Shown here: piece by piece, positions 1 to 64,000 of the stretch
Position numbering within the stretch: position 1 is the first letter of the stretch
How the letters are laid out: each line of letters begins with the position of its first letter
DNA from: Pseudomonadota bacterium
GTDB lineage: Bacteria; Myxococcota_A; Bradymonadia; Bradymonadales; GCA-2716585
Direction: 5' to 3'
DNA: 64,000 nt
NCBI GenBank assembly: GCA_005804885.1
Contig: SYOX01000083.1
Coordinates: 30,457-94,456 of the forward strand
Made by a program: the position numbers and the translations under genes
The notes under the pieces: model-generated
What the model saw: the letters and a program-made list of their open reading frames with translations, nothing else
Told to the model about the DNA's origin: nothing
The model's database searches: none

Positions 1-298
1 CCAGCAGCTCCCGGGCCTCCTTGCGGGGACTGGACGGCGATCCGGCGATGTGCAGCGCCGCGATCCGCCGCCCGCCGATCTCCACCACCGCCTCCAGCGG
101 CAGGTGGCGCAGCTCCCCCCCGTCGATGTTGCCGCGCACCGCCGTCACCGGCGCGGCCCGCTCCAGCGCCTTGATCACCGACGCCTCACCCACGTCGCCC
201 GCGTGGACGATGTGATCGACCCCCCGGAAGATCTCCACCAGCGCCTCATCGACGAAGCCGTGCGTGTCCGAGAGCAGCCCGACGGTGGCGACCCTCAC
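1..298 (-). CDS. YfcE/MJ0936-type metallophosphoesterase, 3' part cut by window start
   Basis: The reverse strand from a GTG at 298 reads MRVATVGLLSDTHGFVDEAL, followed by HIVHAGDVGEASV, VRGNID and later ALHIAGSP. The SDTHG, HAGD and GN blocks are the metal-binding signatures of the calcineurin-like phosphodiesterase family (YfcE/MJ0936 type). About 99 codons are present and the C-terminus lies outside the window. The GTG start overlaps the TGA stop of the upstream acyltransferase gene (GTGA), so the two are probably translationally coupled. It is likely a cytoplasmic metal-dependent phosphodiesterase. The substrate cannot be told from sequence. It was missed by the ORF track because it runs off the edge. 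Confidence 0.85.
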   Translation of the reverse strand, partial: MRVATVGLLSDTHGFVDEALVEIFRGVDHIVHAGDVGEASVIKALERAAPVTAVRGNIDGGELRHLPLEAVVEIGGRRIAALHIAGSPSSPRKEARELL

Positions 299-1137
299 GG
301 GGACGCCTCGGCGGCAGGCAGCGCCCGCACGCCGGGTCGCAGCGCCGGATCGAGCTGCCACGGGTCGTCGAAGAGGTCGCGGATGACCTTGGCCAGCACC
401 CCGCCCTGCGCCCCGTCCATGAAGCGGTGATCGATCGTGGCCGTGATCGTCAACCTGTCCCGCACCACCACCTGGCCGCGATCGTCGGGCACCACGGCCT
501 TGTGGATCGCCCCCATGAGCACCAGCACCGGCACCCGCGCGAAGGGCGTGGGCGGCGCGAAGGCCTCGTCGAGCCCGAAGATGCCCACGTTCGTCAAGAT
601 GCACGAGCCGAAGGGGAAGGCCTCCAGCCCCAGCGCCTTGAGGTTGAGCCCCAGGCCGCTGGTCAAGAAGCCCACGGCCGTGATCAGCGGCCGGATCAGC
701 CACGTCGGCAGCGCCTTGAGCGGCCCCTTGCTCTTCTCGAAATCCTCGTCCTTGCCCCCGCGCAGCCGCTCGGCCCGCTCGCGCAGCTCCCGGGCCACGT
801 CCACGATCGACTTCTCGTCCAGCCGCTCGACCTTGACCTTGGCCAGATCCTTGCCGCCCTCCAGCACCACGAGGTAGGTCAAGTCCACGGTCTTGTGGGG
901 GATGTAGCGCCCGAAGAGGATGCGCCCGTTGAGCCCCGGCGCCTGCGCCAGCGCCATCGCCACGGCCTTGCCGACGAAGTGCGTGATCGTCACCTTCTCG
1001 CCGCTCTTCTCCCGCACCGCCTCCAGGTAGGCCAGCGCCTCGGTCGCGTCCACCGTGATCTTGCCGTAGATGTTGCCCTCGTCCGGCGGACCCCAGGTCG
1101 CGATCGCCAGCTTGCGGCGCGTCGTCATCATCGTCAT
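295..1137 (-). CDS. Stand-alone 2-oxoacid dehydrogenase E2-type acyltransferase catalytic domain
   Basis: This 280-residue protein matches the C-terminal catalytic core of dihydrolipoamide acyltransferases (E2). It has the SYNxxx-like entry into a CAT-type fold, a FGSCILTNVG stretch and the active-site region TATIDHRFMDGAQGG, which corresponds to the DHRxxDG motif. There are no N-terminal lipoyl or peripheral-subunit-binding domains, and no E1 or E3 genes are nearby, so it is probably not part of a classical dehydrogenase complex. Its start overlaps the stop of the DUF6939 gene by one base (TGATG) and its stop overlaps the phosphoesterase start, so the three form a tight operon. The acyl donor and acceptor are unknown. 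Confidence 0.8.
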   Translation of the reverse strand: MTMMTTRRKLAIATWGPPDEGNIYGKITVDATEALAYLEAVREKSGEKVTITHFVGKAVAMALAQAPGLNGRILFGRYIPHKTVDLTYLVVLEGGKDLAKVKVERLDEKSIVDVARELRERAERLRGGKDEDFEKSKGPLKALPTWLIRPLITAVGFLTSGLGLNLKALGLEAFPFGSCILTNVGIFGLDEAFAPPTPFARVPVLVLMGAIHKAVVPDDRGQVVVRDRLTITATIDHRFMDGAQGGVLAKVIRDLFDDPWQLDPALRPGVRALPAAEASP

Positions 1138-1703
1138 CAGCCCTCCTCCCGCCTGGGCCAGCGGCCCTCCACGTATCGCTTGACCAGCGCCGCGTGCGAC
1201 AGCGGCTTCTTGAGGTCCACCACCGAGCCGTTCGTCTCGTAATCCAGCAACACCACCGCCCTCTCTCCCTGCGCCGCCTCCCGCAGCCGCCCCACCTCCT
1301 CCTGGAGCCGATTCTCAAGCACCCACAGGTACATCGGCAGGTAGAGCTCCCACCGGGCCTCCAGGTAGCCCAGCAGCTCCTCGCCCCTCACCCCGCGCCG
1401 ATGCCCCCGCACGGCCCCGAGGCGCCTGACCGTCCGCTTGATCCCCCGCATGTGCGTGACCGCCATCTTCGACAAGTCCACGTCCTGACTCTCAAAAACC
1501 TTCAACCCCTGCCACGCGCCCTCGACCGACTGGCTCACGACGCCCTCGGAGAAGGGCACCGGGATGTCGCCGTGCGGGTAGAAGGGGCTGAACCTCACCC
1601 AGGGCTCCGGCCCCTTCGAGGTCAGGTCCAGGATCACCGCGTCTTCGCCGTGCCGCTTTGCGATCTGCGCCGGCATTGCGCTCTTGTGCTTGAGGATGAG
1701 CAT
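1137..1703 (-). CDS. DUF6939-family protein
   Basis: This 188-residue cytoplasmic protein begins MLILKHKSAMPAQIAKRHG and carries the conserved run LDLTSKGPEPWVRFSPFYPH, then VEGAWQGLKVFE, RGIKRTVRR, GHRRGV and LLDYETNG. I recall this pattern as the DUF6939 family, which is found mainly in actinobacteria and has no assigned function. The ORF track extends the frame to 2618, but everything upstream of 1703 is antisense to the acetyltransferase gene and is low-complexity shadow. The ATG at 1703 is the natural start. It is the first gene of a coupled minus-strand operon with the E2-type acyltransferase and the metallophosphoesterase, and it is divergent from the AAC(3) gene across about 150 bp. 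Confidence 0.75.
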   Translation of the reverse strand: MLILKHKSAMPAQIAKRHGEDAVILDLTSKGPEPWVRFSPFYPHGDIPVPFSEGVVSQSVEGAWQGLKVFESQDVDLSKMAVTHMRGIKRTVRRLGAVRGHRRGVRGEELLGYLEARWELYLPMYLWVLENRLQEEVGRLREAAQGERAVVLLDYETNGSVVDLKKPLSHAALVKRYVEGRWPRREEG

Positions 1704-1853
1704 CGGCCCTCTCCGCTTCTCTCTGTGTGTGCGGGTCCAGGGAGGGTAGGTCCTCTCGACCGCGCTGTCCATGCCGCAGCCCGATCCGCGCCGACTTGCG
1801 CATCCCCCCGCGAGCCCCACCTTCTGCCCTCCACGATCAAGGAGCGCCCGCCC

Positions 1854-2690
1854 ATGTCCACCCAGAGAGAGTCCCGCGCCGTGAGCCTCGATCCGACCCC
1901 CCACACCCGCCAGTCGCTCGCCCAGGGGCTGCGCGAGGGCGGCGTGCGGGCCGGCGAGCTCCTCCTGGTCCACACCTCGATGAGCGCCATCGGCTGGGTC
2001 TGCGGCGGCGAGGTGGCCCTCATCCAGGCCTTGCTGGACGCCCTCGGCCCCGAGGGCACCCTCGTCGTCCCCACCCACACCAGCGGCAACTCCGAGCCCT
2101 CGCGCTGGCAGTACCCGCCCGTCCCGGAGGCCTGGTGGCCCGCCATCCGCGCCCACATGCCCGCCTTCGACCCCGCCATCACCCCCACGCGCGGCATGGG
2201 CCGCGTCCCCGAGCTGCTGCGCGCGTGGCCCGGCGCGCGGCGCAGCCAGCACCCCAGCGTCTCCTTCGCCGCCCTCGGCCCCCTGGCCGCCGCGATCACC
2301 GACGACCACGCCCTGGCCTTCGGCCTCGGCGATCGCTCGCCGCTGGCCCGGATCTACGACCTCGACGGCCGCGTCCTGCTCCTTGGCGTCGACTTTGACC
2401 GCAACACCTCCTTCCACCTGGCCGAACACCGCGCCGCCTCCGCACCCCCGATCACCGAGGGCGGCGCGGCGCTGGACGAAGAGGGCCGCCGCGCCTGGCG
2501 CACCTGGCCCGACCTCGACGTCGACGCCGGCGCCTTCGTCCAGATCGGCCGCGATCTTGAGGCCGCCGGCCACGTCCACGCCTTCACCCTCGGCGCCGCG
2601 CCCTGCCGCCTCTTCCACCAGCCCACCGCCGTCGACTTCGCCACCGCAGCCCTCTCGCGCCCTCTTGAGGTGAAGGGAAGCCCGGCCTGA
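1854..2690 (+). CDS. AAC(3)-family (aminoglycoside N3-acetyltransferase-like) acetyltransferase
   Basis: The 278-residue protein starts at the ATG preceded by GGAG. It shows the family blocks LLVHTSMSAIGWVCGGE, ALGPEGTLVVPTHTSGNSE, a Glu/Arg-rich middle with TRGMGRVPELLR, QHPSVSFAALGP, GDRSPLARIYDLDGRVLLLGV and FHLAEHRA. These are hallmarks of the acetyl-CoA-dependent AAC(3)/YokD fold. Length is as expected (about 270). The ORF track starts it at 1194, but residues before 1854 are antisense shadow of DUF6939. A chromosomal location with host-like base composition argues for a housekeeping or self-protection role rather than recently acquired resistance. The true acceptor substrate is not predictable. 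Confidence 0.85.
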   Translation: MSTQRESRAVSLDPTPHTRQSLAQGLREGGVRAGELLLVHTSMSAIGWVCGGEVALIQALLDALGPEGTLVVPTHTSGNSEPSRWQYPPVPEAWWPAIRAHMPAFDPAITPTRGMGRVPELLRAWPGARRSQHPSVSFAALGPLAAAITDDHALAFGLGDRSPLARIYDLDGRVLLLGVDFDRNTSFHLAEHRAASAPPITEGGAALDEEGRRAWRTWPDLDVDAGAFVQIGRDLEAAGHVHAFTLGAAPCRLFHQPTAVDFATAALSRPLEVKGSPA

Positions 2691-2707
2691 GCGTCAGCTC
2701 CGCCCCA

Positions 2708-3463
2708 TCAATCGGCGCTGGCCTCCACGTCGAGGGAAAGCGACTGGAGCAGGAGGGCGATCTCGTCGTCGGAGAGCGGGCGGGTGCAGCGGGGGTTGAG
2801 GTCGCCGAGCTGGATGGGGCCGAGGCCGTGGCGCTGGAGCTTGACGATCTGGTAGCCGCAGTCGGCGCACATCTTTCGCAGCTGGCGGTGCTTGCCTTCG
2901 TGGATGGTGACGTGGATCCAGGTGGCGCGGGTGCGGCGCTCGCCGAGGGTGACGAGGGCGGGCAGGTAGGTGGTCCCGCCGACGGTCATGCCGGCCCTCA
3001 TGCGGTCGAGGCCGGGATCGTCGTCCTGGAGGTGGCCGCGGATCTTGATGGCGTAGTGCTTGGGGAAGGAGAAGTCGGGGTGGAGGATGCGGCGGGCCAG
3101 GGGGCCGTCGTTGGTCCAGAGCAGCGCTCCCTGGGTGTTGTAATCGAGGCGGCCGACGGGGAAGACGCCGGCGTCGAGGGCCTCCTGGGGGACGTAGCGG
3201 CCCAGGCCGGGGGTGCCGTCGGGGGCGTCGTCGATGGCCGTGAGGTGTTTGATGGGCTTGTGCATCACGAGGACGACGCGGGGGCCAGCGGAGGTGACGG
3301 GCTGACCGTCGACGGCGATCTCGCAGTCGTCGGGGGCGATGGGCTCGGCGAAGCGCGTGACGACCTCGCCGTTGACCGTGACGCGGCCCTCGACGATCAG
3401 GGCGCGCACGTCGCGCCGGGTGCCGGCGTTCATGGCCTGGAGCCATTTCTGCAAGGGGATCAT
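2708..3463 (-). CDS. RsuA/RluB-family 23S/16S rRNA pseudouridine synthase
   Basis: This protein has an N-terminal S4 RNA-binding domain (residues 1-60: PLQKWLQAMNAGTRRDVRAL..GRVTVNGEVV). The catalytic motif GRLDYNTQG carries the nucleophilic Asp of the RsuA/RluB/E/F family, and the C-terminal part contains EGKHRQLRKMC, a family signature. It isomerises a specific uridine of ribosomal RNA. The ORF opens at a TTG (3481), but the ATG at 3463 is preceded by GGAG at a suitable distance and puts the S4 domain at the N-terminus, giving 251 residues. The gene lies convergent to the acetyltransferase and divergent from the AAA+ gene. Assignment to RluB, RluE or RsuA needs phylogeny. Confidence 0.9.
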   Translation of the reverse strand: MIPLQKWLQAMNAGTRRDVRALIVEGRVTVNGEVVTRFAEPIAPDDCEIAVDGQPVTSAGPRVVLVMHKPIKHLTAIDDAPDGTPGLGRYVPQEALDAGVFPVGRLDYNTQGALLWTNDGPLARRILHPDFSFPKHYAIKIRGHLQDDDPGLDRMRAGMTVGGTTYLPALVTLGERRTRATWIHVTIHEGKHRQLRKMCADCGYQIVKLQRHGLGPIQLGDLNPRCTRPLSDDEIALLLQSLSLDVEASAD

Positions 3464-3641
3464 GGGCTTCTCCGCGTCCAAGGGGCCGCCAGACGGGCGT
3501 CAAGGCGGGCACAGTAGCACAGGCTGCGCGGGCTGATTGCGCGGATCGCGCATGTTGTGGCAGGGTTCGGGGGGAGTCAGCTCAAGCCGAGAGCGTCGGA
3601 TGGGAGAAGCCGGGACAGGGGCCTATGGGCCGGGGGAGTCG

Positions 3642-5753
3642 ATGCTGGATCAGCTCGCGCGGGTGCGCTTGTGGCTGGCGAGGCACCAGATCCTGTATGC
3701 GGAGCGGGAGCTGCATCCGGACCCGAGATCGCGGCACATGTTCGTCAGCGACGCCGAGTTCAGGGACACGCTCAGGGCCGAGGGGCCGGATCACGCGGCG
3801 CTGGAGGCGATAGAGCGTGAGCTGGAGGCGCTGGCGGGGCGCATCGAGGCGCGGGTCGAGGAGACGCTGATCGAGGGCGGCTCGGCGCCGCTGGAGGAGC
3901 TCCGGGCGGCCTTCCGGCTCAGCGACGTGGAGGTGGACGTGATCGTGGCGCTGGCGGCGCCGGAGATCGAGCAGCGGCTGGCCAGGGCCTACACCAACGC
4001 GTGGAGCGACTTTACGCTCAAGCAGGTCGAGGTGGCCTTCCTGATGGAGCTGCTGGGGCCGACGTGGGCGCGGCAGCAGGAGCTGCGCGAGGCGCTCTCG
4101 CTGGGGAGCCGGCTGGACGAGTACCTGCTGATCCACAGCTTCGGGAGCGACAAGTGGGCGCCGGACACGCCGCTGCTCTATCGGCGGCTGAAGCTCTCGG
4201 ACAGGCTCGTGGACTTCCTGTTGACGGGCCGGGGGGAGCGCCTGGATCGGGGTCTGGGGCGCTCGGCGAGGTTGGTGGCGGCGGGGCCGGGGGCGCTCGA
4301 CGGGCTCTTGATGCCGGAGGAGATCAAGCGCGGGCTGGTGCGGGTGTTGAGCAACAGCGCGCGGGAGCGGGGCGCGCGGGTGGCGCTGATCAGCCCGCCG
4401 GGTTGCGGGCGCAAGTCGCTGGCGGCGGCGCTGGCGGGGATGCCGGGGCGGCGCCTGCTGGTGCTCGACGCGCGCAGGCTGCCGCAGTCGGCGGCGGAGC
4501 TGGAGGTGGTGCTGCGGACCGCGCTTCGGGACGCGCACCTGGCGCGCGCGGACCTCTACCTGGATGTGCCGCCGTCGTTCTGCGACGACAGGCTGGCGCC
4601 GGAGGCCCGGCAGGCGCTCATCGACCTGCTGGGGTGGATGCCGGGGACGGTCTACATCGGCGCGGAGGTGGAGCCGGAGTGGCTCACGATGGTGTCCGGC
4701 GTGATCGTCTTCCGGCTGCCCTTCCCGACCGTCGAGGTGCAGGAGGCGCTCTGGCGGCGGCAGCTGGCCGGCCACGCGACGCTGGATCGGGACATCCCGC
4801 TGGAGGTGCTGGTGTCGGCCTACTCGCTCAGCGGCGGCGCCATCGAGATCGCCGCGCGCGAGGCGATCCACCAGTCGAGGGTGACGGGGGCGGGGCGCCA
4901 GGTGGTGATCTCGCGCTCGACGGTGACGGCCTGCGCGCAGGAGCAGCTCTCGCACCGGCTGGGCTTGCTGGCCGAGAAGGTCACGCAGATGTTGACCTGG
5001 AACGAGCTGGTGCTGCCGGACAAGACGATGAACGTGCTCAAGGATCTGGTGGCGCAGTACCGCAACCAGAACCGGGTCTTCAACGAGTGGGGCTTCAACA
5101 CCAAGGTGGCCTACGGTCGGGGGCTCACGGCGCTCTTTCACGGGCCGCCGGGCACGGGCAAGACGATGGTGGCCGGGATCATCGCGCGGGAGCTGGGCCT
5201 GGAGCTGTACAAGATCGACTTGAGCCGGGTGGTCGACAAGTACATCGGGGAGACGGAGAAGAACCTGGGGCGGATCTTCGACGAGGCCACCCGCTCGCGG
5301 GCCATCCTGCTCTTCGACGAGGCCGACAGCCTCTTCAGCAAGCGCACCCAGGTCAAGTCCAGCCACGATCGCTACGCCAACCTGGAGACGAACTACCTCC
5401 TGCAGCGCCTGGAGAGCTACGAGGGGGTGGCGCTCTTGACGACGAACTTCGAGGCCTCTCTGGACGAGGCCTTCAAGCGCCGGCTGCGCTTCAAGATCGC
5501 CTTCCCCTTCCCGGACGCCAAGGAGCGCGGCGCGCTCTGGGAGGCGATGATGCCAGGGCAGGCCTATGTGGAGGGGCCGCTGGACTTTGGGGGGCTCGGC
5601 GAGCATTTCGAGATGACCGGCGGGCACATCAAGAACGCGATGCTGCGAGGGGCCTTCTCGGCCGCGCAGCAAGGCAGCCCCATCACCGCCAGCATCCTCT
5701 ACGAGGCCGCCACGGAAGAGTACCGCGAGATGGGCAAGCTGGTCCGGTCCTGA
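3642..5753 (+). CDS. Large AAA+ ATPase, Afp15/PVC15-like, two AAA modules
   Basis: From the ATG at 3642 the product is 703 residues; an in-frame ATG at 3600 is an alternative. An N-terminal helical region contains LGSRLDEYLLIHSFGSDKW, a pattern shared with ATPases of extracellular contractile injection systems. A first, degenerate AAA module follows (LISPPGCGRKSLAAAL, with no intact GKT). A canonical C-terminal AAA+ domain has Walker A FHGPPGTGKTMVAG, the pore-side run YKIDLSRVVDKYIGETEKNL, Walker B ILLFDEADSLF, and sensor/Arg-finger LLTTNFEASLDEAFKRRLRF. No sheath, tube or baseplate genes lie nearby, so it is an orphan here. The next gene, 45 bp downstream on the same strand, is a YbjN-like protein and may be its partner. 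Confidence 0.8.
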   Translation: MLDQLARVRLWLARHQILYAERELHPDPRSRHMFVSDAEFRDTLRAEGPDHAALEAIERELEALAGRIEARVEETLIEGGSAPLEELRAAFRLSDVEVDVIVALAAPEIEQRLARAYTNAWSDFTLKQVEVAFLMELLGPTWARQQELREALSLGSRLDEYLLIHSFGSDKWAPDTPLLYRRLKLSDRLVDFLLTGRGERLDRGLGRSARLVAAGPGALDGLLMPEEIKRGLVRVLSNSARERGARVALISPPGCGRKSLAAALAGMPGRRLLVLDARRLPQSAAELEVVLRTALRDAHLARADLYLDVPPSFCDDRLAPEARQALIDLLGWMPGTVYIGAEVEPEWLTMVSGVIVFRLPFPTVEVQEALWRRQLAGHATLDRDIPLEVLVSAYSLSGGAIEIAAREAIHQSRVTGAGRQVVISRSTVTACAQEQLSHRLGLLAEKVTQMLTWNELVLPDKTMNVLKDLVAQYRNQNRVFNEWGFNTKVAYGRGLTALFHGPPGTGKTMVAGIIARELGLELYKIDLSRVVDKYIGETEKNLGRIFDEATRSRAILLFDEADSLFSKRTQVKSSHDRYANLETNYLLQRLESYEGVALLTTNFEASLDEAFKRRLRFKIAFPFPDAKERGALWEAMMPGQAYVEGPLDFGGLGEHFEMTGGHIKNAMLRGAFSAAQQGSPITASILYEAATEEYREMGKLVRS

Positions 5754-5798
5754 CGTTCCGCCTGAGATCCAACCACTGACACCAAGATGGAGCCTTAA

Positions 5799-6503
5799 GT
5801 GACAAAACAGAACGGACACCACAAGTCTCTGACGGAGCGCTTCACGGAGCTGCTGACCGCCGAGGGGATCGACTACGCCACCAGCGAGGAGGGCGACGCG
5901 CTCTTGATCCACGGCGAGACGGAGGCCGGTTCTTGCGAGGGCTACATCGTCATCGAGGAGCTGGAGGCGGTGGATCTGGACAACTCCGGCACGATGTCGG
6001 TGCGGCTGGACTTCTGCGAGGTGGCCTACGTGGTGCCGGTCGGGGAGATCGAGGATGAGGATCTGCCCGGGCTCCTTGAGCTGCTCGTCCGGCTCAACGA
6101 GAGCCACCGGATCGGGGCCTATGAGTTCAACATCGAGGAGCGGGAGCTGCGCTTCCGGATCTACCTGACCTTGCCCTCGGGTCAGGCCATCGCCCGCGAG
6201 CACCTGCTGCTGCCGCTCTACGAGGGGATCTCGGCGATCAACACGCACCACGAGGCCTTCCGCATGGTGCTTGAGGAGGGCTGCGATCCCGCCCACGCCA
6301 CCGCCGAGATCTTCGCGCTGGAGGCGCTGGAGGACGGCGATCTCAACGAGGAGCTGCTGGAGCGGGCCAACGCGCTCTACGATCTGGCCAGGGCGCGCTA
6401 CGCGGCCCGCGGCGAGGATGAGCTGCTGGCGGATCTGGAGGCGAGGTTGATGCGGCTGGCCCACCAGGCCGGCGAGGCGATGACGCGGTCGCTGCGCTCG
6501 TGA
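5799..6503 (+). CDS. YbjN/secretion-chaperone-like acidic protein
   Basis: A 234-residue acidic protein starts at a GTG (5799). The stretch DNSGTMSVRLDFCEVAYVVP, LLELLVRLNESHRIGAYEFN, and then LRFRIYLTLPSGQAIAREHLLL resembles the alpha/beta fold of YbjN and type III secretion chaperone-like proteins. A helical, charged C-terminal tail contains LEDGDLNEELLERANALYDLA. There is no signal peptide or membrane segment. It sits directly downstream of the AAA+ ATPase on the same strand, and an operon is likely. By analogy with the fold, it may bind the ATPase or a client protein. That role is inference. No catalytic motif was seen. Confidence 0.6.
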   Translation: MTKQNGHHKSLTERFTELLTAEGIDYATSEEGDALLIHGETEAGSCEGYIVIEELEAVDLDNSGTMSVRLDFCEVAYVVPVGEIEDEDLPGLLELLVRLNESHRIGAYEFNIEERELRFRIYLTLPSGQAIAREHLLLPLYEGISAINTHHEAFRMVLEEGCDPAHATAEIFALEALEDGDLNEELLERANALYDLARARYAARGEDELLADLEARLMRLAHQAGEAMTRSLRS

Positions 6504-6594
6504 GGCCGGGGCTGGCCTCGGCCCGGCGCGCCGAGCGTGGATCTCGGCGCGCGATCAGCGCCGGCGTGGCGCGAGGGCGCCCGGACGGGGCTCC

Positions 6595-8124
6595 TCACTC
6601 GTCCGAGGCCTCGGGGCTCTGAAGCGCGATGGCTCTGAAGTCCTTCTCCCAGCGCTTGAGTTGCTTGCCGCTGACGCCGCCGAGCACCTCGATGGCGTGC
6701 CTGAGCCGGGCGCGCGAGAGGTCCGGGCCGAGGATCTCCATCGAGTGGTAGAGCGGGGTCGAGACGGTGCCGCCGGAGGTGGCCACGAAGATCGGCTTGT
6801 TGAAGAGCCGCGGCTTGATCGCCAGGGCCTCGGCCACCTTGGTGAGCGTCTCCTGGATGGCCTCGGCCTCCCAGCTGCGCAGCGCCTCCAGCGCCCAGAG
6901 CGAGAACTGGAGCCACTGGACGATGTCGGCCTGGGGCACCTTCTTCAAGTCCTTGTCTTTCTCTGTAAAATCAGCAACTTGAAGATCAAGCAACCCGGCA
7001 AAGAAGAAGGCCAGCGCCGGCCCCAGGTCGCTCAGCAGCCGGGTGCGGGGCTGGATCAGGGGGATGATCGGGGCCATGTACTCGGCGTTGAGCGCCCAGC
7101 CGCGCACGAGGCCGGCGAAGCCCGCGGCGTCGTAATCCTCGCGGATATAGCGCTCGTTGAGCCAGGTCAGCTTCTGGACGTCGAAGACCGGCCCGCCGAG
7201 CGAGACGCGCGAGAGGTCGAAGTGGGCGATCATGTCCTCCAGGGTGAACTTCTCGATCGTCTCGTCGGGCATCGACCAGGCCATCAGGCCCAGGTAGTTC
7301 GTCAGGGCCTCGGGCAAGAAGCCCATGCGCTGGTAGTAGAGGATGCTGGTGGGGTTCTTGCGCTTGCTCAGCTTGCTGCGGTCGGGGTTGCGAAGCAGCG
7401 GCAGGTGGCACAGCACGGGCGGCTCCCAGCCAAAATACCCATAGAGCAGCAGGTGCTTGGGCGCCGAGCTGATCCACTCCTCGCCGCGCAGCACGTGCGT
7501 GATCTGCATGTGGTGGTCGTCGACGACGTTGGCCAGGTGGTAGGTGGGCATCCCGTCGGACTTGATGAGCACCTGCATGTCGACCTGCGACCACGCGATC
7601 TCGATCGGCTCGCGGCGCAAGAAGTCGTCAAAGACGCACGAGCCCTCGCGAGGCACCTTCATGCGCACCACGTTGGGCTCGCCGGCCTCCAGCCGCCGCG
7701 CGACCTCCTGGGCCGACAGGTCGGCGCAGCGCCCGTCGTAGCCGGGGTTGATCCCGCCGGCCAGCTGCTCCTGGCGAAGCTCGCCGAGGCGCTCCGTGGT
7801 GCAGAAGCACCGGAAGGCGTGGCCCTTGTCGAGCAGGATCTGCGCGTGCTCGGCGTAGAGGTCAAAGCGCTCGCTCTGCCGGTAGGGGCCAAAAGGACCC
7901 CCGACGTCCGGCCCCTCGTCCCAGCTCAGCCCGGCCCACTTGAGCGCCTTGAGGATCATGTCCTCGGACTGGCGCGTGCTGCGGGCCTGATCGGTGTCCT
8001 CGATCCGCAGGATGAACTGGCCGCCCTGCTGGCGCGCGAAGCACAGGTTGAAGAGCGCGACGTAGGCGGTCCCCACATGGGGATCGCCGGTCGGAGATGG
8101 CGCAATCCGGGTTCGAACGGTCAT
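6595..8124 (-). CDS. gltX: Glutamyl-tRNA synthetase
   Basis: The 509-residue class I synthetase charges tRNA-Glu with glutamate. The HIGH-type motif is in [16 protein letters not shown] and the KMSKS-type motif is SKLSKRKNP. In between are [22 protein letters not shown] and [20 protein letters not shown], all diagnostic for GluRS. The C-terminal anticodon-binding part includes [11 protein letters not shown] and [15 protein letters not shown]. The ATG at 8124 has AAGGAG upstream. Length is normal to slightly long. Its 5' flank (8125-8349) contains one copy of the 17-bp direct repeat that bounds the AT-rich block, so that block abuts the upstream region of this essential gene. Confidence 0.95.
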
Positions 8125-8177
8125 TCAACGACTCCTTGATCAAGGGCGCGCGCGGGGGACGATGGAAGTGCAGACAT

Positions 8178-8194
8178 CAGGTTCGCTCAGTGAA
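8178..8194. repeat. Left copy of 17-bp direct repeat (island boundary)
   Basis: CAGGTTCGCTCAGTGAA occurs here and again, exactly and in the same orientation, at 16978-16994. The two copies enclose all six AT-richer genes of the 8.3-16.8 kb block and no backbone gene. The sequence outside the 17 bases does not match. It could be an attachment-site or insertion duplication. The alternative is a shared upstream element, since each copy lies upstream of a minus-strand gene. Confidence 0.7.
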
Positions 8195-8349
8195 AATGGT
8201 CGGGCAGGTGCAACGTAATGGTCGAGATCAAGTGCAAGAAGGTGGCTCGGGCCTGGTGGGCTCAGCGGCCGAGTCCCGGACCACCGATGAGCCGCTCAGG
8301 CGTGGATGTCGAAGTCCTCGTGCGCCATGACGGTCATCAGTGGCGGACT

Positions 8350-8754
8350 TCAGACCAGGGTCGGGCTCATGGAGAGGCGGACGTTGAGGACGCCCTCGAA
8401 GTCCGTGGAGACGAACTGGGCCTTGATGTAGTTGATGCCTCGCAGCGAGAGTTCAAAAACCTCCTCGACGTCGGTGTCGGAGGCGGCGTCGAAGACGAAC
8501 GTGAGGGCTGCAGCGCCGATGGGCGGGAAGTTCATCTTGTCGATGGACTGCAAGAGGGAAAAGGTGAATTTATTGTTGCCAGAGCCCGAGAAGGGCTTGT
8601 TGTCGGTGACGATGCGCAGCCTGAAGATGGCCTCGTTGATCGGGCGCACATCGAGGGCATCCTGATTGCGCGGCGTCCAGGACTGGGGAGCCAGGAGAGT
8701 TCCGGCGGGATGGCCCAGTGTGATCTGTTGATAGGGCAGCACGACGATGGCCAT
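8350..8754 (-). CDS. Small paralogous protein A of the AT-rich block
   Basis: This 134-residue protein begins MAIVVLPYQQITLGHPAGT. The ATG at 8754 lies 6 bases after GGAGG, and the ORF-track start at a TTG six bases upstream is less likely. It shares with the two upstream genes the opening pattern [IV]xxxPYQxITLGxxGG followed by PxSW, and a C-terminal half of alternating hydrophobic strands. It has no signal peptide, transmembrane segment or catalytic motif. A beta-sandwich fold is plausible from the strand pattern. It is the last and most divergent of three tandem paralogues and lies upstream of gltX on the same strand. I do not recognise the family. Confidence 0.75.
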   Translation of the reverse strand: MAIVVLPYQQITLGHPAGTLLAPQSWTPRNQDALDVRPINEAIFRLRIVTDNKPFSGSGNNKFTFSLLQSIDKMNFPPIGAAALTFVFDAASDTDVEEVFELSLRGINYIKAQFVSTDFEGVLNVRLSMSPTLV

Positions 8755-8778
8755 GGTCAACCTCCGAGGGTGGCTTGG

Positions 8779-9174
8779 TCAGTTGTTCTTCTTCAAGGTC
8801 ATGACGGCCTTGAAAGCGATGGTGCCTTGAAAGTCGACTGATGTCAGTGTCACACGCAGAAATCGTGCGAAGTCTGATGCCGAGGCGAGGATGTCCTGAG
8901 TGAACACACCCCCTCCGGTGACGTTGACGGTCTGGGTGTCAAGCGGGGGAAAGTACTGCTTGTCGTTGGAATGCTGCAGATCGATGGTGAAGGACAGGCT
9001 GCCTGCGGGGGGGGAGAGGGTTTCGACGAAGTACTGGATGGAGACCAAGGTGTGGCCCAGGGCATCGTAGGCCTTCTCGGCGGGGGGGGTCCAGGACGAG
9101 GGGGCCGTCCGGGTGCCCCCGAGGTGGCCGAGGGTGATCAACTGGTAGGGCACGATCTCAACGATGGTGGTCAT
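8779..9174 (-). CDS. Small paralogous protein B of the AT-rich block
   Basis: This 131-residue protein, MTTIVEIVPYQLITLGHLGGT, has a strong Shine-Dalgarno (GAGGAGCCC) before the ATG. Compared with protein C it aligns through the whole length. Both have the PYQxITLG opening, a TxxSW/NTW turn, a Gly-rich turn before a strand (VTGGGVFT against ITAGGGTIN), and FARFLR against FARYLR followed by a strand ending in basic residues. No known domain was recognised. The 18-25 bp gaps to its neighbours indicate one transcript. The fold is probably all-beta. A structural or carbohydrate-binding role near the beta-helix proteins is speculation. Confidence 0.75.
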   Translation of the reverse strand: MTTIVEIVPYQLITLGHLGGTRTAPSSWTPPAEKAYDALGHTLVSIQYFVETLSPPAGSLSFTIDLQHSNDKQYFPPLDTQTVNVTGGGVFTQDILASASDFARFLRVTLTSVDFQGTIAFKAVMTLKKNN

Positions 9175-9239
9175 GGGCTCCTCAGGCGTTGGGGCCTGGT
9201 CGCGGGGCGACGCCAGGCACGTTGATGCTCACCGTTTGC

Positions 9240-9887
9240 TCACCGTTTGCTCAGCTTGAGCAAGACTCTGAGAGCGAAGGTCTCAGGATCCGAGTTGAAG
9301 GAAACGAGTCGAGGTCGAAGGTAGCGGGCGAACTCGGCGATGTAGCGGGGGGTCTGGACGTTGATGGTTCCGCCGCCCGCAGTGATCGGCGTTTGAACCT
9401 TTGAGGAGGGGATCTCCTCGAAGACGAGGTTGTCCTCCGCGTGATCGACGGCAAACAACAGCCCACCGGGGTGGCTGCCCGTGGTCGGGACAAGCGCCTG
9501 GATGCTGACCTGGAGGATCCCGAAGTTGTAGCCTTCGGCGTCCACCGACTCCTCCCTGGGTCTGGCCCAGGTGTTGGGCGTCAAGCTCCCGCCGCTCCCT
9601 CCCAGTGTGATGGTCTGGTAGGGGATCAGTTCGATTTCCATGTCATCACCTTTTTGACGGCTCTTATAGGTCATGTTCTCAGATCCCTCAAGAGCCGAGT
9701 CCACATTGGGAGAGAGCGCTGCATGCGCGGTCTCTCCATTCGCCTCACTGTCGAGTTTTCGAGCCAGCCTCTCGATCAAGATCTCTCGCATCAGCCCGAA
9801 GCTGAATGAATTTTTCCGATCAGACCCCAAAAGTCTTGTCAAGAGGGCATCCACGGCACCCATCGCCTCGTTCCGGCTGTCTTGCAT
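9240..9887 (-). CDS. Small paralogous protein C with N-terminal extension
   Basis: The C-terminal 133 residues (MEIELIPYQTITLGGSGGS onward) are a third copy of the small paralogue family. Upstream in the same frame is an extra region of about 82 residues with the helical run REILIERLARKLDSEANG. The ATG at 9887 has GGAGGG at good spacing and gives 215 residues. The ORF-track start is a GTG at 9908. An internal ATG at 9641 also has AAGGTG just upstream and would give a protein the size of A and B. Both starts may be used, or the extension may be a targeting or assembly segment. The gene follows the long beta-helix gene closely on the same strand. Function is unknown. Confidence 0.7.
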   Translation of the reverse strand: MQDSRNEAMGAVDALLTRLLGSDRKNSFSFGLMREILIERLARKLDSEANGETAHAALSPNVDSALEGSENMTYKSRQKGDDMEIELIPYQTITLGGSGGSLTPNTWARPREESVDAEGYNFGILQVSIQALVPTTGSHPGGLLFAVDHAEDNLVFEEIPSSKVQTPITAGGGTINVQTPRYIAEFARYLRPRLVSFNSDPETFALRVLLKLSKR

Positions 9888-9909
9888 GTCGGCGCCCTCC
9901 GGCTTCACC

Positions 9910-12900
9910 TTATCCTTGAGTTCGGTTCAGCATCCCCCAGATACTTGCAATTTGTTGGTTTCTTTCACCAACGTCAAGACTAGTAGTAGTTCCTATAACC
10001 TCAAAATTGATACTCAGCCAACGCTCAAACGTCCGCTCAAAAGATCTCAACCACATATCGCCCCTCACGCCAGAGTCAAAGCCAAATCTCAACCCTGCGA
10101 GGTTTAGATTGTTGTCGATTCCAAAAGCTTCTCTGCCAATAAATTCGTCCGGCAATCTTTCGGCGAGAATATTTCGACATCCAATAAACACGACCTGATT
10201 CGGATCTGATGGTTTTATCCCCCCGGTTCCGATAGCGGAATAAACAATCTCCGGATACAAGTCCTCCGATACGTTATTTTGGTTTGTTGGCTCTTGCCCA
10301 AACATGAACAACCGAGACTGCCTCACATGACTGGCGGGCGTTGCACTATGGCGAAAAACGTTAAAATGTAAATACTCGCGACTGTTGATCGTCAATCCAT
10401 CCAATGACGCATTAAAAAATATCCCCAAGCTGTTAGCACTGTTAAGGGATAGGGCCAGCTTAGAGTTAAAAGTTGACTCGCTAACAAAAATCTCCCCCCC
10501 CGTCACATGCAAGCCCTGATCAAAATCTTCGTGAATGTGGCATCCCGTCACAACCAACCGATTTGACTTGCTCGAACTCATTCCATAAATCGCCACAAAT
10601 TTGCTGAGTTGCTGTCTGTTGATTCTTCGAAGACCCTCATCCAAAGGCACCCCGTCAGGGCGAAAGCAGCAATTGACAAACTCAAGATGCTGAACATTTT
10701 CTGGGTCATTAGGAATCAAGAGATTGTATAAACCTCGAGCGTTCCGCCTTGTCTGAATTTCGACAGGGTTGTTTCCATCAGTGACAATGTTGAGATCGTC
10801 AATGACAACATTCGGATCCTCGACGATCGAGAAAGAGCAGTTTTGAAATGTGACGTTGTAAGGATTGATGATCCGACCGAACTCGCCTGCATTATGAAGT
10901 CCTGTAGCAATCCCGCTGTTCATCACTCGAACCGTCGAACCGCTGGCGCTGAGGTTGAAGGGTGGCGCATCGGATTGAACATTGTTGAGATACGCGGCGG
11001 CACCTTGTTTGAGGCCAATGTCCAAATCACCGTCCCTTAAGTGAATGTTTTCGCCCAGGAAACGTGAGGGCACGGCCCCATCCAGCTCGATGTCGATCCC
11101 ACTGCTCAGGAAGACATCCCCTCGTGCGATGTTTCGACCCTCAGTGGTCAAATTCTGGACCATGGCGTCCGTGGTCGCAGAGCCAGTCAAGGTCAAGCCC
11201 CCACGGAAGCAGTTGACTGTCTGGCAATCGGAGATCTGAGCCAGAGCATTACCCGCCACTGAAAAGCCATCGCCGCCACTGTTGTGAATAAAGCACCCTT
11301 GAAGGTTGATCAGCGCCTTACCCCGTTGCGCACCCATAAAGACCCCACTCATAAACTCCATCTGAAACTTCTCGAAACCCCTTCGATCACCATCATCGAT
11401 TAGAGATGAAAGATTCATATCAAAGTTAAATCCAAAGATGGAGAACAGACTAGAAGTTTTTAAAGGTTGATCATATGTCTGCGTTGTAAAACATCTGCCC
11501 AGATTAAACTGTCCATTATGGGTCAGCCTTGGACCCACCCGATTTTCATAATCTTCAAGGGCCACCGCTTCATTGATCACGGCCTCATTGAGGCAAGAAA
11601 TTATCCTGTTATTGCGATCATCGACGCTGACCAGACCATTAAGATCACATTCGATCCGTAATCGATTCGGGCCAATCATCTGTCCCGAAAGGTCTGGTTT
11701 TAGAGAGAGCTTCATCGAAGCTTCAATCACCGACTGCAAACTAATCAAATCCAACCTGATATCACTTTCTGGAAGAACCTGGATGAAGTCGCCTAATCCC
11801 CCAGCCACGCCTCTCACATTTCCTATGTCTAGGGGAGCGGGCGGGACATTAAAGCTTCTTAATCTTGCTGAAAGCTCGTTAAATACCGGAGTCGAATCCG
11901 CCTGGTGCCAATTGGATTGAGGGTCCAACTCGCCAGGGTCCAATTCGCCACGATGAAAATCAAATTTGGATCTTATCTCATTTGCGAACTCAGAGAGGCG
12001 CGCCAGATCTGTTTCATTATCATCGAGGTTTGCAGTAATTACCTGATCGCTGATATCGCCCTTGTGAAGGTCTTGAGCCGAAATGTGGCCGTTAAAGTCA
12101 TTTTTAAGAGCTATAAGAAGTGTGCGGACGGCTTCCGCTGTATCAAGAGGAATCTCTAAAGCATTGCCTGGGATGCTCTGGTGTGTTGTGTCCTTGGCTA
12201 TAGCTGAATCATTCCTTCTAAATTGAAAAGATCCACCATGAAGGGCAAGGCCAATCGACCCGCCAAACCGCCGCTGAACCACCTGGCTGTTGCGGTGTAA
12301 GTGGAGCACTACCCGAAGCTCGTTGGCAAGCCGCGCTATGCTCCCCAAGTCCGCCGTAGCCTCCAGCTCTGGAAGAACCTCCGAGGACGCCTGGCGGATC
12401 ACGGCCCCCAAACCGTCGTAGGTCAGACCCTCTTTTAGGTGAACCTCCGTGACCGTAAAGGTTCCCCGGAACTTGATCGTCTGCCCCAGCCGACCGCCGC
12501 GCTCTAAACGGGCGGCATCAGCGGCATTGACACAAGCCTGGATCGATAACGTCGTCGGTGTGATGCGCTCAAACTGCCACACGGTGTTAGGTGGAGTACC
12601 ACCGACCCTGTTCATCGTGACCATGGTGGACTCGGCCACACCACTCGCGGCACCCCACCATTGCGGGTAAAGAACCCCGTTCTTCAAAGGAGCTCGAACT
12701 TGCCGGGTGTCTCCCCTCACCCCACGCCACTCCTCTCCCCCAAAGATTCGGTAAGGCCCGGCCTGAACGTAGCCATGGATGACCGTCTCATAGCCATCGC
12801 CAATCGGTAAAAGTTGAGCGCCTGGATCGAAGACCAGCGTGATGTTCTCGTGAAACGTGACTGCGCTCTCAATTCGATATGTACCAGGAGAGAAGTAGAT

Positions 12901-13041
12901 GGTGCCTCCTCCAGCATCTTGCACGCTATCTGACAATGCCTTCAAACCAATGAAGTCGTTATGAGAACCATTGCCAAGGACAGGCTCATCAGGCACCAAA
13001 CGACTGTTCTTGGCGAAGTACCACTGGCCTTCAAGAGACAT
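9910..13041 (-). CDS. Long right-handed beta-helix protein (pectate-lyase/tailspike-like fold)
   Basis: This protein has about 1043 residues. The N-terminal module has AGGGTIYFSPGTYRIES, ITLVFDPGAQL, VIHGYVQAGPYRIF and VLYPQWWGAASG, the opening of phage tailspikes and pectate-lyase-like helices. Many short strand/turn repeats follow in the middle (for example LINLQGCFIHNSGGDGFSVAG). The C-terminal region contains GVRGDMWLRSFERTFERWLS, comparable to GDIWR in the frameshifted paralogue. I saw no signal peptide, lyase active-site residues or autotransporter domain. Base composition is much lower in GC than the flanks. The GTG at 13047 overlaps the upstream stop; the ATG at 13041 is preferred. 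It probably binds or cleaves a polysaccharide, or is a surface fibre. This is inference. Confidence 0.7.
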   Translation of the reverse strand: MSLEGQWYFAKNSRLVPDEPVLGNGSHNDFIGLKALSDSVQDAGGGTIYFSPGTYRIESAVTFHENITLVFDPGAQLLPIGDGYETVIHGYVQAGPYRIFGGEEWRGVRGDTRQVRAPLKNGVLYPQWWGAASGVAESTMVTMNRVGGTPPNTVWQFERITPTTLSIQACVNAADAARLERGGRLGQTIKFRGTFTVTEVHLKEGLTYDGLGAVIRQASSEVLPELEATADLGSIARLANELRVVLHLHRNSQVVQRRFGGSIGLALHGGSFQFRRNDSAIAKDTTHQSIPGNALEIPLDTAEAVRTLLIALKNDFNGHISAQDLHKGDISDQVITANLDDNETDLARLSEFANEIRSKFDFHRGELDPGELDPQSNWHQADSTPVFNELSARLRSFNVPPAPLDIGNVRGVAGGLGDFIQVLPESDIRLDLISLQSVIEASMKLSLKPDLSGQMIGPNRLRIECDLNGLVSVDDRNNRIISCLNEAVINEAVALEDYENRVGPRLTHNGQFNLGRCFTTQTYDQPLKTSSLFSIFGFNFDMNLSSLIDDGDRRGFEKFQMEFMSGVFMGAQRGKALINLQGCFIHNSGGDGFSVAGNALAQISDCQTVNCFRGGLTLTGSATTDAMVQNLTTEGRNIARGDVFLSSGIDIELDGAVPSRFLGENIHLRDGDLDIGLKQGAAAYLNNVQSDAPPFNLSASGSTVRVMNSGIATGLHNAGEFGRIINPYNVTFQNCSFSIVEDPNVVIDDLNIVTDGNNPVEIQTRRNARGLYNLLIPNDPENVQHLEFVNCCFRPDGVPLDEGLRRINRQQLSKFVAIYGMSSSKSNRLVVTGCHIHEDFDQGLHVTGGEIFVSESTFNSKLALSLNSANSLGIFFNASLDGLTINSREYLHFNVFRHSATPASHVRQSRLFMFGQEPTNQNNVSEDLYPEIVYSAIGTGGIKPSDPNQVVFIGCRNILAERLPDEFIGREAFGIDNNLNLAGLRFGFDSGVRGDMWLRSFERTFERWLSINFEVIGTTTSLDVGERNQQIASIWGMLNRTQG

Positions 13042-13043
13042 GA

Positions 13044-14999
13044 TCACATAGCCTCATATGGTAAAAAGTAGATTTTCTCGTCTCTCGGGCGATCGTCGTC
13101 AGAGCCGGCGCATAAGTAGAACAGGCCGTGGTCTGGATTAAAACCTATGCATCCGCCAAGATTTCTAGCCTCATCCGTCAAAACAATATCTGCACTATCC
13201 ACCCGATATATCGATGGGGCTACAGGTCCGAAAAACACGTAAGTCCTGATCTTGTCGCCCTCAAATCTGCCCGTAAGAAACAAATCGCCAAATCCGTCCC
13301 TATTAATGTCTTTAGAGGCTAAATTGTATCCCACTTTCTCTCTCTCTATACCCCATCCGATGAAAGAAATATTTATGTCCTCGGAGTATGTTAGCTGTGC
13401 AGGAGGTCCAATAATTAGGTATGTGCGACCGCGATCATACCCACTGGGCGATGTCAGCATTAAATCGTCGAAACCGTCGTTATTTTGATCCTCAACGACT
13501 ATTGCCCTATTACCAAGAGCGGATCCAATGTTGCTACCTGCGACAACAGCATTGGCGCCGTCCAAACGATACCTGCCTTCCAATGGACCATAAAAGAGAT
13601 AGGCTCCGCCCTGCACCAAAATATTTGTGGGTCGGCTTCCTTCAGCCCCAATCAAGATATCCGCGATCCCATCGCCATTGACGTCCCCTGAGTTGATGGG
13701 AGCACTCCCAGCGTTAGTGGCGGAGTCAAACTCAAACATGGCATCGGCTTGAAGAAGCTCCGTTCGCTCTCGGAGCGGATTCAGCCACAGAGAAATACGA
13801 CCCCTTAAAGTTGACGTAAAGACAAAATCATCGGCTCCATCATCATTAATATCTCCTAATGAGTTGATGCCTGATCCGCTTATTAATGAGTTAGGAAGAT
13901 AATCAATACGCCAATCAGGCTCGTTAACCCTTAAACAATCGAGGAGGCCTTCATGATAATGATCGCAATAAACCCCTTCTTGCACAGGGCCGAAGTAGAT
14001 GCTATATCCAAGATAGTGATCGCTCGAAGCAACAATTACATCGTCGTATTGATCGCCATTAATATCTCCGAGCCCAACTTTAGCCGTTCTTTGAGCAAAA
14101 TACACCTGGGCTTCACCAGCAAGGCTAATCTCTCGATCTCGGGGAAAAGGCCCGTACATCAAGAACGCACTTGAGGGGATGTCATTCTCCACCAGGATGT
14201 CAAAAAATCCATCGTTGTTAACATCACCTGTCGCCAAAAACGAAGTGGTAGAATAAAGATCGATGTCCCTGAAGGTGTGTACCGCATAGTCCTGTACCTG
14301 TCTCGTTCGAGAGGCCACGCAAGCGGGCTCACCCGCACAGATGACCGTTTCGGTGTCCGTGCAGATATAATGATTACAGCCCCGACAAGACGAGCCTGGC
14401 TCGTGGGCCAGCTCCGCGCAGCCTCCACAGGCATTGATGCGCTCATCTTCACAGCGCAGCGCGTTGTTCCCGTCGCACTGCAAGGTCCCATTCGAACAAA
14501 GACCACAAGGGCTGCCTGGTTCTTGCTCCAGTTGGGACTGACCACCGCAAGCATTCAAGACCACACGGGCATCAGGCTCCACGTCAGCGAGATCAACGGC
14601 GGCATCTGTCTGGGCGTCTGGAACCCCTGGCTCTTCGTCGCTGGAGTCCAAGGCATCTGCCACCATGCTGTCGAGAACCTCAGCGTCCATGTCGCCCGAG
14701 TCAAAGACCTCCATTCCAAGGTCTGGCCCAACGTCCAGCACCTCCGTTTCTCCATCGCCTGGGTCAACCACGACATCCACCAGAGCGTCTGGGCTCTCAA
14801 CATCTCCATCGTCGGGATCGTCCGCATCGCGTGGCGTGTTCGATACATCCGGCTCCACCGCACCCGAATCCAACGAACGCTCTCCTTGGCTCGTTGGCGG
14901 ATCCGAACACCCCGCAGTAGACCAGCCAATCAAAAGCAAGCTCAGGGCCATCCGCCAAAGCGCAAATCCGACTCGTTGACTCTGAAGAAACCTTTTCAT
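13044..14999 (-). CDS. FG-GAP (VCBS/integrin-like) beta-propeller lipoprotein
   Basis: This 651-residue exported protein has an N-terminal signal with lipobox STAGC and then an Asp/Pro-rich acidic linker of about 110 residues. Two Cys-rich units follow (ACGGCAELAHEPGSSCRGC and a preceding copy). At least six calcium-loop blade motifs come next: GDVNNDGFFD, GDINGDQYDD, GDINDDGADD, GDVNGDGIAD, EDQNNDGFDD and KDINRDGFGD, as in integrin-alpha-like FG-GAP propellers. It is expected to be a surface or periplasmic lipoprotein with a calcium-stabilised seven-bladed propeller. It lies between two beta-helix genes in one minus-strand transcript, which suggests a shared extracellular role. The acidic linker resembles those of myxobacterial lipoproteins, so the donor may be a relative. 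Confidence 0.85.
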   Translation of the reverse strand: MKRFLQSQRVGFALWRMALSLLLIGWSTAGCSDPPTSQGERSLDSGAVEPDVSNTPRDADDPDDGDVESPDALVDVVVDPGDGETEVLDVGPDLGMEVFDSGDMDAEVLDSMVADALDSSDEEPGVPDAQTDAAVDLADVEPDARVVLNACGGQSQLEQEPGSPCGLCSNGTLQCDGNNALRCEDERINACGGCAELAHEPGSSCRGCNHYICTDTETVICAGEPACVASRTRQVQDYAVHTFRDIDLYSTTSFLATGDVNNDGFFDILVENDIPSSAFLMYGPFPRDREISLAGEAQVYFAQRTAKVGLGDINGDQYDDVIVASSDHYLGYSIYFGPVQEGVYCDHYHEGLLDCLRVNEPDWRIDYLPNSLISGSGINSLGDINDDGADDFVFTSTLRGRISLWLNPLRERTELLQADAMFEFDSATNAGSAPINSGDVNGDGIADILIGAEGSRPTNILVQGGAYLFYGPLEGRYRLDGANAVVAGSNIGSALGNRAIVVEDQNNDGFDDLMLTSPSGYDRGRTYLIIGPPAQLTYSEDINISFIGWGIEREKVGYNLASKDINRDGFGDLFLTGRFEGDKIRTYVFFGPVAPSIYRVDSADIVLTDEARNLGGCIGFNPDHGLFYLCAGSDDDRPRDEKIYFLPYEAM

Positions 15000-16260
15000 C
15001 GACGGCTATTCCTGGTGGATCCTGGATAAAGCGGCCCACTGTGTTGAGTTTGATGTGCTGGTTCCTGATTGGACACACACCCACTCGTAGTCCTGACCAA
15101 CTCGCGGCGTTGTCAACCTCCAGATATCGCCCTTCAGACCTGCATCTGATGCCCGGGGTTCAGACGTTCCGTAAATCAAGCGCTGTCCAAGCGAATTGAT
15201 CAATCCTATGGGTGGGCCATGAATGATGTTTTCTTCATTGGTGAGCGTTGTCGAAAGATGTGTGATCTTGATTCGTCTTGAATCACTGAGGAAAGACAGA
15301 TAAGCAACACCTTCGTCGTCGGCCAACCTGGACAACTTCACATGGCCAATTCTAAGCAATGCTTCCGCCGTTGGATGAGCTAAAACTTCAATTCCAACTC
15401 TGGACTCCAGCAAGATTCCGTGGATCGTCGCCCTCAATCCGCACTTATAAAAAAGAATTCCCTTGTGAAGACCACTTCCAAATCTACAGTCCTTGATTGA
15501 GAGTTCGCTCTGGCTAGAACTTGTGCCGACCGAAACTATACCAATAAAGGTGTCTGTCAGCTGAATATTGTCAGAATTGTCCGACATTAAAAATTGACAA
15601 CTCGCAAGAGATATATACCCTTTGGCGTCTTCGGATTCAGGCCAAGCGAGCGTGAGCGCTGTCACAGCCTTGCTTCGCGAACCCGCGCCACGATGAATTA
15701 TGAAATCACAATTAGCGAGCGAGTAAAAATTTGACCCCGTGATTAGCGCTGATTTGTGAATATTGAATTCACAATTAGAGAACTTTGCCCTTCCTTCATC
15801 TCCTTTTAAGGTGAGCCCGTTGGACAATGTATTGGTAAACAACAGAGATGCCTGGTTGAATTGTGCTTCAATAGAACCAAACATTGAATTGCTGATAAAA
15901 GCCGTGCCGAATTGATCCTCTCCCTCCGGGACCAGTGAAAGCGACTCCAAGCGCAGTGTACCATCACACACAAAATTAGAAACTTGAAGGGACGTACCGT
16001 CAAGCATCCCATGAATCGAAGTGGCAACACCAAAAGCACGGCTGTTGATGACTTGTAACCGGAGCCCAGCGAGCGCCGTCAAGCCGACAAGGGAAGAATT
16101 CATAAAAGAGCAGTTGGACACCAGAACGTGGACTGGAAGATCTCCGGGCTCCAGAGTCAGTAAGCTCGTAGACTCAACATCATCAGAATCAATGTTGCCA
16201 AGATCGTCTTGATCGCCAAATGTGAATCCATAAATGGTGGTCAAGAGAGATAAGTCGACA

Positions 16261-16268
16261 GTGTGTGT
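16261..16268 (-). repeat. (AC)4 dinucleotide tract at the frameshift
   Basis: On the coding strand the sequence reads CGCGACACACACTGTCG. One additional AC unit restores the open frame across the split beta-helix gene, so this tract is the simplest site for the lesion. Slipped-strand loss of a unit would produce exactly this state. Confidence 0.6.
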
Positions 16269-16713
16269 CGCGATACGTGATGGCGAGAGATCCGTAAATC
16301 TCCGTGCCTTCTCCAAGATAGGTCTTCCCAAAAGGAAGTCTGACTGTTCTGCTGAACACATACTGACCAGAGATGAACCGAATGATTCCTGGGCCGCGCG
16401 GGAGGCTCTTGAGCATGAAGCTCATCCCACTGCTGTTCCCATCCGCAAGTGATTGAATGTTGTCGTTGACGCCAGAAAGTACCGATACACCCCACCACTG
16501 AGGGAAAATCTCGCTCCTGTGATTCCCGAGGCGAAATTTCCCACTTCCAGATGTTTGAAAGATTTGGTGAGGACCCGCCTGAATGTGGCCATGAATCACA
16601 ACAATGGCATTGCTGGCAACAAGAGTGGCTGCTTGATCAAAAATAATCTGAACGCTTTCGGGTATGTCGATGGAGGCTGTCAGAATGTGAGTGCCGTTCG
16701 AGAGAAAGACTGA

Positions 16714-16724
16714 CCCCCCCCCCC
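16714..16724 (-). repeat. Homopolymer of 11 G on the coding strand (C11 on plus)
   Basis: Eleven consecutive C on the plus strand give AGG GGG GGG GGG in the frame of the beta-helix gene (RGGG). It sits about 30 codons after the start. Gain or loss of one base would truncate the product early. It is the longest homopolymer I noticed in the window. Confidence 0.9.
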
Positions 16725-16812
16725 TTTGCAAAATTCCGCCAATAACCCTCCGAAGAGATATCTCACTCTCGCCACCAGAGGGTATAATGTTCCAGAATTC
16801 TGCCATAGGTAT

Positions 16813-16841
16813 TCTATAGGTGGCGCTCTTCAGGGTATGAA
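16813..16841 (-). promoter_or_regulatory. Candidate sigma70-type promoter for the beta-helix operon, apparently leaderless
   Basis: On the minus strand TTCATA (16841-16836), a 17-base spacer and TATAGA (16818-16813) place the expected start point near the A of the ATG at 16806. No Shine-Dalgarno precedes that ATG. This suggests a leaderless transcript. It is pattern-based only. Confidence 0.35.
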
Positions 16842-16977
16842 AAAACCCCGATTCCCTTGTTGCGGTGCTTTAACCATAAGCGGCTGGCCCGTACCGGCTT
16901 TATCCCCATCTTCTCTCAGCATAGGCAAGCCCATCTCGACTGTCAAGCCTTGAAATCGAGCGCTTACCCACACGTCA

Positions 16978-16994
16978 CAGGTTCGCTCAGTGAA
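16978..16994. repeat. Right copy of 17-bp direct repeat (island boundary)
   Basis: This is an exact repeat of CAGGTTCGCTCAGTGAA at 8178-8194, same orientation, 8.8 kb apart. It marks the point where sequence composition changes from the AT-richer block to backbone. Confidence 0.7.
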
Positions 16995-17316
16995 GGCCCT
17001 CCAGCAGAGTTCTCGCAGGCTGATGGCCTCAATGCAATGAGTCATCGAGCCCGTCAGTGACGTTGTTCTCTTGCATCACGAGGCAAGGGTTCCGCTGTCG
17101 AGGGGGGCCACAGGACGCCCTGTCTGGCGTCCCGAAGGGATCTTGGAGGCCGTCCTTGCCCCCCCCTCCAGGTCCTCGTTCGTTGAGCAAACCTGAGTGC
17201 AGACCTGCCCGCCGCCTCAGCATCCTTGTGCGCCCGGCAGGTTGGCGGTAACATACGCGCAGTTTGCCCCCGTTGACAACGCACGTCCTGCTCTGCGCGC
17301 ACCGCAGCAACCTCTC

Positions 17317-17793
17317 ATGCCCCACACCCCCGACAAGAACATCGCGCGCGCCCTGTCGACCTCGCCCTGCTTCGCCGGCCTGAGCCAGAGCGCCCTGGGC
17401 GTCGTGGCCGAGGCCGCCGTCGCAGCCCGCTTCGAGGCCGGCCAGTTCCTCCTGCGCGAGGGGCAGGCCGCCGATCGCTTCTTCGTCCTGCTCCAGGGCC
17501 GCGTCGCCATCGAGCTGCGCTCCTCCAACCGCGGCCAGGTCATCATCCAGACCCTCGAAGAGGGCGACGTCGTCGGCCTGAGCTGGCTCCACCCCCCCCA
17601 ACGCTGGATCTTCGACGCACAGGCCCTGACCTTCATCGACGCCCTGTCCATCGACGCCGACGCCATCATGGCGGCCTGCCGCCTCGACCCCGCCCTCGGC
17701 CTCGACCTCATGCACCGCTTCGCCGGCTGCGCCATCGACCAGCTCCAGGCCGCCCGCCTCCAGCTCCTCGAGTTCTACGGCGTCAAGGGCTGA
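17317..17793 (+). CDS. Single-domain cyclic-nucleotide-binding protein
   Basis: From the ATG at 17317 the product is 158 residues. It is a cNMP-binding (CAP_ED) beta-roll: ALSTSPCFAGLSQSALGVVA, then FEAGQFLLREGQAADRFFVLLQGRVAIEL, and EEGDVVGLSWLHPPQRWIFDAQA where the phosphate-binding cassette lies. The C-terminal helices end in LQLLEFYGVKG, and no helix-turn-helix follows, unlike CRP/FNR regulators. It may therefore be a sensor subunit or adaptor, not a DNA-binding regulator. The ORF track opens at 17197 in poorly coding sequence. The stop overlaps the 3' end of the convergent membrane-protein gene by about 10 bases. Confidence 0.8.
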   Translation: MPHTPDKNIARALSTSPCFAGLSQSALGVVAEAAVAARFEAGQFLLREGQAADRFFVLLQGRVAIELRSSNRGQVIIQTLEEGDVVGLSWLHPPQRWIFDAQALTFIDALSIDADAIMAACRLDPALGLDLMHRFAGCAIDQLQAARLQLLEFYGVKG

Positions 17794-19057
17794 ACCCGCC
17801 GACCCCCTCGGGCAACAACCCCTCAAGCCCCCTCGGGAACTTCGCACCCACCCGCTCCGCCAGCGCCTCCACCTCCCGTGCCAGCGCCCGATCCGAGGGC
17901 GGCATCAACCTCAACAGGTTCAACTCCCGCTCACAGCAACCCTCGACCGACCCCGCGCAGATCCCCTCCAGCACCCCCATGAACACCCGCCCAAAGACCT
18001 CCGGCGAGACCCCGCCGCCCTTCTCCAGGCGCGCCAAGGCGATGACCTCCCCCGTGGCGTAGGTGACCGGCCGATCCGCGCACTGCGCCTTGTAACGATC
18101 GACGATCCCGGCCACCAGCGCCTCCTCCCGACACGCGCCCTCATGCGCCGACCACGGCGCCCGCGCCCAGCCCTCATCCCCCCACTTGAGCAGCCGCGAC
18201 GCGCAGCCCATCACCCGACAACACCTCGCCGAATGATCGCAGACCTCCCCCATCACCGCCTCGACCAGCGCCCTCGATCCCGCCTCCGTCACCTCGGGCC
18301 GCGCCTTGAGCCCATGCAGCAGCAGCGCGAAGAACACCGCGTCGCTGTCCTCCCACCGCCTCACCCGGTGCCCCTCGTCCCCAAGGCGATCGCACCGCGC
18401 CAGCGCCACCCCCCGCTCGTAGGCGTTGACCGCGATCTCGCGCCCCGCGCACTCCCCCTCCACCGCCCTCGCCAGCGCCCCCTCCATCTCCGGCGCCAGA
18501 CGCCAGTCCTGCAACCGCGCCGCACACACCGTCGGCCTGCACGCCTCCGGCTTGCGCGCGCAGACCCCCTCGATGACGCCCGCCGTCAGCCGCGCCCGAT
18601 CCGCAGGCCCCAGCCGCTCGTAGCCCAGCATGCCCCTGAGCGCAGCCAGGTGCGAGAGCCGCGCCGCGTCCGGCCCCTCCAGCATCACCTCATAGGCCCT
18701 CGCGCCCTCCTCGACCCGGTGCGGGAAGCTGCCCAGGTGCGCGCGCACCGCCTCCGGGCCCTCCAGCCCTCGCCCGCTGAGCCACTCCCGCCCCCAGATC
18801 ACGCCGCTCAACCCCACCAGCAATGCCAGCACGATCCCCGCCAGCGCCCTGCCCGCGACGCGACGCTCCAACCCCAGCGAGGCCGCCACCCCCGCGCTCC
18901 CCAGGCCCAGCGCGCACAGCAGCGCGACCGAGATCCCCGGAAACCAGCCCGGCCAGCTCACCCGCCCGTCGACGACCAGCGCGACCCCGAGAACCGCGAG
19001 CACCACCCAAGCGACGATCGACAAGATCACGACCGCCCACATCCGAAGCTCACCCAT
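17783..19057 (-). CDS. Membrane protein with Cys-rich helical soluble domain, unknown
   Basis: The ATG at 19057 (after GAAGGGG) gives 424 residues. Three to four hydrophobic helices occupy the first 100 residues (WAVVILSIVAWVVLAVLGV, GISVALLCALGLGSAGVAA, ALAGIVLALLVGLSGVIWG). A soluble region of about 320 residues follows, with recurring helical units containing Cys pairs (EGVCARKPEACRPTVCAARL, GEVCDHSARCCRVMGCASRL, EGICAGSVEGCCERELNLL). These look like three degenerate repeats of about 90 residues, possibly disulphide-stabilised and periplasmic. I do not recognise the family. It is convergent with the cNMP gene and divergent from the next membrane protein. Confidence 0.7.
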   Translation of the reverse strand: MGELRMWAVVILSIVAWVVLAVLGVALVVDGRVSWPGWFPGISVALLCALGLGSAGVAASLGLERRVAGRALAGIVLALLVGLSGVIWGREWLSGRGLEGPEAVRAHLGSFPHRVEEGARAYEVMLEGPDAARLSHLAALRGMLGYERLGPADRARLTAGVIEGVCARKPEACRPTVCAARLQDWRLAPEMEGALARAVEGECAGREIAVNAYERGVALARCDRLGDEGHRVRRWEDSDAVFFALLLHGLKARPEVTEAGSRALVEAVMGEVCDHSARCCRVMGCASRLLKWGDEGWARAPWSAHEGACREEALVAGIVDRYKAQCADRPVTYATGEVIALARLEKGGGVSPEVFGRVFMGVLEGICAGSVEGCCERELNLLRLMPPSDRALAREVEALAERVGAKFPRGLEGLLPEGVGGFSP

Positions 19058-19266
19058 GGCCCCTTCAGGCTTCACTGACCACCTCCACCCCTTGCCCCGC
19101 TTCAAAGCCGACGACCGCCCGACGCCCTCCCGATTCTTGACGCGCGCTCAGGCCACAGGGAATGTCCATCCTCGACGGCTCGAACGCAACCCGGCGCAGC
19201 GATTCGGGAATGCGCCGCGCCCCCTGGATCTTCCACCTCCTGCGACGAGGCCCCGCCGATACGCCC

Positions 19267-20598
19267 ATGAGCCACCGCATGCGCCACGCACCCCCAACAA
19301 CCACGACCCGCACCCTGGCCCACTGGCGACGCCTGGCCCGCCGCGCCCTCGCCCACGCCGTCCAGCAGGATCAGCGCTGGTCGGCGCTGCGCGCCGCAGA
19401 CCGGCCCACGCTGTTGATGTGGACCGCCACCGTCGCCCTCGGCCTCCTGACCTTGCCGGCCTTGGCCGCGCCGACCGGCTCGGCGCGCGGGTGGCTCCTG
19501 CTCGCGACCGCGCTGGCGATCACCGCGCCCGCCTTCGCGTGGTGGCTCCGGGGGCTCTACGGCGACAACGCCGCCGAGATCCGAAGCCGGCGCGCCGCGC
19601 TGGCGCGCCTGGAGGCGCTGCGCGGCGCGCTGGGCGACGATCACCCCCTGGAGATCGCCCAGCGCGCCAACGGAGAGGTCGCCTTGACCCTTCACCTCTC
19701 AGGCGGCGCCCTGACCGCCGCGCTGCCGCCCGACAACGCCGCGCCCGCGCGCCTGTCATGGCGCCCAGACCCCGGCTCTCCCACCTCGCCCCTGCCCGCG
19801 CGCCTTGAGCGCGCCTCCCATGTCGGGGCATGGCGCCTCGGCGCCGCGCGCATGGTCGACGGGCAGATCCAGTGGAACGCCGAGGCGCCCGCGTGGATGA
19901 AGGCCAGGGGCCCCGAGGCTCACGACAGCCTGCTGCGGCAGACGCTCGGGCTCGTCGATCCGACGCTGGACCCCTTCGAGGGCGAGGGGGCCGCGCGCCG
20001 CATCGCGACAGGGCCGGTGGAGAGCCCTCGAGCGACGGTGATCCCGCCCGTCGCGGCGATCGCCATCGGCGCGACGCTGGCCCTCTCGGCGGCGACGGCG
20101 GGGTTGGCTCTTGGGTTGCGGCACTTCGGGCACGAGGCCGTCGCCGGGTTGACGCCAGCTCCGCTGATGTGGGAGGCGCTGCCTGTCGCGCTGACGATCT
20201 CGGGCGTCGGGGCGACCGTCGCGCTGATCGCAGCCGCGGTGTCCCTCAACATCGCGAGGAGGGAGAGAGCGGCTGCGGCGCCGCCGCGCGACCAGGCGCT
20301 CTGGATCGACGGCCTGGGGGCGCGGCTGGAGATCGGCGAGGGCTCCGCGGCCGGCGAGATCGCGTGGGGGAGGCCCTTCCAGAGCGATCTCTGGCGCGTC
20401 GGCGAGCCGGGCGCGGGGATCGCGAGGGCGGCGCTTGAGCTCCGCCAGGAGGGATGCCGGATCGTCGTCGGCGCCGACCTGCCCGAGGCGGCGCTGCCGG
20501 CCAGCGCGCGGCGCCTCGACCTCGACCATCTGGTCGTCGACGCGGCGACCTTCGTCGAGATCCAGAGCCTCGTTGAGCGCGCGCACCAGCTTTCTTGA
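19267..20598 (+). CDS. Membrane protein of unknown function, four hydrophobic segments
   Basis: The ATG at 19267 gives 443 residues; the track's 19162 start adds non-conserved sequence. Two N-terminal helices (LLMWTATVALGLLTLPALA and GWLLLATALAITAPAFAWWL) are followed by a cytoplasmic or periplasmic beta-rich domain. A second pair (VIPPVAAIAIGATLALSAATAGLAL and WEALPVALTISGVGATVALIAAAVSL) leads to another soluble domain ending at the C-terminus. The two soluble parts each contain LERASHVGAWRLG-like or GRPFQSDLWRVG-like stretches, suggesting an internal duplication. No enzyme motif was seen. A dispersed repeat element begins shortly after the stop. Confidence 0.7.
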   Translation: MSHRMRHAPPTTTTRTLAHWRRLARRALAHAVQQDQRWSALRAADRPTLLMWTATVALGLLTLPALAAPTGSARGWLLLATALAITAPAFAWWLRGLYGDNAAEIRSRRAALARLEALRGALGDDHPLEIAQRANGEVALTLHLSGGALTAALPPDNAAPARLSWRPDPGSPTSPLPARLERASHVGAWRLGAARMVDGQIQWNAEAPAWMKARGPEAHDSLLRQTLGLVDPTLDPFEGEGAARRIATGPVESPRATVIPPVAAIAIGATLALSAATAGLALGLRHFGHEAVAGLTPAPLMWEALPVALTISGVGATVALIAAAVSLNIARRERAAAAPPRDQALWIDGLGARLEIGEGSAAGEIAWGRPFQSDLWRVGEPGAGIARAALELRQEGCRIVVGADLPEAALPASARRLDLDHLVVDAATFVEIQSLVERAHQLS

Positions 20599-20670
20599 TC
20601 GCCAGAATCATACCGATCAGGGTATGTAAATCATTGAAGACATATCGTCGGCGCACTTGTCCATCGCTTC

Positions 20671-20800
20671 ACACTCCACCCCCTGTGCCCCTCGGGGGGG
20701 GACGCTCGTCGTGGGGACTCGGGTGGAGTGCCGATCCACCTCCTCCCGTAATTCAAGCGTCCCCCCTCCTTGCGGAGAGGGGGACAGGGGGTGGAGTGAG
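20671..20800. repeat. Dispersed inverted-repeat element, copy 1
   Basis: Arms CACTCCACCCCCTGTGCCCC and its near-perfect reverse complement at 20777-20798 (about 22 bp, one mismatch) enclose about 83 bases with GGGGACGCTCGT and TCGGGTGGA. The same arms and inner words recur in the larger element at 55851-56190. The right arm itself contains a CCCTCC-TTGC-GGAGAGGG type hairpin. It is intergenic and has no ORF. This is consistent with a REP/MITE-like family. The rest of the 20599-20939 gap has no gene. Confidence 0.7.
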
Positions 20801-20939
20801 CCCGGCGCCCCGAATTTTCACCGCGCGCCTTGAAAAACAGGGGGCCTCGCCCCGGCCGCCCCTGTGCAGCGGGGGTGGAGATCGATGGCTTGATCTTTGC
20901 TGAGGACAGCGGGCGGACTTGAGATGGGGAGGCGTGCGC

Positions 20940-21989
20940 ATGCGACGGCGGTTTCTGGCGGTGGCCCTCTTGATGTGGGCGTCGGGGTGCGACGACACGA
21001 ACTATCACAGCGGCTCGGCTTTGGATGAGGCTGACGCCGCCGAGCCCGAAGCCGCGCCCGAGGCCGAGCCCGAGGCCGAGCCCGAAGCCGAAGCAGATCC
21101 CGAGCCCGAAGCAGAGCCTGAAGTCGAGGTTGAGCCCCCGCCGGAGGGATGCGCGCCCATGGACGCGAGGCTCATGAAGTGCGGCGGGTTCGTCTGTGAC
21201 GAGGCCGACAGGTGGTACTGGGATGGCGCGGGGTGTGTCCTGATCCCCTGCGCCTGTGAGGGCGAGGCGTGCGGGCTGGGGCACCTGGAGTTGGAGGATT
21301 GTCAGGCGGAGCGGCGAGGCTGCGAGGGCGAGCTGTGCCGCACGACGGGAGGACAGTGGCTCTCTGCGCCCCCCCACGCCCAGTGCGGGCACTCTGTCTG
21401 CGGCCACCCGCCGCCCGAGGACTGCCTGATCCCCATGGATGGCTGCGACTGCGGCCCCGGGCGCACCTTCGAACCTGGCCTCGGCTGTCAGGACGACCCC
21501 TCGTGCGATCGCGACGACCTCTGCCTCGCGACGGGGGGTCAGGTGGCCTTCTGCGACACCTTCTGCGGCTTCGAAACGGGCATGATCTGCGAGGGCGGCG
21601 GCTGCGATTGCGGCCCCGCCCGACGCTTTGACGAGCGCCAGGGTTGCGTCGCGGACTGCCCCGAGCGCCCGGACCTGTGCGAGATCACGGGCGGCGTCAT
21701 GGCGCCGAATTGCGGCGAGTTCGACTGCGGCCGGCCCAGCGATGACGACTGCGACGGGATCGCCTGCGACTGCGGGCGGCGCGCCAACTTCGTCAACGGC
21801 GTCGGCTGCGTTCAGGACGACGCCTGCCTGTCCGGACACGAGGGCGAAGCTTGCGGCCTCTCAACGAACGGCCGCGACAGCTGCGCCGCCGGGCTTGTCT
21901 GCTGCGAGGGGCCGCAGGGACAGACCTGCCTCCCGCTCGCCTGCGGACCCGACCGTGACACCGTCACCGGCTGCCCCATCCTCGACTGA
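20940..21989 (+). CDS. Cys-rich lipoprotein with EPEA acidic linker
   Basis: The ATG at 20940 follows GGGGAGG and gives 349 residues. The signal peptide ends at lipobox MWASGC. A Glu/Pro/Ala linker (EAEPEAEPEAEADPEPEAEP) then leads into at least four Cys-rich units with the pattern LCxxTGGxxxxxCxxFxCG and CDCGxGRxF. The final unit reads GLSTNGRDSCAAGLVCCEG. All this indicates a disulphide-bonded, surface- or periplasm-facing lipoprotein typical of this kind of organism. No enzymatic motif was seen. It is flanked by the dispersed repeat on the left and is convergent with the kinase gene on the right. Confidence 0.8.
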   Translation: MRRRFLAVALLMWASGCDDTNYHSGSALDEADAAEPEAAPEAEPEAEPEAEADPEPEAEPEVEVEPPPEGCAPMDARLMKCGGFVCDEADRWYWDGAGCVLIPCACEGEACGLGHLELEDCQAERRGCEGELCRTTGGQWLSAPPHAQCGHSVCGHPPPEDCLIPMDGCDCGPGRTFEPGLGCQDDPSCDRDDLCLATGGQVAFCDTFCGFETGMICEGGGCDCGPARRFDERQGCVADCPERPDLCEITGGVMAPNCGEFDCGRPSDDDCDGIACDCGRRANFVNGVGCVQDDACLSGHEGEACGLSTNGRDSCAAGLVCCEGPQGQTCLPLACGPDRDTVTGCPILD

Positions 21990-22172
21990 GGAGATGTCCG
22001 GAGCGGACCACCGTCGCGACGCGGGGTTGAAGCGCCGCCCCGCTGCCAACCCGTTGATCTTCCTGCCGATCTTTGAGCCCTTGGCCGAAGCAGGCTGGAC
22101 GACCTCGGGCCGAGCTGGCCCGGCCCGCCGCTGGCCGATGGGCGCTGTTCTGGAGGGCGCCCGGCCTTCGCT

Positions 22173-24503
22173 TCAGCGGACGACCGCGACGCCGAGGCCG
22201 CTCCATGAGTCCGCCTCGCCGCTGAGCTCGCCGCAGCACGCCCCTGCGTAGTGCCCGACGATGACCACCACCCCGAGGCGCGCGATGAGGTACGCGACCG
22301 CCTCGACCGGCTGCTCGTAATCCACCCCCTCGCACCCCATCCAGCCCTCGCCGCCGGCCTCGACGCTGGTCGTGGCGCCGCTGGGGCCCTTGATCTCGAA
22401 GCGGTGGGCGAGCGCGCTGCTGGTCTGCCAGGTGACGGTGTAGCCGAAGGCCATCGGCGTGGCGGCGCCGGGCCGGAGCGGGAAGACCGGGATCCAGCGC
22501 GGCGGGATGGACAGCGCGTCGAGATCGGCGCCGATCTGGCGCAGGGCCAGGCCCCAGGCCTCGGGGTCCTTGTCCTCCAGGTGGATGGGCAGGTCGAGCC
22601 TCCGGGTGGGGCGGTCGGGGTACTGGACGATGAGCGAGGTGGTCGTCGGCCGGCGCTGCGTCTCGCAGTGGAAGGTGCACAGGACGGCGCCGTTGGCCGC
22701 CGACCAGCCCGCGCAGCCGGGCTTGTCCAGCTCGTCCTCCAGGGAGATCTTCGCGCTCTGGGAGACCTCGTCGAGCAGCGCGCCGACGGCGGGGTTGTCC
22801 CAGATGGGCTGGAGATCCTTGTCGGCCTCTGCGCGCAGCAACACCGCGCGCGACTGCGGCGAGTCGATCTGGTAGAGCGCCTCCAGGTGCGAGATCGCCT
22901 CGGGCTCTCGCCCGATCAGCGCCAGCTCGCCGGCCAGGTTGAGGCGCGGCCAGGGCCGCTGCGGGTCGGCGTGGACGGCCGACAGGAAGTCTCCGAGCGC
23001 CCCGTTGTGATCGCCGTCCTTCTGGCGCTGGCCGCCCCGCGCGTTGAGGTCGTCGGACTTGAGCGGATCGCCCATCGGATAGAGCTGGGAGCGCTCCGAA
23101 GGCGACAAGCGCGGCGGGAGGTGCTCGCGCATTGTCTTGGCGTCGGGCTTGACCTCGTAACGGATGGCGGCCGCCTCGCGCTCGTCGGCGTCGGGCTCCC
23201 AGACGCCGACGAGCGCGGCGGCGGCCAGCGCCGCCAGCACACCGCCGAGCGCCAGCGTCATCGGGCGCCTGCGCGCCGGGGTCGCCGCGGGCGCTGAGGT
23301 CAGCCCCTCGTCCACGCGCGTCGTGACGCGCTCGCGCGCCTCGACGCCAGGATCGACGCCGGCCTCGGGCTGGCGCGGCGAGGGACGGGGGGGCCTGTCG
23401 GGACGCCGGACACCTCGGCCATGAGGGCCTTCGGGGCCGTCGATGGTCGTGGGGAGCTCGGCGGGGGGGGGCGTCGGCTCGGGGGCCGCCGTGGCAGCGA
23501 GGCCGTCGAGCGCGGTGCGGGCGTCGGCGTCTGCGGGCGCGGCCCCCACAGCGGCGCGGATGATCTCGGGTCCGCCGACGTGGAGCGCGCCTGGAGACGC
23601 CCCGGGACCCGAGGGCTGGGGGGCTGGGAGCCCCCGCGCGAGAGACTCCCGGGTCAGAGAGCTGAGGGGCGAAGGCGCGGGCGCCTGACCGGTCAGCGCC
23701 AGCAGGAGCCGCGCGGCGTCGGCGGGGCGGCCGTCGGGGGCGTGGGAGAGGGCGGCGGCGAGGCCCGATTCGAAGCGCGCGTCGCAGAGGCCCTCGGGCA
23801 AGGGCGGGAAGGGCGTCTGGCCGGTGTAGAGGGACATGACGGCCATCAGGTCGTCGGGATCGGCGGGGAGGCGGCCGACCAGCAGGCGCCAGAGGATCAC
23901 GCCGAGGGCGTAGACGTCGGCGCGCGCGTCGAGCTCCTTGTGTCCCCGGAACTGCTCGGGCGACATGTAGGGCACGGTCCCCATCCGCGTGCCGGTGTGG
24001 GTGATCGACAGATCCGACTGGAGGATCTTGGCGATGCCGAAGTCCGACACCTTGGGCACCTCCTCGTCGCCGACGCGGTCGAGCAGGATGTTGCCTGGCT
24101 TGAGGTCGCGGTGGATGACCCCGGCCTCGTGCGCCATCGCCACGGCCGAGATCACGGGGCCCATCACCGCCAGCGCGCGCTCGGCGGACCACGGGCCGGA
24201 CACCTCCAGCACCTCGGCCAGCGAGGGGCCGCGCACCAGATCCATAACAATGGCGGGCAGATCGCCCTCGATCAGATCCACGACGCGCACGATGTTCGGG
24301 TGCTGCAAGCTGGCCTGGAGGCGAGCCTCCTGGGTGAAGCGGGACCGGATGCTCTGGCTCAGGGCCAGGTTCGACACCAGGACCTTGATCGCCACCTCGT
24401 GGCCGAGGCTGACGTGGCGGGCGAGGTAGACCACCCCCATGCCGCCTGCGGCGATGGGCCCGAGGATGATGTAGCTGCCGAGCGCGTCGCCTTGTCTGAG
24501 CAT
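22173..24503 (-). CDS. Transmembrane Hanks-type Ser/Thr protein kinase with extracytoplasmic C-terminal domain
   Basis: 776 residues. The kinase domain spans residues about 10-275: Gly loop IAAGGMGVVYLA, beta-3 Lys in EVAIKVLV, catalytic loop VIHRDLKPGNILL, DFG in VSDFGIAKI, and MGTVPYMSPEQFRG. A Pro-rich linker follows, then one transmembrane helix (TLALGGVLAALAAAALVGVW). After it comes a region with a TPR-like stretch (RPWPRLNLAGELALIGREPEAISHLEAL) and a beta-rich tail with Cys pairs. The layout suggests a receptor kinase sensing an envelope signal. It stands alone, convergent with the Cys-rich lipoprotein. All catalytic residues are present. Confidence 0.93.
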   Translation of the reverse strand: MLRQGDALGSYIILGPIAAGGMGVVYLARHVSLGHEVAIKVLVSNLALSQSIRSRFTQEARLQASLQHPNIVRVVDLIEGDLPAIVMDLVRGPSLAEVLEVSGPWSAERALAVMGPVISAVAMAHEAGVIHRDLKPGNILLDRVGDEEVPKVSDFGIAKILQSDLSITHTGTRMGTVPYMSPEQFRGHKELDARADVYALGVILWRLLVGRLPADPDDLMAVMSLYTGQTPFPPLPEGLCDARFESGLAAALSHAPDGRPADAARLLLALTGQAPAPSPLSSLTRESLARGLPAPQPSGPGASPGALHVGGPEIIRAAVGAAPADADARTALDGLAATAAPEPTPPPAELPTTIDGPEGPHGRGVRRPDRPPRPSPRQPEAGVDPGVEARERVTTRVDEGLTSAPAATPARRRPMTLALGGVLAALAAAALVGVWEPDADEREAAAIRYEVKPDAKTMREHLPPRLSPSERSQLYPMGDPLKSDDLNARGGQRQKDGDHNGALGDFLSAVHADPQRPWPRLNLAGELALIGREPEAISHLEALYQIDSPQSRAVLLRAEADKDLQPIWDNPAVGALLDEVSQSAKISLEDELDKPGCAGWSAANGAVLCTFHCETQRRPTTTSLIVQYPDRPTRRLDLPIHLEDKDPEAWGLALRQIGADLDALSIPPRWIPVFPLRPGAATPMAFGYTVTWQTSSALAHRFEIKGPSGATTSVEAGGEGWMGCEGVDYEQPVEAVAYLIARLGVVVIVGHYAGACCGELSGEADSWSGLGVAVVR

Positions 24504-24783
24504 CCCCTTCCCTTGCCCTGGCCCGAGCCGACTTGCCCGGCGCGACCTGCCACCGCGCGGAGATCCACGGGCGACCTCCGGAGATCGCCCAGGCGCGCGG
24601 GCAGGGCATAACCCCGACGGGCCGGCCTGTCATCCCGCCGCGCGCCAGGTGCCCTCCACCGCGCCCGGGGCGCGCTCGTGCGTGCGATCGCCGCAACCTG
24701 CCTCGCGGCGATCTCTGCGCGCCATCGGCGTGGCCTCGCAGGCGGTCGCCGGGCGGCTCAAGGCGAGCGGCTCGCGCAGCTCG

Positions 24784-26706
24784 TCAGAAGGCCACGTCGA
24801 TCCAGGCGATCTTCCCGGCCTCGACCTTGACGCAGGCCTCGCGGCGCTCGGTGCGGTAGAACACCTCGACCGGGTAGACCCCCTCGGGGACGTCCGCGAT
24901 GTAGAAGTCCTCGCCGAGCACCGGATCGGCCGCCGACCCCTTGCCGTAGACCTCGTAGAAGCCAAAGGGCGTGTCCTGCGGCTCGGGCACGATCGGGCCG
25001 TAGACCCGGGCGCCGTCGAGCCGCTTGCCCTTCTGGCGCACCGTCCCGGCGACCGCGCCGCGCCCCGGCAGCGGCGCGATGAAGGGCGTCGGGTTGATCG
25101 CCGTGGCCCCCTCCATCCCGTCGCCCGGCCCCTCGCTGAAGCGCACCTCCAGGTGCAGGTGATCGTTGGTCGCGGCCCCCGTGTGCCCCACCAGCCCCAG
25201 CACCGCCCCGGCCTCGACCTTGTCCCCGACCTTGGCGCGGATCTCCGACAGGTGGATGTAGAGGCTGTAGATCACCTTGCCCGCCAGCGGCTCGTCGTGG
25301 CGCACCGTCACCACCTTCATGTCCCGACCCCGCACCGCCGCGAAGGTCACCTCCCCGCGTGCCACCGCCAACACCTCGGTCCCTTCGGCGTTGTTGAACT
25401 CCACCCCCTTGTGCACGCCGAACTGCCCGCCCCACGTCTGGCCGAACTGATAAGTCTGATCGATCAAGGGGTTGGCCGCCTCCGAGATCGGCCTCGGCCA
25501 CACCGGGTGCTGCCGCTCCTTCAGCGCGCTGCCCGGCTGGCACACCGCGCCGAAGTCCGGCGCCTGCGCCGCCGCCTCACCCACCTCCACCACATAGAGC
25601 CCCTCGCCGGTACCCGCCAGCAGCCGCCCCAGACCGTCGATCTGCACGGCGGTGACCTGGTTGCGCCTCGGATCGGCGCCCTCCAGATAGACCGCCTTGA
25701 CCTCGCCGTCGGGCAGCGACACCGCCGCCAGCCCCCGGCCCGTGCCGACGAAGGCCACGTCGCCCGCCACCGCCACACCGTAGATGTGGCCCGAGGCCAG
25801 CCCCTGAAGCTCACCCACCGCCTTCCACGACGCGCCGCCGTCGGCGCTGATCCCCAGCCCCGCGTCCGTCCTCACCAGCAGCCGCGAGCCCGCCACGTGG
25901 ATCCCCCGGATCCGGTTCGACGGCAGCCCGTCCTTGACCGTCCATTGCCGCCGCGCGCCCGAGAGCGCCACGTGGTGCAGCCCGCCCAGCACCCCGATCC
26001 ACTCACCCCGAAGCTGCTCCGCCCCGTCGCCGCCGACCTGCGCGTAGGCCAGGACGTACTCCGAGGGCAAGCCCTGCGCCGGCGTGATCTTCATGAACTG
26101 ATCCCCGCTGTTGCCCGTGCGCCACAGGCCGTCCGTCGTCGCGATCGTCAGCCCGCCGCCTCCCAGCGACGCCAGCGCCGTCGGGAACAGGAACTCCTTC
26201 TCCAGCTGCCTGCTGCTCCACCAACGCCACGTCCTCTTCTTCATCTTCTGGACCCCGAAGCCGTGGCCCACCGACCGCACCCAGAGATCGTCGCCGAACA
26301 GATCCACGCCGCTGAGGTAATCCGTCTTCATGCTCGGGTCCGGCGCGCCGGGATCCTCGTTCTTGGACGTCTTCGGGCGCTTGGGCGCGTCGAACTGCCG
26401 CCACTCCTTGCCCTCGGTCCGGCTGACGAAGAGCCCTCGGCCGAAGGTCGCCACCGCCAGATCCTTGCCCGACGCCGCGATTGAGGTCACCGGGTAGATC
26501 CCCCGCTCGGTCTTGGCCAGCGGCAACCGCGTCCACGTCGACGCCTTCAGCCTCGTCCGCCAGTCCACCTTGACCGGCGCCGCCGGCTTCTTCACCTCGA
26601 CCGGCGCTGCCCCACCCTCCGCGCCGAGCGCGTCCGGCTTGCCCTCCGAGCCCGCGCACGAGATCGCCAGCGCCGCAACCACCAACCCGACAAGAACCGC
26701 CCTCAT
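24784..26706 (-). CDS. Exported beta-propeller / M23 peptidase fusion protein
   Basis: 640 residues starting after GGGAGG. The N-terminal signal ends near AISCAG, a possible though imperfect lipobox. Residues about 40-400 form a two-component-regulator/photosynthesis-stability-type propeller (repeats such as DGLWRTGNSGDQFMKI, DAGLGISADGGASWKAV, GTGEGLYVVEVG). An M23 (LytM) domain follows: VHKGVEFNNAEGTEVLA, VIYSLYIHLSEI, GHTGAATNDHLHLEVR. The HxxxD zinc motif has Glu in place of Asp, but both other zinc/catalytic His motifs are intact. A C-terminal beta domain ends the protein. It probably cleaves cross-bridges of peptidoglycan or another Gly-rich peptide, or binds it. Confidence 0.8.
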   Translation of the reverse strand: MRAVLVGLVVAALAISCAGSEGKPDALGAEGGAAPVEVKKPAAPVKVDWRTRLKASTWTRLPLAKTERGIYPVTSIAASGKDLAVATFGRGLFVSRTEGKEWRQFDAPKRPKTSKNEDPGAPDPSMKTDYLSGVDLFGDDLWVRSVGHGFGVQKMKKRTWRWWSSRQLEKEFLFPTALASLGGGGLTIATTDGLWRTGNSGDQFMKITPAQGLPSEYVLAYAQVGGDGAEQLRGEWIGVLGGLHHVALSGARRQWTVKDGLPSNRIRGIHVAGSRLLVRTDAGLGISADGGASWKAVGELQGLASGHIYGVAVAGDVAFVGTGRGLAAVSLPDGEVKAVYLEGADPRRNQVTAVQIDGLGRLLAGTGEGLYVVEVGEAAAQAPDFGAVCQPGSALKERQHPVWPRPISEAANPLIDQTYQFGQTWGGQFGVHKGVEFNNAEGTEVLAVARGEVTFAAVRGRDMKVVTVRHDEPLAGKVIYSLYIHLSEIRAKVGDKVEAGAVLGLVGHTGAATNDHLHLEVRFSEGPGDGMEGATAINPTPFIAPLPGRGAVAGTVRQKGKRLDGARVYGPIVPEPQDTPFGFYEVYGKGSAADPVLGEDFYIADVPEGVYPVEVFYRTERREACVKVEAGKIAWIDVAF

Positions 26707-26844
26707 ACCCGCCTCCCTTCTGATGCCCCGCGCCCCAAGATCCTTTTGAAACTACGCCAGGATACGCTAGAATCTGCGACGTTGCACCGACCGCCCTGCC
26801 TGCCGCCATAGCGTGGATCGCCGCGATGCCGCACAAGGAGATCC

Positions 26845-27417
26845 ATGGACACCACCTCCATCTACCACGTCGACGCGCTGGATCGCATCGTCGAGGTCAA
26901 CGACGCATGGCTCCTCTTCGCCCGCCAGAACGCATGGCAGGTTGAGCGCTCGGACCTCATCGGTCAGCCCCTCTGGCGCTTCTTGACCGATCCCACCACC
27001 ATCAACATCTATCAACTCGTCATGGAGCGAGCCAGGCAGCACGACGCCCCCATCCAGATGCCCTTTCGCTGCGACTCCCCCACGCTCAAGCGCTTCATGA
27101 CCCTCAAGATCCGACACCAAGGAGAGGGCCTGTTGATCTTCGAAGGCCAACTCGAGCGCCTTGAGCACCGCGACCCCCTCTCGCTGCCCGAGGGCGATCC
27201 GCTGCTCGCAAGCGCCTTCGTCACCATGTGCGGGTGGTGCAAGAAGATCCGGACCAACCCCCGCCAGTGGCAAGAACTTGAAGAGGCCATCGCCACCCTG
27301 AACCTCTTCGAAGCGCCGCACACGTTCCTGATCACTCATGGGATGTGCGAAGGGTGCTTCGCAAGAATCAATCGCAAGCTCAACCCCAAGAAGAACTCCA
27401 AGGACCCCCTCCAGTAA
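26845..27417 (+). CDS. PAS-like sensor protein with C-terminal CxxC/GxCxxC motif
   Basis: 190 residues, ATG after AAGGAG. The N-terminal part (YHVDALDRIVEVNDAWLLFARQN.., LIGQPLWRFLTDPTT) resembles a PAS domain, and the middle contains LKRFMTLKIRHQGEGLLIFEG. The C-terminus has MCGWCKKIR, then WQELEEAIATL, ITHGMCEGCF. This Cys signature commonly caps PAS and GAF proteins and may bind metal. It has no kinase or HTH domain. It is a probable cytoplasmic sensor. It is divergent from the M23 gene and precedes the WD40 gene by 74 bp. Confidence 0.75.
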   Translation: MDTTSIYHVDALDRIVEVNDAWLLFARQNAWQVERSDLIGQPLWRFLTDPTTINIYQLVMERARQHDAPIQMPFRCDSPTLKRFMTLKIRHQGEGLLIFEGQLERLEHRDPLSLPEGDPLLASAFVTMCGWCKKIRTNPRQWQELEEAIATLNLFEAPHTFLITHGMCEGCFARINRKLNPKKNSKDPLQ

Positions 27418-27491
27418 CCCTGACCTCTTCTCCCTTCTCGCCTGCCGAGCTTCATGGTACGCCATCCCCCAACCATCAAGGGGGCACCTTC

Positions 27492-29606
27492 ATGACCGCA
27501 CCCACCAAGATCGCCGGGGTTCTCCGCTTCCTCAACGCCAGCAAGTCCAAGGCCGCCGCCGCGATCCCCGACAAGAAGACGAACACCATCGACCCCGACG
27601 GCCTCTCGCGCCAGGGGACCGTCCTGAACATCGACGCCGCCGCCGAGGACTTCGATCGGTGCTTGCGGGCGGCGAAGGGGATGGCGACCGAGGCCACGAT
27701 GGGCAAGATCGTCGTCCGCCAGGATGGGGAGCGGCCGCGGCTCTGCTGGGTCCACGCCGGCGGCCAGGACGAGGCCCGGCTCCACCCCGACGACCCCCGC
27801 TTGCTCCTGCGCCTCGGCGACGACGCGCTCCGCATGGAGGGCCTCGGCGTCCAGTGGTCCGGCCTCTCGCCGGACGGCCGCCGCGCCGCCATCGGCGGCT
27901 ACAACGGCACGCTCTGGCTCTTCGACCTGGAGCGCGGCGAGCTGGAATCCCGGCTCATCGGCCACAAGGGCCACCTCACCTGCGGGGCCTGGGGCGCCGA
28001 CGCCCTCTTCACCGGCGAGCACAAGCCCGCCCAGCTGATCCGCTGGGGGCTCGCCGACGGCTCCCGCAAGGCCCGCGCCGTCAAGCAGCTCATGGGCGTC
28101 GCCGTCGGCGCCAAGGGCGCCTGGGTGATCGCGGCCGTCCACCGCGGCCCCGAGGCGCCGGTCTTCGACGGCGACACCCTCGCCCCCATCGCCTCCCTCG
28201 GCGGACACCACAAGGCCGCCTGCGCCGTCGCCGCCTCCCCCGACGGCCTCAACGCCCTGACCTTCGACGAGGACGCCACCCTGCGCGTCTGGAGCGCGGC
28301 AGACTGGTCCTGCACCGCCACCGTCAACATCAAGGATCACCTCGGCTACCGCGCGCGCCTGGACGACATCAAGTTCCTGCCCGGCACCCGGATCGCCGCC
28401 CTCCAGCGCGGCGGCTCCCTCGACAACCCGACCCTGACCTTCGACCTCGACACCCACGCCCTCTCCGACACCACCCGCATCAAGAGCGCCTTCATCGACA
28501 TCCACCCCGACGGCCTGCGCGCCATCGGCGCCGGCAGCAGCCTCCAGAACGACGATCGAGGGCAATCCTATTACCAGGGCCACGTCATCGACATCGCACG
28601 CGGGCAGGTCGAGCGCGCCATCGAGCCGGCCCAGAAGCGCGCCTTCTGGCGCCGCGGGCACGACCAGGCCTTCTTCGAAACCGCCAACGGGCTCGCCGGC
28701 CACGACCCGGACACCGGCCTGCGCCTGCCCGGACACGAAGGGCACCTCGGCGCCATCGACGGCCTCGCCTTCTCCCCCGACGGCCTGCGCCTCGCCTCAG
28801 GCTGCCGACACGACCGCTCCCTCCACCTCTGGGACCTGAACACCGGCCGACCCGTCGCCCGCCGCGTGAGCACCTGGGGCAACTTCCACCAGATCGCCTG
28901 GACCCCCGACAGGCTCGCCGTCCGTACCAGCAACTACGGCCACGGCGAGCTCCTGATCCTCAACCCCGACGACGCCGCCACCCTCGCCAGCCTCAAGGCC
29001 ACCCAGTCCCCCTTCGCGCCCATGGCCCTGTCCCCCGACGGCCGCATCGCCGCCGTCGGCAACACCACCGACAACATCTCCATCTTCGACCTGGACACCC
29101 TCCAGCCCCTCTGGCACATCCGCCTGCCCACCAGCAAGCTCACCGACAAGGACGAGGCCAGAGTCCTGACCTTCTCGCGCGACGGCGCCCTGCTCATCGC
29201 TCTGCTCACCTCCGGGCGCGTCGCCGCGTGGCGCCTCGACGATCAGAGCGGACCGACCCTCTTTGACACCCAGGGCGGCTTCCCCTCCCACCTCTGCCTC
29301 CTGCCCGATGGCCTCCACCTGGCCGTCTGCGCGCGCTCAAGCGTCGACCTCCACGCCCTCGACGGCGGCCTGCGCCTCGCCTCCATCCCCACCCCGTCCA
29401 GACCCTGCGCTCTGGCCGCCCACGGCGACACGCTCGCCGTCGCGCACCACCAGAGCCCCACGATCCTCCTGATCACCGACCCCCTCGGCGCCGCCAGCCG
29501 ACGCTCGCTCGACGGACACGCCGCCGACGCCCTGGCCTTCTCCCCCGACGGCGCGCGGCTGGCCTCCGGCGGCTGCCGCGGCGACATCGCCATCTGGTCT
29601 CTCTAA
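27492..29606 (+). CDS. WD40-repeat beta-propeller protein
   Basis: The ATG at 27492 gives 704 residues. Multiple WD-like blades are visible: GLSPDGRRAAIGGYNGTLWLFDLERG, ASPDGLNALTFDEDATLRVWSA, AFSPDGLRLASGCRHDRSLHLWDLNTG, ALSPDGRIAAVGNTTDNISIFDLDT, FSPDGARLASGGCRGDIAIWSL at the very end. There are about 12-14 blades, so probably two propellers. It has no signal peptide and is therefore a cytoplasmic scaffold. It ends 40 bp before the BRCT-LRR gene on the same strand, which suggests co-expression of two protein-interaction proteins. The partner is unknown. Confidence 0.88.
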   Translation: MTAPTKIAGVLRFLNASKSKAAAAIPDKKTNTIDPDGLSRQGTVLNIDAAAEDFDRCLRAAKGMATEATMGKIVVRQDGERPRLCWVHAGGQDEARLHPDDPRLLLRLGDDALRMEGLGVQWSGLSPDGRRAAIGGYNGTLWLFDLERGELESRLIGHKGHLTCGAWGADALFTGEHKPAQLIRWGLADGSRKARAVKQLMGVAVGAKGAWVIAAVHRGPEAPVFDGDTLAPIASLGGHHKAACAVAASPDGLNALTFDEDATLRVWSAADWSCTATVNIKDHLGYRARLDDIKFLPGTRIAALQRGGSLDNPTLTFDLDTHALSDTTRIKSAFIDIHPDGLRAIGAGSSLQNDDRGQSYYQGHVIDIARGQVERAIEPAQKRAFWRRGHDQAFFETANGLAGHDPDTGLRLPGHEGHLGAIDGLAFSPDGLRLASGCRHDRSLHLWDLNTGRPVARRVSTWGNFHQIAWTPDRLAVRTSNYGHGELLILNPDDAATLASLKATQSPFAPMALSPDGRIAAVGNTTDNISIFDLDTLQPLWHIRLPTSKLTDKDEARVLTFSRDGALLIALLTSGRVAAWRLDDQSGPTLFDTQGGFPSHLCLLPDGLHLAVCARSSVDLHALDGGLRLASIPTPSRPCALAAHGDTLAVAHHQSPTILLITDPLGAASRRSLDGHAADALAFSPDGARLASGGCRGDIAIWSL

Positions 29607-29646
29607 ACCCCCGTAAACACACACCAACCTCGACCCAGGAGGCACC

Positions 29647-31359
29647 GTGACTGAGTACTTCAAGGCAAAGCAGTGGGCCATCACAGGGGCCCTTGAGAAG
29701 ATCTCACGCCGCGACGCCACCGCGCAGCTGCAGGCCAGAGGCGCCTCCGTGACCAGCTCGGTCACCACGAAGACCCACTTCCTCGTCTCGGTCAGCTTCG
29801 ACCCGGCCAACGCCAGGTGGCTCTCCAACAAGGAGACCAAGGCCCGCCAATACAACATCCCCATCTTCAACGAGGCCCAGCTCATCGCCATCCTCGCCGG
29901 CGAGGAGCCCGCCGCGATCGAGGCCCTCTCCCCCGTGGTCGAGATCGAGGAGATCCCCTCGCGCGACGCCCTGGAGCAATTCCGCGACCTCGTCTACGGC
30001 GAGCTGACCCAGACCGGCTGGGAGACGATCTGCGATCTGATCGATCAGATCGCCCCCGAAGACCTGCCCATCGTCCTGGACTACCTCCAGGGCAACCTGA
30101 GCGACGCCTCCACCGTCGAATGGGTGTTCTCCCCTCACAACTACTTCTGGAGCGTCCTTCAAACCCTCAACCCGCGCACCCTCCCCCCTCGCTGGCTCTT
30201 CGAAGTCCTGCGCGGCGAGGATCACCCCAAGCTCGCGCTGGTCCGCGTGGCCAACCTGGCCGGGCAGAAGATCAACGCCACGCTGATCAACGGCCTGATA
30301 CGCTGCACCCACCTCTCCCACATCAAGGCCGTCAACCTCAACGACAACCCCATCCCCATGAAGGCCTGGGGCGACCTGCTCCAATCCCCCCTCATGCGCC
30401 AGCCCGAGTCCCTCCACCTGGGCAAGCTCAAGATCAGCGCCGACGGCGCCGCGCTGATGGCGCACGCCCCCCTCCAGAGCACCCTCACCCACCTCATGCT
30501 CTCCAAGGTGGAGCTCCTGCGCGGCGCCGCCAGCGCCTTCTTCGCTTCCCCCGCCTGGGCCAACCTGACCTTCCTCCAGGCCCACACCATCAAGTCCACC
30601 GAGGACGTCCACGCCGCGCTGGCCGCCGCCACGCACATCAAGAAGCTGACCCACCTGACCTGGACCGACGTCAACGGCCAGGACGCCAGCCTCGCCGCCC
30701 TCCTCTCCGCAAGGCACCTGTCCGGCCTGCGCTTCCTCAGCCTGCGACGCCAGCAAAACAGCGCCGTCCCCGAGGTCGCCCTGCGCGCCATCGCCCAGGC
30801 CACCGACATGAACAGCCTCGAACACCTCGACATCATGACCACCTACTGGAGCCCCATCGACCACCCCGGCCTCCCCGAGCTCCTCGCCGCACCCCACCTC
30901 GCCTCGCTCAAGATCCTCTTCATGTCCACCGACCCCCAGGGCCTCGAAGCCCTGGCCGACGCCACTCACCTTCGCGCGCTCCAACACCTCGAGCTCAACA
31001 ACCAGTTTCCTGGCGTCGACGCCTGGGAGCGACTCCTGACCGCGAGCCACCTCGACGACCTCCTCGAGCTCCACATCACCGCCGCCCTCCCACCGGGCTT
31101 CGTCGGCCGCCTCCTGTCCTCCGATCGCATGCCCAGGCTCGCCTCGTTCGCCCTCTCCCGCACCCACCTCGACAGCGACGACATAGACGCGCTCATCAAG
31201 GCCACGCACCGAACCCCCCTCCAGAACCTCCACGCCTACATCCACAACGACGTCAGCACCCGCCAGCTCTCCGCCGCCGTCAAGGCCGATCACCTCCCCG
31301 AGGACTTCAAGCGCATCCTGAACTGGGAGCTTCATCAACGAAAATCCAATAAAAAATAA
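29647..31359 (+). CDS. BRCT-domain plus leucine-rich-repeat protein
   Basis: 570 residues from a GTG preceded by AGGAGG. Residues 1-85 resemble a BRCT domain (KQWAITGALEKISRRDATAQLQARGASVTSSVTTKTHFLVS, then YNIPIFNEAQLIAIL). A helical region of about 45 residues (WETICDLIDQIAPEDLPIVLDYL) precedes about ten LRRs of the type LAAAPHLASLKILFMS and LTHLTWTDVNGQ. BRCT normally binds phosphopeptides or DNA ends, and the LRRs bind proteins, so a signalling or scaffold role is likely. A truncated paralogue lies at 45242, and the helical module recurs in the HEAT protein at 39292. Confidence 0.82.
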   Translation: MTEYFKAKQWAITGALEKISRRDATAQLQARGASVTSSVTTKTHFLVSVSFDPANARWLSNKETKARQYNIPIFNEAQLIAILAGEEPAAIEALSPVVEIEEIPSRDALEQFRDLVYGELTQTGWETICDLIDQIAPEDLPIVLDYLQGNLSDASTVEWVFSPHNYFWSVLQTLNPRTLPPRWLFEVLRGEDHPKLALVRVANLAGQKINATLINGLIRCTHLSHIKAVNLNDNPIPMKAWGDLLQSPLMRQPESLHLGKLKISADGAALMAHAPLQSTLTHLMLSKVELLRGAASAFFASPAWANLTFLQAHTIKSTEDVHAALAAATHIKKLTHLTWTDVNGQDASLAALLSARHLSGLRFLSLRRQQNSAVPEVALRAIAQATDMNSLEHLDIMTTYWSPIDHPGLPELLAAPHLASLKILFMSTDPQGLEALADATHLRALQHLELNNQFPGVDAWERLLTASHLDDLLELHITAALPPGFVGRLLSSDRMPRLASFALSRTHLDSDDIDALIKATHRTPLQNLHAYIHNDVSTRQLSAAVKADHLPEDFKRILNWELHQRKSNKK

Positions 31360-31588
31360 CGCTACAGCCCTTCATCATCTCCAACCCATACCGTTGAGGA
31401 CATATCCCGCCCACCGCCTCTCAACCCCCCCCTGCCCCCACCTCGCCGTATCAAAAATCGACGCAATGCTGTCAACGCAATATCGATTTACAACACAACG
31501 GCGGCACCTCAGACTGGATCTCGTCACGACGCCTGACCGCACGGAGAAGGAAACCCCCGCCGCGCAGGCGCCGAACCCAGGAGAGGCC

Positions 31589-33091
31589 ATGAACATCAGA
31601 CTCGCCCCCTTCCTTTTCTTGCCGATCGCGCTGGCGATAGGCTGCGCCGAGCAAGAGCCGGCCGACGGCGCCCTCGACATCGACGATCCCGCCGAGGAGC
31701 CCGACGCCAGGCTCTACGCCCCGCCGGCTGAGCGCCCGAGCGTGACCCTGACGCCAACCCAGGAGCCCTGCGGCGTGATCGCGTCGCTGTCCCTCTCCAC
31801 GATGGACATCGACAACGACACCACGCACGCCGTCGCCACGGTCGAGGAGGAGCAGGACGCCGCAGGCCTGCTGTCGAGCCAGACCCTCCGGTGGCTCGAC
31901 CAGGCCGGGGTCGTCCGCCAGGAGCGCGTCGCCCTGATCTCGCCGGCGCAATGCCTCGGGCTGCTGACCTTGAAAAAGTTCAATGAAGACGGCCAGATCA
32001 CCGAAGAGCGCGTCGAGGTCGTCGACCCCAACTTCGTCGGCTCCATCATGGCCTACGTGATCGTCGTCTCCACGACCCGGCGCTGGACCTACGACGCCGA
32101 GGGCCGCGAGATCCACGTCCAGTCCGACTTCGACTTCGACGGCACCTTCGACCACCACATCTGGAGCGCCTACGACGACGAGGGCCGCCTCGTCCGGCGC
32201 GAGAACACCCTCGAAGGCCTCGACCCCGACTCCCTCATCGGCACCCTGGGGTGGGGCGCCGAGGCCCTGCTTGAGACGTGGACCTACGACGCGCGCGGCA
32301 ACACGCTGGTCGAGACGGCCGAACACCCGCGCTGGTCACGGCGCATCGAGCAGACCTTCGACGCCCAGGACAGGCTCCTGACCCTCCGCCGCTTCGAAAG
32401 CGGCGCGCTGGCCGAGGACACCGCGCGCACATGGCGACCCGACGGCCAGCCCCTGACCCTCCGCACCCACAACCCCCAATACCAGGACACCCAGGTGACG
32501 TGGTTCTACACCGACGAGGGCACGCTCGCCCGCGTCGACAGCTTCGAGGACTTCGGGGCAGACGGGCTCTTCGACCGCCTCAACCGCGAGCACTTCGACA
32601 CCAGGGGACTGCGAACCCTCTACGAGCAGGATCAGCCCTTCGACGGCCGCATCGACTGGCGCGAGCGCGCCCGCTTCGACGAGGCCGGCCGGATGATCTG
32701 GGCCCAGAGCGTCAACGAGGCCGAGGGCGCCGTCGTCTCCGAGATCCGCTGGACCTTCAACGACGCGGGCCTGGAGATCGCCGAGGCCGTGGTCGTCCGA
32801 GGCTGGCAGGGCATGCACGCGCTCAAGAGCACCGACTACGACCCCGCCGGCAACCCGCTGCGCGTCGCCTGGACCGATGAGCGCGGCCAGCTCCTGCGCG
32901 AGCACCGCTTCAACTACGACGACGCCGGGAGGCTCTTGACCGAGGCCCACGATCAGGACGGCGACGGCGACGACGACCTCTCGCACGCGCAGACCTGGGA
33001 TCGGGGCGGCAACCTCCTGCTCGACACCTGGGACCACGACGGCGACGGGATCGCCGACCGCCTCCACTTCCTCCACTACGCGCCCTTCTGA
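31589..33091 (+). CDS. YD (RHS-like) repeat lipoprotein
   Basis: The ATG at 31589 (GAGAGG upstream) gives 500 residues. The signal peptide with lipobox LAIGC is followed by a short acidic linker. The rest is tandem YD/RHS-type repeats: RRWTYDAEGREIHV, HIWSAYDDEGRLVRREN, ETWTYDARGNTLVE, EQTFDAQDRLLTLR, RFNYDDAGRLLTEAH, AQTWDRGGNLLLDTWDHDGDG. It lacks the RHS core DPXGL and a toxic C-terminus, so it looks like an exported repeat protein and not a polymorphic toxin. tRNA genes follow about 160 bp downstream on the opposite strand. Confidence 0.82.
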   Translation: MNIRLAPFLFLPIALAIGCAEQEPADGALDIDDPAEEPDARLYAPPAERPSVTLTPTQEPCGVIASLSLSTMDIDNDTTHAVATVEEEQDAAGLLSSQTLRWLDQAGVVRQERVALISPAQCLGLLTLKKFNEDGQITEERVEVVDPNFVGSIMAYVIVVSTTRRWTYDAEGREIHVQSDFDFDGTFDHHIWSAYDDEGRLVRRENTLEGLDPDSLIGTLGWGAEALLETWTYDARGNTLVETAEHPRWSRRIEQTFDAQDRLLTLRRFESGALAEDTARTWRPDGQPLTLRTHNPQYQDTQVTWFYTDEGTLARVDSFEDFGADGLFDRLNREHFDTRGLRTLYEQDQPFDGRIDWRERARFDEAGRMIWAQSVNEAEGAVVSEIRWTFNDAGLEIAEAVVVRGWQGMHALKSTDYDPAGNPLRVAWTDERGQLLREHRFNYDDAGRLLTEAHDQDGDGDDDLSHAQTWDRGGNLLLDTWDHDGDGIADRLHFLHYAPF

Positions 33092-33249
33092 GACACGGCG
33101 GCGCGGGCGGGCGGGGTCTCCAGAGCCTCTGCCCTGTCAACCCGATGGTGAGCGATACTGGTTGGCCTCGAGCTTGAGGACGATGGGGCCGAATCAGGAA
33201 AAATGATGGGGAAAAGAAACCTCCGCCCGAGGTGGCGCGCTGAGATTGC

Positions 33250-33322
33250 GTGGATAGGCGGGAGTTGAACCCGCTGCCTCCGGTTCTCAAAACCGATGCT
33301 CTACCAAGTGAGCTACTACCGC
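33250..33322 (-). tRNA. tRNA-like gene with UGA (Ser) anticodon but short variable loop
   Basis: The minus strand folds as acceptor GCGGTAG / CTATCCA, with the five inner pairs good and the outer two mismatched. The D arm is GCTC-ACTTGGTA-GAGC, the anticodon arm TCGGT-TTTGAGA-ACCGG, the variable loop 5 nt and the T arm GCGGG-TTCAACT-CCCGC. Position 34-36 is TGA, which reads UCA (Ser). Bacterial serine tRNAs have a long variable arm, which is absent here. It is probably decayed or functionally divergent. No encoded CCA. Confidence 0.55.
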
Positions 33323-33353
33323 TTGTAAGCGCGATCGAATGGGCGGAAGTCAG

Positions 33354-33485
33354 TGAGGCCGTGTGGAATCGAACCACATGCTTGTAGGCAGCGCGATGGA
33401 GATCCCCGAAGGAGATCGAGCTCGGATGCCGGAGTGTTACTTCTCGGGTAAGGAGAGTGAAGGCACCAACCTTCGTAACGGCCTC
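33354..33485 (-). ncRNA. 132-nt tRNA-like RNA with expanded middle
   Basis: The ends form a perfect acceptor stem (GAGGCCG / CGGCCTC, eight pairs with the flanking T-A). The 3' side has a normal T arm (TGTGG-TTCGATT-CCACA). The 5' side has a D-like hairpin GAAGG-TTGGTG-CCTTC. A weak anticodon-like hairpin CTCTC-CTTACCC-GAGA follows, then about 60 extra bases including a strong UUCG hairpin GATCTCC-TTCG-GGGGATC. The total is too long for a canonical tRNA, and no known intron type fits. It lies between two tRNA genes on the same strand. Confidence 0.5.
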
Positions 33486-33522
33486 AGTCGCGAACCCCGA
33501 AGGGATCGCCTTCTAGAACAGG

Positions 33523-33595
33523 CGGGAGTGACGGGATTTGAACCCGCACCATCCTGATCGACAATCAGGCGCTCTTCCAGTTGAGCTACACACCC
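33523..33595 (-). tRNA. tRNA-Asp(GUC)
   Basis: The cloverleaf is clear: acceptor GGGTGTG / CACTCCC (one T-T mismatch at 4-69), D arm GCTC..GAGC, anticodon arm CCTGA-TTGTCGA-TCAGG with GTC, T arm GCGGG-TTCAAAT-CCCGT, discriminator G73 as expected for Asp. The 3' CCA is not encoded. Confidence 0.88.
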
Positions 33596-33637
33596 GCGAT
33601 CATTCGGGATTCACGATCTTCGACCGCAACCCCCGAG

Positions 33638-33708
33638 AGCCTGAGACGGGATTCGAACCCGCGTCGCCGGCCTGGCAAGCCAGCATTCTACCATTGAACC
33701 ACCCAGGC
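33638..33708 (-). tRNA. tRNA-Gly(GCC)
   Basis: Acceptor GCCTGGG / CTCAGGC, D arm GTTC-AATGGTA-GAAT, anticodon arm CTGGC-TTGCCAG-GCCGG with GCC, T arm GCGGG-TTCGAAT-CCCGT, discriminator T73 as required for bacterial Gly. It is first in the transcription order of the cluster Gly, Asp, 132-nt RNA, Ser-like. Confidence 0.9.
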
Positions 33709-33987
33709 GCTGTCGGGCGTTGTCGGCTTGAGCACCTTGCTTCGTTCCGCCTTGCCTCGACGACCCCACTCAAAAGCAGCCCCCGTGCCAGATCGCACCA
33801 ACCCCGACAAACACGGGATCGGCGCGCTTCCATCGGCCCGATCGCCCCTCATGCACGCGATGGGGCTATAAGTCGCGATAAGGCTGGCTAGACGGCCTCC
33901 GGGGTGCCTGGAGGCGCCCCTTGGAAATCACGGGCGGCGCGCTACACTGTCCATCGCCGCGATCGACGAACCATCCGAGAGGGAGAC

Positions 33988-34776
33988 ATGACCGCGCGGA
34001 TCTTGCTGGTGGGGCTCGACCCCCCTGAGACGGACCCCATCGTCGAGCGCGTCGAGGCGCGCTGCGTCGTCCACCCGGCGCTGCCCCGGATCAAGGTCGT
34101 CGAGGGTCGGCTCCTGACCCAGGGGCCGAGCTCGGTGGCCTTCGTGGAGATCGACAAGGTCGTCTTCCACGGCATCTTCGCGGACGACTTCGACTTTTTG
34201 TGCGGGCTGGCCCTCTGGGGCGGCCCCTGCTTCCCGGACGCGATGGCGATGATGGACTGCCGCCTCAAGCTCCCCGGCCTCATCCGGGCCAGCCGCGTCA
34301 GCCGCTTCGGCGCCGCAGCGCGCGGCTTCGCGGGCCGGGGCACGCGCCTCAAGGCCGAGGCCGAGACGGTCGCCAAGTGGGGCAACTGGCATTGCGGCGA
34401 GGACAAGGCGCGCTTCACGGGCGACTTCGAGGCCCAGGAGGCGACCTGGTTTGAGCCCTTCTTCACCGGGCAGGCCGTCCGCGTCGTCGCCATCGGACAG
34501 CGCCATTGGCAGATCCGCCTGGGCGGCGAGGGCTGGCTCAAGTCCATCCACCACGCCGACGCGGACTTCATGGCGCTGGATCCTGAGCTGCTTGAGGACA
34601 CCCTGCGCCTCCGAGCGCACTTCGGCCTGGATCTGATCGGGGTCGATTACATCGTCGGCGACGACGGGCACAAACACCTGCTGGAGGTCAACCACATCCC
34701 CTCGGTGACCTGCTTCGCCGAGATCCGACAGGCGTGGCTCGATCAGGTCACCGAATGGATCGACCGCCCCGCCTGA
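33988..34776 (+). CDS. ATP-grasp (RimK-like) family protein
   Basis: The ATG at 33988 after GGGAG gives 262 residues. The N-terminal part (MTARILLVGLDPPETDPIV) is a Rossmann-like pre-ATP-grasp region. The C-terminal third has the metal/ATP-binding signature GLDLIGVDYIVGDDGHKHLLEVNHIPS, typical of RimK-type ATP-grasp ligases, preceded by RVVAIGQRHWQIRLGGEGW. The central nucleotide-binding lysines are less clear. It probably ligates an amino acid or peptide to an unknown acceptor, in the cytoplasm. Its 3' end overlaps the convergent thiD gene by about 34 bp. Confidence 0.72.
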   Translation: MTARILLVGLDPPETDPIVERVEARCVVHPALPRIKVVEGRLLTQGPSSVAFVEIDKVVFHGIFADDFDFLCGLALWGGPCFPDAMAMMDCRLKLPGLIRASRVSRFGAAARGFAGRGTRLKAEAETVAKWGNWHCGEDKARFTGDFEAQEATWFEPFFTGQAVRVVAIGQRHWQIRLGGEGWLKSIHHADADFMALDPELLEDTLRLRAHFGLDLIGVDYIVGDDGHKHLLEVNHIPSVTCFAEIRQAWLDQVTEWIDRPA

Positions 34777-35603
34777 GCCTCCCGCCCATCAACGCCCCTC
34801 CCCTGACCGTCCAGCGCCCGCTCGATCCCCAGCACGCAGACCCCCGAGGCCAGCCGGTGGGGCCGCCTGAGCGCCGCGTCGACGAAGGCGAGCCCCGCGT
34901 CGCAGGCCGCCTCCAGCCCGTCGCCGTGGGCCAGCCGCGCCGCGATCGCCGCCGAGAGCACGCAGCCGGTCCCGTGCGTGTCGACGCCCTCCGCCCGAGG
35001 GCGCCTCCATCGACGCACAAGCCCTTGATCCCAAAGAAGATCTTCGGGTTCTCCGGAGAGGTGGCCCCCCTTGAGCAGGACGGGGCAGCGGGCGAGCCGG
35101 GCGAGCTCGGCGGCGGCGTCGGCCATGTCGCCTCGGCCGATCGAGCCCGGCGGGAGGGCGAGCAGCGCGCAGGCCTCATCAATGTTGGGGGTCACCAGGG
35201 CCGCCATCGGCAGGAGCGCGCCGCGCAGCGCCTCGACCCCCTCGGCGTCGAGCAGGCGAGCGCCGCTGGTGGAGATCATCACCGGATCGACCACGGGCCG
35301 GAGCCCTCGGCGGGCCAGGATCTCGGCGACGCGGGACACCGTCGCGGCCGACCAGAGCATCCCCGTCTTGACCGCGCGGACCTCGAAGCCCTCCAGCACG
35401 GCCTTGAGTTGCGCCTCGACCAGATCGACCGCGACCCCCTCGACGCGGCGCACGCCGTCGAGGTTCTGCGCCGTCAGGGCCGTGATCACCGTCAAGGGGT
35501 GGACCCCGCAGGCCGCCATCACCCGCAGATCCGCCTGCACCCCGGCCCCCGCGCCCGTGTCCGAGCCCGCCACCGTCAACCCCGCCGGGATGTCCACCCT
35601 CAC
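34743..35603 (-). CDS. thiD: Hydroxymethylpyrimidine/phosphomethylpyrimidine kinase
   Basis: The start at the GTG 35603, after GGAGGG, gives 286 residues. ThiD signatures are complete: TVAGSDTGAGAGVQADLRVM, VITALTAQN, VKTGMLWS, VVDPVMISTSGARLL, VTPNIDEACALL, PVLLKGGH and the anion hole VDTHGTGCVLSAAIAA. It phosphorylates HMP and HMP-P in thiamine biosynthesis. No other thi gene is present. Two small unknown genes lie immediately upstream on the same strand (17 bp gap) and may be co-transcribed. The C-terminal tail of about 20 residues beyond the fold overlaps the ATP-grasp gene. Confidence 0.93.
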   Translation of the reverse strand: MRVDIPAGLTVAGSDTGAGAGVQADLRVMAACGVHPLTVITALTAQNLDGVRRVEGVAVDLVEAQLKAVLEGFEVRAVKTGMLWSAATVSRVAEILARRGLRPVVDPVMISTSGARLLDAEGVEALRGALLPMAALVTPNIDEACALLALPPGSIGRGDMADAAAELARLARCPVLLKGGHLSGEPEDLLWDQGLVRRWRRPRAEGVDTHGTGCVLSAAIAARLAHGDGLEAACDAGLAFVDAALRRPHRLASGVCVLGIERALDGQGRGVDGREAQAGRSIHSVT

Positions 35604-35620
35604 CTGCTCTTCCCTCCCCT

Positions 35621-36190
35621 TCAAGCCGCCACGTCCTCGCCGCGCACCACCGCCAGCGCCGCCCCGCCCGCCTCCACCTCGTCGAGCACCGCCACGAGCC
35701 GCCGCAGCGTCTCCACCGGCATCAACTCCCAGTCGCAGCGCTCCAGGCGGCGCGCGCAGCGCATCGCCTCCAGGAGCTGGAAGTCGGCCTCCTCGGCGGG
35801 CTTGATCCGCTTGCTGCCCATCCTCGACAACTCCAGCAACCACCCGCCACGCAACAGGAAACGCCTCAGCCGCCCCCCTCGCCGAACCGCCACGATCTCC
35901 TCCCCGACGAAGGCCACGGGCTCGATGCACAGAAGCCGGCCGCCCTCGTAGATCGCCACCTGCGCGCCCTCGGCCATCATCTGAAGCTCCGCGCTGATGG
36001 GCCTGAGCCGAAAGCGCCCGCAAGCGAACTCCTCGAAGATCCCCATCTGGATCAGCCCCTCGATGGTCTTGGCGTGGACACCCTCCATCTGGAGCCCCCT
36101 GAAGGTCAGCTCCCCGTGCACCCGCAGCGCCTCCATCGCCTGCTGATCAGCCTCCAGGAGCTCCAGATCCAGCGCCTGCTGCGGGTTCAT
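35621..36190 (-). CDS. Hypothetical protein upstream of thiD
   Basis: The ATG at 36190 gives 189 residues. The N-terminal half is helical (ALDLELLEADQQAMEALRVHGELTFRGLQ, KTIEGLIQMGIFEEFACGRFRL) and resembles a winged-helix-like segment. The middle is basic and beta-rich (IVAVRRGGRLRRFLLRGGWLLELSRMGSKRIKPAEE), and the C-terminus is helical. It has no signal or membrane segment. The start overlaps the stop of the 85-residue gene by ATGA, so the two are translationally coupled. I do not recognise it. A DNA- or RNA-binding role is only a suggestion from its basic patches. Confidence 0.65.
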   Translation of the reverse strand: MNPQQALDLELLEADQQAMEALRVHGELTFRGLQMEGVHAKTIEGLIQMGIFEEFACGRFRLRPISAELQMMAEGAQVAIYEGGRLLCIEPVAFVGEEIVAVRRGGRLRRFLLRGGWLLELSRMGSKRIKPAEEADFQLLEAMRCARRLERCDWELMPVETLRRLVAVLDEVEAGGAALAVVRGEDVAA

Positions 36191-36444
36191 CGCTCCCCTC
36201 CTGCCTCGACCTCCGGCGCCGGGTAGGGAGAGCCCGCTGGCTTGTAGATCACCGACCCGGAGCTCGGGTGGACGAGGATCTCGCCCTGGGCCTCCAGGAT
36301 CTCCAGGCGCTCCCGGATCGCCCCGGCGATCATCTCCAGCAGCGCCGCCTCCGGCACCCAGCACAGCGCCCTGTGTATCCCCTCGACCACGTCCTGAGGC
36401 AAGCCCATCACCACCCCGACCAGACCCCCCGACGACGACTCCAT
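36187..36444 (-). CDS. Small hypothetical protein, coupled to the next gene
   Basis: The ATG at 36444 follows GGGGAGG and gives 85 residues; the track's 36477 start is weaker. The sequence has a helical core (LPQDVVEGIHRALCWVPEAALLEMIAGAIRERLEILEAQGEILVHPSSG) ending in a beta hairpin, compatible with a small winged-helix fold. ATGA overlap with the 189-residue gene indicates coupled translation. Family not recognised. Confidence 0.6.
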   Translation of the reverse strand: MESSSGGLVGVVMGLPQDVVEGIHRALCWVPEAALLEMIAGAIRERLEILEAQGEILVHPSSGSVIYKPAGSPYPAPEVEAGGER

Positions 36445-36606
36445 CTCAACCTCCCCGACCCGAAGACCTCGCCTCACCCCCGCGATCCCTCCTCGAAGAG
36501 GGTCGCGGCGCTCCCAGGTGCCTTCTTACGACATTACTGATGACACGTTCAGAGTGTCAAGCGTTCAGCTTATCGGTGTGGTGGCGATCTGGCGAGGCGG
36601 TCGAGA

Positions 36607-38586
36607 TCAAGGCGCGGGGACCTCGACCTGGAGCATCCGCTCGATCATCTCGGCGGGCAGGGGGCCGGACTTGTTGGGGTCGTCGTGGCCGACGAGCACC
36701 TCGGTGCCGTAGGCCTCGTTCATGATCCGATCCTGGGCCCAGGGGGTGCCCTGGCCGTCCTCCTCGATGAACTGCGTGGAGCCAAAGCCGAGGGTCTGCA
36801 TCAGCGCCTCCATGTTCTGGCCCGTGCCGGCGATCGGGTGGCAGACCTGACAGGCCATGAAGGGAGAGGTGCGCCGGACGGTGTGGGGCGGGAAGGCGCG
36901 CTGGCCATTGCCGGGGCTGCCGTCGGGGCCGACGCGGACGGCCTTGTCGATGATGGTGGAGCCGTCGGCCCCGATGGCGTTGAAGAACATCCGCTCGGCG
37001 GGCATCGAGGGGGAGACGCGGCCTTCGGTGTTGAGCATCAGGAGCAGGATGTCCGTCTCGGCCCAGCGGCGACCTCCGGTGACATTGCCGGGGGTTTCGG
37101 CGCCGTCGATGAGGCTGCGCTGGGTCTTGCTCATGTCGACGGTGACGTGGCAGCCGAAGCAGGTCGGGACCCAGGCGCTGTGGCAGGTGTAGCACTCGAG
37201 CTTGTCGAGGTGGGAGAAGCCCTGGCCGTCGCGCCCCATGGAGGCGTGCAGGAAGGAGCCGGGGGCGGCGTTGTCGATCAGGCGCTTGATCTGGCTGACC
37301 GGGTGGCGCTTGCCGGAGAGCTTGCCGCGCAGCCAGACATTGCCCTCGGTGTCACGCTCCAGGTGTGACAGGACGGTCCCGCGCCGGGTCGTGAAGGTCG
37401 CCTCGGCCTCGGCGCCGCCGTGGCAGTCCTCGCACTCGATCTCGACGGCGTTCTCCCCGTCGACGTAGAGGCGCCCGTCGCCGTGGACATCGCGGGGGGT
37501 GTGGCAGTCGATGCAGGCCAGCCCGGCCTCGAAGTGGACGTCCGGGGGGGTCTCGTCGAAGTCGTTGGTCGAGTCCTCGTCGGTGAGGTAGAAGCTGGCG
37601 TCGTGGCCGTGAAGCGACACCCCGAGCACCTCGGGGCTGGGGGGGTTGAAGCCCACCCCGCCGCTCTCGCGGTAGCCCTGATAGGAGGGGCCGATGCGCC
37701 CGCCCCGGTAGTGGCAATGGCCGCATTGCTCGACCGGGATCGCGCGGGTGAGCACGTGCTGGACGGGGTGCGGGGTGCGATCCTTGTCGATCGTCGGGTC
37801 CGCAGAGCGCGACAGCCCATCGTCGCTGTAGACCATGTGGCAGGCCGAGCAGCCGCTGGAGCGGAAGTCGCCGGGGAACTTGTTGTCGCCGAAGGACCAG
37901 GTGTGGCAGCGCATGCAGGCCTTGGTCAGGTAGAGGTCCTGGTAGGGGCCGATCTCCGTCGAGCCCGGCATGATCGTCGGCGCCTCCATCGCCTCAAGCG
38001 CCCCGACCGTCCCAGGCTCGGCCCCGGCCCGGAAGTCCGGGTCGCGCACGTCCTTGATCGCCTTGATCCCCGCCCCGCTCCGCTGCTCCCCCGCCCTGTA
38101 GCGCGCCACCCCCAGCTCCCCCGAGAAGGTCGCCATCTGGCTCGTCTTGACCACCTCCACGAGCTCCTGGTGGCAGCCCGACCCCTTGGAGGCGGGCGAC
38201 CCCGCACCGCAAGTCATCGCCGTGACTCGGTAATCTCCCGGGTTGATGAAGCGCAGGTAGTCGGCCGACACCTCGTCGAGCTCGCCCGTCGACAGGTTCT
38301 TGATGAAGGCCGGCGCCCCGGGCGCCGGCTTGACGTGCGCCTCGGACTGCTTGCGGGCGTCGGGATCTCCGCCGTGGCAGTCCTGACAGCTGAGTTCCTG
38401 CCCATCGACGAGCGGGTGCGCCCGCTCGATCCCCGCCTCCGACCCGTCCGGCTGGATCGGGCGGTGGCAGGCCAGGCACCCCGAGCGATCCACGAAGATC
38501 ACCCTGTCGACGACCTCCGTCCCACACCCTGACAGCGCCAGCACGGCAACAAGTAGAGACCACGACCCCGCGATAGGACGGCGCAT
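36607..38586 (-). CDS. Multihaem cytochrome c lipoprotein, ten CXXCH motifs
   Basis: 659 residues. The signal peptide ends with lipobox LALSGC. Ten canonical haem sites are present: CLACH, CQDCH, CMRCH, CSACH, CGHCH, CIDCH, CEDCH, CYTCH, CFGCH, CQVCH. An eleventh candidate is expanded: CGAGSPASKGSGCH, a C-X11-CH. Many distal His residues are present for bis-His ligation. It is probably an envelope electron-transfer protein, possibly a reductase or part of an outer-membrane conduit. Its ATG overlaps the stop of the preceding lipoprotein (TGATG), so the two are coupled and probably work together. No porin or quinol oxidase gene is adjacent. Confidence 0.92.
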   Translation of the reverse strand: MRRPIAGSWSLLVAVLALSGCGTEVVDRVIFVDRSGCLACHRPIQPDGSEAGIERAHPLVDGQELSCQDCHGGDPDARKQSEAHVKPAPGAPAFIKNLSTGELDEVSADYLRFINPGDYRVTAMTCGAGSPASKGSGCHQELVEVVKTSQMATFSGELGVARYRAGEQRSGAGIKAIKDVRDPDFRAGAEPGTVGALEAMEAPTIMPGSTEIGPYQDLYLTKACMRCHTWSFGDNKFPGDFRSSGCSACHMVYSDDGLSRSADPTIDKDRTPHPVQHVLTRAIPVEQCGHCHYRGGRIGPSYQGYRESGGVGFNPPSPEVLGVSLHGHDASFYLTDEDSTNDFDETPPDVHFEAGLACIDCHTPRDVHGDGRLYVDGENAVEIECEDCHGGAEAEATFTTRRGTVLSHLERDTEGNVWLRGKLSGKRHPVSQIKRLIDNAAPGSFLHASMGRDGQGFSHLDKLECYTCHSAWVPTCFGCHVTVDMSKTQRSLIDGAETPGNVTGGRRWAETDILLLMLNTEGRVSPSMPAERMFFNAIGADGSTIIDKAVRVGPDGSPGNGQRAFPPHTVRRTSPFMACQVCHPIAGTGQNMEALMQTLGFGSTQFIEEDGQGTPWAQDRIMNEAYGTEVLVGHDDPNKSGPLPAEMIERMLQVEVPAP

Positions 38587-39095
38587 CACCCCTCCACCAC
38601 CACGACCGGCAGGATCACCTCGATGGACTCCCCGCCCGCCGAGAACTGCGCCTTGAGTTCCAGCTCATCCCCGTAGAGCTCCGCCAGATCCTCCTCGCTC
38701 AAGGGCACCGGGATCGGGATGTCATAGGCCTCCAGAAATCCCTCGGGGCTGCGCGTCAACCTGATGCCATAGCGGATCGCCCCCACCTCGCCCAGCGAAG
38801 CCCTGATCATCCCGTCCGGCGCAAGGCCCGTCACCCGGATCGACAGGTGCACCCAGGTGCCGCCCTGGAAGCCATGAATGACCGCCACCTCGTCGCGCTC
38901 GACCAGCGGCCTGAAGAGCTGCTCCTCATACACCCCCAGCGTCATCCCAAGCTCGTCCGTAACAGGCTCGTCCTCGTCTTCTTCGAACTCCACGGGCCGA
39001 TCCCGGTAGATGTCGTTGTAGACGATCTCCCCGCAACCAGATACCAGCGCCGCCCCCGTCAACCCGATCAGCCAGAGCGCCATCGACTTGTTCAT
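38586..39095 (-). CDS. Lipoprotein partner of the multihaem cytochrome
   Basis: The ATG at 39095 after GAGGAGGGAG gives 169 residues. Lipobox ALVSGC is followed by GEIVYNDIYRDRPVEFEEDEDEPV, then a beta-rich domain (EVAVIHGFQGGTWVHLSIRVTG, GLAPDGMIRASLGE, SAGGESIEVILPVVVVEG). There is no haem motif. Because it is translationally coupled to the decahaem cytochrome, it may anchor or shield it. The family is not recognised. The track ORF extends to 39311, but the lipoprotein signal fixes the start. Confidence 0.78.
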   Translation of the reverse strand: MNKSMALWLIGLTGAALVSGCGEIVYNDIYRDRPVEFEEDEDEPVTDELGMTLGVYEEQLFRPLVERDEVAVIHGFQGGTWVHLSIRVTGLAPDGMIRASLGEVGAIRYGIRLTRSPEGFLEAYDIPIPVPLSEEDLAELYGDELELKAQFSAGGESIEVILPVVVVEG

Positions 39096-39291
39096 CCGCT
39101 CCCTCCTCAAGCCCACCACGAAAATCTGAGCCCCACGCCGCAAATCGTCCACAACACCCGCGCCCTCGCCCTCGCCACGCCCTCGACCCCTGCCCCTCGG
39201 CGCCGCGATCACCACCCCGCGACAGGCCGACGACGCGCCGTCCGAGGGTGAACCTCCCTCGGCTTCTGCAAGCCGCAGACCAACACTCGCG

Positions 39292-41862
39292 TCAGAGCCC
39301 CTCAAGATCAAGGATCGACGACAGATCCAGCATCCCGCGCCCGCCCGTGGCGTGGCGCGCCCGCAACCCGTGCCCCTTGGGCACCTTGACCCGGAGCAGC
39401 CGAAGCCCCGCCGACGCCCTCACCTCCCTGGTCCTCCCCCGCGACACCGTGACGCCAAAGCCCCAGAGCAGCTCCACCACCGTCGTCTTGGCCGACGGGC
39501 CATAGCCCCCGCCGCCGTCAAAGCGCACCTCCAGCCCCTCCATCGGCAGACCATGCGCCTCGCAGAAGGCCCACGCGCGCTCGATCACCTCCAAAAATAC
39601 CGGCAGCAGCTCCAACTTGAGCTTGCGATCGCGCGACCCCTTCTCCGCCTCCCTCAACATCGACTTGAAGCGCGCGACGCCGGCCGGCGCGGTCAGCGCG
39701 TGGATCGGCAGCCACGGTAACCATTTATCATGCGCGCCATCCCCCGCAAGCCCCTTCAGCTCCCCCCCCCAGCCGACCGGCGCCACCCGGATCGCCGCCG
39801 GCCACCGCCCCAGCACCGGCTCCCTGGCGTAGTCCAGCGCCAGCGAGAGCGCGCCGACCGCCTCGAAGCGCTCCAGCAGGTTGCACAGCCGCACCCACCC
39901 CGCCTCACCGGGCGCGTCGTGGACCAGCCCCCGCAGCTCCGACAAGCCCGCGCTCAACGACAGCGCCTCCTCGAACACATAGGCCCCCGAGCCCACCGCG
40001 ACCTCCACCTCCACCCGCGGATCACACGCCGCCCTGGCTCGCTCCAGCGCCTCCCGGACCCGCTCGGAGCGCTCCGCCTCCAGCGCCGCCCTCAGCGCCC
40101 CCAGCGCGCTCGCGTCGCCGACCTGCGACAAGCCCTCGGCCGCCGCGCGGCGCGTGTCCGCCCTGGCGCTGCCCAGCAGCTCGATCAGCGCCTCGCGCGA
40201 CGCGCCGCCCATCGCCACGAAGCCCCTCACCCCCTGCTCCCGGATGGCCTCGGAGCTGTCCTCGATCGCCACACGGTGCATCTGCGCCGTCGCCACCCCC
40301 GGCGACTCAAGCGCCCACCCGTAAGCCGCCCCTCGCCAGGCCTCCGCTCGCCCCTCCAGCGCCTCCAGGATCGCCCTCCTGAGCCGCGTGCCGAAGATCG
40401 GACAGAAGCGCGCCATGTACTGCTCCCGCGTCAGATCCGCGAATCGCTCCACCCCCTTGAGCGCCGCCCAGGCCGCCACCGGCGCCTCAAGGTTGGCCTC
40501 CAGCGCTTCGCGCCACAGCTCTCTGCGTCGCTCCTCGTTCCAACTCCGAGAGTTGAGCCAGCCGATCACGAACACCAGCCCGCCCATCGGGTCCGTCCTC
40601 AAATAGACTCCAAAATCACCGCGCCTGCACAGGTGGTCCAGCGTCCTGGGCGACTCGACCAGACGGGGCGGAGCGGACAGCAGCAGGTCGTATTCCCTCC
40701 TGAGGCTTCCGGCGGCGATCTCCAGCTGCGACTCCAGCCGATGCCGGACCTCAGGCGAGGGCTCGACCTCCAGCGCCTCCCGGGCGACCGACGCCGCCCT
40801 CGGGTCCGGCTGCCAGCGCGCCAGCACCGCCGCCGCGCCCATTCGCGTCGACACCCGCCGCTCCGACAGCGCCCCCTTGACCCCCTCAAGGCCACCCTCC
40901 GGCCCCACCACCGCCAGCGCCTCCACCGCCCTCAAGGACACCGACGCCTGACGATCGCCCAGCAACCCCACCAGCACCCCCACCGACGTCTCGTCCGCCA
41001 ACGACAGGAGCGCCCCCAGCATCGCCTCCTTGCCCAGCCCGGGATCGCCCGCCAGCGCCGCGTTCAAGTGCGGCAGGATCGGCGCCCCGAAGGCCGCCAG
41101 CGTGCCCGAGATGATCTCTTGACCCATGTCTTGCAGGTTATCAACTTTCGCCGATTCAATCGCCATGCGCATGACCGGCTCGCTCAGGCACACCCGCAGC
41201 GCCGCCCAGGGGACCCGCCGGTGCCCCAGCAGGAGCGCCTCGCGCCGCCCCTCGTCCAGCGCCAGGAGCACCCGATGGAGCACCTCGGACTCCGGGTCCC
41301 TCGACAGCTCCTCCCTCAAGAAGGGATCCAGCCGTGGCGGCCACGCCTCCCGCCCGATGAGCGCGTCGAGCACCAGGATCACCCCCTCCCGGCGCCACCC
41401 CGCGCTGCCATCCTGCGCGCCCTCCGCCACGCGCAGCGCCACACCCAACGCCCCCGGCTTCAGCTCGCCCAGCGCCGCGGCGGCCTGCTTCACGACCCTC
41501 CGCGACCTCCAGCTCGCCACCCTCCCCCAACCCTCCACCAGCCCGCCCCTGAGCGCCCCGCCGCGCCGATCGGGCAACCTCGACAGCAGCGCCGCGATCT
41601 CCGCCGCGCACTCCAGCAGCACCTCCGACGTGTCCCGCGCAAAGAAGAGCCCCAACACCCCGTCCAGGCGCGCCGGGAAGCCCTCCCCCGTCACCTCCAG
41701 GAGCCGCACCGCCACCGCGCTCATCCCCGCGCGGCCCTCGCCGCTGGCGCCGCTCAGCGCCCTCGTCAGCGCCTCGACGTCGCCCCCGCCGCCTCGCTGC
41801 AGGACGCGGCGGCAGTCGCGGTTCGCATGAAACAGCAGCTGCTCGTACAGCCTTGAGCTCAT
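39292..41862 (-). CDS. HEAT/Armadillo-like repeat protein
   Basis: 856 residues with no signal peptide. Residues about 30-620 are tandem two-helix HEAT repeats (GLEGVKGALSERRVSTRMGAAAVLARWQPDP, GLSQVGDASALGALRAALEAERSERVREALERARAAC). A short linker follows, then a C-terminal non-repeat domain containing GEAGWVRLCNLLERFEAVGALSLALDYA, a module also seen before the LRRs of the BRCT-LRR proteins, and a basic tail. It is a likely scaffold or adaptor. ATGA overlap with the LRR gene indicates coupled translation, so the two probably act in one complex. Confidence 0.8.
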   Translation of the reverse strand: MSSRLYEQLLFHANRDCRRVLQRGGGGDVEALTRALSGASGEGRAGMSAVAVRLLEVTGEGFPARLDGVLGLFFARDTSEVLLECAAEIAALLSRLPDRRGGALRGGLVEGWGRVASWRSRRVVKQAAAALGELKPGALGVALRVAEGAQDGSAGWRREGVILVLDALIGREAWPPRLDPFLREELSRDPESEVLHRVLLALDEGRREALLLGHRRVPWAALRVCLSEPVMRMAIESAKVDNLQDMGQEIISGTLAAFGAPILPHLNAALAGDPGLGKEAMLGALLSLADETSVGVLVGLLGDRQASVSLRAVEALAVVGPEGGLEGVKGALSERRVSTRMGAAAVLARWQPDPRAASVAREALEVEPSPEVRHRLESQLEIAAGSLRREYDLLLSAPPRLVESPRTLDHLCRRGDFGVYLRTDPMGGLVFVIGWLNSRSWNEERRRELWREALEANLEAPVAAWAALKGVERFADLTREQYMARFCPIFGTRLRRAILEALEGRAEAWRGAAYGWALESPGVATAQMHRVAIEDSSEAIREQGVRGFVAMGGASREALIELLGSARADTRRAAAEGLSQVGDASALGALRAALEAERSERVREALERARAACDPRVEVEVAVGSGAYVFEEALSLSAGLSELRGLVHDAPGEAGWVRLCNLLERFEAVGALSLALDYAREPVLGRWPAAIRVAPVGWGGELKGLAGDGAHDKWLPWLPIHALTAPAGVARFKSMLREAEKGSRDRKLKLELLPVFLEVIERAWAFCEAHGLPMEGLEVRFDGGGGYGPSAKTTVVELLWGFGVTVSRGRTREVRASAGLRLLRVKVPKGHGLRARHATGGRGMLDLSSILDLEGL

Positions 41863-43316
41863 CGCCTGTCACCCCCGTCGCGAGGGGGCAGCGCCCTGGT
41901 GACGCTCTGGATGCGCGACCAGAACTCCGGCGCAGCCGCCTCCCCCTGCCCCTCTCGCCGGTTGCGCGCGAGATAACCCTGCAATGTTCTTCGGATTTTT
42001 CGCGCCACGCCCTTGCCGAGGACGACCCGCTCCAAGGTCCGGTTGTCCTCCGCCAGCGCCTCCTTGATCGCCCAGGCCCCCCGCGAGGTCACGCCGTTCT
42101 GGTGCACATCCAGCGCCCTGAGCGACCTGTCGCGGCGCAACCACCCCGCGATCGCCTCCGCGCCGACGTCCCCGATCCGATTGGGCTGTCCCCCCAGCGC
42201 CCGGGTCGACGGCGCGCAGCCCAGATCCAGCGACCCCAGCGACCCCCGATCCCCCATCGCCGCCACGAAGCGCGCAGCCCCCTGCGGCCCCACCCCATTG
42301 CTCGCCAGCGACAGCACCCGCAGCGTCCCACACCCACCCGCCGCCTCGCCGAGGATCGCGGCGCCCTCGTCGCCCAGCCCGTTGACGCTCAACGTGAGCG
42401 TCTCAAGGCGCCGCGTGCGCCGCAACAGCGAGGCCAGCGCCCGAGCGCTCTGGACCCCCGCCCCATTGCCGCCCAGGAACAGGTGCTTGATCGCGTCGTC
42501 GGCCCCGAGCGCCTCGACCACCTCGCATACGCCCTCATCCCCAAGCCCCGTGTTGACCAGATCCAGCGCCTCCAGGCGGTGACGCCCGCCCGCCAGCATC
42601 CCGGCGACATGCCGTGCGCCCTCCACGCCCAGCGGGTTGCGCTTGAGCCAGAGCCCCCTGGCCCGCGACGAGCGCCCCACCGCCCCGACCAACGCCTCGA
42701 CGCCCTCAGGGCCGATCCCGTTGCAGCCAAGGTAGATCGTCCGGAGGCTGTCCTGCCTGTCGACGAACTCCGCCAGCGCCGCCGCACCCTCATCCCCTAT
42801 CCCGTCCGTCCCCAGCAACAGATCCTGGATCTCCCCCCTCCCCTCCAGCGCCCCAAGCAATGCCTTGACCCCAAGCGGCCCTATGGACTGCTTGCACAGG
42901 TCCAGCCGCCCGTCCGACAGCGCCGTCCCTCGCCCAAATGTCACCGATTTCGTTGATATCTCTGATTTTTTTGCCACTGACGACGGCGTTGATCGTGCCG
43001 ACGGCGTTGTCGATCCAGGCCGACGGCGGCTCGGCGTCGATCCCGCCGAAGGCGTCGATCCTGCCGACGGTGTCTCCGACGGCGTCTCCGAAGGCGTCGC
43101 TCCCGCCGAAGGCGTCGATCTGGCCGACGCCGTCGCCGACGGCGTCGATCCTGCCGACGGCGTCTCCGATGGCGTCTCCGACAGCGTCTCTGGCCAGACC
43201 AGCGGTCCCACCGAGAGCCAATTGAGCAGCTCGGAGAGCTCCAGGATGTCGCAAGCCTCCATGGCCTCGACGTGAACCAGCGGACACCTCGGATCGGGCG
43301 CGTCAGCCACGGCCAC
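41859..43316 (-). CDS. Ribonuclease-inhibitor-type LRR protein with repetitive N-terminal linker
   Basis: 485 residues from a GTG at 43316, though GTG 43310 is equally spaced from GGAGG. Residues 20-40 (DILELSELLNWLSVG) resemble the opening of a DUF4388/PATAN-like segment. A Ser/Thr/Pro-rich repeat linker follows (ETPSETPSAGSTPSAGSTPS). From about 145 on there are nine RI-type LRRs of about 28 residues (GIGPEGVEALVGAVGRSSRARGLWLKRNPLG, NGLGDEGAAILGEA). The C-terminus is basic (VARKIRRTLQGYLARNRR). It starts 10 bp after the SDR stop and overlaps the HEAT gene start, so SDR-LRR-HEAT form one transcription unit. Confidence 0.8.
   Translation of the reverse strand: MAVADAPDPRCPLVHVEAMEACDILELSELLNWLSVGPLVWPETLSETPSETPSAGSTPSATASARSTPSAGATPSETPSETPSAGSTPSAGSTPSRRRPGSTTPSARSTPSSVAKKSEISTKSVTFGRGTALSDGRLDLCKQSIGPLGVKALLGALEGRGEIQDLLLGTDGIGDEGAAALAEFVDRQDSLRTIYLGCNGIGPEGVEALVGAVGRSSRARGLWLKRNPLGVEGARHVAGMLAGGRHRLEALDLVNTGLGDEGVCEVVEALGADDAIKHLFLGGNGAGVQSARALASLLRRTRRLETLTLSVNGLGDEGAAILGEAAGGCGTLRVLSLASNGVGPQGAARFVAAMGDRGSLGSLDLGCAPSTRALGGQPNRIGDVGAEAIAGWLRRDRSLRALDVHQNGVTSRGAWAIKEALAEDNRTLERVVLGKGVARKIRRTLQGYLARNRREGQGEAAAPEFWSRIQSVTRALPPRDGGDRR
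42988..43198 (-). repeat. Degenerate short tandem repeats in the LRR gene linker
   Basis: On the plus strand this stretch is built from words like GCCGACGGCGTCTCCGA and GGCGTCGATCCTGCCGA in units of 12, 15 and 18 bases. All unit lengths are multiples of three, so expansions preserve the frame. The antisense and a second sense frame are also open across it, which explains the spurious ORFs in the track. Confidence 0.8.
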
Positions 43317-43325
43317 CTCCTCCTG

Positions 43326-44927
43326 CTACCAGGGCGCGGGGCGATAGTCCTTGAGGAAGACCCCCCAGGCCGGCTCGCCGCGCGCCGCCCTCACGACCGG
43401 ATCGTAGACCCGCGCCGCGCCGTCGATCACGTCCAGCGGCGGGATGAAGCCGCGCTGCCGCGCTCTGGCTCGCCCGGCCATCGGCTTCTCGTCCGTGATC
43501 CAGCCCGTGTCCACGCTGCACATGTAGATCCCCTCCCTGGACAGCGACGCCGCGCTGGTGCGGGTCAACATGTTCAACGCCGCCTTGGCCATGTTCGTGT
43601 GCGGGTGATCCGAGGTCTTGTTCGCGCAGCCGAACTGCCCCTCGACCGCCGAGACGTTCACCATCACGCGGGCCTCGAAGGGCGAGCGCGCCATCGACGC
43701 CCGCAACACGCTGCACAACACGAAGGGCGCCATCGAACCGACGATCTGCGCCTCGACCATCTCCACGGGGCTGACCTCCGAGAGCTGCAACACCCAGCTG
43801 TTGACCGCCCTCCGATCCACCGGGACCCCCTCCTCGTCCAGCTCCGCGCAAAGATCCGCCCCCCCCGGCAGCTCACCCCGCGACCGCCCGCCCAGCTCAC
43901 CCGACGACCGCCCGCCCGCCTCGCCCGGCGCCGCCGAGCACGCCCCTGAGATCCCCGGCGCGGCGCCCGTCAGGATCGCCCCCGGCGTGGCCTCCAGGGC
44001 GGCCACCCCCGACGGGATCGCCCCCCGCAGGACCCCGGCGAGCGCCGAGGGCTCGAACTCCGCCGCCAGCGGCGCCGCGGGCCAGGGCGCCAGCAGCGCC
44101 GCCTCCGATGGCCCAAGCGCGTCGGCCTCGGCCCGATACAGCGCCGCGCTCCAGGACGCAGGGCGGCGCACGGTCTGCGCGGCGTTGTTGATCAGGATGT
44201 CCAGCGGCGCCTCGGCCAGCCTCGCCTCGGCGAAGGCCACCACGGACGGCAGGTGCTTGAGATCCAGGCCGTGGATCTGGAGCCGGTCGCGCCACGCGTC
44301 CGCGTCGGCCACCTGGGCGAAGCGCCGCGCCGCGTCTCTGGGGAAGCGGGTCGTGACCTGCACGTGCGCCCCGTCACGCAGCAGCTTGAGCGCCAACCGG
44401 AAGCCGATCTTGATCCGACCGCCCGTCACCAGCGCGCGCCGGCCCTCCAGCCCCGCCCGCTGCCCCCGCATGGCCAGGTTGAAGTCCCCGCAAGCTGCGC
44501 ACATCCCGTGGTAGAAGGCGTGGATTGATCGATAAGGCGCCTTGCACACATAGCACCGCCGCTGGTTGTGGAGCCCCCCCAGCGTCCGGCCTGCCTCGGC
44601 GCCTGAAGCCTCGGGCTCGGCTCGATCTTCGCGCGCGGTCACCGCCTGCTCGACCAGCGCACGATCGCGCTGGACCGCCGCGCGACGTCGAGCGAGGCGG
44701 CGCTTCTTCTTCGCGCCCTTGATCAGGTGGGCGGCGGCGCGCTCGACGGCGAGGTAGTCGGGGTCGAGGGGATCGAGGCCGCGGAGGGCGTCAAGGACCT
44801 GGAGGCAACCTTGGAGCTGCGCCGCCGTCGGGCGCGACCCCACCGTGATGCGCCCCTCGTCCGCGCTGGCGGAGGCCAACGCGGCGGACTGAAGAGCATC
44901 AGCGGGCTTTGGCGGCTCGTTGGACAT
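43326..44927 (-). CDS. Unusual SDR-family protein with N-terminal Zn-ribbon-like region
   Basis: The ATG at 44927 gives 533 residues. A helical N-terminus is followed by a Cys4-type knuckle (RRCYVCKAPY..HGMCAACGDFNL). A Rossmann domain follows: ALVTGGRIKIGFRLALKLLRDGAHVQVTTR, then DILINNAAQTVRRP, and VMVNVSAVEGQFG. The catalytic YxxxK position reads TNMAK in HPHTNMAKAALNML, so Thr replaces Tyr. An Ala/Gly/Pro/Ser-rich insert of about 80 residues interrupts the domain. This family is known from large bacterial genomes and eukaryotes, with unknown substrate. The 3' end of the tRNA-Gly-like gene lies 19 bp upstream on the same strand. Confidence 0.75.
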   Translation of the reverse strand: MSNEPPKPADALQSAALASASADEGRITVGSRPTAAQLQGCLQVLDALRGLDPLDPDYLAVERAAAHLIKGAKKKRRLARRRAAVQRDRALVEQAVTAREDRAEPEASGAEAGRTLGGLHNQRRCYVCKAPYRSIHAFYHGMCAACGDFNLAMRGQRAGLEGRRALVTGGRIKIGFRLALKLLRDGAHVQVTTRFPRDAARRFAQVADADAWRDRLQIHGLDLKHLPSVVAFAEARLAEAPLDILINNAAQTVRRPASWSAALYRAEADALGPSEAALLAPWPAAPLAAEFEPSALAGVLRGAIPSGVAALEATPGAILTGAAPGISGACSAAPGEAGGRSSGELGGRSRGELPGGADLCAELDEEGVPVDRRAVNSWVLQLSEVSPVEMVEAQIVGSMAPFVLCSVLRASMARSPFEARVMVNVSAVEGQFGCANKTSDHPHTNMAKAALNMLTRTSAASLSREGIYMCSVDTGWITDEKPMAGRARARQRGFIPPLDVIDGAARVYDPVVRAARGEPAWGVFLKDYRPAPW

Positions 44928-44945
44928 GGCCGTCCGTGGTTCATT

Positions 44946-45017
44946 GGGGGCGGCCGGATTCGAACCGGCGTCCTCCGACCTGGCAAATCGGCGCGTCATC
45001 CCCTGCGCTACAACCCC
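44946..45017 (-). tRNA. tRNA-Gly(GCC)-like gene with A73
   Basis: Acceptor GGGGTTG / CGCCCCC (one T-C mismatch), shortened D stem GCG/CGC, anticodon arm CCGAT-TTGCCAG-GTCGG with GCC, T arm GCCGG-TTCGAAT-CCGGC. The discriminator is A, whereas bacterial tRNA-Gly uses U. T and D arms are nearly the same as in the adjacent tRNA-Trp, which suggests derivation from it. It may be decayed or re-specified. Confidence 0.6.
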
Positions 45018-45105
45018 CACACATCCAGCGCCACCCCCCAGAGGGCGGAGCTGGCCGGGCGAACCCGATGACATCGGGAGCCCACCCCGGATGAGCCTCG
45101 GGATG

Positions 45106-45178
45106 CAAGGCGGGCCGGATTCGAACCGGCATCCTCCAGAGTTGGAGTCTGGCGCGACAACCCTTGCGCTACCGCCCT
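45106..45178 (-). tRNA. tRNA-Trp(CCA)
   Basis: Acceptor AGGGCGG / CCGCCTT (one G-T pair), anticodon arm CCAGA-CTCCAAC-TCTGG with CCA, T arm GCCGG-TTCGAAT-CCGGC, discriminator G73 as expected for Trp. The D stem is GCG/CGC with a 10-nt loop. CCA is not encoded. It lies upstream of the Gly-like tRNA and the SDR gene on the same strand. Confidence 0.85.
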
Positions 45179-45241
45179 GCAACCCCAATCTCTATCACCT
45201 GAGCGCCCCCGATGACCAGCGGCACCGGCCAGGGAGATTCG

Positions 45242-46087
45242 ATGGATCTCGACCTCCTCGACAAGCGCGTCGTCCTCGACGGCCAGTTCACCTTGATCCC
45301 GCGCCGACAGCTCCGCACGCGCCTGCGCGGCTGCGGCGCGCGGGTCCCGCGATCGTCCCGCGCCATCCTCCGGCTCATCCAGCGCGACAGGGTCGACGCC
45401 CTCATCATCGGCAACAACCCCTTGCTGATCAAGCACATAAGAGGCCCCGTCCAGGTCTGGGATGAGGTCAGCGCCGCGACCGCCGTCGGCCTCCTCGACG
45501 ATCCCAGCGTGCGCCTGACGCGCCTGCGCGACCTGCTCCACCAGCCCCCCGCCCCCCAGGTCTGGAGCCAGGTCTGCACCTGCCTTGAGTTCTGGCCCGA
45601 GGACGAGGCCCTGGATCTGGGCCTCGACTACGCAGAACACCACCTGAGAGGCTGGCCCGACGCGCTTCGAGAGGCCCCGCGGCGCTGGTTTGAGCGGGTC
45701 TGCTCGGGCGGCCGCGAGCCTCGCCTGGCGCTGGCGCGCGCGGCGCGCTTCACCGGCCCTGGCGTGAACCCTGTCCTGATGCGAGGCATCGTGAGCGCCC
45801 ACGACGCCTCGAACCTCACCCAGCTCGCCTTTGACCGCTGCGCGCTGACCCAGCCCGCTCTGGTCGCCCTCGGCAAACACATGGCGCTGCCGAAGCTGAC
45901 CAGGCTGGAGATCACCAACCAGCCCTTCGACCACCATCGGGAGGCCGCGCTGGCCGAGGCCCCCGCGCTCGCTCGCCTGCGCACGCTGACCTTGCCGGTC
46001 TACTACCCCCTCAACAACACCCTCCCCTGCGACACCTCCTCCAACCTCAAGGGGGCGTCCATCCAGCGCCGGCCCTGGACGCGCTGA
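45242..46087 (+). CDS. Truncated BRCT/LRR paralogue
   Basis: The ATG at 45242 after AGGGAG gives 281 residues; a start at 45212 is possible. The N-terminus (LDKRVVLDGQFTLIPRRQLRTRLRGCGARVPRSSRAI) resembles the BRCT-like segment of the 570-residue protein at 29647. The middle has the shared helical module VWSQVCTCLEFWPEDEALDLGLDYA, then ALARAARFTGPGVNPVLMRGIVSAHDASNLTQLAFDR, matching the first LRRs there. After three LRRs it ends in a non-repeat tail, so it looks like a C-terminally truncated copy. It lies just after the tRNA-Trp gene on the opposite strand. Confidence 0.7.
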   Translation: MDLDLLDKRVVLDGQFTLIPRRQLRTRLRGCGARVPRSSRAILRLIQRDRVDALIIGNNPLLIKHIRGPVQVWDEVSAATAVGLLDDPSVRLTRLRDLLHQPPAPQVWSQVCTCLEFWPEDEALDLGLDYAEHHLRGWPDALREAPRRWFERVCSGGREPRLALARAARFTGPGVNPVLMRGIVSAHDASNLTQLAFDRCALTQPALVALGKHMALPKLTRLEITNQPFDHHREAALAEAPALARLRTLTLPVYYPLNNTLPCDTSSNLKGASIQRRPWTR

Positions 46088-46093
46088 GCGCGC

Positions 46094-46693
46094 TCAAGGC
46101 GCCTTGATCTGGCCGATCCGCGCGAAGACCAGCCTCATGGGCTGCTGAGGGATGGTCATGTGAAGCTCCTGACCTTTGAGGACGAAGGAGACGGACTCCG
46201 ACACCCCCGGAGGGACTATCTTCGCCACCAGGTCGCCCTGCTCCCCCACCTCGACGCGGTAGGGGATCTTCGTGTCGGCGGGCAGCCCGCCGGTCTGCTG
46301 GCCCTGGCGGATGATCAGCACCAGAGTCTCGGGGCCAAAGCGCAGCTCAAAGTCCACCTTCGCCTGCTTCCAGCTCGCATGCATCGCCTCATCGACCCCT
46401 TCGAGGCGATCCAGCCGCCAGTCGCCCAGGAAGTGCGCCGCGGGGTCCTGCGGAGCGCGCTCCTCTCCCTGCCCCTCCTCGGGTCGCGGCGACCCCGGCG
46501 CCTCCTTCAGATCCGCGCCCTCACCGGGCGCACCGGCGCGCGGCTCGCCCGAGGGCTCGACCTCGCCCCCGACGGGCGCGACGATGGGCTTGACCTCCCA
46601 GCCCGCGTCGCAGGCCGCGCCGACCATCACCACCCCCGCCATCAGCGCCAACAGGCTCTTCTTGACGACCACGACCACCTCCACCTTGTTCAT
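46094..46693 (-). CDS. Small lipoprotein of unknown function
   Basis: 199 residues. The signal peptide has a long basic/valine-rich n-region (NKVEVVVVVKKSLLALMAGVVMVGAAC), with Cys in the lipobox VGAAC. A Pro/Glu/Gly-rich linker of about 60 residues follows, then a beta-rich domain (FLGDWRLDRLEGVDEAM, FELRFGPETLVLIIRQG, VEVGEQGDLVAKIVPPG, SFVLKGQELHMTIP). It resembles a lipocalin-like or META-like stress lipoprotein in strand pattern but carries no firm signature. It is divergent from the ALDH7 gene and convergent with the truncated BRCT gene. Confidence 0.7.
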   Translation of the reverse strand: MNKVEVVVVVKKSLLALMAGVVMVGAACDAGWEVKPIVAPVGGEVEPSGEPRAGAPGEGADLKEAPGSPRPEEGQGEERAPQDPAAHFLGDWRLDRLEGVDEAMHASWKQAKVDFELRFGPETLVLIIRQGQQTGGLPADTKIPYRVEVGEQGDLVAKIVPPGVSESVSFVLKGQELHMTIPQQPMRLVFARIGQIKAP

Positions 46694-46880
46694 GATCCGA
46701 CCCCATCGAGTTTATCGAGAGATATTGACAAACACAAACCAGTTGATCTCTAGAAAGACACGCGACGGGCGCGTTGATCAGCGGGGAGGAACGCACGGGG
46801 ATTCGAAAAGATCCACCGCGGGGATGATGTGGTATAGGCGCTTGTCGCCCGGCGTCGGCGCCGGGGCGTAGGAGGTCATG

Positions 46881-48398
46881 ATGGAGAGCGTGCTCAGGAA
46901 GCTTGGGATCGAGGCGATCAACGCGGGCGCGGCGTGCGGCCAGGAGGCGCTGGCGGGGGAGGGCGTGGAGATCGCGAGCGTCGACCCGACGACGGGCCGC
47001 GAGATCGCGCGGGTGCGGCTGGCGACGGGGGAGCAGCTTGACGAGGTGGTGGTGAGGGCGCAGGCGGCGTGGCGGCGGTGGCGGATGGTGCCGGCGCCGC
47101 AGCGCGGCGAGATCGTGCGGGAGATCGGGCAGGCGCTCAGGGAGCACAAGGAGGCGCTGGGGAGGCTGATCACGCTGGAGGTGGGCAAGGTGACCAGCGA
47201 GGGGGCCGGGGAGGTGCAGGAGGCGGTCGACATGGCGGACTTCGCCTGCGGGCTGTCTCGGCAGCTCTATGGGTTGACGACGCACTCGGAGCGGCCGGCG
47301 CACCGGCTCTATGAGCAATGGCACCCGCTGGGGGTCGTCGGGGTGATTACGGCCTTCAACTTCCCGTGCGCGGTGTGGGCCTGGAACGCGATGCTGGCGC
47401 TGGTGTGCGGCGACGCGGTGATCTGGAAGCCCTCGCTCAAGGCGCCGCTGGTGGCGCTGGCCACGCACCGGATCTGCGCCGAGGTGCTTGCGCGGCGCGG
47501 CTTTGGCGATGTTCTTGGGCTGGTCATCGGCCAGGACGCGGCTGTCGGCGAGGCGCTGGTCGCGGACCGTCGCCTGCCGCTGATCTCGGCGACGGGCTCG
47601 TGTCGGATGGGGCGCAGGGTCAACCAGGTCGTGGCGGGGCGCCTCGGTCGCTGCCTGCTGGAGCTGGGGGGGAACAACGCCGTCATCGTCCACCGCGACG
47701 CGGATCAGGCGCTGGCCTTGCGGGCGGTGGCCTTCGGGGCCGTCGGCACCTCGGGGCAGCGCTGCACGAGCACGCGGCGGCTCTTTGTCCACGAGGACAT
47801 CCACGACGACTTCGTCCGTCGGCTGTCGGCGGCCTACGAGAGCCTGCCCATCGGCGATCCCGCCTCGCCCGGCACGCTGGTCGGGCCGCTCATCGACGGC
47901 GAGGCCGTGGCGGGCTACGAGGCGGCCATCGCGGCGGCCAGGGCGCAGGGCGGGCGGGTGCTCGTCGGCGGGTCGCGGATCGAGGGGCCGGGGTTCTTCG
48001 TCGAGCCCACCCTGATCGAGATCCGCCACGACGCCCCCATCGTCCATGAGGAGACCTTCGCGCCGATCCTCTACGTCAGCGCCTATCGGGAGCTGGACGA
48101 GGCGATCGCGTGGCAGAACGAGGTCGAGCAGGGGCTCAGCTCGGCCATCTTCACGGACTCCTTTCGCGCCGCAGAGCGCTTCCTGGCCCACGACGGCAGC
48201 GACTGCGGGATCGCCAACGTCAACGCGGGCACCTCGGGGGCCGAGATCGGGGGCGCCTTTGGCGGCGAGAAGGACACGGGCGGGGGGCGAGAGGCGGGCT
48301 CGGACGCCTGGAAGCATTACATGAGGCGGCAGACCTGCACGCTCAACCGCGGCGCGGAGCTGCCGCTGGCGCAGGGCGTCACCTTCGACCTCGACTGA
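46881..48398 (+). CDS. ALDH7-family aldehyde dehydrogenase (aminoadipate-semialdehyde dehydrogenase type)
   Basis: 505 residues. The ATG at 46881 has GGAGG at better spacing than the ATG at 46878. NAD-binding and catalytic motifs are complete: GVVGVITAFNFPCAVWAWN, LELGGNNAVIV, the active-site Cys in GTSGQRCTSTRRLFVH, and EETFAPILYV. The C-terminal FGGEKDTGGGREAGSDAWK..MRRQTCTLN is specific for the ALDH7/antiquitin group, which oxidises alpha-aminoadipate semialdehyde in lysine degradation. No other lysine-catabolism gene lies nearby, so the substrate is probable but not certain. The enzyme is cytosolic and forms tetramers in known members. Confidence 0.9.
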   Translation: MESVLRKLGIEAINAGAACGQEALAGEGVEIASVDPTTGREIARVRLATGEQLDEVVVRAQAAWRRWRMVPAPQRGEIVREIGQALREHKEALGRLITLEVGKVTSEGAGEVQEAVDMADFACGLSRQLYGLTTHSERPAHRLYEQWHPLGVVGVITAFNFPCAVWAWNAMLALVCGDAVIWKPSLKAPLVALATHRICAEVLARRGFGDVLGLVIGQDAAVGEALVADRRLPLISATGSCRMGRRVNQVVAGRLGRCLLELGGNNAVIVHRDADQALALRAVAFGAVGTSGQRCTSTRRLFVHEDIHDDFVRRLSAAYESLPIGDPASPGTLVGPLIDGEAVAGYEAAIAAARAQGGRVLVGGSRIEGPGFFVEPTLIEIRHDAPIVHEETFAPILYVSAYRELDEAIAWQNEVEQGLSSAIFTDSFRAAERFLAHDGSDCGIANVNAGTSGAEIGGAFGGEKDTGGGREAGSDAWKHYMRRQTCTLNRGAELPLAQGVTFDLD

Positions 48399-48442
48399 GA
48401 AGCTGTCCGGGGGAAAGGGCGAGGGCCGCAGCGCAGGGCGCC

Positions 48443-49147
48443 TCAATCGGGGACGACGTTGGGGGCCTCGGGGTTCTGGGTCGGGTCCCAGCGCTTGAGG
48501 AAGGCGCCGTACTGCCCTTTGGCCTTGCCGACCTGCTCGCGCAGGTTGTTGAGCGTGTTGACGGGCATGTCCGAGACGATCATCTCGGCCACCCAGGTCG
48601 GGATCGCGCCGGCGGGGTCGGCGTCGACCTGGTACATGACGTGGGTGCGCGTCGACGACAGCGCCTTGAGCCTGTAGTAGCCCTTGAGGCGGGTCATCCG
48701 CACGACCCCCTCGACCTCGGGCTGGAGGGGCGAGCGGGTGGCCTGGAAGTTGATCTGGACCGTGTGCTTCTCGGCCTGGATCGACACCCTGGACTCCAGC
48801 ACCACGTCGCGGTCGTCCACCGGCCAGGGCGCGTCGGTCCGGTTGTAGGACAGCAGGTGCAGCTCATCCACCCGCTTGAGGAGCCGGGCGGTGTGGCAGC
48901 CGTGCATCCACTCCTTGTGCCGATCAAAGTCGCTGATGACGGCCAGCAGCGCGTAGATGTTCGCCTCGATCACCGACTCGCCCTTGAAGATGGGCAGATC
49001 GCGGCCCTCGGACTGCTGCTGGTAGACCTTGACGCCGCGCTCGGTCTTGACGTGCTCCCACGGCCCCGCCTGCGCGATCGACCCCATCGAAAGAAAAAAC
49101 ACCATCATAATCAACAACTTGGAGAACGAACCACTCAAGACCCTCAT
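48443..49147 (-). CDS. Exported START-domain (SRPBCC) lipid-binding protein
   Basis: The ATG at 49147 after AGGAGG gives 234 residues. The signal peptide FSKLLIMMVFFLSMGSIAQA is followed by a START fold: GVKVYQQQSEGRDLPIFKGE, ALLAVISDFDRHKEWMHGC, YNRTDAPWPVDDRDVVLES, YYRLKALSSTRTHVMYQVDADPAGAIP, and a C-terminal helix PVNTLNNLREQVG lining the cavity. Such proteins bind sterols or other lipids, here probably in the periplasm. It is convergent with ALDH7 and divergent from the outer-membrane-type gene. Confidence 0.88.
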   Translation of the reverse strand: MRVLSGSFSKLLIMMVFFLSMGSIAQAGPWEHVKTERGVKVYQQQSEGRDLPIFKGESVIEANIYALLAVISDFDRHKEWMHGCHTARLLKRVDELHLLSYNRTDAPWPVDDRDVVLESRVSIQAEKHTVQINFQATRSPLQPEVEGVVRMTRLKGYYRLKALSSTRTHVMYQVDADPAGAIPTWVAEMIVSDMPVNTLNNLREQVGKAKGQYGAFLKRWDPTQNPEAPNVVPD

Positions 49148-49517
49148 ACTCCTCCTGGCCGCCGGGACCTTCAAGAACACCTACCACATCAAGCGCCGAA
49201 CACAAAACCTCGCCTCGGCCCGCGATCATCCAGGGGCCTCGACGAAGCGCTGGTCCGGGGTGCAGAGATCCTGGCGGGATCACCGCGAAGGGTCAGGGGG
49301 TTGAGCGGTCACCTCGGCCCCGCCCATGGCTCCTTGACGCCCTTCTGCGCCTTCTTTAAGGTTCTCCCGTCGCTCCTTGATCAACGTTGTGGTGTCCAGC
49401 GGGAGAGAGCTCCGCGGGAGGATCTCTTTGGGCGTCGAGGGGTCTTCGGGGGTCTTCGTAGGGGCGCGCCCGGTGAGCCGGAGGCCGTGGCGAGCGGGAT
49501 GGAACAGGAGGTCGAGG
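49148..49517. other. Divergent intergenic region
   Basis: These 370 bases between the START-domain gene and the outer-membrane-type gene hold no recognisable gene. Track ORFs reading into both sides lack conserved character. Promoters for both genes must lie here, but I see no clear operator. Confidence 0.5.
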
Positions 49518-50276
49518 GTGAACAGGTCAAGATATCTTCAGTTGCTCGTGTCTGGTCTCGTGGTGATGGCGGGGGCGTCGAGCGCGCTGGCCCAGCAAAC
49601 GCCTGTCGAGCGGGCTCGCGCCCAGGACGCCTCCAACGACCGGGGCTTGCTGACCTCTCGCGCCGACACGCTGAGGGAGGGTGAGTTCTCGGTCAACGCC
49701 TACGAGCTCTTCTTCATCGGCGGGACCTACGCGTTCACGGACGACTTCCAGGTGAGCTTTACGACCTTCCCGCCGATCGTCGAGGACACGCCCTTTCTGG
49801 GGATCTTCAACGCCAAGTATGTGTTGATGCGCTCGGCGACGACGGTTGTCTCGGCGCAGGCCGAGGGCCTGATCCTGAGGCAGGACGGCGTCAGCGCGGG
49901 GACCTTCGGCCCATCGGTGCAGGTCGACCATCATCTGGCCGACGGGGCCTTCGTGCTCCACGGCCAGCTCAGCGCCCAGGGCGTCTTCGGCGGCTTTGAG
50001 GACGAGGTCGAGGTCGGCGAGGGCGCTCTGGTGCGGCTGTCGGCGGGGGTGAGCGCGCCGCTGGGCGAGCACGTCAAGCTGCTCGGCGAGGTCTTCGTCC
50101 CGGCTGCCTTCGCCGAGGGCGAGTTCGAGGTCGCCGAGGTGGCCCTGGTCAACTACGGCCTGCGCTTCCACGGCGGCACGATCGCGGCCGATCTGGCCTT
50201 CCTGCGCCCCTTTGGCATCGACGACAACCCCTTCATCCTCGGGATCCCCTTCCTGGGCTTCTCGGCGCGCTTCTGA
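49518..50276 (+). CDS. Exported outer-membrane beta-barrel-like protein
   Basis: The GTG at 49518 has AGGAGG at good spacing and opens directly with a signal peptide (NRSRYLQLLVSGLVVMAGASSALAQQ), giving 252 residues. The mature part is strand-rich with alternating aromatic and polar residues: SVNAYELFFIGGTYAFTDDFQVSFTTFPP, AKYVLMRSATTVVSAQAEGLILRQDG, and a final strand ending LGFSARF with a C-terminal Phe typical of outer-membrane barrels. There is no known transport motif. It precedes the monooxygenase gene by 155 bp on the same strand and could be an uptake or export partner. That link is speculative. Confidence 0.7.
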   Translation: MNRSRYLQLLVSGLVVMAGASSALAQQTPVERARAQDASNDRGLLTSRADTLREGEFSVNAYELFFIGGTYAFTDDFQVSFTTFPPIVEDTPFLGIFNAKYVLMRSATTVVSAQAEGLILRQDGVSAGTFGPSVQVDHHLADGAFVLHGQLSAQGVFGGFEDEVEVGEGALVRLSAGVSAPLGEHVKLLGEVFVPAAFAEGEFEVAEVALVNYGLRFHGGTIAADLAFLRPFGIDDNPFILGIPFLGFSARF

Positions 50277-50360
50277 TCGCGCCCGCGGCTTGCCCTGGGC
50301 GGCTGGAGGCGGCGTGGCGCCGCCTTGAGCCCCGAGCGCGCCGCCCTGGTTCCTTCGGCG

Positions 50361-50389
50361 TTGACAAAACGGAATGACGTGTCATTCTT
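50361..50389 (+). promoter_or_regulatory. Promoter with TetR-type operator for the monooxygenase operon
   Basis: TTGACA (50361-50366) is followed after 17 bases by ATTCTT. The spacer contains the palindrome GAATGAC-GT-GTCATTC (50372-50387). A perfect inverted repeat between -35 and -10 is the usual operator arrangement for TetR repressors, and a TetR gene ends this operon. Confidence 0.6.
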
Positions 50390-50431
50390 GGGCCAGCATC
50401 TTGTCAGAGGGGGGCCCGGGGAGGAGACACC

Positions 50432-52780
50432 ATGGAGCCGAAGAGACACCGTGTCGTGATCGTGGGTGGCGGGTTCTCGGGCCTCGGCGTGGCCATCCGC
50501 CTGCTTAAGGAGGGTATGGGCGACTTCGTCATCCTGGAGAAGGGGAGTCGCCTCGGGGGGACATGGCGAGACAACACCTACCCGGGTTGCGCCTGCGACG
50601 TGCCCTCGCAGCTCTACTCCTTCTCCTTCGCGCTCAACGCCGAGTGGGGCCGGATCTTCGCCGAGCACGCCGAGATCCAGGCCTACCTGGAGGCGACCGC
50701 TGAGGGCTTCAAGGTCACCCCTCACGTCCGCCTGGACACCGAGCTTCAGGAGGCCCGCTGGGACGACGAGGCGATGGTCTGGCGGCTGAAGACCAGCCAG
50801 GGGCCTTACGAGGCTCAGGTCCTGGTGGCGGGCCTCGGCCCTCTGCACGAGCCCAGGATCCCCGATCTGCCCGGGATGGACGCCTTCAAGGGGGAGGTCT
50901 TCCACTCGGCCAGGTGGCGCCACGATCTGGCGCTGCGCGGCTGCAAGGTGGCCGTCGTCGGCACGGGCTCCTCCGCCATCCAGTTCGTCCCGGAGATCCA
51001 GCCCGAGGTGGCCGCCCTGACGATCTTCCAGCGCACCGCCTCCTGGGTGCTGCCCAAGCCCGATCACGCCATCCCCGAGATCGAGAAGGCCGCCTTCCGC
51101 CACCTCCCCGGCTTCCAGCGGGGCTTCAGGGCCGCGATCTACGGGGCGCTGGAGCTCGTCCAGCTCGCCCAGCGCAAGCCCGAGCGCATGGATCGCCTCT
51201 CGAAGCTCTCGCTCATGCACCTGGAGCGGCAGGTCAAGGACCCGGCGCTGCGCCGGCGCCTGACGCCGGACTTCTCGATGGGTTGCAAGCGCTTCCTGCT
51301 CTCGAACACCTGGTACCCGGCCATCCAGGCGCCCAACGTCAAGCTCGTCAGCGCCGGGGTCAAGGCCATCACCCCCGGCGGGCTCATCGGGGACGACGGC
51401 GTCGAGGTCGAGGCCGACACGATCATCTTCGGCACCGGCTTTCACGCCACCGACCCGCCCGCGGCCCAGCGCGTCTTCGGCCGGCGAGGCCGCTCGCTGG
51501 CCGACACCTGGCAGGGCAGCCCGCAGGCCTACCTGGGCACCACGATCGCGGACTTCCCCAACCTCTTCTTCATGATCGGCCCCAACCTCGGCAACGGCCA
51601 CACCTCCGCCTTGATCCTCATCGAGGCCCAGGCCCGCTACATCGCCGACGCCCTGCGCGCCATGGATCGCGACGGCCTCGCCTCGATCGCCGTCCGCCCC
51701 GCCGTCCAGGCCCACTACAACGAGGCCGTCCAGGAGGCCCTGGCCGGCACCGTGTGGAACGCCGGCGGCTGCGCCAGCTGGTACATCGACAAGACCGGGC
51801 GCAACAGCTCCATCTACCCCTGGACCACCCTCGATCTGCGCCGCCGCCTGTCCCGCTTCGACGTCGAGCACTACATCGTCCGCCCGGCGCCCCGCGCCCT
51901 CTCCCCCAGGCCGCGCCGCGAGCCCGCCCCGCTGGCGCTTCGGGGCGCGGTCGTGGCCATCACCGGCGGCGCCCACGGCATCGGCCTGGCCGCCGCCGAG
52001 CGCTTCGTCCAGCAGGGCGCCCTCGTCTGCCTCGGCGATCTGGACCTGGCCGCGGCCCGCGCCGCCGCCGCCGCCCTCGGACCCCAGGCCCACGCCGTCG
52101 GCCTCGACGTCTCCAGGCGCGCGTCCTTCGCCGCCTTCATCGACGCCGTCGAGCGCCAGATCGGCCCCATCGACGTGCTCGTCAACAACGCCGGCGTCAT
52201 GCCCGCCGGCTCCTTCCTGGCCGAGCCCGACGCCGCCCACGCCGCCGCCATGGGCGTCAACGTCTGGGGCGTCTCCCTCGGCATGAAGCTCGCCCTGCCC
52301 CTGATGATCGCCCGCGGCCGCGGCCACGTCGTCAACGTCGCCTCCCTGGCCGGCAAGGCCCACATCCCGGGCCTGGCCACCTACGTCGCCAGCAAGCACG
52401 CCGTCGTCGGCCTCAGCGCCGCCGTCCGCGAGGAGATCGAGGGCACCGGCGTCACCCTCTCCACCATCATGCCCGGCGCCGTCCGCACCCGCCTGAGCCA
52501 GGGCATCCCCCTGCGCAACGCCATGGCCATCGACCCCGAGGACGTCGCCCGCGCCATCGTCGACAGCGTCGAGACCCGACAGGCCGAGATCGCCCTGCCA
52601 CGCGCCCTCGGCGCCCTCGCCATCGCCAGCCCCGCCCTGCCCGAGCCCCTCGTGCGCTGGGTCCGGCGCAAGCTCGACATCGGCCGCGTCCTGACCCGCG
52701 CCGACCACGACCAGCGCCGCGCCTACGAGCGCGACATCGTCGCCCAGGGCTCCACCCTCCAGACCACCGAGGCCCGATGA
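50432..52780 (+). CDS. Baeyer-Villiger-type flavin monooxygenase fused to a short-chain dehydrogenase
   Basis: 782 residues. Residues 1-490: FAD Rossmann VVIVGGGFSGLGVAIRLL, GSRLGGTWRDNTYPGCACDVPS, the BVMO fingerprint FKGEVFHSARWRHD (FxGxxxHxxxW), NADPH site VAVVGTGSSAIQFVPEI and ATG-like IIFGTGFHATD. Residues about 510-780: classical SDR with VVAITGGAHGIGLAAAERF, VLVNNAGVMP, VNVASLAG and the YxxSK active site in TYVASKHAV. The pairing suggests sequential alcohol or ketone oxidation and oxygen insertion on a lipid or terpenoid-like substrate. The TetR gene overlaps the stop (ATGA). Fusions of this type occur in actinobacteria. Substrate unknown. Confidence 0.9.
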   Translation: MEPKRHRVVIVGGGFSGLGVAIRLLKEGMGDFVILEKGSRLGGTWRDNTYPGCACDVPSQLYSFSFALNAEWGRIFAEHAEIQAYLEATAEGFKVTPHVRLDTELQEARWDDEAMVWRLKTSQGPYEAQVLVAGLGPLHEPRIPDLPGMDAFKGEVFHSARWRHDLALRGCKVAVVGTGSSAIQFVPEIQPEVAALTIFQRTASWVLPKPDHAIPEIEKAAFRHLPGFQRGFRAAIYGALELVQLAQRKPERMDRLSKLSLMHLERQVKDPALRRRLTPDFSMGCKRFLLSNTWYPAIQAPNVKLVSAGVKAITPGGLIGDDGVEVEADTIIFGTGFHATDPPAAQRVFGRRGRSLADTWQGSPQAYLGTTIADFPNLFFMIGPNLGNGHTSALILIEAQARYIADALRAMDRDGLASIAVRPAVQAHYNEAVQEALAGTVWNAGGCASWYIDKTGRNSSIYPWTTLDLRRRLSRFDVEHYIVRPAPRALSPRPRREPAPLALRGAVVAITGGAHGIGLAAAERFVQQGALVCLGDLDLAAARAAAAALGPQAHAVGLDVSRRASFAAFIDAVERQIGPIDVLVNNAGVMPAGSFLAEPDAAHAAAMGVNVWGVSLGMKLALPLMIARGRGHVVNVASLAGKAHIPGLATYVASKHAVVGLSAAVREEIEGTGVTLSTIMPGAVRTRLSQGIPLRNAMAIDPEDVARAIVDSVETRQAEIALPRALGALAIASPALPEPLVRWVRRKLDIGRVLTRADHDQRRAYERDIVAQGSTLQTTEAR

Positions 52781-53403
52781 CCGCCGACCCACCCGACCGC
52801 GTCGCCCGCCGCCGCGAGGCCATACTCGCCGCCGCCGAGCGCGCCTTCGCCCTCAAGGGCTTCCACGACACCGGCATCGCCGACATCGCCGCCGACCTTG
52901 GCATCGGCCACGGCACCTTCTACCGATACTTCAAGAACAAGCAGGACATCGCCGCCTCCGTCGCCGAGCGCGTCGTCGCCCGGCTCGCCGTCGTCGCGCT
53001 GGCCGAAGACCCCGCCGCCGCCGACACGCTCGCCGATTACCGCGCCCAGACCGAGCGCATCCTCGGCGGCATGCTGGCCCTGTCCCGCTCCCAACCCCTG
53101 GCCCTCCAGCTCTTCCACGAGCAGCTCACCGCCCTCGACCCCGGCCGGCTGTCGGCCATCCTCGACGCCTACGCCCTCTTCACCGCCCGCTTCCTCAAGA
53201 ACGGCGTCGACAAGGGCTTCTTGCGCCACGACATCGACATCGAGCCCACCTCCCAGGCCCTCGTCGCGCTCATCTTCGAAGGCACGCGCCGGGCCCTGCA
53301 CACCGACGAGGTCGAGGCGATGCGCTGGACACACGCCGGCGTCCGCCTCATGTTCGACGGGATCTCAAACCCCCTGGCCTCACCAGGGCACGATACCCGC
53401 TGA
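52777..53403 (+). CDS. TetR-family regulator of the monooxygenase operon
   Basis: 208 residues. The HTH is ILAAAERAFALKGFHDTGIADIAADLGIGHGTFYRYFKNKQDIAASV. The rest is a helical ligand-binding domain (GMLALSRSQPLALQLFHEQLTALDPGRL). The ATG overlaps the TGA of the BVMO-SDR gene, so it is translated from the same message and probably autoregulates it through the GAATGAC-GT-GTCATTC palindrome in the promoter. The ligand is probably the monooxygenase substrate or an acyl derivative. The ORF track buries this gene in an 829-residue frame whose first part is shadow. Confidence 0.9.
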   Translation: MTADPPDRVARRREAILAAAERAFALKGFHDTGIADIAADLGIGHGTFYRYFKNKQDIAASVAERVVARLAVVALAEDPAAADTLADYRAQTERILGGMLALSRSQPLALQLFHEQLTALDPGRLSAILDAYALFTARFLKNGVDKGFLRHDIDIEPTSQALVALIFEGTRRALHTDEVEAMRWTHAGVRLMFDGISNPLASPGHDTR

Positions 53404-53448
53404 CAAGGCACCACCAAACCCCACGCCCGCCGAGACCTCTCTGGGGAC

Positions 53449-54657
53449 ATGAAACCAATTCCAAAGCAATATTCAACACATAACCCCACCCCATCGCCGC
53501 TCGACGCCCTCCAGCAGCGGCGGCCCCTTCGCCGCGCCGCGGCGCAGGAGGGACCCCAGCGGCAACGGGGGCATTCGACCGATCAGCAGCGGCGGCCCCT
53601 TCGCCGAGGTGCGGCGGAGATCGGCGCGGGTTGGCTCGTCACGGCCTGGATCGGCCTCGCGCTCCTGGCCGGCTGCCCGCGCCTCGACGCCGCCCCAGAA
53701 GACGCGGCGCTCCAGCAAGCCCAGCGCCTCGGCGCCTGCCTGGAGCTCGCCGATCGCCTCGACGCCCTCGGCGCCGCGATCGACGGCAGCTTCGAAGGGG
53801 CCATCGACCGCGCCCAGGGCGACCCCGAGGCCGAGGCCCGCGTCGGCGCCGCCCGCGACCGGATGCGCGACATCCGCAGGCTCCACGACCTGTCCGGCCG
53901 CGCGGCCTGCCAGAGCACGCCGGACCCGGCGCAGATCGCCTGCATGCGCCGCCGCCTCGACGTCTTTTCGGGCCTCGACGCCGCCCTCAAGGCGCCCCTC
54001 GGCGAGCCGGGCGGCCAGGCCCTGCTCGGCGCCGTCCACATCGGCCTCGACGCCATCGTCAAGACGCTCGCCTGCCAGGGCGCCCTGACCACCTTGCCCG
54101 GCGGCCTGACAACGGCCAGGCCCGAGGGCGCCGATCCCGAACCCGTCGGGCTCCAGGCAAGGATGCTGTGCCAGACGCGCGGCACCGAGGGCGCGCTGGT
54201 GACCATCAACCCCTGCCACGGGCGGCTGCTGCGCCCCGGCGACGCGGTCAAGATCGCCTTCGAACTGGAGCGCCCCGCCCACGTCTACCTCCTGTCCACC
54301 CACAGCGCCGGCCACGCCCGGATCATCTTCCCCCTTGAGGGCGACGACAACCGCCTCGACCCCGGCCAGACCTTCGAGGTGCCCCCCGACGCCTGGGGGA
54401 CCCTGAGCCAGCCCCCCCGCGACGTGGTCAGCCGCTTCCTGCTGCTGGCCGCCGACGGCCCCGTCGAGGCGCTCGAAGCCCTCCGGGGACTCGACGTCGA
54501 GGCCCTGCCAGACGGCGACCAGGGCCGCGCGCTCATGGCGCTGATCGACGCCGTCGACGAGCGCTGCACCCCCGCCCTGCCCGGCCAGCTCGCCCGCGCC
54601 AGCGCGCCCTCGATCGCCGGGATCGCCTTCGAGATCGTCCTGCTGCGCCGGGAATAG
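53449..54657 (+). CDS. DUF4384-containing lipoprotein with unusually long N-terminal region
   Basis: 402 residues if the only in-frame ATG (53449) is used. A hydrophobic segment with lipobox LALLAGC lies at residues about 62-76, so the signal n-region would be about 60 residues, far longer than normal. That n-region is encoded by two 23-bp direct repeats. The mature part is helical with Cys pairs. The C-terminal domain LLRPGDAVKIAFELERPAHVYLLSTHSAGHARIIFPLEGDD matches DUF4384, often found with kinase or caspase-like proteins in this phylum. The true start may be non-canonical or further downstream. Confidence 0.7.
   Translation: MKPIPKQYSTHNPTPSPLDALQQRRPLRRAAAQEGPQRQRGHSTDQQRRPLRRGAAEIGAGWLVTAWIGLALLAGCPRLDAAPEDAALQQAQRLGACLELADRLDALGAAIDGSFEGAIDRAQGDPEAEARVGAARDRMRDIRRLHDLSGRAACQSTPDPAQIACMRRRLDVFSGLDAALKAPLGEPGGQALLGAVHIGLDAIVKTLACQGALTTLPGGLTTARPEGADPEPVGLQARMLCQTRGTEGALVTINPCHGRLLRPGDAVKIAFELERPAHVYLLSTHSAGHARIIFPLEGDDNRLDPGQTFEVPPDAWGTLSQPPRDVVSRFLLLAADGPVEALEALRGLDVEALPDGDQGRALMALIDAVDERCTPALPGQLARASAPSIAGIAFEIVLLRRE
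53512..53606 (+). repeat. Pair of 23-bp direct repeats at the 5' end of the DUF4384 gene
   Basis: CAGCAGCGGCGGCCCCTTCG plus CCG occurs at 53512-53534 and 53584-53606, 72 bp apart and in frame. Both encode QQRRPLRR in the pre-signal region. Confidence 0.85.
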
Positions 54658-54740
54658 CGCGGCGCGCTGCTCATTTTCAGCATCACCTCGGCATCGACCG
54701 GAGCACACCCGTCCACGCGCCACACCCAGGGAGCGCCACC

Positions 54741-55721
54741 ATGAAGACCACCGCCAAGGGCGCCGCGATCGCCGCGCTCCTCCTGCTGGCCGGCTGCCAG
54801 TCCGAGGTCAAGCCCGAGAACATCACCGCCCAGGTCACCGAGGCCGCCTCGCCTCAAGCCTCATCGGCCTCCGAGGGCTTCTGGCGTCACTGGAGCGACG
54901 GCAAGGCCGAGCTGAGCGGCTACGATCTGATCCAGCCCCGCTACGGCGAGAAACGCCACGGGCGCGCGGTCCTCGTCTTCGTCACCGAGCCCTACTCCCG
55001 ATCCCGCAAGGTCAAGGTCGACCGCTACAACCCCAACGACCCCGACCACGCCATGGCGCTCAAGCTCAACCACGTCCGCAAGTTCCAGACCGGCGTCTAC
55101 GACTACAGCGTGATGACCTCCGTCTTCGTCGACCCCACGCGGGGCTTCGCGCCGATGGAGATCAACTTCTCGATGCAGGAGTGGTGCGGCCACGTCTTCG
55201 AAGAGATCCACTTCGACGCCGACGGCGCCAGCTTCGACCTCAACAGCTACTTTGAGGGCGAGTCACGGCGCGAGAAGCTCACCATGCCCAGCGGCGCCCT
55301 GGCCGAGGACAACCTCCTCATCCAGCTCCGCGGCCTGGGCGCCGACGCCCTCGACACCAGGGCCGCCGAGGTGGACCTGCTGCCCAGCGCCAACTTCCGC
55401 CGCCTCAACCACCGCCCCGTCCAGCTGACCCCCTCCAAAATCACCTGGAGCGACGCCCCCGCCGAGATCACCGTCCCCGCCGGCACCTTCCAGGCCCGCG
55501 AGGCGACCTGGCGCCGCATGGACGGCTCAAGCTGCACCGCCCAGCTCGAGGTCGCCTACCCCCACCGGATCCTCGGCTGGCGCTGCGACGACGGCGAGCT
55601 TGCTCGCCTGACCGGCTCGACCCGGCTGGCCTACTGGGGCACCCACCGAGAGGGCGACGAGAAGCTGCTCTCCGAGCTGGGGCTCGCGCCGGTCGGCTTC
55701 ACCCCCACCAGCGAGCCCTGA
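54741..55721 (+). CDS. Lipoprotein of unknown function
   Basis: 326 residues. Signal peptide KTTAKGAAIAALLLLAGC with lipobox LLAGC. The mature domain is mixed alpha/beta: FWRHWSDGKAELSGYDLIQPRYGEKRHGRAVLVFVTEPYS, VMTSVFVDPTRGFAPMEINFSMQEWCGHVFEEI, and a C-terminal IRLGW-like segment with a Cys near GSSCTAQL. It looks like a widespread uncharacterised family of exported proteins (ARS-binding style names are not justified). It lies 84 bp after the DUF4384 gene, and co-transcription is possible. A large inverted repeat element follows. Confidence 0.72.
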   Translation: MKTTAKGAAIAALLLLAGCQSEVKPENITAQVTEAASPQASSASEGFWRHWSDGKAELSGYDLIQPRYGEKRHGRAVLVFVTEPYSRSRKVKVDRYNPNDPDHAMALKLNHVRKFQTGVYDYSVMTSVFVDPTRGFAPMEINFSMQEWCGHVFEEIHFDADGASFDLNSYFEGESRREKLTMPSGALAEDNLLIQLRGLGADALDTRAAEVDLLPSANFRRLNHRPVQLTPSKITWSDAPAEITVPAGTFQAREATWRRMDGSSCTAQLEVAYPHRILGWRCDDGELARLTGSTRLAYWGTHREGDEKLLSELGLAPVGFTPTSEP

Positions 55722-55850
55722 TCCCTGCCGCCTCGCGGCTCGCCGCGAGCCTCTCGACGCTCGCGACGCCATCGCGCAACACATCGCCGTTATTCATGAT
55801 TCTTCGCAACGCCCTGCGCCCCACGCCCATGCTCCTCGCACTCCTGCGGG

Positions 55851-56190
55851 GGCTCGTCGGGTGGACAAGGGGGATCGCACACTCCACCCCCTGTCCCCCT
55901 CCTCGCTCCGCAAGGAGGGGGAACTCTCGTATTACGGACACGGTGGTTCGGGGACGCTCGTATTATGGCTTCGGGTGGATCGAGTCCCGCCCCGACGACA
56001 TCACCACCCGCCCCAGGGGGCCAGTGATCCCGACGCAGGCTCCTGCGGCCCGCCCCCCGAATCATCGTGCCCACCCAACCAGCCCACCCCTTATCTACCT
56101 TACCCGTAATACGAGAGTTCCCCCTCCTTGCGGAGCGAGGAGGTGGACAGGGGGTGGAGTGTGCGATCCCCCTTGTCCACCCGACGAGCC
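55851..56190. repeat. Dispersed inverted-repeat element, copy 2, 87-bp arms
   Basis: 55851-55937 and 56104-56190 are reverse complements with a single mismatch. They include the ACACTCCACCCCCTGTCC and CTCCGCAAGGAGGGGG words also found in copy 1 at 20.7 kb. Outside the arms, weaker similarity (GCTCCTCGCA) continues to both sides. The centre holds GGGGACGCTCGT and TCGGGTGGAT, shared with copy 1. No transposase ORF fits, so a MITE-like non-autonomous element or a long RNA hairpin is likely. The rest of the 55722-56367 gap has no gene. Confidence 0.85.
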
Positions 56191-56367
56191 CGTCCCCCCT
56201 TGTGGGGGGCGGTGCGAGGAGCGTGGGGCGAGGCGCGATACAGGTCGACAAAGGCGACGACGTGCCCCAGAATCGCGGGGTCGCCGCGACCTTGGGGTGG
56301 CTCCGAGGCCGTCGGCGAAGAGGTCGCGGTCTGCGCGGCTTGAACGACGACAGGAGTCGACGCTCCC

Positions 56368-57612
56368 ATGCTCCTTTGCACGCATTGCGGGGCGCCCAAC
56401 GCCGCCCACCACCGCTTCTGCTTGAGCTGCGGCGCCGATCTCAGGGTGCTGGACGCGCGCCTCGGCTCGGCGCCCTCCGAGCCCTCGCCGGCGTTGGTGG
56501 TGCCAGCGCAGCGGCCACGCACGCTGGCCAAGGGAAAGTGGGGCATCCTCAAGACCCACGGCTTCGGGCTCTTCTTCGGGTCGATCTGGGCGCTGATCGG
56601 CGGGATCCTGCTGGTCGTCTTCGGGTCCATCGGCCTCTTCATGCCGCCGATGCTGCTCGGCGCGCTGATCGCGTCGCCCTTCTTCTTCATCGGGACGGGG
56701 ATCGTGCTCGTGGCCCTCTTCCGAGCCATGCTCAAGCACCACCTCGCCATTCACGGCACGCTCGTCCTGGGCCAGGTGGTCTCCTCGGAGGTCGATTCCA
56801 GCATGAGGGTCAACGGCCGGCCTGCGAGGCGGATCACCTTCAGCACCACCGACGCTGGCGGCCGGGCGCAGACGGGCTACGTCCAGAGCTTCGACGACGA
56901 CGTGATCCACGCCCACCCGCCGGGCCTGGAGCTGCCGCTGCTCGTCGACCCCACCGACCCCTCCACGCTGATCGCGCCGTCCATGCTCGGGATTCAGTTC
57001 GTTCAGCCCGCCCCCGTGATCGACAGCCGCCCGGATCACGTCAACCAGGGGGCGCTGCGCGAGCCCTCGATGGCCTCGTGGTCAGCGCCGCTGCGCTCGG
57101 ACACCCAAGAAGGCGCGGCCAGGCTCCCCTTCTGGTTGAGGCTCTTCAGGAAGAAACCACAGGCCGACGCGGGGAGCCTCTCGCTCGACGCTCAGGGCGG
57201 CGGCGGCCTGCTGCTGCGCCAGGATGACCCCCAGGTCGAGCCTCGCAGCGTGGCGCTCGACAGGCCCTTCTCGCTGATCTGCTCGACGTGGCCGGTCAGC
57301 GCGTCGACGACCGAGCTCAACGTCACGGTGCGGCAGCGCGGCGCCGGCGCCGACGATCCCGGCGTCCGCTTCAAGGCGACGCTGCCGCAGAGCCGCGTCT
57401 CGAAGCGCGTGGACGCCAAGCAGGAGGCCGTCGCCACCCTGGATCCTGAGGACTTCGACGCCCTCTGGTCGACGCTGCGCTACTTCGCCTCCGTCCACGG
57501 CGAGCCGCTGCCCGAGGTGGCCGACGTCGCCGACCGGCGCACGCTGCCGCCTTCGAGCCCCGCCGGCGCCAAGGTCGCCGAGGCCCAGCACGCCCAAGCG
57601 CGTCGCCTGTGA
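56368..57612 (+). CDS. Zinc-ribbon membrane protein
   Basis: 414 residues. The N-terminal zinc ribbon LLCTHCGAPNAAHHRFCLSCGADL is followed by two transmembrane helices (LFFGSIWALIGGILLVVFGSIGLF and ALIASPFFFIGTGIVLVALFRAM). A soluble domain follows, HGTLVLGQVVSSEVDSSMRVNGRPARRITFSTTDAGG..PLLVDPTDPST, of DUF3592 type. The distal region is beta-rich. It is probably an inner-membrane protein with cytoplasmic ends. Function unknown. It stands between the inverted-repeat element and the TetR gene. Confidence 0.72.
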   Translation: MLLCTHCGAPNAAHHRFCLSCGADLRVLDARLGSAPSEPSPALVVPAQRPRTLAKGKWGILKTHGFGLFFGSIWALIGGILLVVFGSIGLFMPPMLLGALIASPFFFIGTGIVLVALFRAMLKHHLAIHGTLVLGQVVSSEVDSSMRVNGRPARRITFSTTDAGGRAQTGYVQSFDDDVIHAHPPGLELPLLVDPTDPSTLIAPSMLGIQFVQPAPVIDSRPDHVNQGALREPSMASWSAPLRSDTQEGAARLPFWLRLFRKKPQADAGSLSLDAQGGGGLLLRQDDPQVEPRSVALDRPFSLICSTWPVSASTTELNVTVRQRGAGADDPGVRFKATLPQSRVSKRVDAKQEAVATLDPEDFDALWSTLRYFASVHGEPLPEVADVADRRTLPPSSPAGAKVAEAQHAQARRL

Positions 57613-57622
57613 GGCGCCCAGG

Positions 57623-57708
57623 GGTCTGAATCGGAGGCCGCCGATCAGGGCCGAAGGTCGCGGATGGTCTGAATCGGAGGTTGCCGATCAGGGCCGAAGG
57701 TAGCGGAT
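57623..57708. repeat. 43-bp tandem duplication covering the 3' end of a TetR gene
   Basis: 57623-57665 and 57666-57708 are adjacent copies of GGTCTGAATCGGAGG..CGGAT with three differences. The second copy contains the last codons and stop of the TetR gene. The first lies just beyond it. Confidence 0.9.
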
Positions 57709-58314
57709 GATCAGCTCGATGAGCTCGTCGGCGAAGCGATGGTCTGTCAGCAGCTCCCGGTTCTCGATCTCGGCCGAGTAGAGGATCCCGTTGACCGCGT
57801 TGACGACGATGAAGGAGGCCACGTCCAGATCGCGCGGGCGCAGCGTGTCGGCCTTGCTCTGCATCGCCACGGCGACCAGCGCCCGTATCCGCTCAAGCCA
57901 CGCCCGCAAGAGGTGGAAGCCCTCCAGGTGCGTGACCTCGAGCAGGAGCACGCGGCTGAGCTCCGCGTCGACCTGGGTGGCCTCAAGGAGCGCATGGACG
58001 ACCGCCCGCACGGCCAGCTCCAGCGTCGCCCCCTCCGACTCGGCCATCTCCGAGAGCTTCTCGACCACCACCGCCGTCTGGCGCTCGCACACCCGCTCGA
58101 AGAGCGCCAGCACCATCGCGTCCTTGTTGGGGAAGTACTGATAGAGCGACCCGACGCTGACACCGGCCTCCTTCGCGATCCGGTTGGTGCTCATGTGCCG
58201 GTAGCCCTCGGCGATCAAAAGGCGAGCCGTCGCCTCCAGGAGCCGCTCGACCATCTCCCGCGAGCGCTCCTGGGCCGGCTCCTTGCGGGGCTTGAGGTCT
58301 TCTGAGTCGCCCAT
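57688..58314 (-). CDS. TetR-family regulator divergent from the P450
   Basis: 208 residues. The HTH is LLEATARLLIAEGYRHMSTNRIAKEAGVSVGSLYQYFPNKDAMVLALFERV, followed by a helical effector domain. It is transcribed away from the P450 gene, and the 155-bp gap holds a perfect 14-bp inverted repeat, the expected operator. The terminal IIRYLRP codons lie in a 43-bp tandem duplication that continues past the stop. The likely role is repression of both itself and the P450, relieved by a substrate-like ligand. Confidence 0.92.
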   Translation of the reverse strand: MGDSEDLKPRKEPAQERSREMVERLLEATARLLIAEGYRHMSTNRIAKEAGVSVGSLYQYFPNKDAMVLALFERVCERQTAVVVEKLSEMAESEGATLELAVRAVVHALLEATQVDAELSRVLLLEVTHLEGFHLLRAWLERIRALVAVAMQSKADTLRPRDLDVASFIVVNAVNGILYSAEIENRELLTDHRFADELIELIIRYLRP

Positions 58315-58347
58315 CAGGCCCTCATTTTCAAAAGCGAGTTGATAAAC

Positions 58348-58389
58348 GCGAGTGACTGCTCACATTCTAGAACGCGAGCAGTCACTCGC
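58348..58389. promoter_or_regulatory. TetR operator: perfect 14-bp inverted repeat
   Basis: GCGAGTGACTGCTC (58348-58361) and GAGCAGTCACTCGC (58376-58389) are exact reverse complements around a 14-base spacer that itself centres on TTCTAGAA. A further GCGAGT half-site lies at 58334. It sits midway between the divergent TetR and P450 genes. Confidence 0.8.
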
Positions 58390-58469
58390 ATTAAGATCAG
58401 GGTGCGAGGAGGGCCCCCCCTCCTTTGGCCCTTGGAAATACCACGGATCGCGTCAGGAAGGAGAAGACC

Positions 58470-59861
58470 ATGAGCACGACGGTACACGAGGCGAGCTGGA
58501 GGGGCGTCGAGTCGAGGGAGCGCAAGGCGGCCACGCCGCCGGGTCCCAGGGGGACGCCCTTGATCGGGGTGCTCAAGCCCTTCTCCGACAACCCGCTCGA
58601 CTTCGTGACCCAGACGGCGAGGCGGTGGGAGGGTGGCGTCATCCGGCTGCCCTTTGGGCCGGTGACGCAGTACTTCATCACCGATCCGGCGTTGATCGAG
58701 GAGGTCCTGTTGACCCGCAGCGGCTCGTTCATCAAGGACGAGATGACGCGAAAGTTGTCCACGGCGCTCGGTCAGGGGCTGCTGACGACGGAGGGCGAGG
58801 CGTGGAAGAGGAGCCGGAAGCTGGTGGCGCCGAAGCTGCGCAAGAAGCAGATCGAGGCCTACGCCGACGCGATGGTGCGCCACACCGAGGCGGCCGTGGG
58901 CAAGTGGGAGACCGGCGAGGTTCGGGATATTCACGAGGAGATGATGCACCTGACGCTGGAGATCGTCGCCGAGACGCTCTTTGGCGCCAGCGTCGGCGAT
59001 GGCGCCCACAAGGTCGGCCAGTGCCTTGAGAGCATGATGGAGGTCTTCGTGGCCGAGGAGCGCACGCTGCTGCGCTTCGTCCCGGACTGGATCCCGACGC
59101 CCAGCCGTGTCAAGGCGCGCAAGGGGATCGGGGATCTCGACGCGGTGCTCTTCGGGATGATCGAGGCGCGGCGGCAGGGCGCGCCCGGCGACGATCTCCT
59201 GTGGCTGCTGCTGACGGCCGAGGACGACGAGGGCGGCCGGATGAGCGATCTGCAGCTTCGGGACGAGGCCGTCACGCTCTTCCTGGCCGGGCACGAGACC
59301 ACGGCGCTGGCGCTCTCCTTCGCGCTGACGCTGATCGCCGAGCACTCGGCCTTCGAGCGCCGCCTCACCGACGAGATCGACGCCGTCCTGGGCGATCGCC
59401 CCGCCACGGCGGACGACTTCATGAGGCTGCCGCTGACCACCGCCGCCGTCAAGGAGGCCATGCGCCTCTACCCGCCGGCCTGGGCCATCGGCCGCGAGGC
59501 CATCGAGGAGGTCGAGATCGGCGGCTACACCATCCCGAAGGGCGGCCAGGTCTTCATGTCCCAGTGGGTCACCCACCGCGATCCGCGCTGGTTCAAGGAC
59601 CCTGAGCGCTTCGACCCCGAGCGCTGGATGGTCGAGGACCCCGACCGACCCCGCTTCGCCTACTTCCCCTTCGGCGGCGGCCCGCGCGTCTGCGTCGGCA
59701 ACCACTTCGCCATGATGGAGATGGTCCTGGTCCTGGCCACGCTCTACCAGCGAGCCCGAGTCCGCCGGACCTCCTGGGAGAAGCTCGAGATCTCGCCCGC
59801 CGTCACCCTGCGCCCCACCGGCCCCATCAACATGCGCATCGAGCGCATCGACAAAGCCTGA
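58470..59861 (+). CDS. Cytochrome P450
   Basis: The ATG at 58470 after GGAAGGAG gives 463 residues. I-helix oxygen-binding motif AGHETTALAL, ExxR in EAMRLYPPAW, and haem-binding FPFGGGPRVCVGNHF are all intact. The domain order and the N-terminal PPGPRGTPLIGVLKPF proline-rich hinge without a membrane anchor fit a soluble CYP102A/CYP110-like group acting on fatty acids or terpenoids. No ferredoxin or reductase gene is adjacent, so it must use partners from elsewhere. Expression is probably controlled by the divergent TetR repressor. Confidence 0.94.
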   Translation: MSTTVHEASWRGVESRERKAATPPGPRGTPLIGVLKPFSDNPLDFVTQTARRWEGGVIRLPFGPVTQYFITDPALIEEVLLTRSGSFIKDEMTRKLSTALGQGLLTTEGEAWKRSRKLVAPKLRKKQIEAYADAMVRHTEAAVGKWETGEVRDIHEEMMHLTLEIVAETLFGASVGDGAHKVGQCLESMMEVFVAEERTLLRFVPDWIPTPSRVKARKGIGDLDAVLFGMIEARRQGAPGDDLLWLLLTAEDDEGGRMSDLQLRDEAVTLFLAGHETTALALSFALTLIAEHSAFERRLTDEIDAVLGDRPATADDFMRLPLTTAAVKEAMRLYPPAWAIGREAIEEVEIGGYTIPKGGQVFMSQWVTHRDPRWFKDPERFDPERWMVEDPDRPRFAYFPFGGGPRVCVGNHFAMMEMVLVLATLYQRARVRRTSWEKLEISPAVTLRPTGPINMRIERIDKA

Positions 59862-59989
59862 CCTTCAAGCCCTCGCCGCATCCAAAGCCACGACCCTTTG
59901 AATGCGCCGCAATATCGGGGCGTCAGCAACCGTGTCGCCCAGCCCGGGCGGCCTCGCTCGCTGACACCGACGTTGAAGTAGGGTGCACC

Positions 59990-60646
59990 ATGAAAACGAC
60001 CCCCCTGACCCTGATCCTCGCCGTTTTCGCCCTGACCGCCTCCGCCTGCACGATCATCGACGGCAATGGCGTCCTCGTCGAGGAGCGCCGGCCCTTGAGC
60101 GCGTTCAGCGAGGTCGCAGCCGACGGCCCCATCCAGATCGACATCCAGGTCGACCCCGACGCCCAGACCCCCTTCGCCATCGCGCTGTCCGGGGACGAGA
60201 ACCTGATGCCCTACGTCGCCACGCGCCTGGAAGGCCACCGCCTCATCATCGAGGAGACCGAGTGGCTCTCCCCCGCCCAGCCCCTGCGCGCCACCCTCAC
60301 CGTCCCCCGCCTGCGCGGCATCGACGTCAGCGACAGCGCCTCCATCATCGTCCGAGGCGTCCACCGCGACACGCTGCGCGTGCGCGCCGCAGGCCACAGC
60401 CGCGTCGTGCTCCAGGGCGAGGTCGAGTCCTTGAGCATCGCCAGCTCGGGCTCGGCCCACATCGACGCGCTCGATCTGGTGGCCTGGAGCGCCCACGTCG
60501 ACCTGGTCGACAACGCCTCCGTCGAGGTCTGCGTCGAAGAGACCCTTGAGATCAGCGCCTCAGGCTTCTCGACCCTGACCTTCGCCTGCAACCCCTTCCA
60601 CGTCATCGAAGACACCGCCGACAACGCCCACGTCCAGCGCTACTGA
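59990..60646 (+). CDS. DUF2807 (GIN-domain) lipoprotein
   Basis: 218 residues. Signal peptide LTLILAVFALTASAC with lipobox TASAC. The mature part begins GNGVLVEERRPLSAFSEVAADGPIQIDIQVDPDA and continues as short beta-strand units with DS.S and SGSAHI turns (GIDVSDSASIIVRGVH, AGHSRVVLQGEVESLSIASSGSAHIDAL). This is the GIN/DUF2807 right-handed beta-helix seen in putative adhesin heads. It is probably a surface or periplasmic lipoprotein. The gene stands alone after the P450. Confidence 0.85.
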   Translation: MKTTPLTLILAVFALTASACTIIDGNGVLVEERRPLSAFSEVAADGPIQIDIQVDPDAQTPFAIALSGDENLMPYVATRLEGHRLIIEETEWLSPAQPLRATLTVPRLRGIDVSDSASIIVRGVHRDTLRVRAAGHSRVVLQGEVESLSIASSGSAHIDALDLVAWSAHVDLVDNASVEVCVEETLEISASGFSTLTFACNPFHVIEDTADNAHVQRY

Positions 60647-60784
60647 CCCCGACGACCCGGCCCCCCACCCCATCAGGCGCACCGCTCGACCTCAACGCCA
60701 ACAAGCTCCGCCTGCGGCGCATCGACGGCCCTCTTCACACGGCCGCCTCCGCAGGCGACCAGGCCCGCCTCGCCGGCGACGCCC

Positions 60785-61420
60785 TCACGACTCCCCCAAC
60801 AGCACCTTCAGCGCCGCCGTCATGGCGAGCGCCTCCAAGGGCACCGGCGACGGCGGCGTCGCCAGCGGCCCAGGGATCGCCAGAACCTCGGACATCTCCA
60901 CGACTTCCACGAGCCCGGGCGACCCGCCCGCCCGCGAACCCAGGTTCAGCGACCACCACCCCACGTCCCGCCACGCCCCGAACTTGAACCCCACGGCCTT
61001 GTAGACCCCCACCGGCTCAAAGCCCATCGACTCATGCAGCCGCACGCTGCCCGCGTTCGGCAAGGTGATCCCCGCCAGCGCCACCGCGAAGCCCTGATGC
61101 CGCAGCACCTCGAAGAGCACCCCGTAGAGCGCACGGCCCACGCCCCGCTTATGGAAGTCCTCGCGCACATACACCGAGACCTCCACCGTCCACTGGTACG
61201 CCGCCCTGCTCCGGTGCCCCGACGCATACGCGTAGCCCACCGCCACGCCCTGCTCCTCGAAGACCAGCCACGGCCACCCCCTGAGCGTCTGCGCGATGCG
61301 CGCCTCGAAGTCCCCCAGCGATGGCGGCTCGATCTCGAAGGTCGCCACGCCGACCTCGACCTGATGGGCGTAGATCGCCAGCAGCGCGCCCGCGTCCGAT
61401 GTCCTGGCCAGCCGTATCAT
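60785..61420 (-). CDS. GNAT acetyltransferase of the phosphinothricin-acetyltransferase type
   Basis: The ATG at 61420 gives 211 residues. The core IRLARTSDAGALLAIYAHQVEVGVATFEIEPPS.., YAYASGHRSRAAYQWTVEVSVYV, HKRGVGRALYGVL and ESMGFEPVGVYKAVGFKFGAWRDVGWW matches Pat/Bar-like N-acetyltransferases acting on small amino compounds. A C-terminal extension of about 45 residues is unusual. The start overlaps the pseudokinase stop (ATGA), so it is the last gene of a coupled cupin-pseudokinase-GNAT operon. It could acetylate amino acids, peptides or an antibiotic. No evidence favours one. Confidence 0.85.
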   Translation of the reverse strand: MIRLARTSDAGALLAIYAHQVEVGVATFEIEPPSLGDFEARIAQTLRGWPWLVFEEQGVAVGYAYASGHRSRAAYQWTVEVSVYVREDFHKRGVGRALYGVLFEVLRHQGFAVALAGITLPNAGSVRLHESMGFEPVGVYKAVGFKFGAWRDVGWWSLNLGSRAGGSPGLVEVVEMSEVLAIPGPLATPPSPVPLEALAMTAALKVLLGES

Positions 61421-62592
61421 TGAAACCTCAACCACGCCGTCGACAGCGTGCTGGCCCTCAACAGCGCCCTGCTCGCCTCCGCCCTGGCCTCCTGCGCCAA
61501 CCCCTCGTCGCGCGACAGCGCCTCAAGCTCCCGCCAGATCTGCGGCATGAAGGGCAAGAGCCGCCAGTCCGGATCCTGAACCACCTTGCCCTCCCGAACC
61601 CGCCGCAGCAGCGCCACCCCGACGTGGGTGCCCAGGTAGTCGCGCACCGAGGCGTCCAGCCCCAGCTCTGGCCACGCCGCCAGCACCCGCACTATCGCCA
61701 GCGTGTCGTCCTCGTAGATGAAGCGCCGCAGATCCGTCAACGCCCGGTTCGGCGTGCTCGACATCACCTCCAGCGACGCCATCACCTCGATCAACGCCGT
61801 CAGGAAGACCGCCGGCGAGCCCGGCCTGTCCTCTGGCCTTGCGCTCATCGCGCCCAGGATCAGCGCCTCGACCTCCCTGGGGATGCTGGCGTCCACCGCC
61901 CGCGGCGGCCTGGGCGCCTCGTTGACCACCCTCGTCATCAGCGAGAAGATCGACCCACCCTCAAAAGGCGCCTCCCCCACCACCAAGTGGTAGAGCAGCG
62001 CCCCGAGCGTATAGACCGCCGAGGTCGCCTCGAAGGCCCCGCCCGAGACACACTCCGGCGCCATGTACACCACGCTCCGATGACGCGGGCTCGACCCCAT
62101 CCCGTTGAGCAAGCGGCGATCCTCCGCCGACAAGCGCGTCCCGAGCCCCAGGATCGTCACCTCCCCCGCGCTCGACATTCTGATATCATGAATGTCCATG
62201 CAGGGTTGCAGGACACCGCGCTCCATCGCCGTGCTCACCGGGCAGGTCGCCTGCGCCATCACCCACAGCGCCTGCAAGGGGCTCATCGCTCGACCCGGCG
62301 TCAGAATCTGCGCCAGCGAACGCTCCGCGACGAACTCCGAGACGACCCCGAAGAAGGGCCCCTCCCTCTTCACCCCCAGCAAGGCCGGCGCGCGCCGCAG
62401 GCCCACCCCCTCCAGCGCCTCGACCGCCCGCCTTGTCGTCGCCTCGATGCGCGTGCCCTCAAGGCGAAACCTCGGGAAGAGCTTGATCGCCACCTCTCGC
62501 CCCGACGCCACCTCGACGCCGCGCCAGACATCGTCCGCGCCGTCGCTGTCGAGCAGCTCGTGCAGCTCGTACGAAGGCCCGCCCTCAACCAT
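61417..62592 (-). CDS. Pseudokinase (degenerate Hanks-type Ser/Thr kinase)
   Basis: 391 residues. The kinase fold is evident: VAIKLFPRF keeps the beta-3 Lys, VYMAPECVSGGAF keeps APE, and SAVYTLGALLYHLVVGEAPFEGG matches the F-helix region. The catalytic loop reads VLQPCMDIHDIRM where HRDLKPxNI is expected, so the HRD Asp and the metal-binding Asn are lost. DFG is replaced by GLG, and the Gly loop (LLDSDGADDVWRG) is degenerate. A helical C-terminal region of about 110 residues follows. It cannot be an active kinase by known chemistry. It probably acts as a ligand-binding or scaffold switch for its operon partners. Confidence 0.85.
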   Translation of the reverse strand: MVEGGPSYELHELLDSDGADDVWRGVEVASGREVAIKLFPRFRLEGTRIEATTRRAVEALEGVGLRRAPALLGVKREGPFFGVVSEFVAERSLAQILTPGRAMSPLQALWVMAQATCPVSTAMERGVLQPCMDIHDIRMSSAGEVTILGLGTRLSAEDRRLLNGMGSSPRHRSVVYMAPECVSGGAFEATSAVYTLGALLYHLVVGEAPFEGGSIFSLMTRVVNEAPRPPRAVDASIPREVEALILGAMSARPEDRPGSPAVFLTALIEVMASLEVMSSTPNRALTDLRRFIYEDDTLAIVRVLAAWPELGLDASVRDYLGTHVGVALLRRVREGKVVQDPDWRLLPFMPQIWRELEALSRDEGLAQEARAEASRALLRASTLSTAWLRFQ

Positions 62593-62884
62593 CTTGACAC
62601 GACGCTGGCGCCTTCCAGAACTCCACGTAGAACGACACCTCGCCCAGAGGCCGGACCCGATGCGGCACTTGGGGCTCGATCACCCCCTCGACCCCAGGCA
62701 CGAGCGTGTAGACCCCCCCCGGCTCGACGAGGACCTCATACTCCAGCGCCCCCGACAAAACGCACACGCGCGCCCAGCACCCGTCCTTTGTCGTGTGCGA
62801 GCCCTTGAGCCCCTCCGGGATCGTCTCCTGATCCCACACCCTCGTGCGCCGATATGCCACCGCGCCTGTCGGGATCGCCTTCAT
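62585..62884 (-). CDS. Small cupin-like protein (DUF1971/TehB-YeaR type)
   Basis: 99 residues. The pattern IPEGLKGSHTTKDGCWARVCVLSGALEYEVL, PGVEGVIEPQVPHRVRPLGEVSFYVEFW is that of the small beta-barrel DUF1971 family, related to the tellurite-resistance TehB N-terminal domain and E. coli YeaR. His residues in SHTT and VPHR could bind metal. It is first in the operon with the pseudokinase (8-bp overlap). The enzymatic role is unknown. Confidence 0.8.
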   Translation of the reverse strand: MKAIPTGAVAYRRTRVWDQETIPEGLKGSHTTKDGCWARVCVLSGALEYEVLVEPGGVYTLVPGVEGVIEPQVPHRVRPLGEVSFYVEFWKAPASCQDG

Positions 62885-63028
62885 GACTCCTGCTCCTCTC
62901 TATCGGAGGGCTCTCCATCCTAGCCCCACCCCTCCCAGAAAGGAAGGCTAGGACTCTCACCCGCTCATCCTTGCAAACCTCGCCATTCCATTGCACCAAC
63001 AACGCATGACCCACAGGAGGACAACGAC

Positions 63029-64000
63029 ATGTCACCCCCCAAGGCTCTCTTCGCCACCACGCTCGCCTCGATCACCCTCATGGCGCTCTCACCGGCCCCC
63101 GCGGAGGCCTTCTGCGGGTTCTACGTCTCGGGCGCCGATGGGCAGCTCTTCGCCAACGCCACGCAGGTCGTCCTGATGCGCGAAGGCACCCGGACGGTCC
63201 TGTCGATGCAGAACAACTACGAGGGGCCGCCGAGCGACTTCGCCATGGTCATCCCGGTGCCTGTCGTGCTCCAGAAGGAGAACGTCAAGACCCTCTCCAA
63301 GGACATCTTCGACCGCGTCGACAAGATGGCCGCCCCGCGCCTCGTCGAATACTGGGAGGTCGACCCCTGCGCCGTCCTCCCCGACTACGAAAAGGACTTT
63401 GCTTCCCGGAGGTTCTCGGCCTCGGCCAACGGCGCGCACAAGAAGAACGGCGCCAAGGAGGTCAAGATCGAGGCGCAGTTCGAGGTGGGGGAGTACGAGA
63501 TCGTGATCCTGAGCGCGAACGACTCCGGGGCGCTCGATGCGTGGCTCAGGAGCAACAAGTACAACATCCCGCAAGGGGCCGAGCCGGTGCTGCGACCCTA
63601 CGTCGAGGCCGGCACCAAGTTCTTCGTGGCCCGGGTCAACGCCAAGAAGGTCACCTTCGAGGGGAACAAGGCCCTGCTCTCTCCCCTTCGATTCTTCTAT
63701 GATTCCAAGGACTTCAGCCTGCCGATCCGGCTCGGGATGCTCAACGCCAGCGGGCACCAGGACCTCATCGTCCACATCCTGGCCAGGAACCAGCGCTACG
63801 AGGTGGCCAACTACAAGAACGTCACCATCCCGACCAACATCGGCGTCGGCGAGGACGCCAAGAGCCGCTTCGGGGAGTTCTACGCGGCGCTCTTTGACCG
63901 CACTCTGGCCCAGAACCCTGGCTCGGTCGTCACCGAGTACGCGTGGGACGCTTCGTCGTGCGATCCTTGCCCTGGGCCGACGCTGAACCAGAACGACTTC
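63029..64000 (+). CDS. DUF2330 exported protein, 3' end beyond window
   Basis: The ATG at 63029 has AGGAGG upstream. The signal peptide ATTLASITLMALSPAPAEA is followed by FCGFYVSGADGQLFANATQVVLMREGTRTVLSMQNNYEGPPSDFAMVIPVPV, the hallmark opening of DUF2330, then LVEYWEVDPC. Then come YEIVILSANDSGALDAWLRSNKYNIP and FFVARVNAKKVTFEG. 324 residues are visible and the frame is still open. The family is frequent in Myxococcota and related phyla, is secreted or periplasmic, and has no known function. It was absent from the ORF track because no stop occurs before the edge. Confidence 0.92.
   Translation, partial: MSPPKALFATTLASITLMALSPAPAEAFCGFYVSGADGQLFANATQVVLMREGTRTVLSMQNNYEGPPSDFAMVIPVPVVLQKENVKTLSKDIFDRVDKMAAPRLVEYWEVDPCAVLPDYEKDFASRRFSASANGAHKKNGAKEVKIEAQFEVGEYEIVILSANDSGALDAWLRSNKYNIPQGAEPVLRPYVEAGTKFFVARVNAKKVTFEGNKALLSPLRFFYDSKDFSLPIRLGMLNASGHQDLIVHILARNQRYEVANYKNVTIPTNIGVGEDAKSRFGEFYAALFDRTLAQNPGSVVTEYAWDASSCDPCPGPTLNQNDF

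Follow-up and report, generated by a model that had tools for sequence, protein, structure and literature searches.

Tandem jelly-roll genes distantly resembling phage cement proteins, co-encoded with tailspike-like beta-helix proteins in an apparently mobile bacterial cassette

The six-gene run and its tandem triad

The window, that is, the whole stretch of 64,000 nucleotides analysed here, carries three adjacent genes (s1, s2 and s3; Table 1) that close a run of six closely spaced genes on the same strand (16806 to 8350), in the order beta-helix A, lipoprotein, beta-helix B, s1, s2 and s3. A preliminary description had claimed three tandem paralogues, and the minus-strand reading frames lie where it placed them, with pairwise alignment scores of z = 29, 23 and 13, each higher than all 1,000 shuffles made per pair. 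Once the first 32 residues are removed, little likeness remains between genes 1 and 3 (z = 2.4), while gene 2, with bodies only compared, resembles both gene 1 (z = 14.3) and gene 3 (z = 7.4). Since all pair scores exceed the shuffles and gene 2 links the other two, the paralogy of the trio is real and the earlier description nearly right. The likeness of gene 3 to gene 1 lies mostly in the opening. The common opening PYQxITLGxxGG was described correctly for genes 1 and 2, whereas gene 3 reads PAG instead of GG after ITLGH; the FARxLR-type motif is likewise present in genes 1 and 2 only, gene 3 reading INYIK. The PYQxITLG insertion is private to the window trio, and sister loci read PKT or similar, without about 8-13 of those residues.

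Candidate starts of s1 are a GTG at 9908 and the ATG at 9887, the latter with GGAGGG on its 5' side, and those of s3 are the ATG at 8754, with a good Shine-Dalgarno sequence, and a TTG at 8760. The N-terminal part of beta-helix B matches the tail spike family phrog_2234 (E = 7e-8), and its match to Pfam PF12708 (3.8e-5) is below the curated cut-off. The split of beta-helix A into two frames is either a real frameshift or an assembly error. Promoter-like matches such as the one in Table 1 number nine in the region, with 6.6 expected. The GC content of the cassette equals 0.52, compared with 0.70 in the flanks. Elsewhere in the window, long reading frames that are antisense to or overlap likelier genes (1194-2690 on the plus strand, 3582-6464 on the minus strand, and similar ones) appear to be composition shadows of a genome with 67% GC.

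Table 1. Coordinates of the triad and of the accompanying features in the window
Feature	Position	Strand	Remarks
Triad gene 1 (s1)	9240..9887	-	215 aa; helical N-terminal extension (residues 1-82) and jelly-roll core
s1 jelly-roll core, possible shorter product from internal ATG 9641	9240..9641	-	
Triad gene 2 (s2)	8779..9174	-	131 aa; jelly-roll protein
Triad gene 3 (s3)	8350..8754	-	134 aa; most diverged of the trio
Beta-helix B	9910..13041	-	1043 aa; N-terminus tailspike-like; has YPQWWGA motif; beta-helix B homologues in C419 and C205 (E down to 2e-13)
Lipoprotein with FG-GAP beta-propeller repeats	13044..14999	-	
Beta-helix A	15006..16806	-	two overlapping frames, 16189-16806 and 15006-16361
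Promoter-like TTGACA-17-TATGCT	16918..16946	-	consensus match only; ahead of the six-gene run

Family members, sister cassettes and start sites

The window genes have no match in Pfam at E ≤ 1, and the earlier statement that no family could be recognised holds for both Pfam and NCBIfam. Searches with growing profiles of the genome that holds the window (G000; 9.9 Mb, 428 contigs) gave five family loci, namely the window, three further contigs with three tandem members each (C419, C205 and C333) and one with two (C53). In a second genome from this family (G002, CAKZKQ01) there is a triad on contig C119 and a single gene on C354. Beyond these two genomes there was no other match among the first 143 relative genomes searched, and one scan of GTDB contigs brought up the family-mate genome alone. 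Searches of phage and plasmid records by tblastn with the family members gave no useful match, IMG/VR scans with two family queries found none, and the family profile gave a single match, at chance level, in the PDB sequences.

All four triads outside the window keep the gene order s1-s2-s3. The profile of the window trio matches 15 non-window members with 94.5% probability over 113 columns, which makes the PYQxITLG trio a diverged branch within a larger family that has no Pfam entry. In the tree, the genes of the other four triads group by position (s2 100/98, s3 93/92, and s1 weakly, 49/68), while the window trio forms a separate clade (100/99), in which the branch of gene 3 is very long. 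It follows that either the triad arose twice or the window copy was homogenised.

The partner genes recur together with the triads. C20, C419 and C205 all conserve the six components, and G002 does so in part; C419 and C205 show a permuted order (s1-s2-s3, beta-helix A, a lipoprotein with an RCC1 propeller, beta-helix B). Beta-helices A and B are homologous across the loci, and a search with beta-helix A gave matches limited to these cassettes and G002 C119. Cassette GC is lower than that of the flanks in five of six comparisons, the exception being C333, where the contig holds the triad only. The propeller type varies at the equivalent site, with FG-GAP repeats in the window and RCC1 at L021:4985-6634 and L023:5348-6919. 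A second type of cassette (C53 and G002 C354; L005:9582-11926 and L025:1435-3105) consists of one or more jelly rolls, a signal-less protein of 259-271 aa and then a small Cys-rich lipoprotein. The jelly-roll and beta-helix genes have no evident Sec signal, judged from a hydropathy reading only, so that a surface location of a complex of these proteins is no more than putative.

In all five triad loci an N-terminal extension, 54 to 237 residues long, precedes the jelly roll of s1 in frame. The model of the helix-rich segment described earlier for the window copy shows, with moderate confidence, a pair of helices (residues 2-20 and 28-49) plus a disordered linker. An upstream s1 ATG with a Shine-Dalgarno sequence (-6.9 to -11.7 kcal/mol) is present in 5/5 loci. 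The four sister loci also have an internal ATG with a Shine-Dalgarno sequence of -7.2 to -8.8, among the best 4-10% of 645 internal ATGs, and for all five loci the comparison with these 645 gives a Mann-Whitney p of 0.002. The internal ATG of the window, at 9641, exists as had been noted, but it is not a particularly good start, its Shine-Dalgarno sequence (-4.3) being ordinary and 34% of internal ATGs equally good. Since the upstream start is found in all five loci and a good internal one in four, the suggestion of two products from gene 1 is plausible for the family, although it is less so, and uncertain, for the window copy itself. A Cys-x-Cys pair is present in the s1 extension in four of the five loci (CGC 23-25 residues before the internal Met in three, CRC at 38 in the fourth); the window extension, unlike those of the four sister loci, has none.

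Predicted fold, phage cement proteins and distant relatives

The AlphaFold2 model of gene 2, built with five aligned relatives, consists of strands and short helical turns only (pLDDT 87.9, pTM 0.81), and this all-beta prediction matches jelly-roll structures. The top solved structure in Foldseek is the carbohydrate-binding module (CBM) of Cel9A (4d3l, TM 0.60-0.63), with CBM22 and CBM4 scoring too; further matches include fibre subunits of the Ena endospore appendages (query TM 0.42-0.45), the cement protein of phage KHP40, virus capsid jelly rolls, XepA of PBSX and, with target TM up to 0.75, small phage proteins that are uncharacterised. Since the jelly roll is a very widespread fold, similarity of fold by itself says little.

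At the level of sequence, three sister s1 genes match phrog_5707 (E = 2e-7, 1e-5 and 1.8e-5), window gene 2 matches phage families weakly (E = 0.006 and 0.0095, the latter being phrog_5707), and window genes 1 and 3 have no match among the phage families. A prophage fragment in a related genome (L101:341-3029) holds, in this order, genes for a capsid protein, a cement-like phrog_5707 protein and another head-region-like protein. The phrog_5707 gene (L101:1712-2128, E = 9.5e-18) is directly 3' of a PF05065 major capsid gene, and it matches Bbp16 in Pfam (E = 3.5e-4) and the cementing protein 3j4u in the PDB (E = 3e-4). When the family was aligned by hhalign with a Bbp16-type profile of ten aligned rows, including epsilon15 gp8 and the gene L101:1712-2128, the probability was 67%, and 30% for the window trio alone. 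Phage decoration proteins, named in the preliminary description as an example of a known family to which a strong match would refute it, are thus the best lead, but the match is a remote and not a strong one. These values are suggestive of remote homology to Bbp16-type cement proteins, and not of membership.

With tailspike-like and cement-like genes in one low-GC segment and a split beta-helix A, the cassette could be taken for a decaying remnant of prophage tail and head genes, which we regard as highly improbable. Genes for capsid, portal, terminase, tail or integrase were not seen beside the cassette, and the same component set recurs in several unlinked loci, where most frames are intact, a lipoprotein gene is included and the start sites are conserved. 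The cassette is not a plain prophage remnant.

Distant matches were found in 11 other genomes of the 379 in the phylum. A profile of 13 distant genes matches the family with 99.1% probability (E = 2e-18), or 98.7% without the window trio, and alone it finds the non-window members in G000 with E values up to 2e-13. Most of these relatives end just a few bases 5' of the gene for a large hydrolase-like protein. A Cys-x-Cys pair occurs in the first 70 residues of 12 of the 13 partners, compared with 3 of 99 other genes (Fisher p = 1e-12), a count that describes the pattern and is no independent test, because the partners were chosen as family neighbours and the motif was noticed on the same loci before counting. 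In eleven of the 13 partners an HExxH motif is present, in the form HE(L/I/M/F)(G/A)H, and the remaining two have a beta-lactamase fold. Large Pfam-less proteins with Cys-x-Cys-rich N-termini and HExxH are seen directly downstream of jelly-roll relatives at L064:6120-7883, L068:6744-8513, L070:8786-10726, L078:881-3361 and other loci, and are possibly an unnamed metalloprotease family. The beta-lactamase-fold partners (PF00144) are L073:7619-9799 and L079:2830-5553, likewise downstream of the relatives, and the L079 partner also has a polyglycine hydrolase-like repeat (BTRD1). In several distant loci the N-termini read suggest small lipoprotein-like genes further downstream.

The partners also bear on the nature of the jelly rolls. 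They might be CBMs on separate chains that target the co-encoded beta-helix proteins, as putative polysaccharide lyases or hydrolases, to glycans; the predicted structure has its best solved match in a CBM, the beta-helix partners resemble pectate lyase and tailspike proteins, and the cassettes are polymorphic and low in GC. As a rule, a CBM that is secreted carries a signal peptide or is part of the enzyme's own chain; neither applies to the triad proteins. Moreover, the relatives adjoin protease-like and beta-lactamase-fold proteins and not just beta-helices, and the sequence links lead to phage cement proteins rather than to CBM families, so we consider this explanation rather unlikely.

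Quite improbable, in our opinion, is that the cassette supplies cargo or a spike for an extracellular contractile injection system (eCIS) encoded elsewhere in the same genome. Sheath, tube and baseplate genes are present in both G000 and G002, and the partners are tailspike- or hydrolase-like proteins without Sec signals. Sheath genes occur in 8 of 9 genomes with strong matches and in 159 of 370 others (p = 0.012, kinship ignored); when all 13 positive genomes are counted, the difference becomes 9/13 against 158/366 (p = 0.087). Sheath genes are, however, common across these families, and the eCIS genes are on other contigs (C403 in G000, C142 in G002) than the cassettes. These eCIS loci, L095 in G000 and L096/L113 in G002, contain two sheaths, tubes, and gp25-like and baseplate-like genes. 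A link to T6SS was rejected: of ten genomes, G137 alone has a strong VipB match, and the one in G002 covers a short fragment. At 3537-5753 and 5799-6503 the window carries an AAA ATPase with a winged-helix domain variant (PF22977), beside a YbjN-like gene. This ATPase has 42% identity over 259 aa to an ATPase near the sheath locus of G130 (L099:18270-19046), and it would be speculative to see in it the missing eCIS ATPase.

Proposed role and comparison with known systems

The family is not an already named one, and it is best placed with a known structural kind, the phage-cement-like jelly roll, in a previously undescribed cassette. To hypothesize, the jelly rolls, co-encoded with two tailspike-like beta-helices and a beta-propeller lipoprotein as an apparently mobile cassette, act as structural adaptors for their partners, and to this explanation we would give about an even chance. 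Like phage cement proteins, the jelly rolls would form oligomers by way of their edge strands, and as an adaptor they would assemble, cap or dock the large partners, with which they would be physically associated. The N-terminal extension of s1, with its Cys-x-Cys pair in the sister loci, may be a tether, and s1 would probably exist both as a long form with the tether and as a short one without it. The lipoprotein could be the membrane-anchored member that holds the set at the cell surface, and the beta-helix proteins may be the part that binds or cleaves a glycan. In favour of this explanation are the predicted fold, the remote phage-cement similarity, the recurring co-location with large partner genes, the grouping of s1, s2 and s3 by position in four loci and the start sites; against it count the weak phage matches of the window genes, the commonness of jelly rolls together with a CBM as the top solved match, the lack of evident Sec signals and the missing Cys pair of the window copy.

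More tentatively, and with a clearly lower probability, the cassettes may represent an undescribed mobile class in which phage-cement-like jelly rolls form an assembly or docking base for exchangeable effector-like partners, i.e., tailspike-like beta-helices in one lineage and, in others, Cys-x-Cys-tagged proteins of the HExxH protease-like or beta-lactamase-fold kind, with lipoproteins as further members, and in which the three-subunit base arose separately, or was homogenised, in the window copy. If the adaptor role is true, bacteria would reuse phage head-cement jelly rolls outside prophages, as a building block for several kinds of partners. The analysis also defines a family without a Pfam entry whose gene neighbourhood can be recognised in the large genomes of environmental bacteria, so that a set of otherwise unannotated hydrolase-like and beta-helix proteins can be predicted as complexes.

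With phage tailspikes (phrog_2234) and the pectate-lyase superfamily the cassette shares the N-terminal match of beta-helix B; unlike in phages, this protein is encoded in a cellular gene run without tail genes, and its gene is separated from that of beta-helix A by a lipoprotein gene.

Three clustered jelly-roll genes are also known from Bacillus, namely ena1A, ena1B and ena1C of the endospore appendages (Ena). The triad could accordingly be read as a surface fibre of jelly-roll subunits with cysteine-bearing N-terminal connectors, since Ena2A and Ena1B are near the top of the matches to solved structures (E = 2e-4 to 5e-4), and the jelly-roll subunits, the clustering of three paralogues and the cysteine-bearing extension in four of five loci are features shared with Ena1A/1B/1C (7a02, 9i0y). 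However, the TM-scores are low (0.42-0.50). Ena fibres are cross-linked by disulfides from the connector to a cysteine in the jelly-roll body (PMC12921279). Such acceptor cysteines are missing from nearly all of the family, as 16 of 18 members, including all three of the window, have no body cysteine. In addition, there is no DUF3992 match, either for the window genes at E ≤ 1 or for 15 members, and the genomic partners are other ones, so that a fibre of the Ena kind seems very unlikely to us.

A third comparison is with the Bbp16 / phrog_5707 cement proteins (PF21190, 3j4u). Bbp16 is an eight-stranded jellyroll that dimerises on the capsid by strand augmentation (PMC3863775). No major capsid gene is found among the neighbours of the triad, in the window or in the sister loci, and the family differs from these cement proteins in being chromosomal, multi-copy and tandemly triplicated, in the lack of a Pfam match for the window genes, and in having beta-helix or hydrolase-like proteins as partners. 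What they share is the length, the predicted all-beta jelly-roll fold, an R-F/Y-x-R motif near the C-terminal strands and remote profile similarity.
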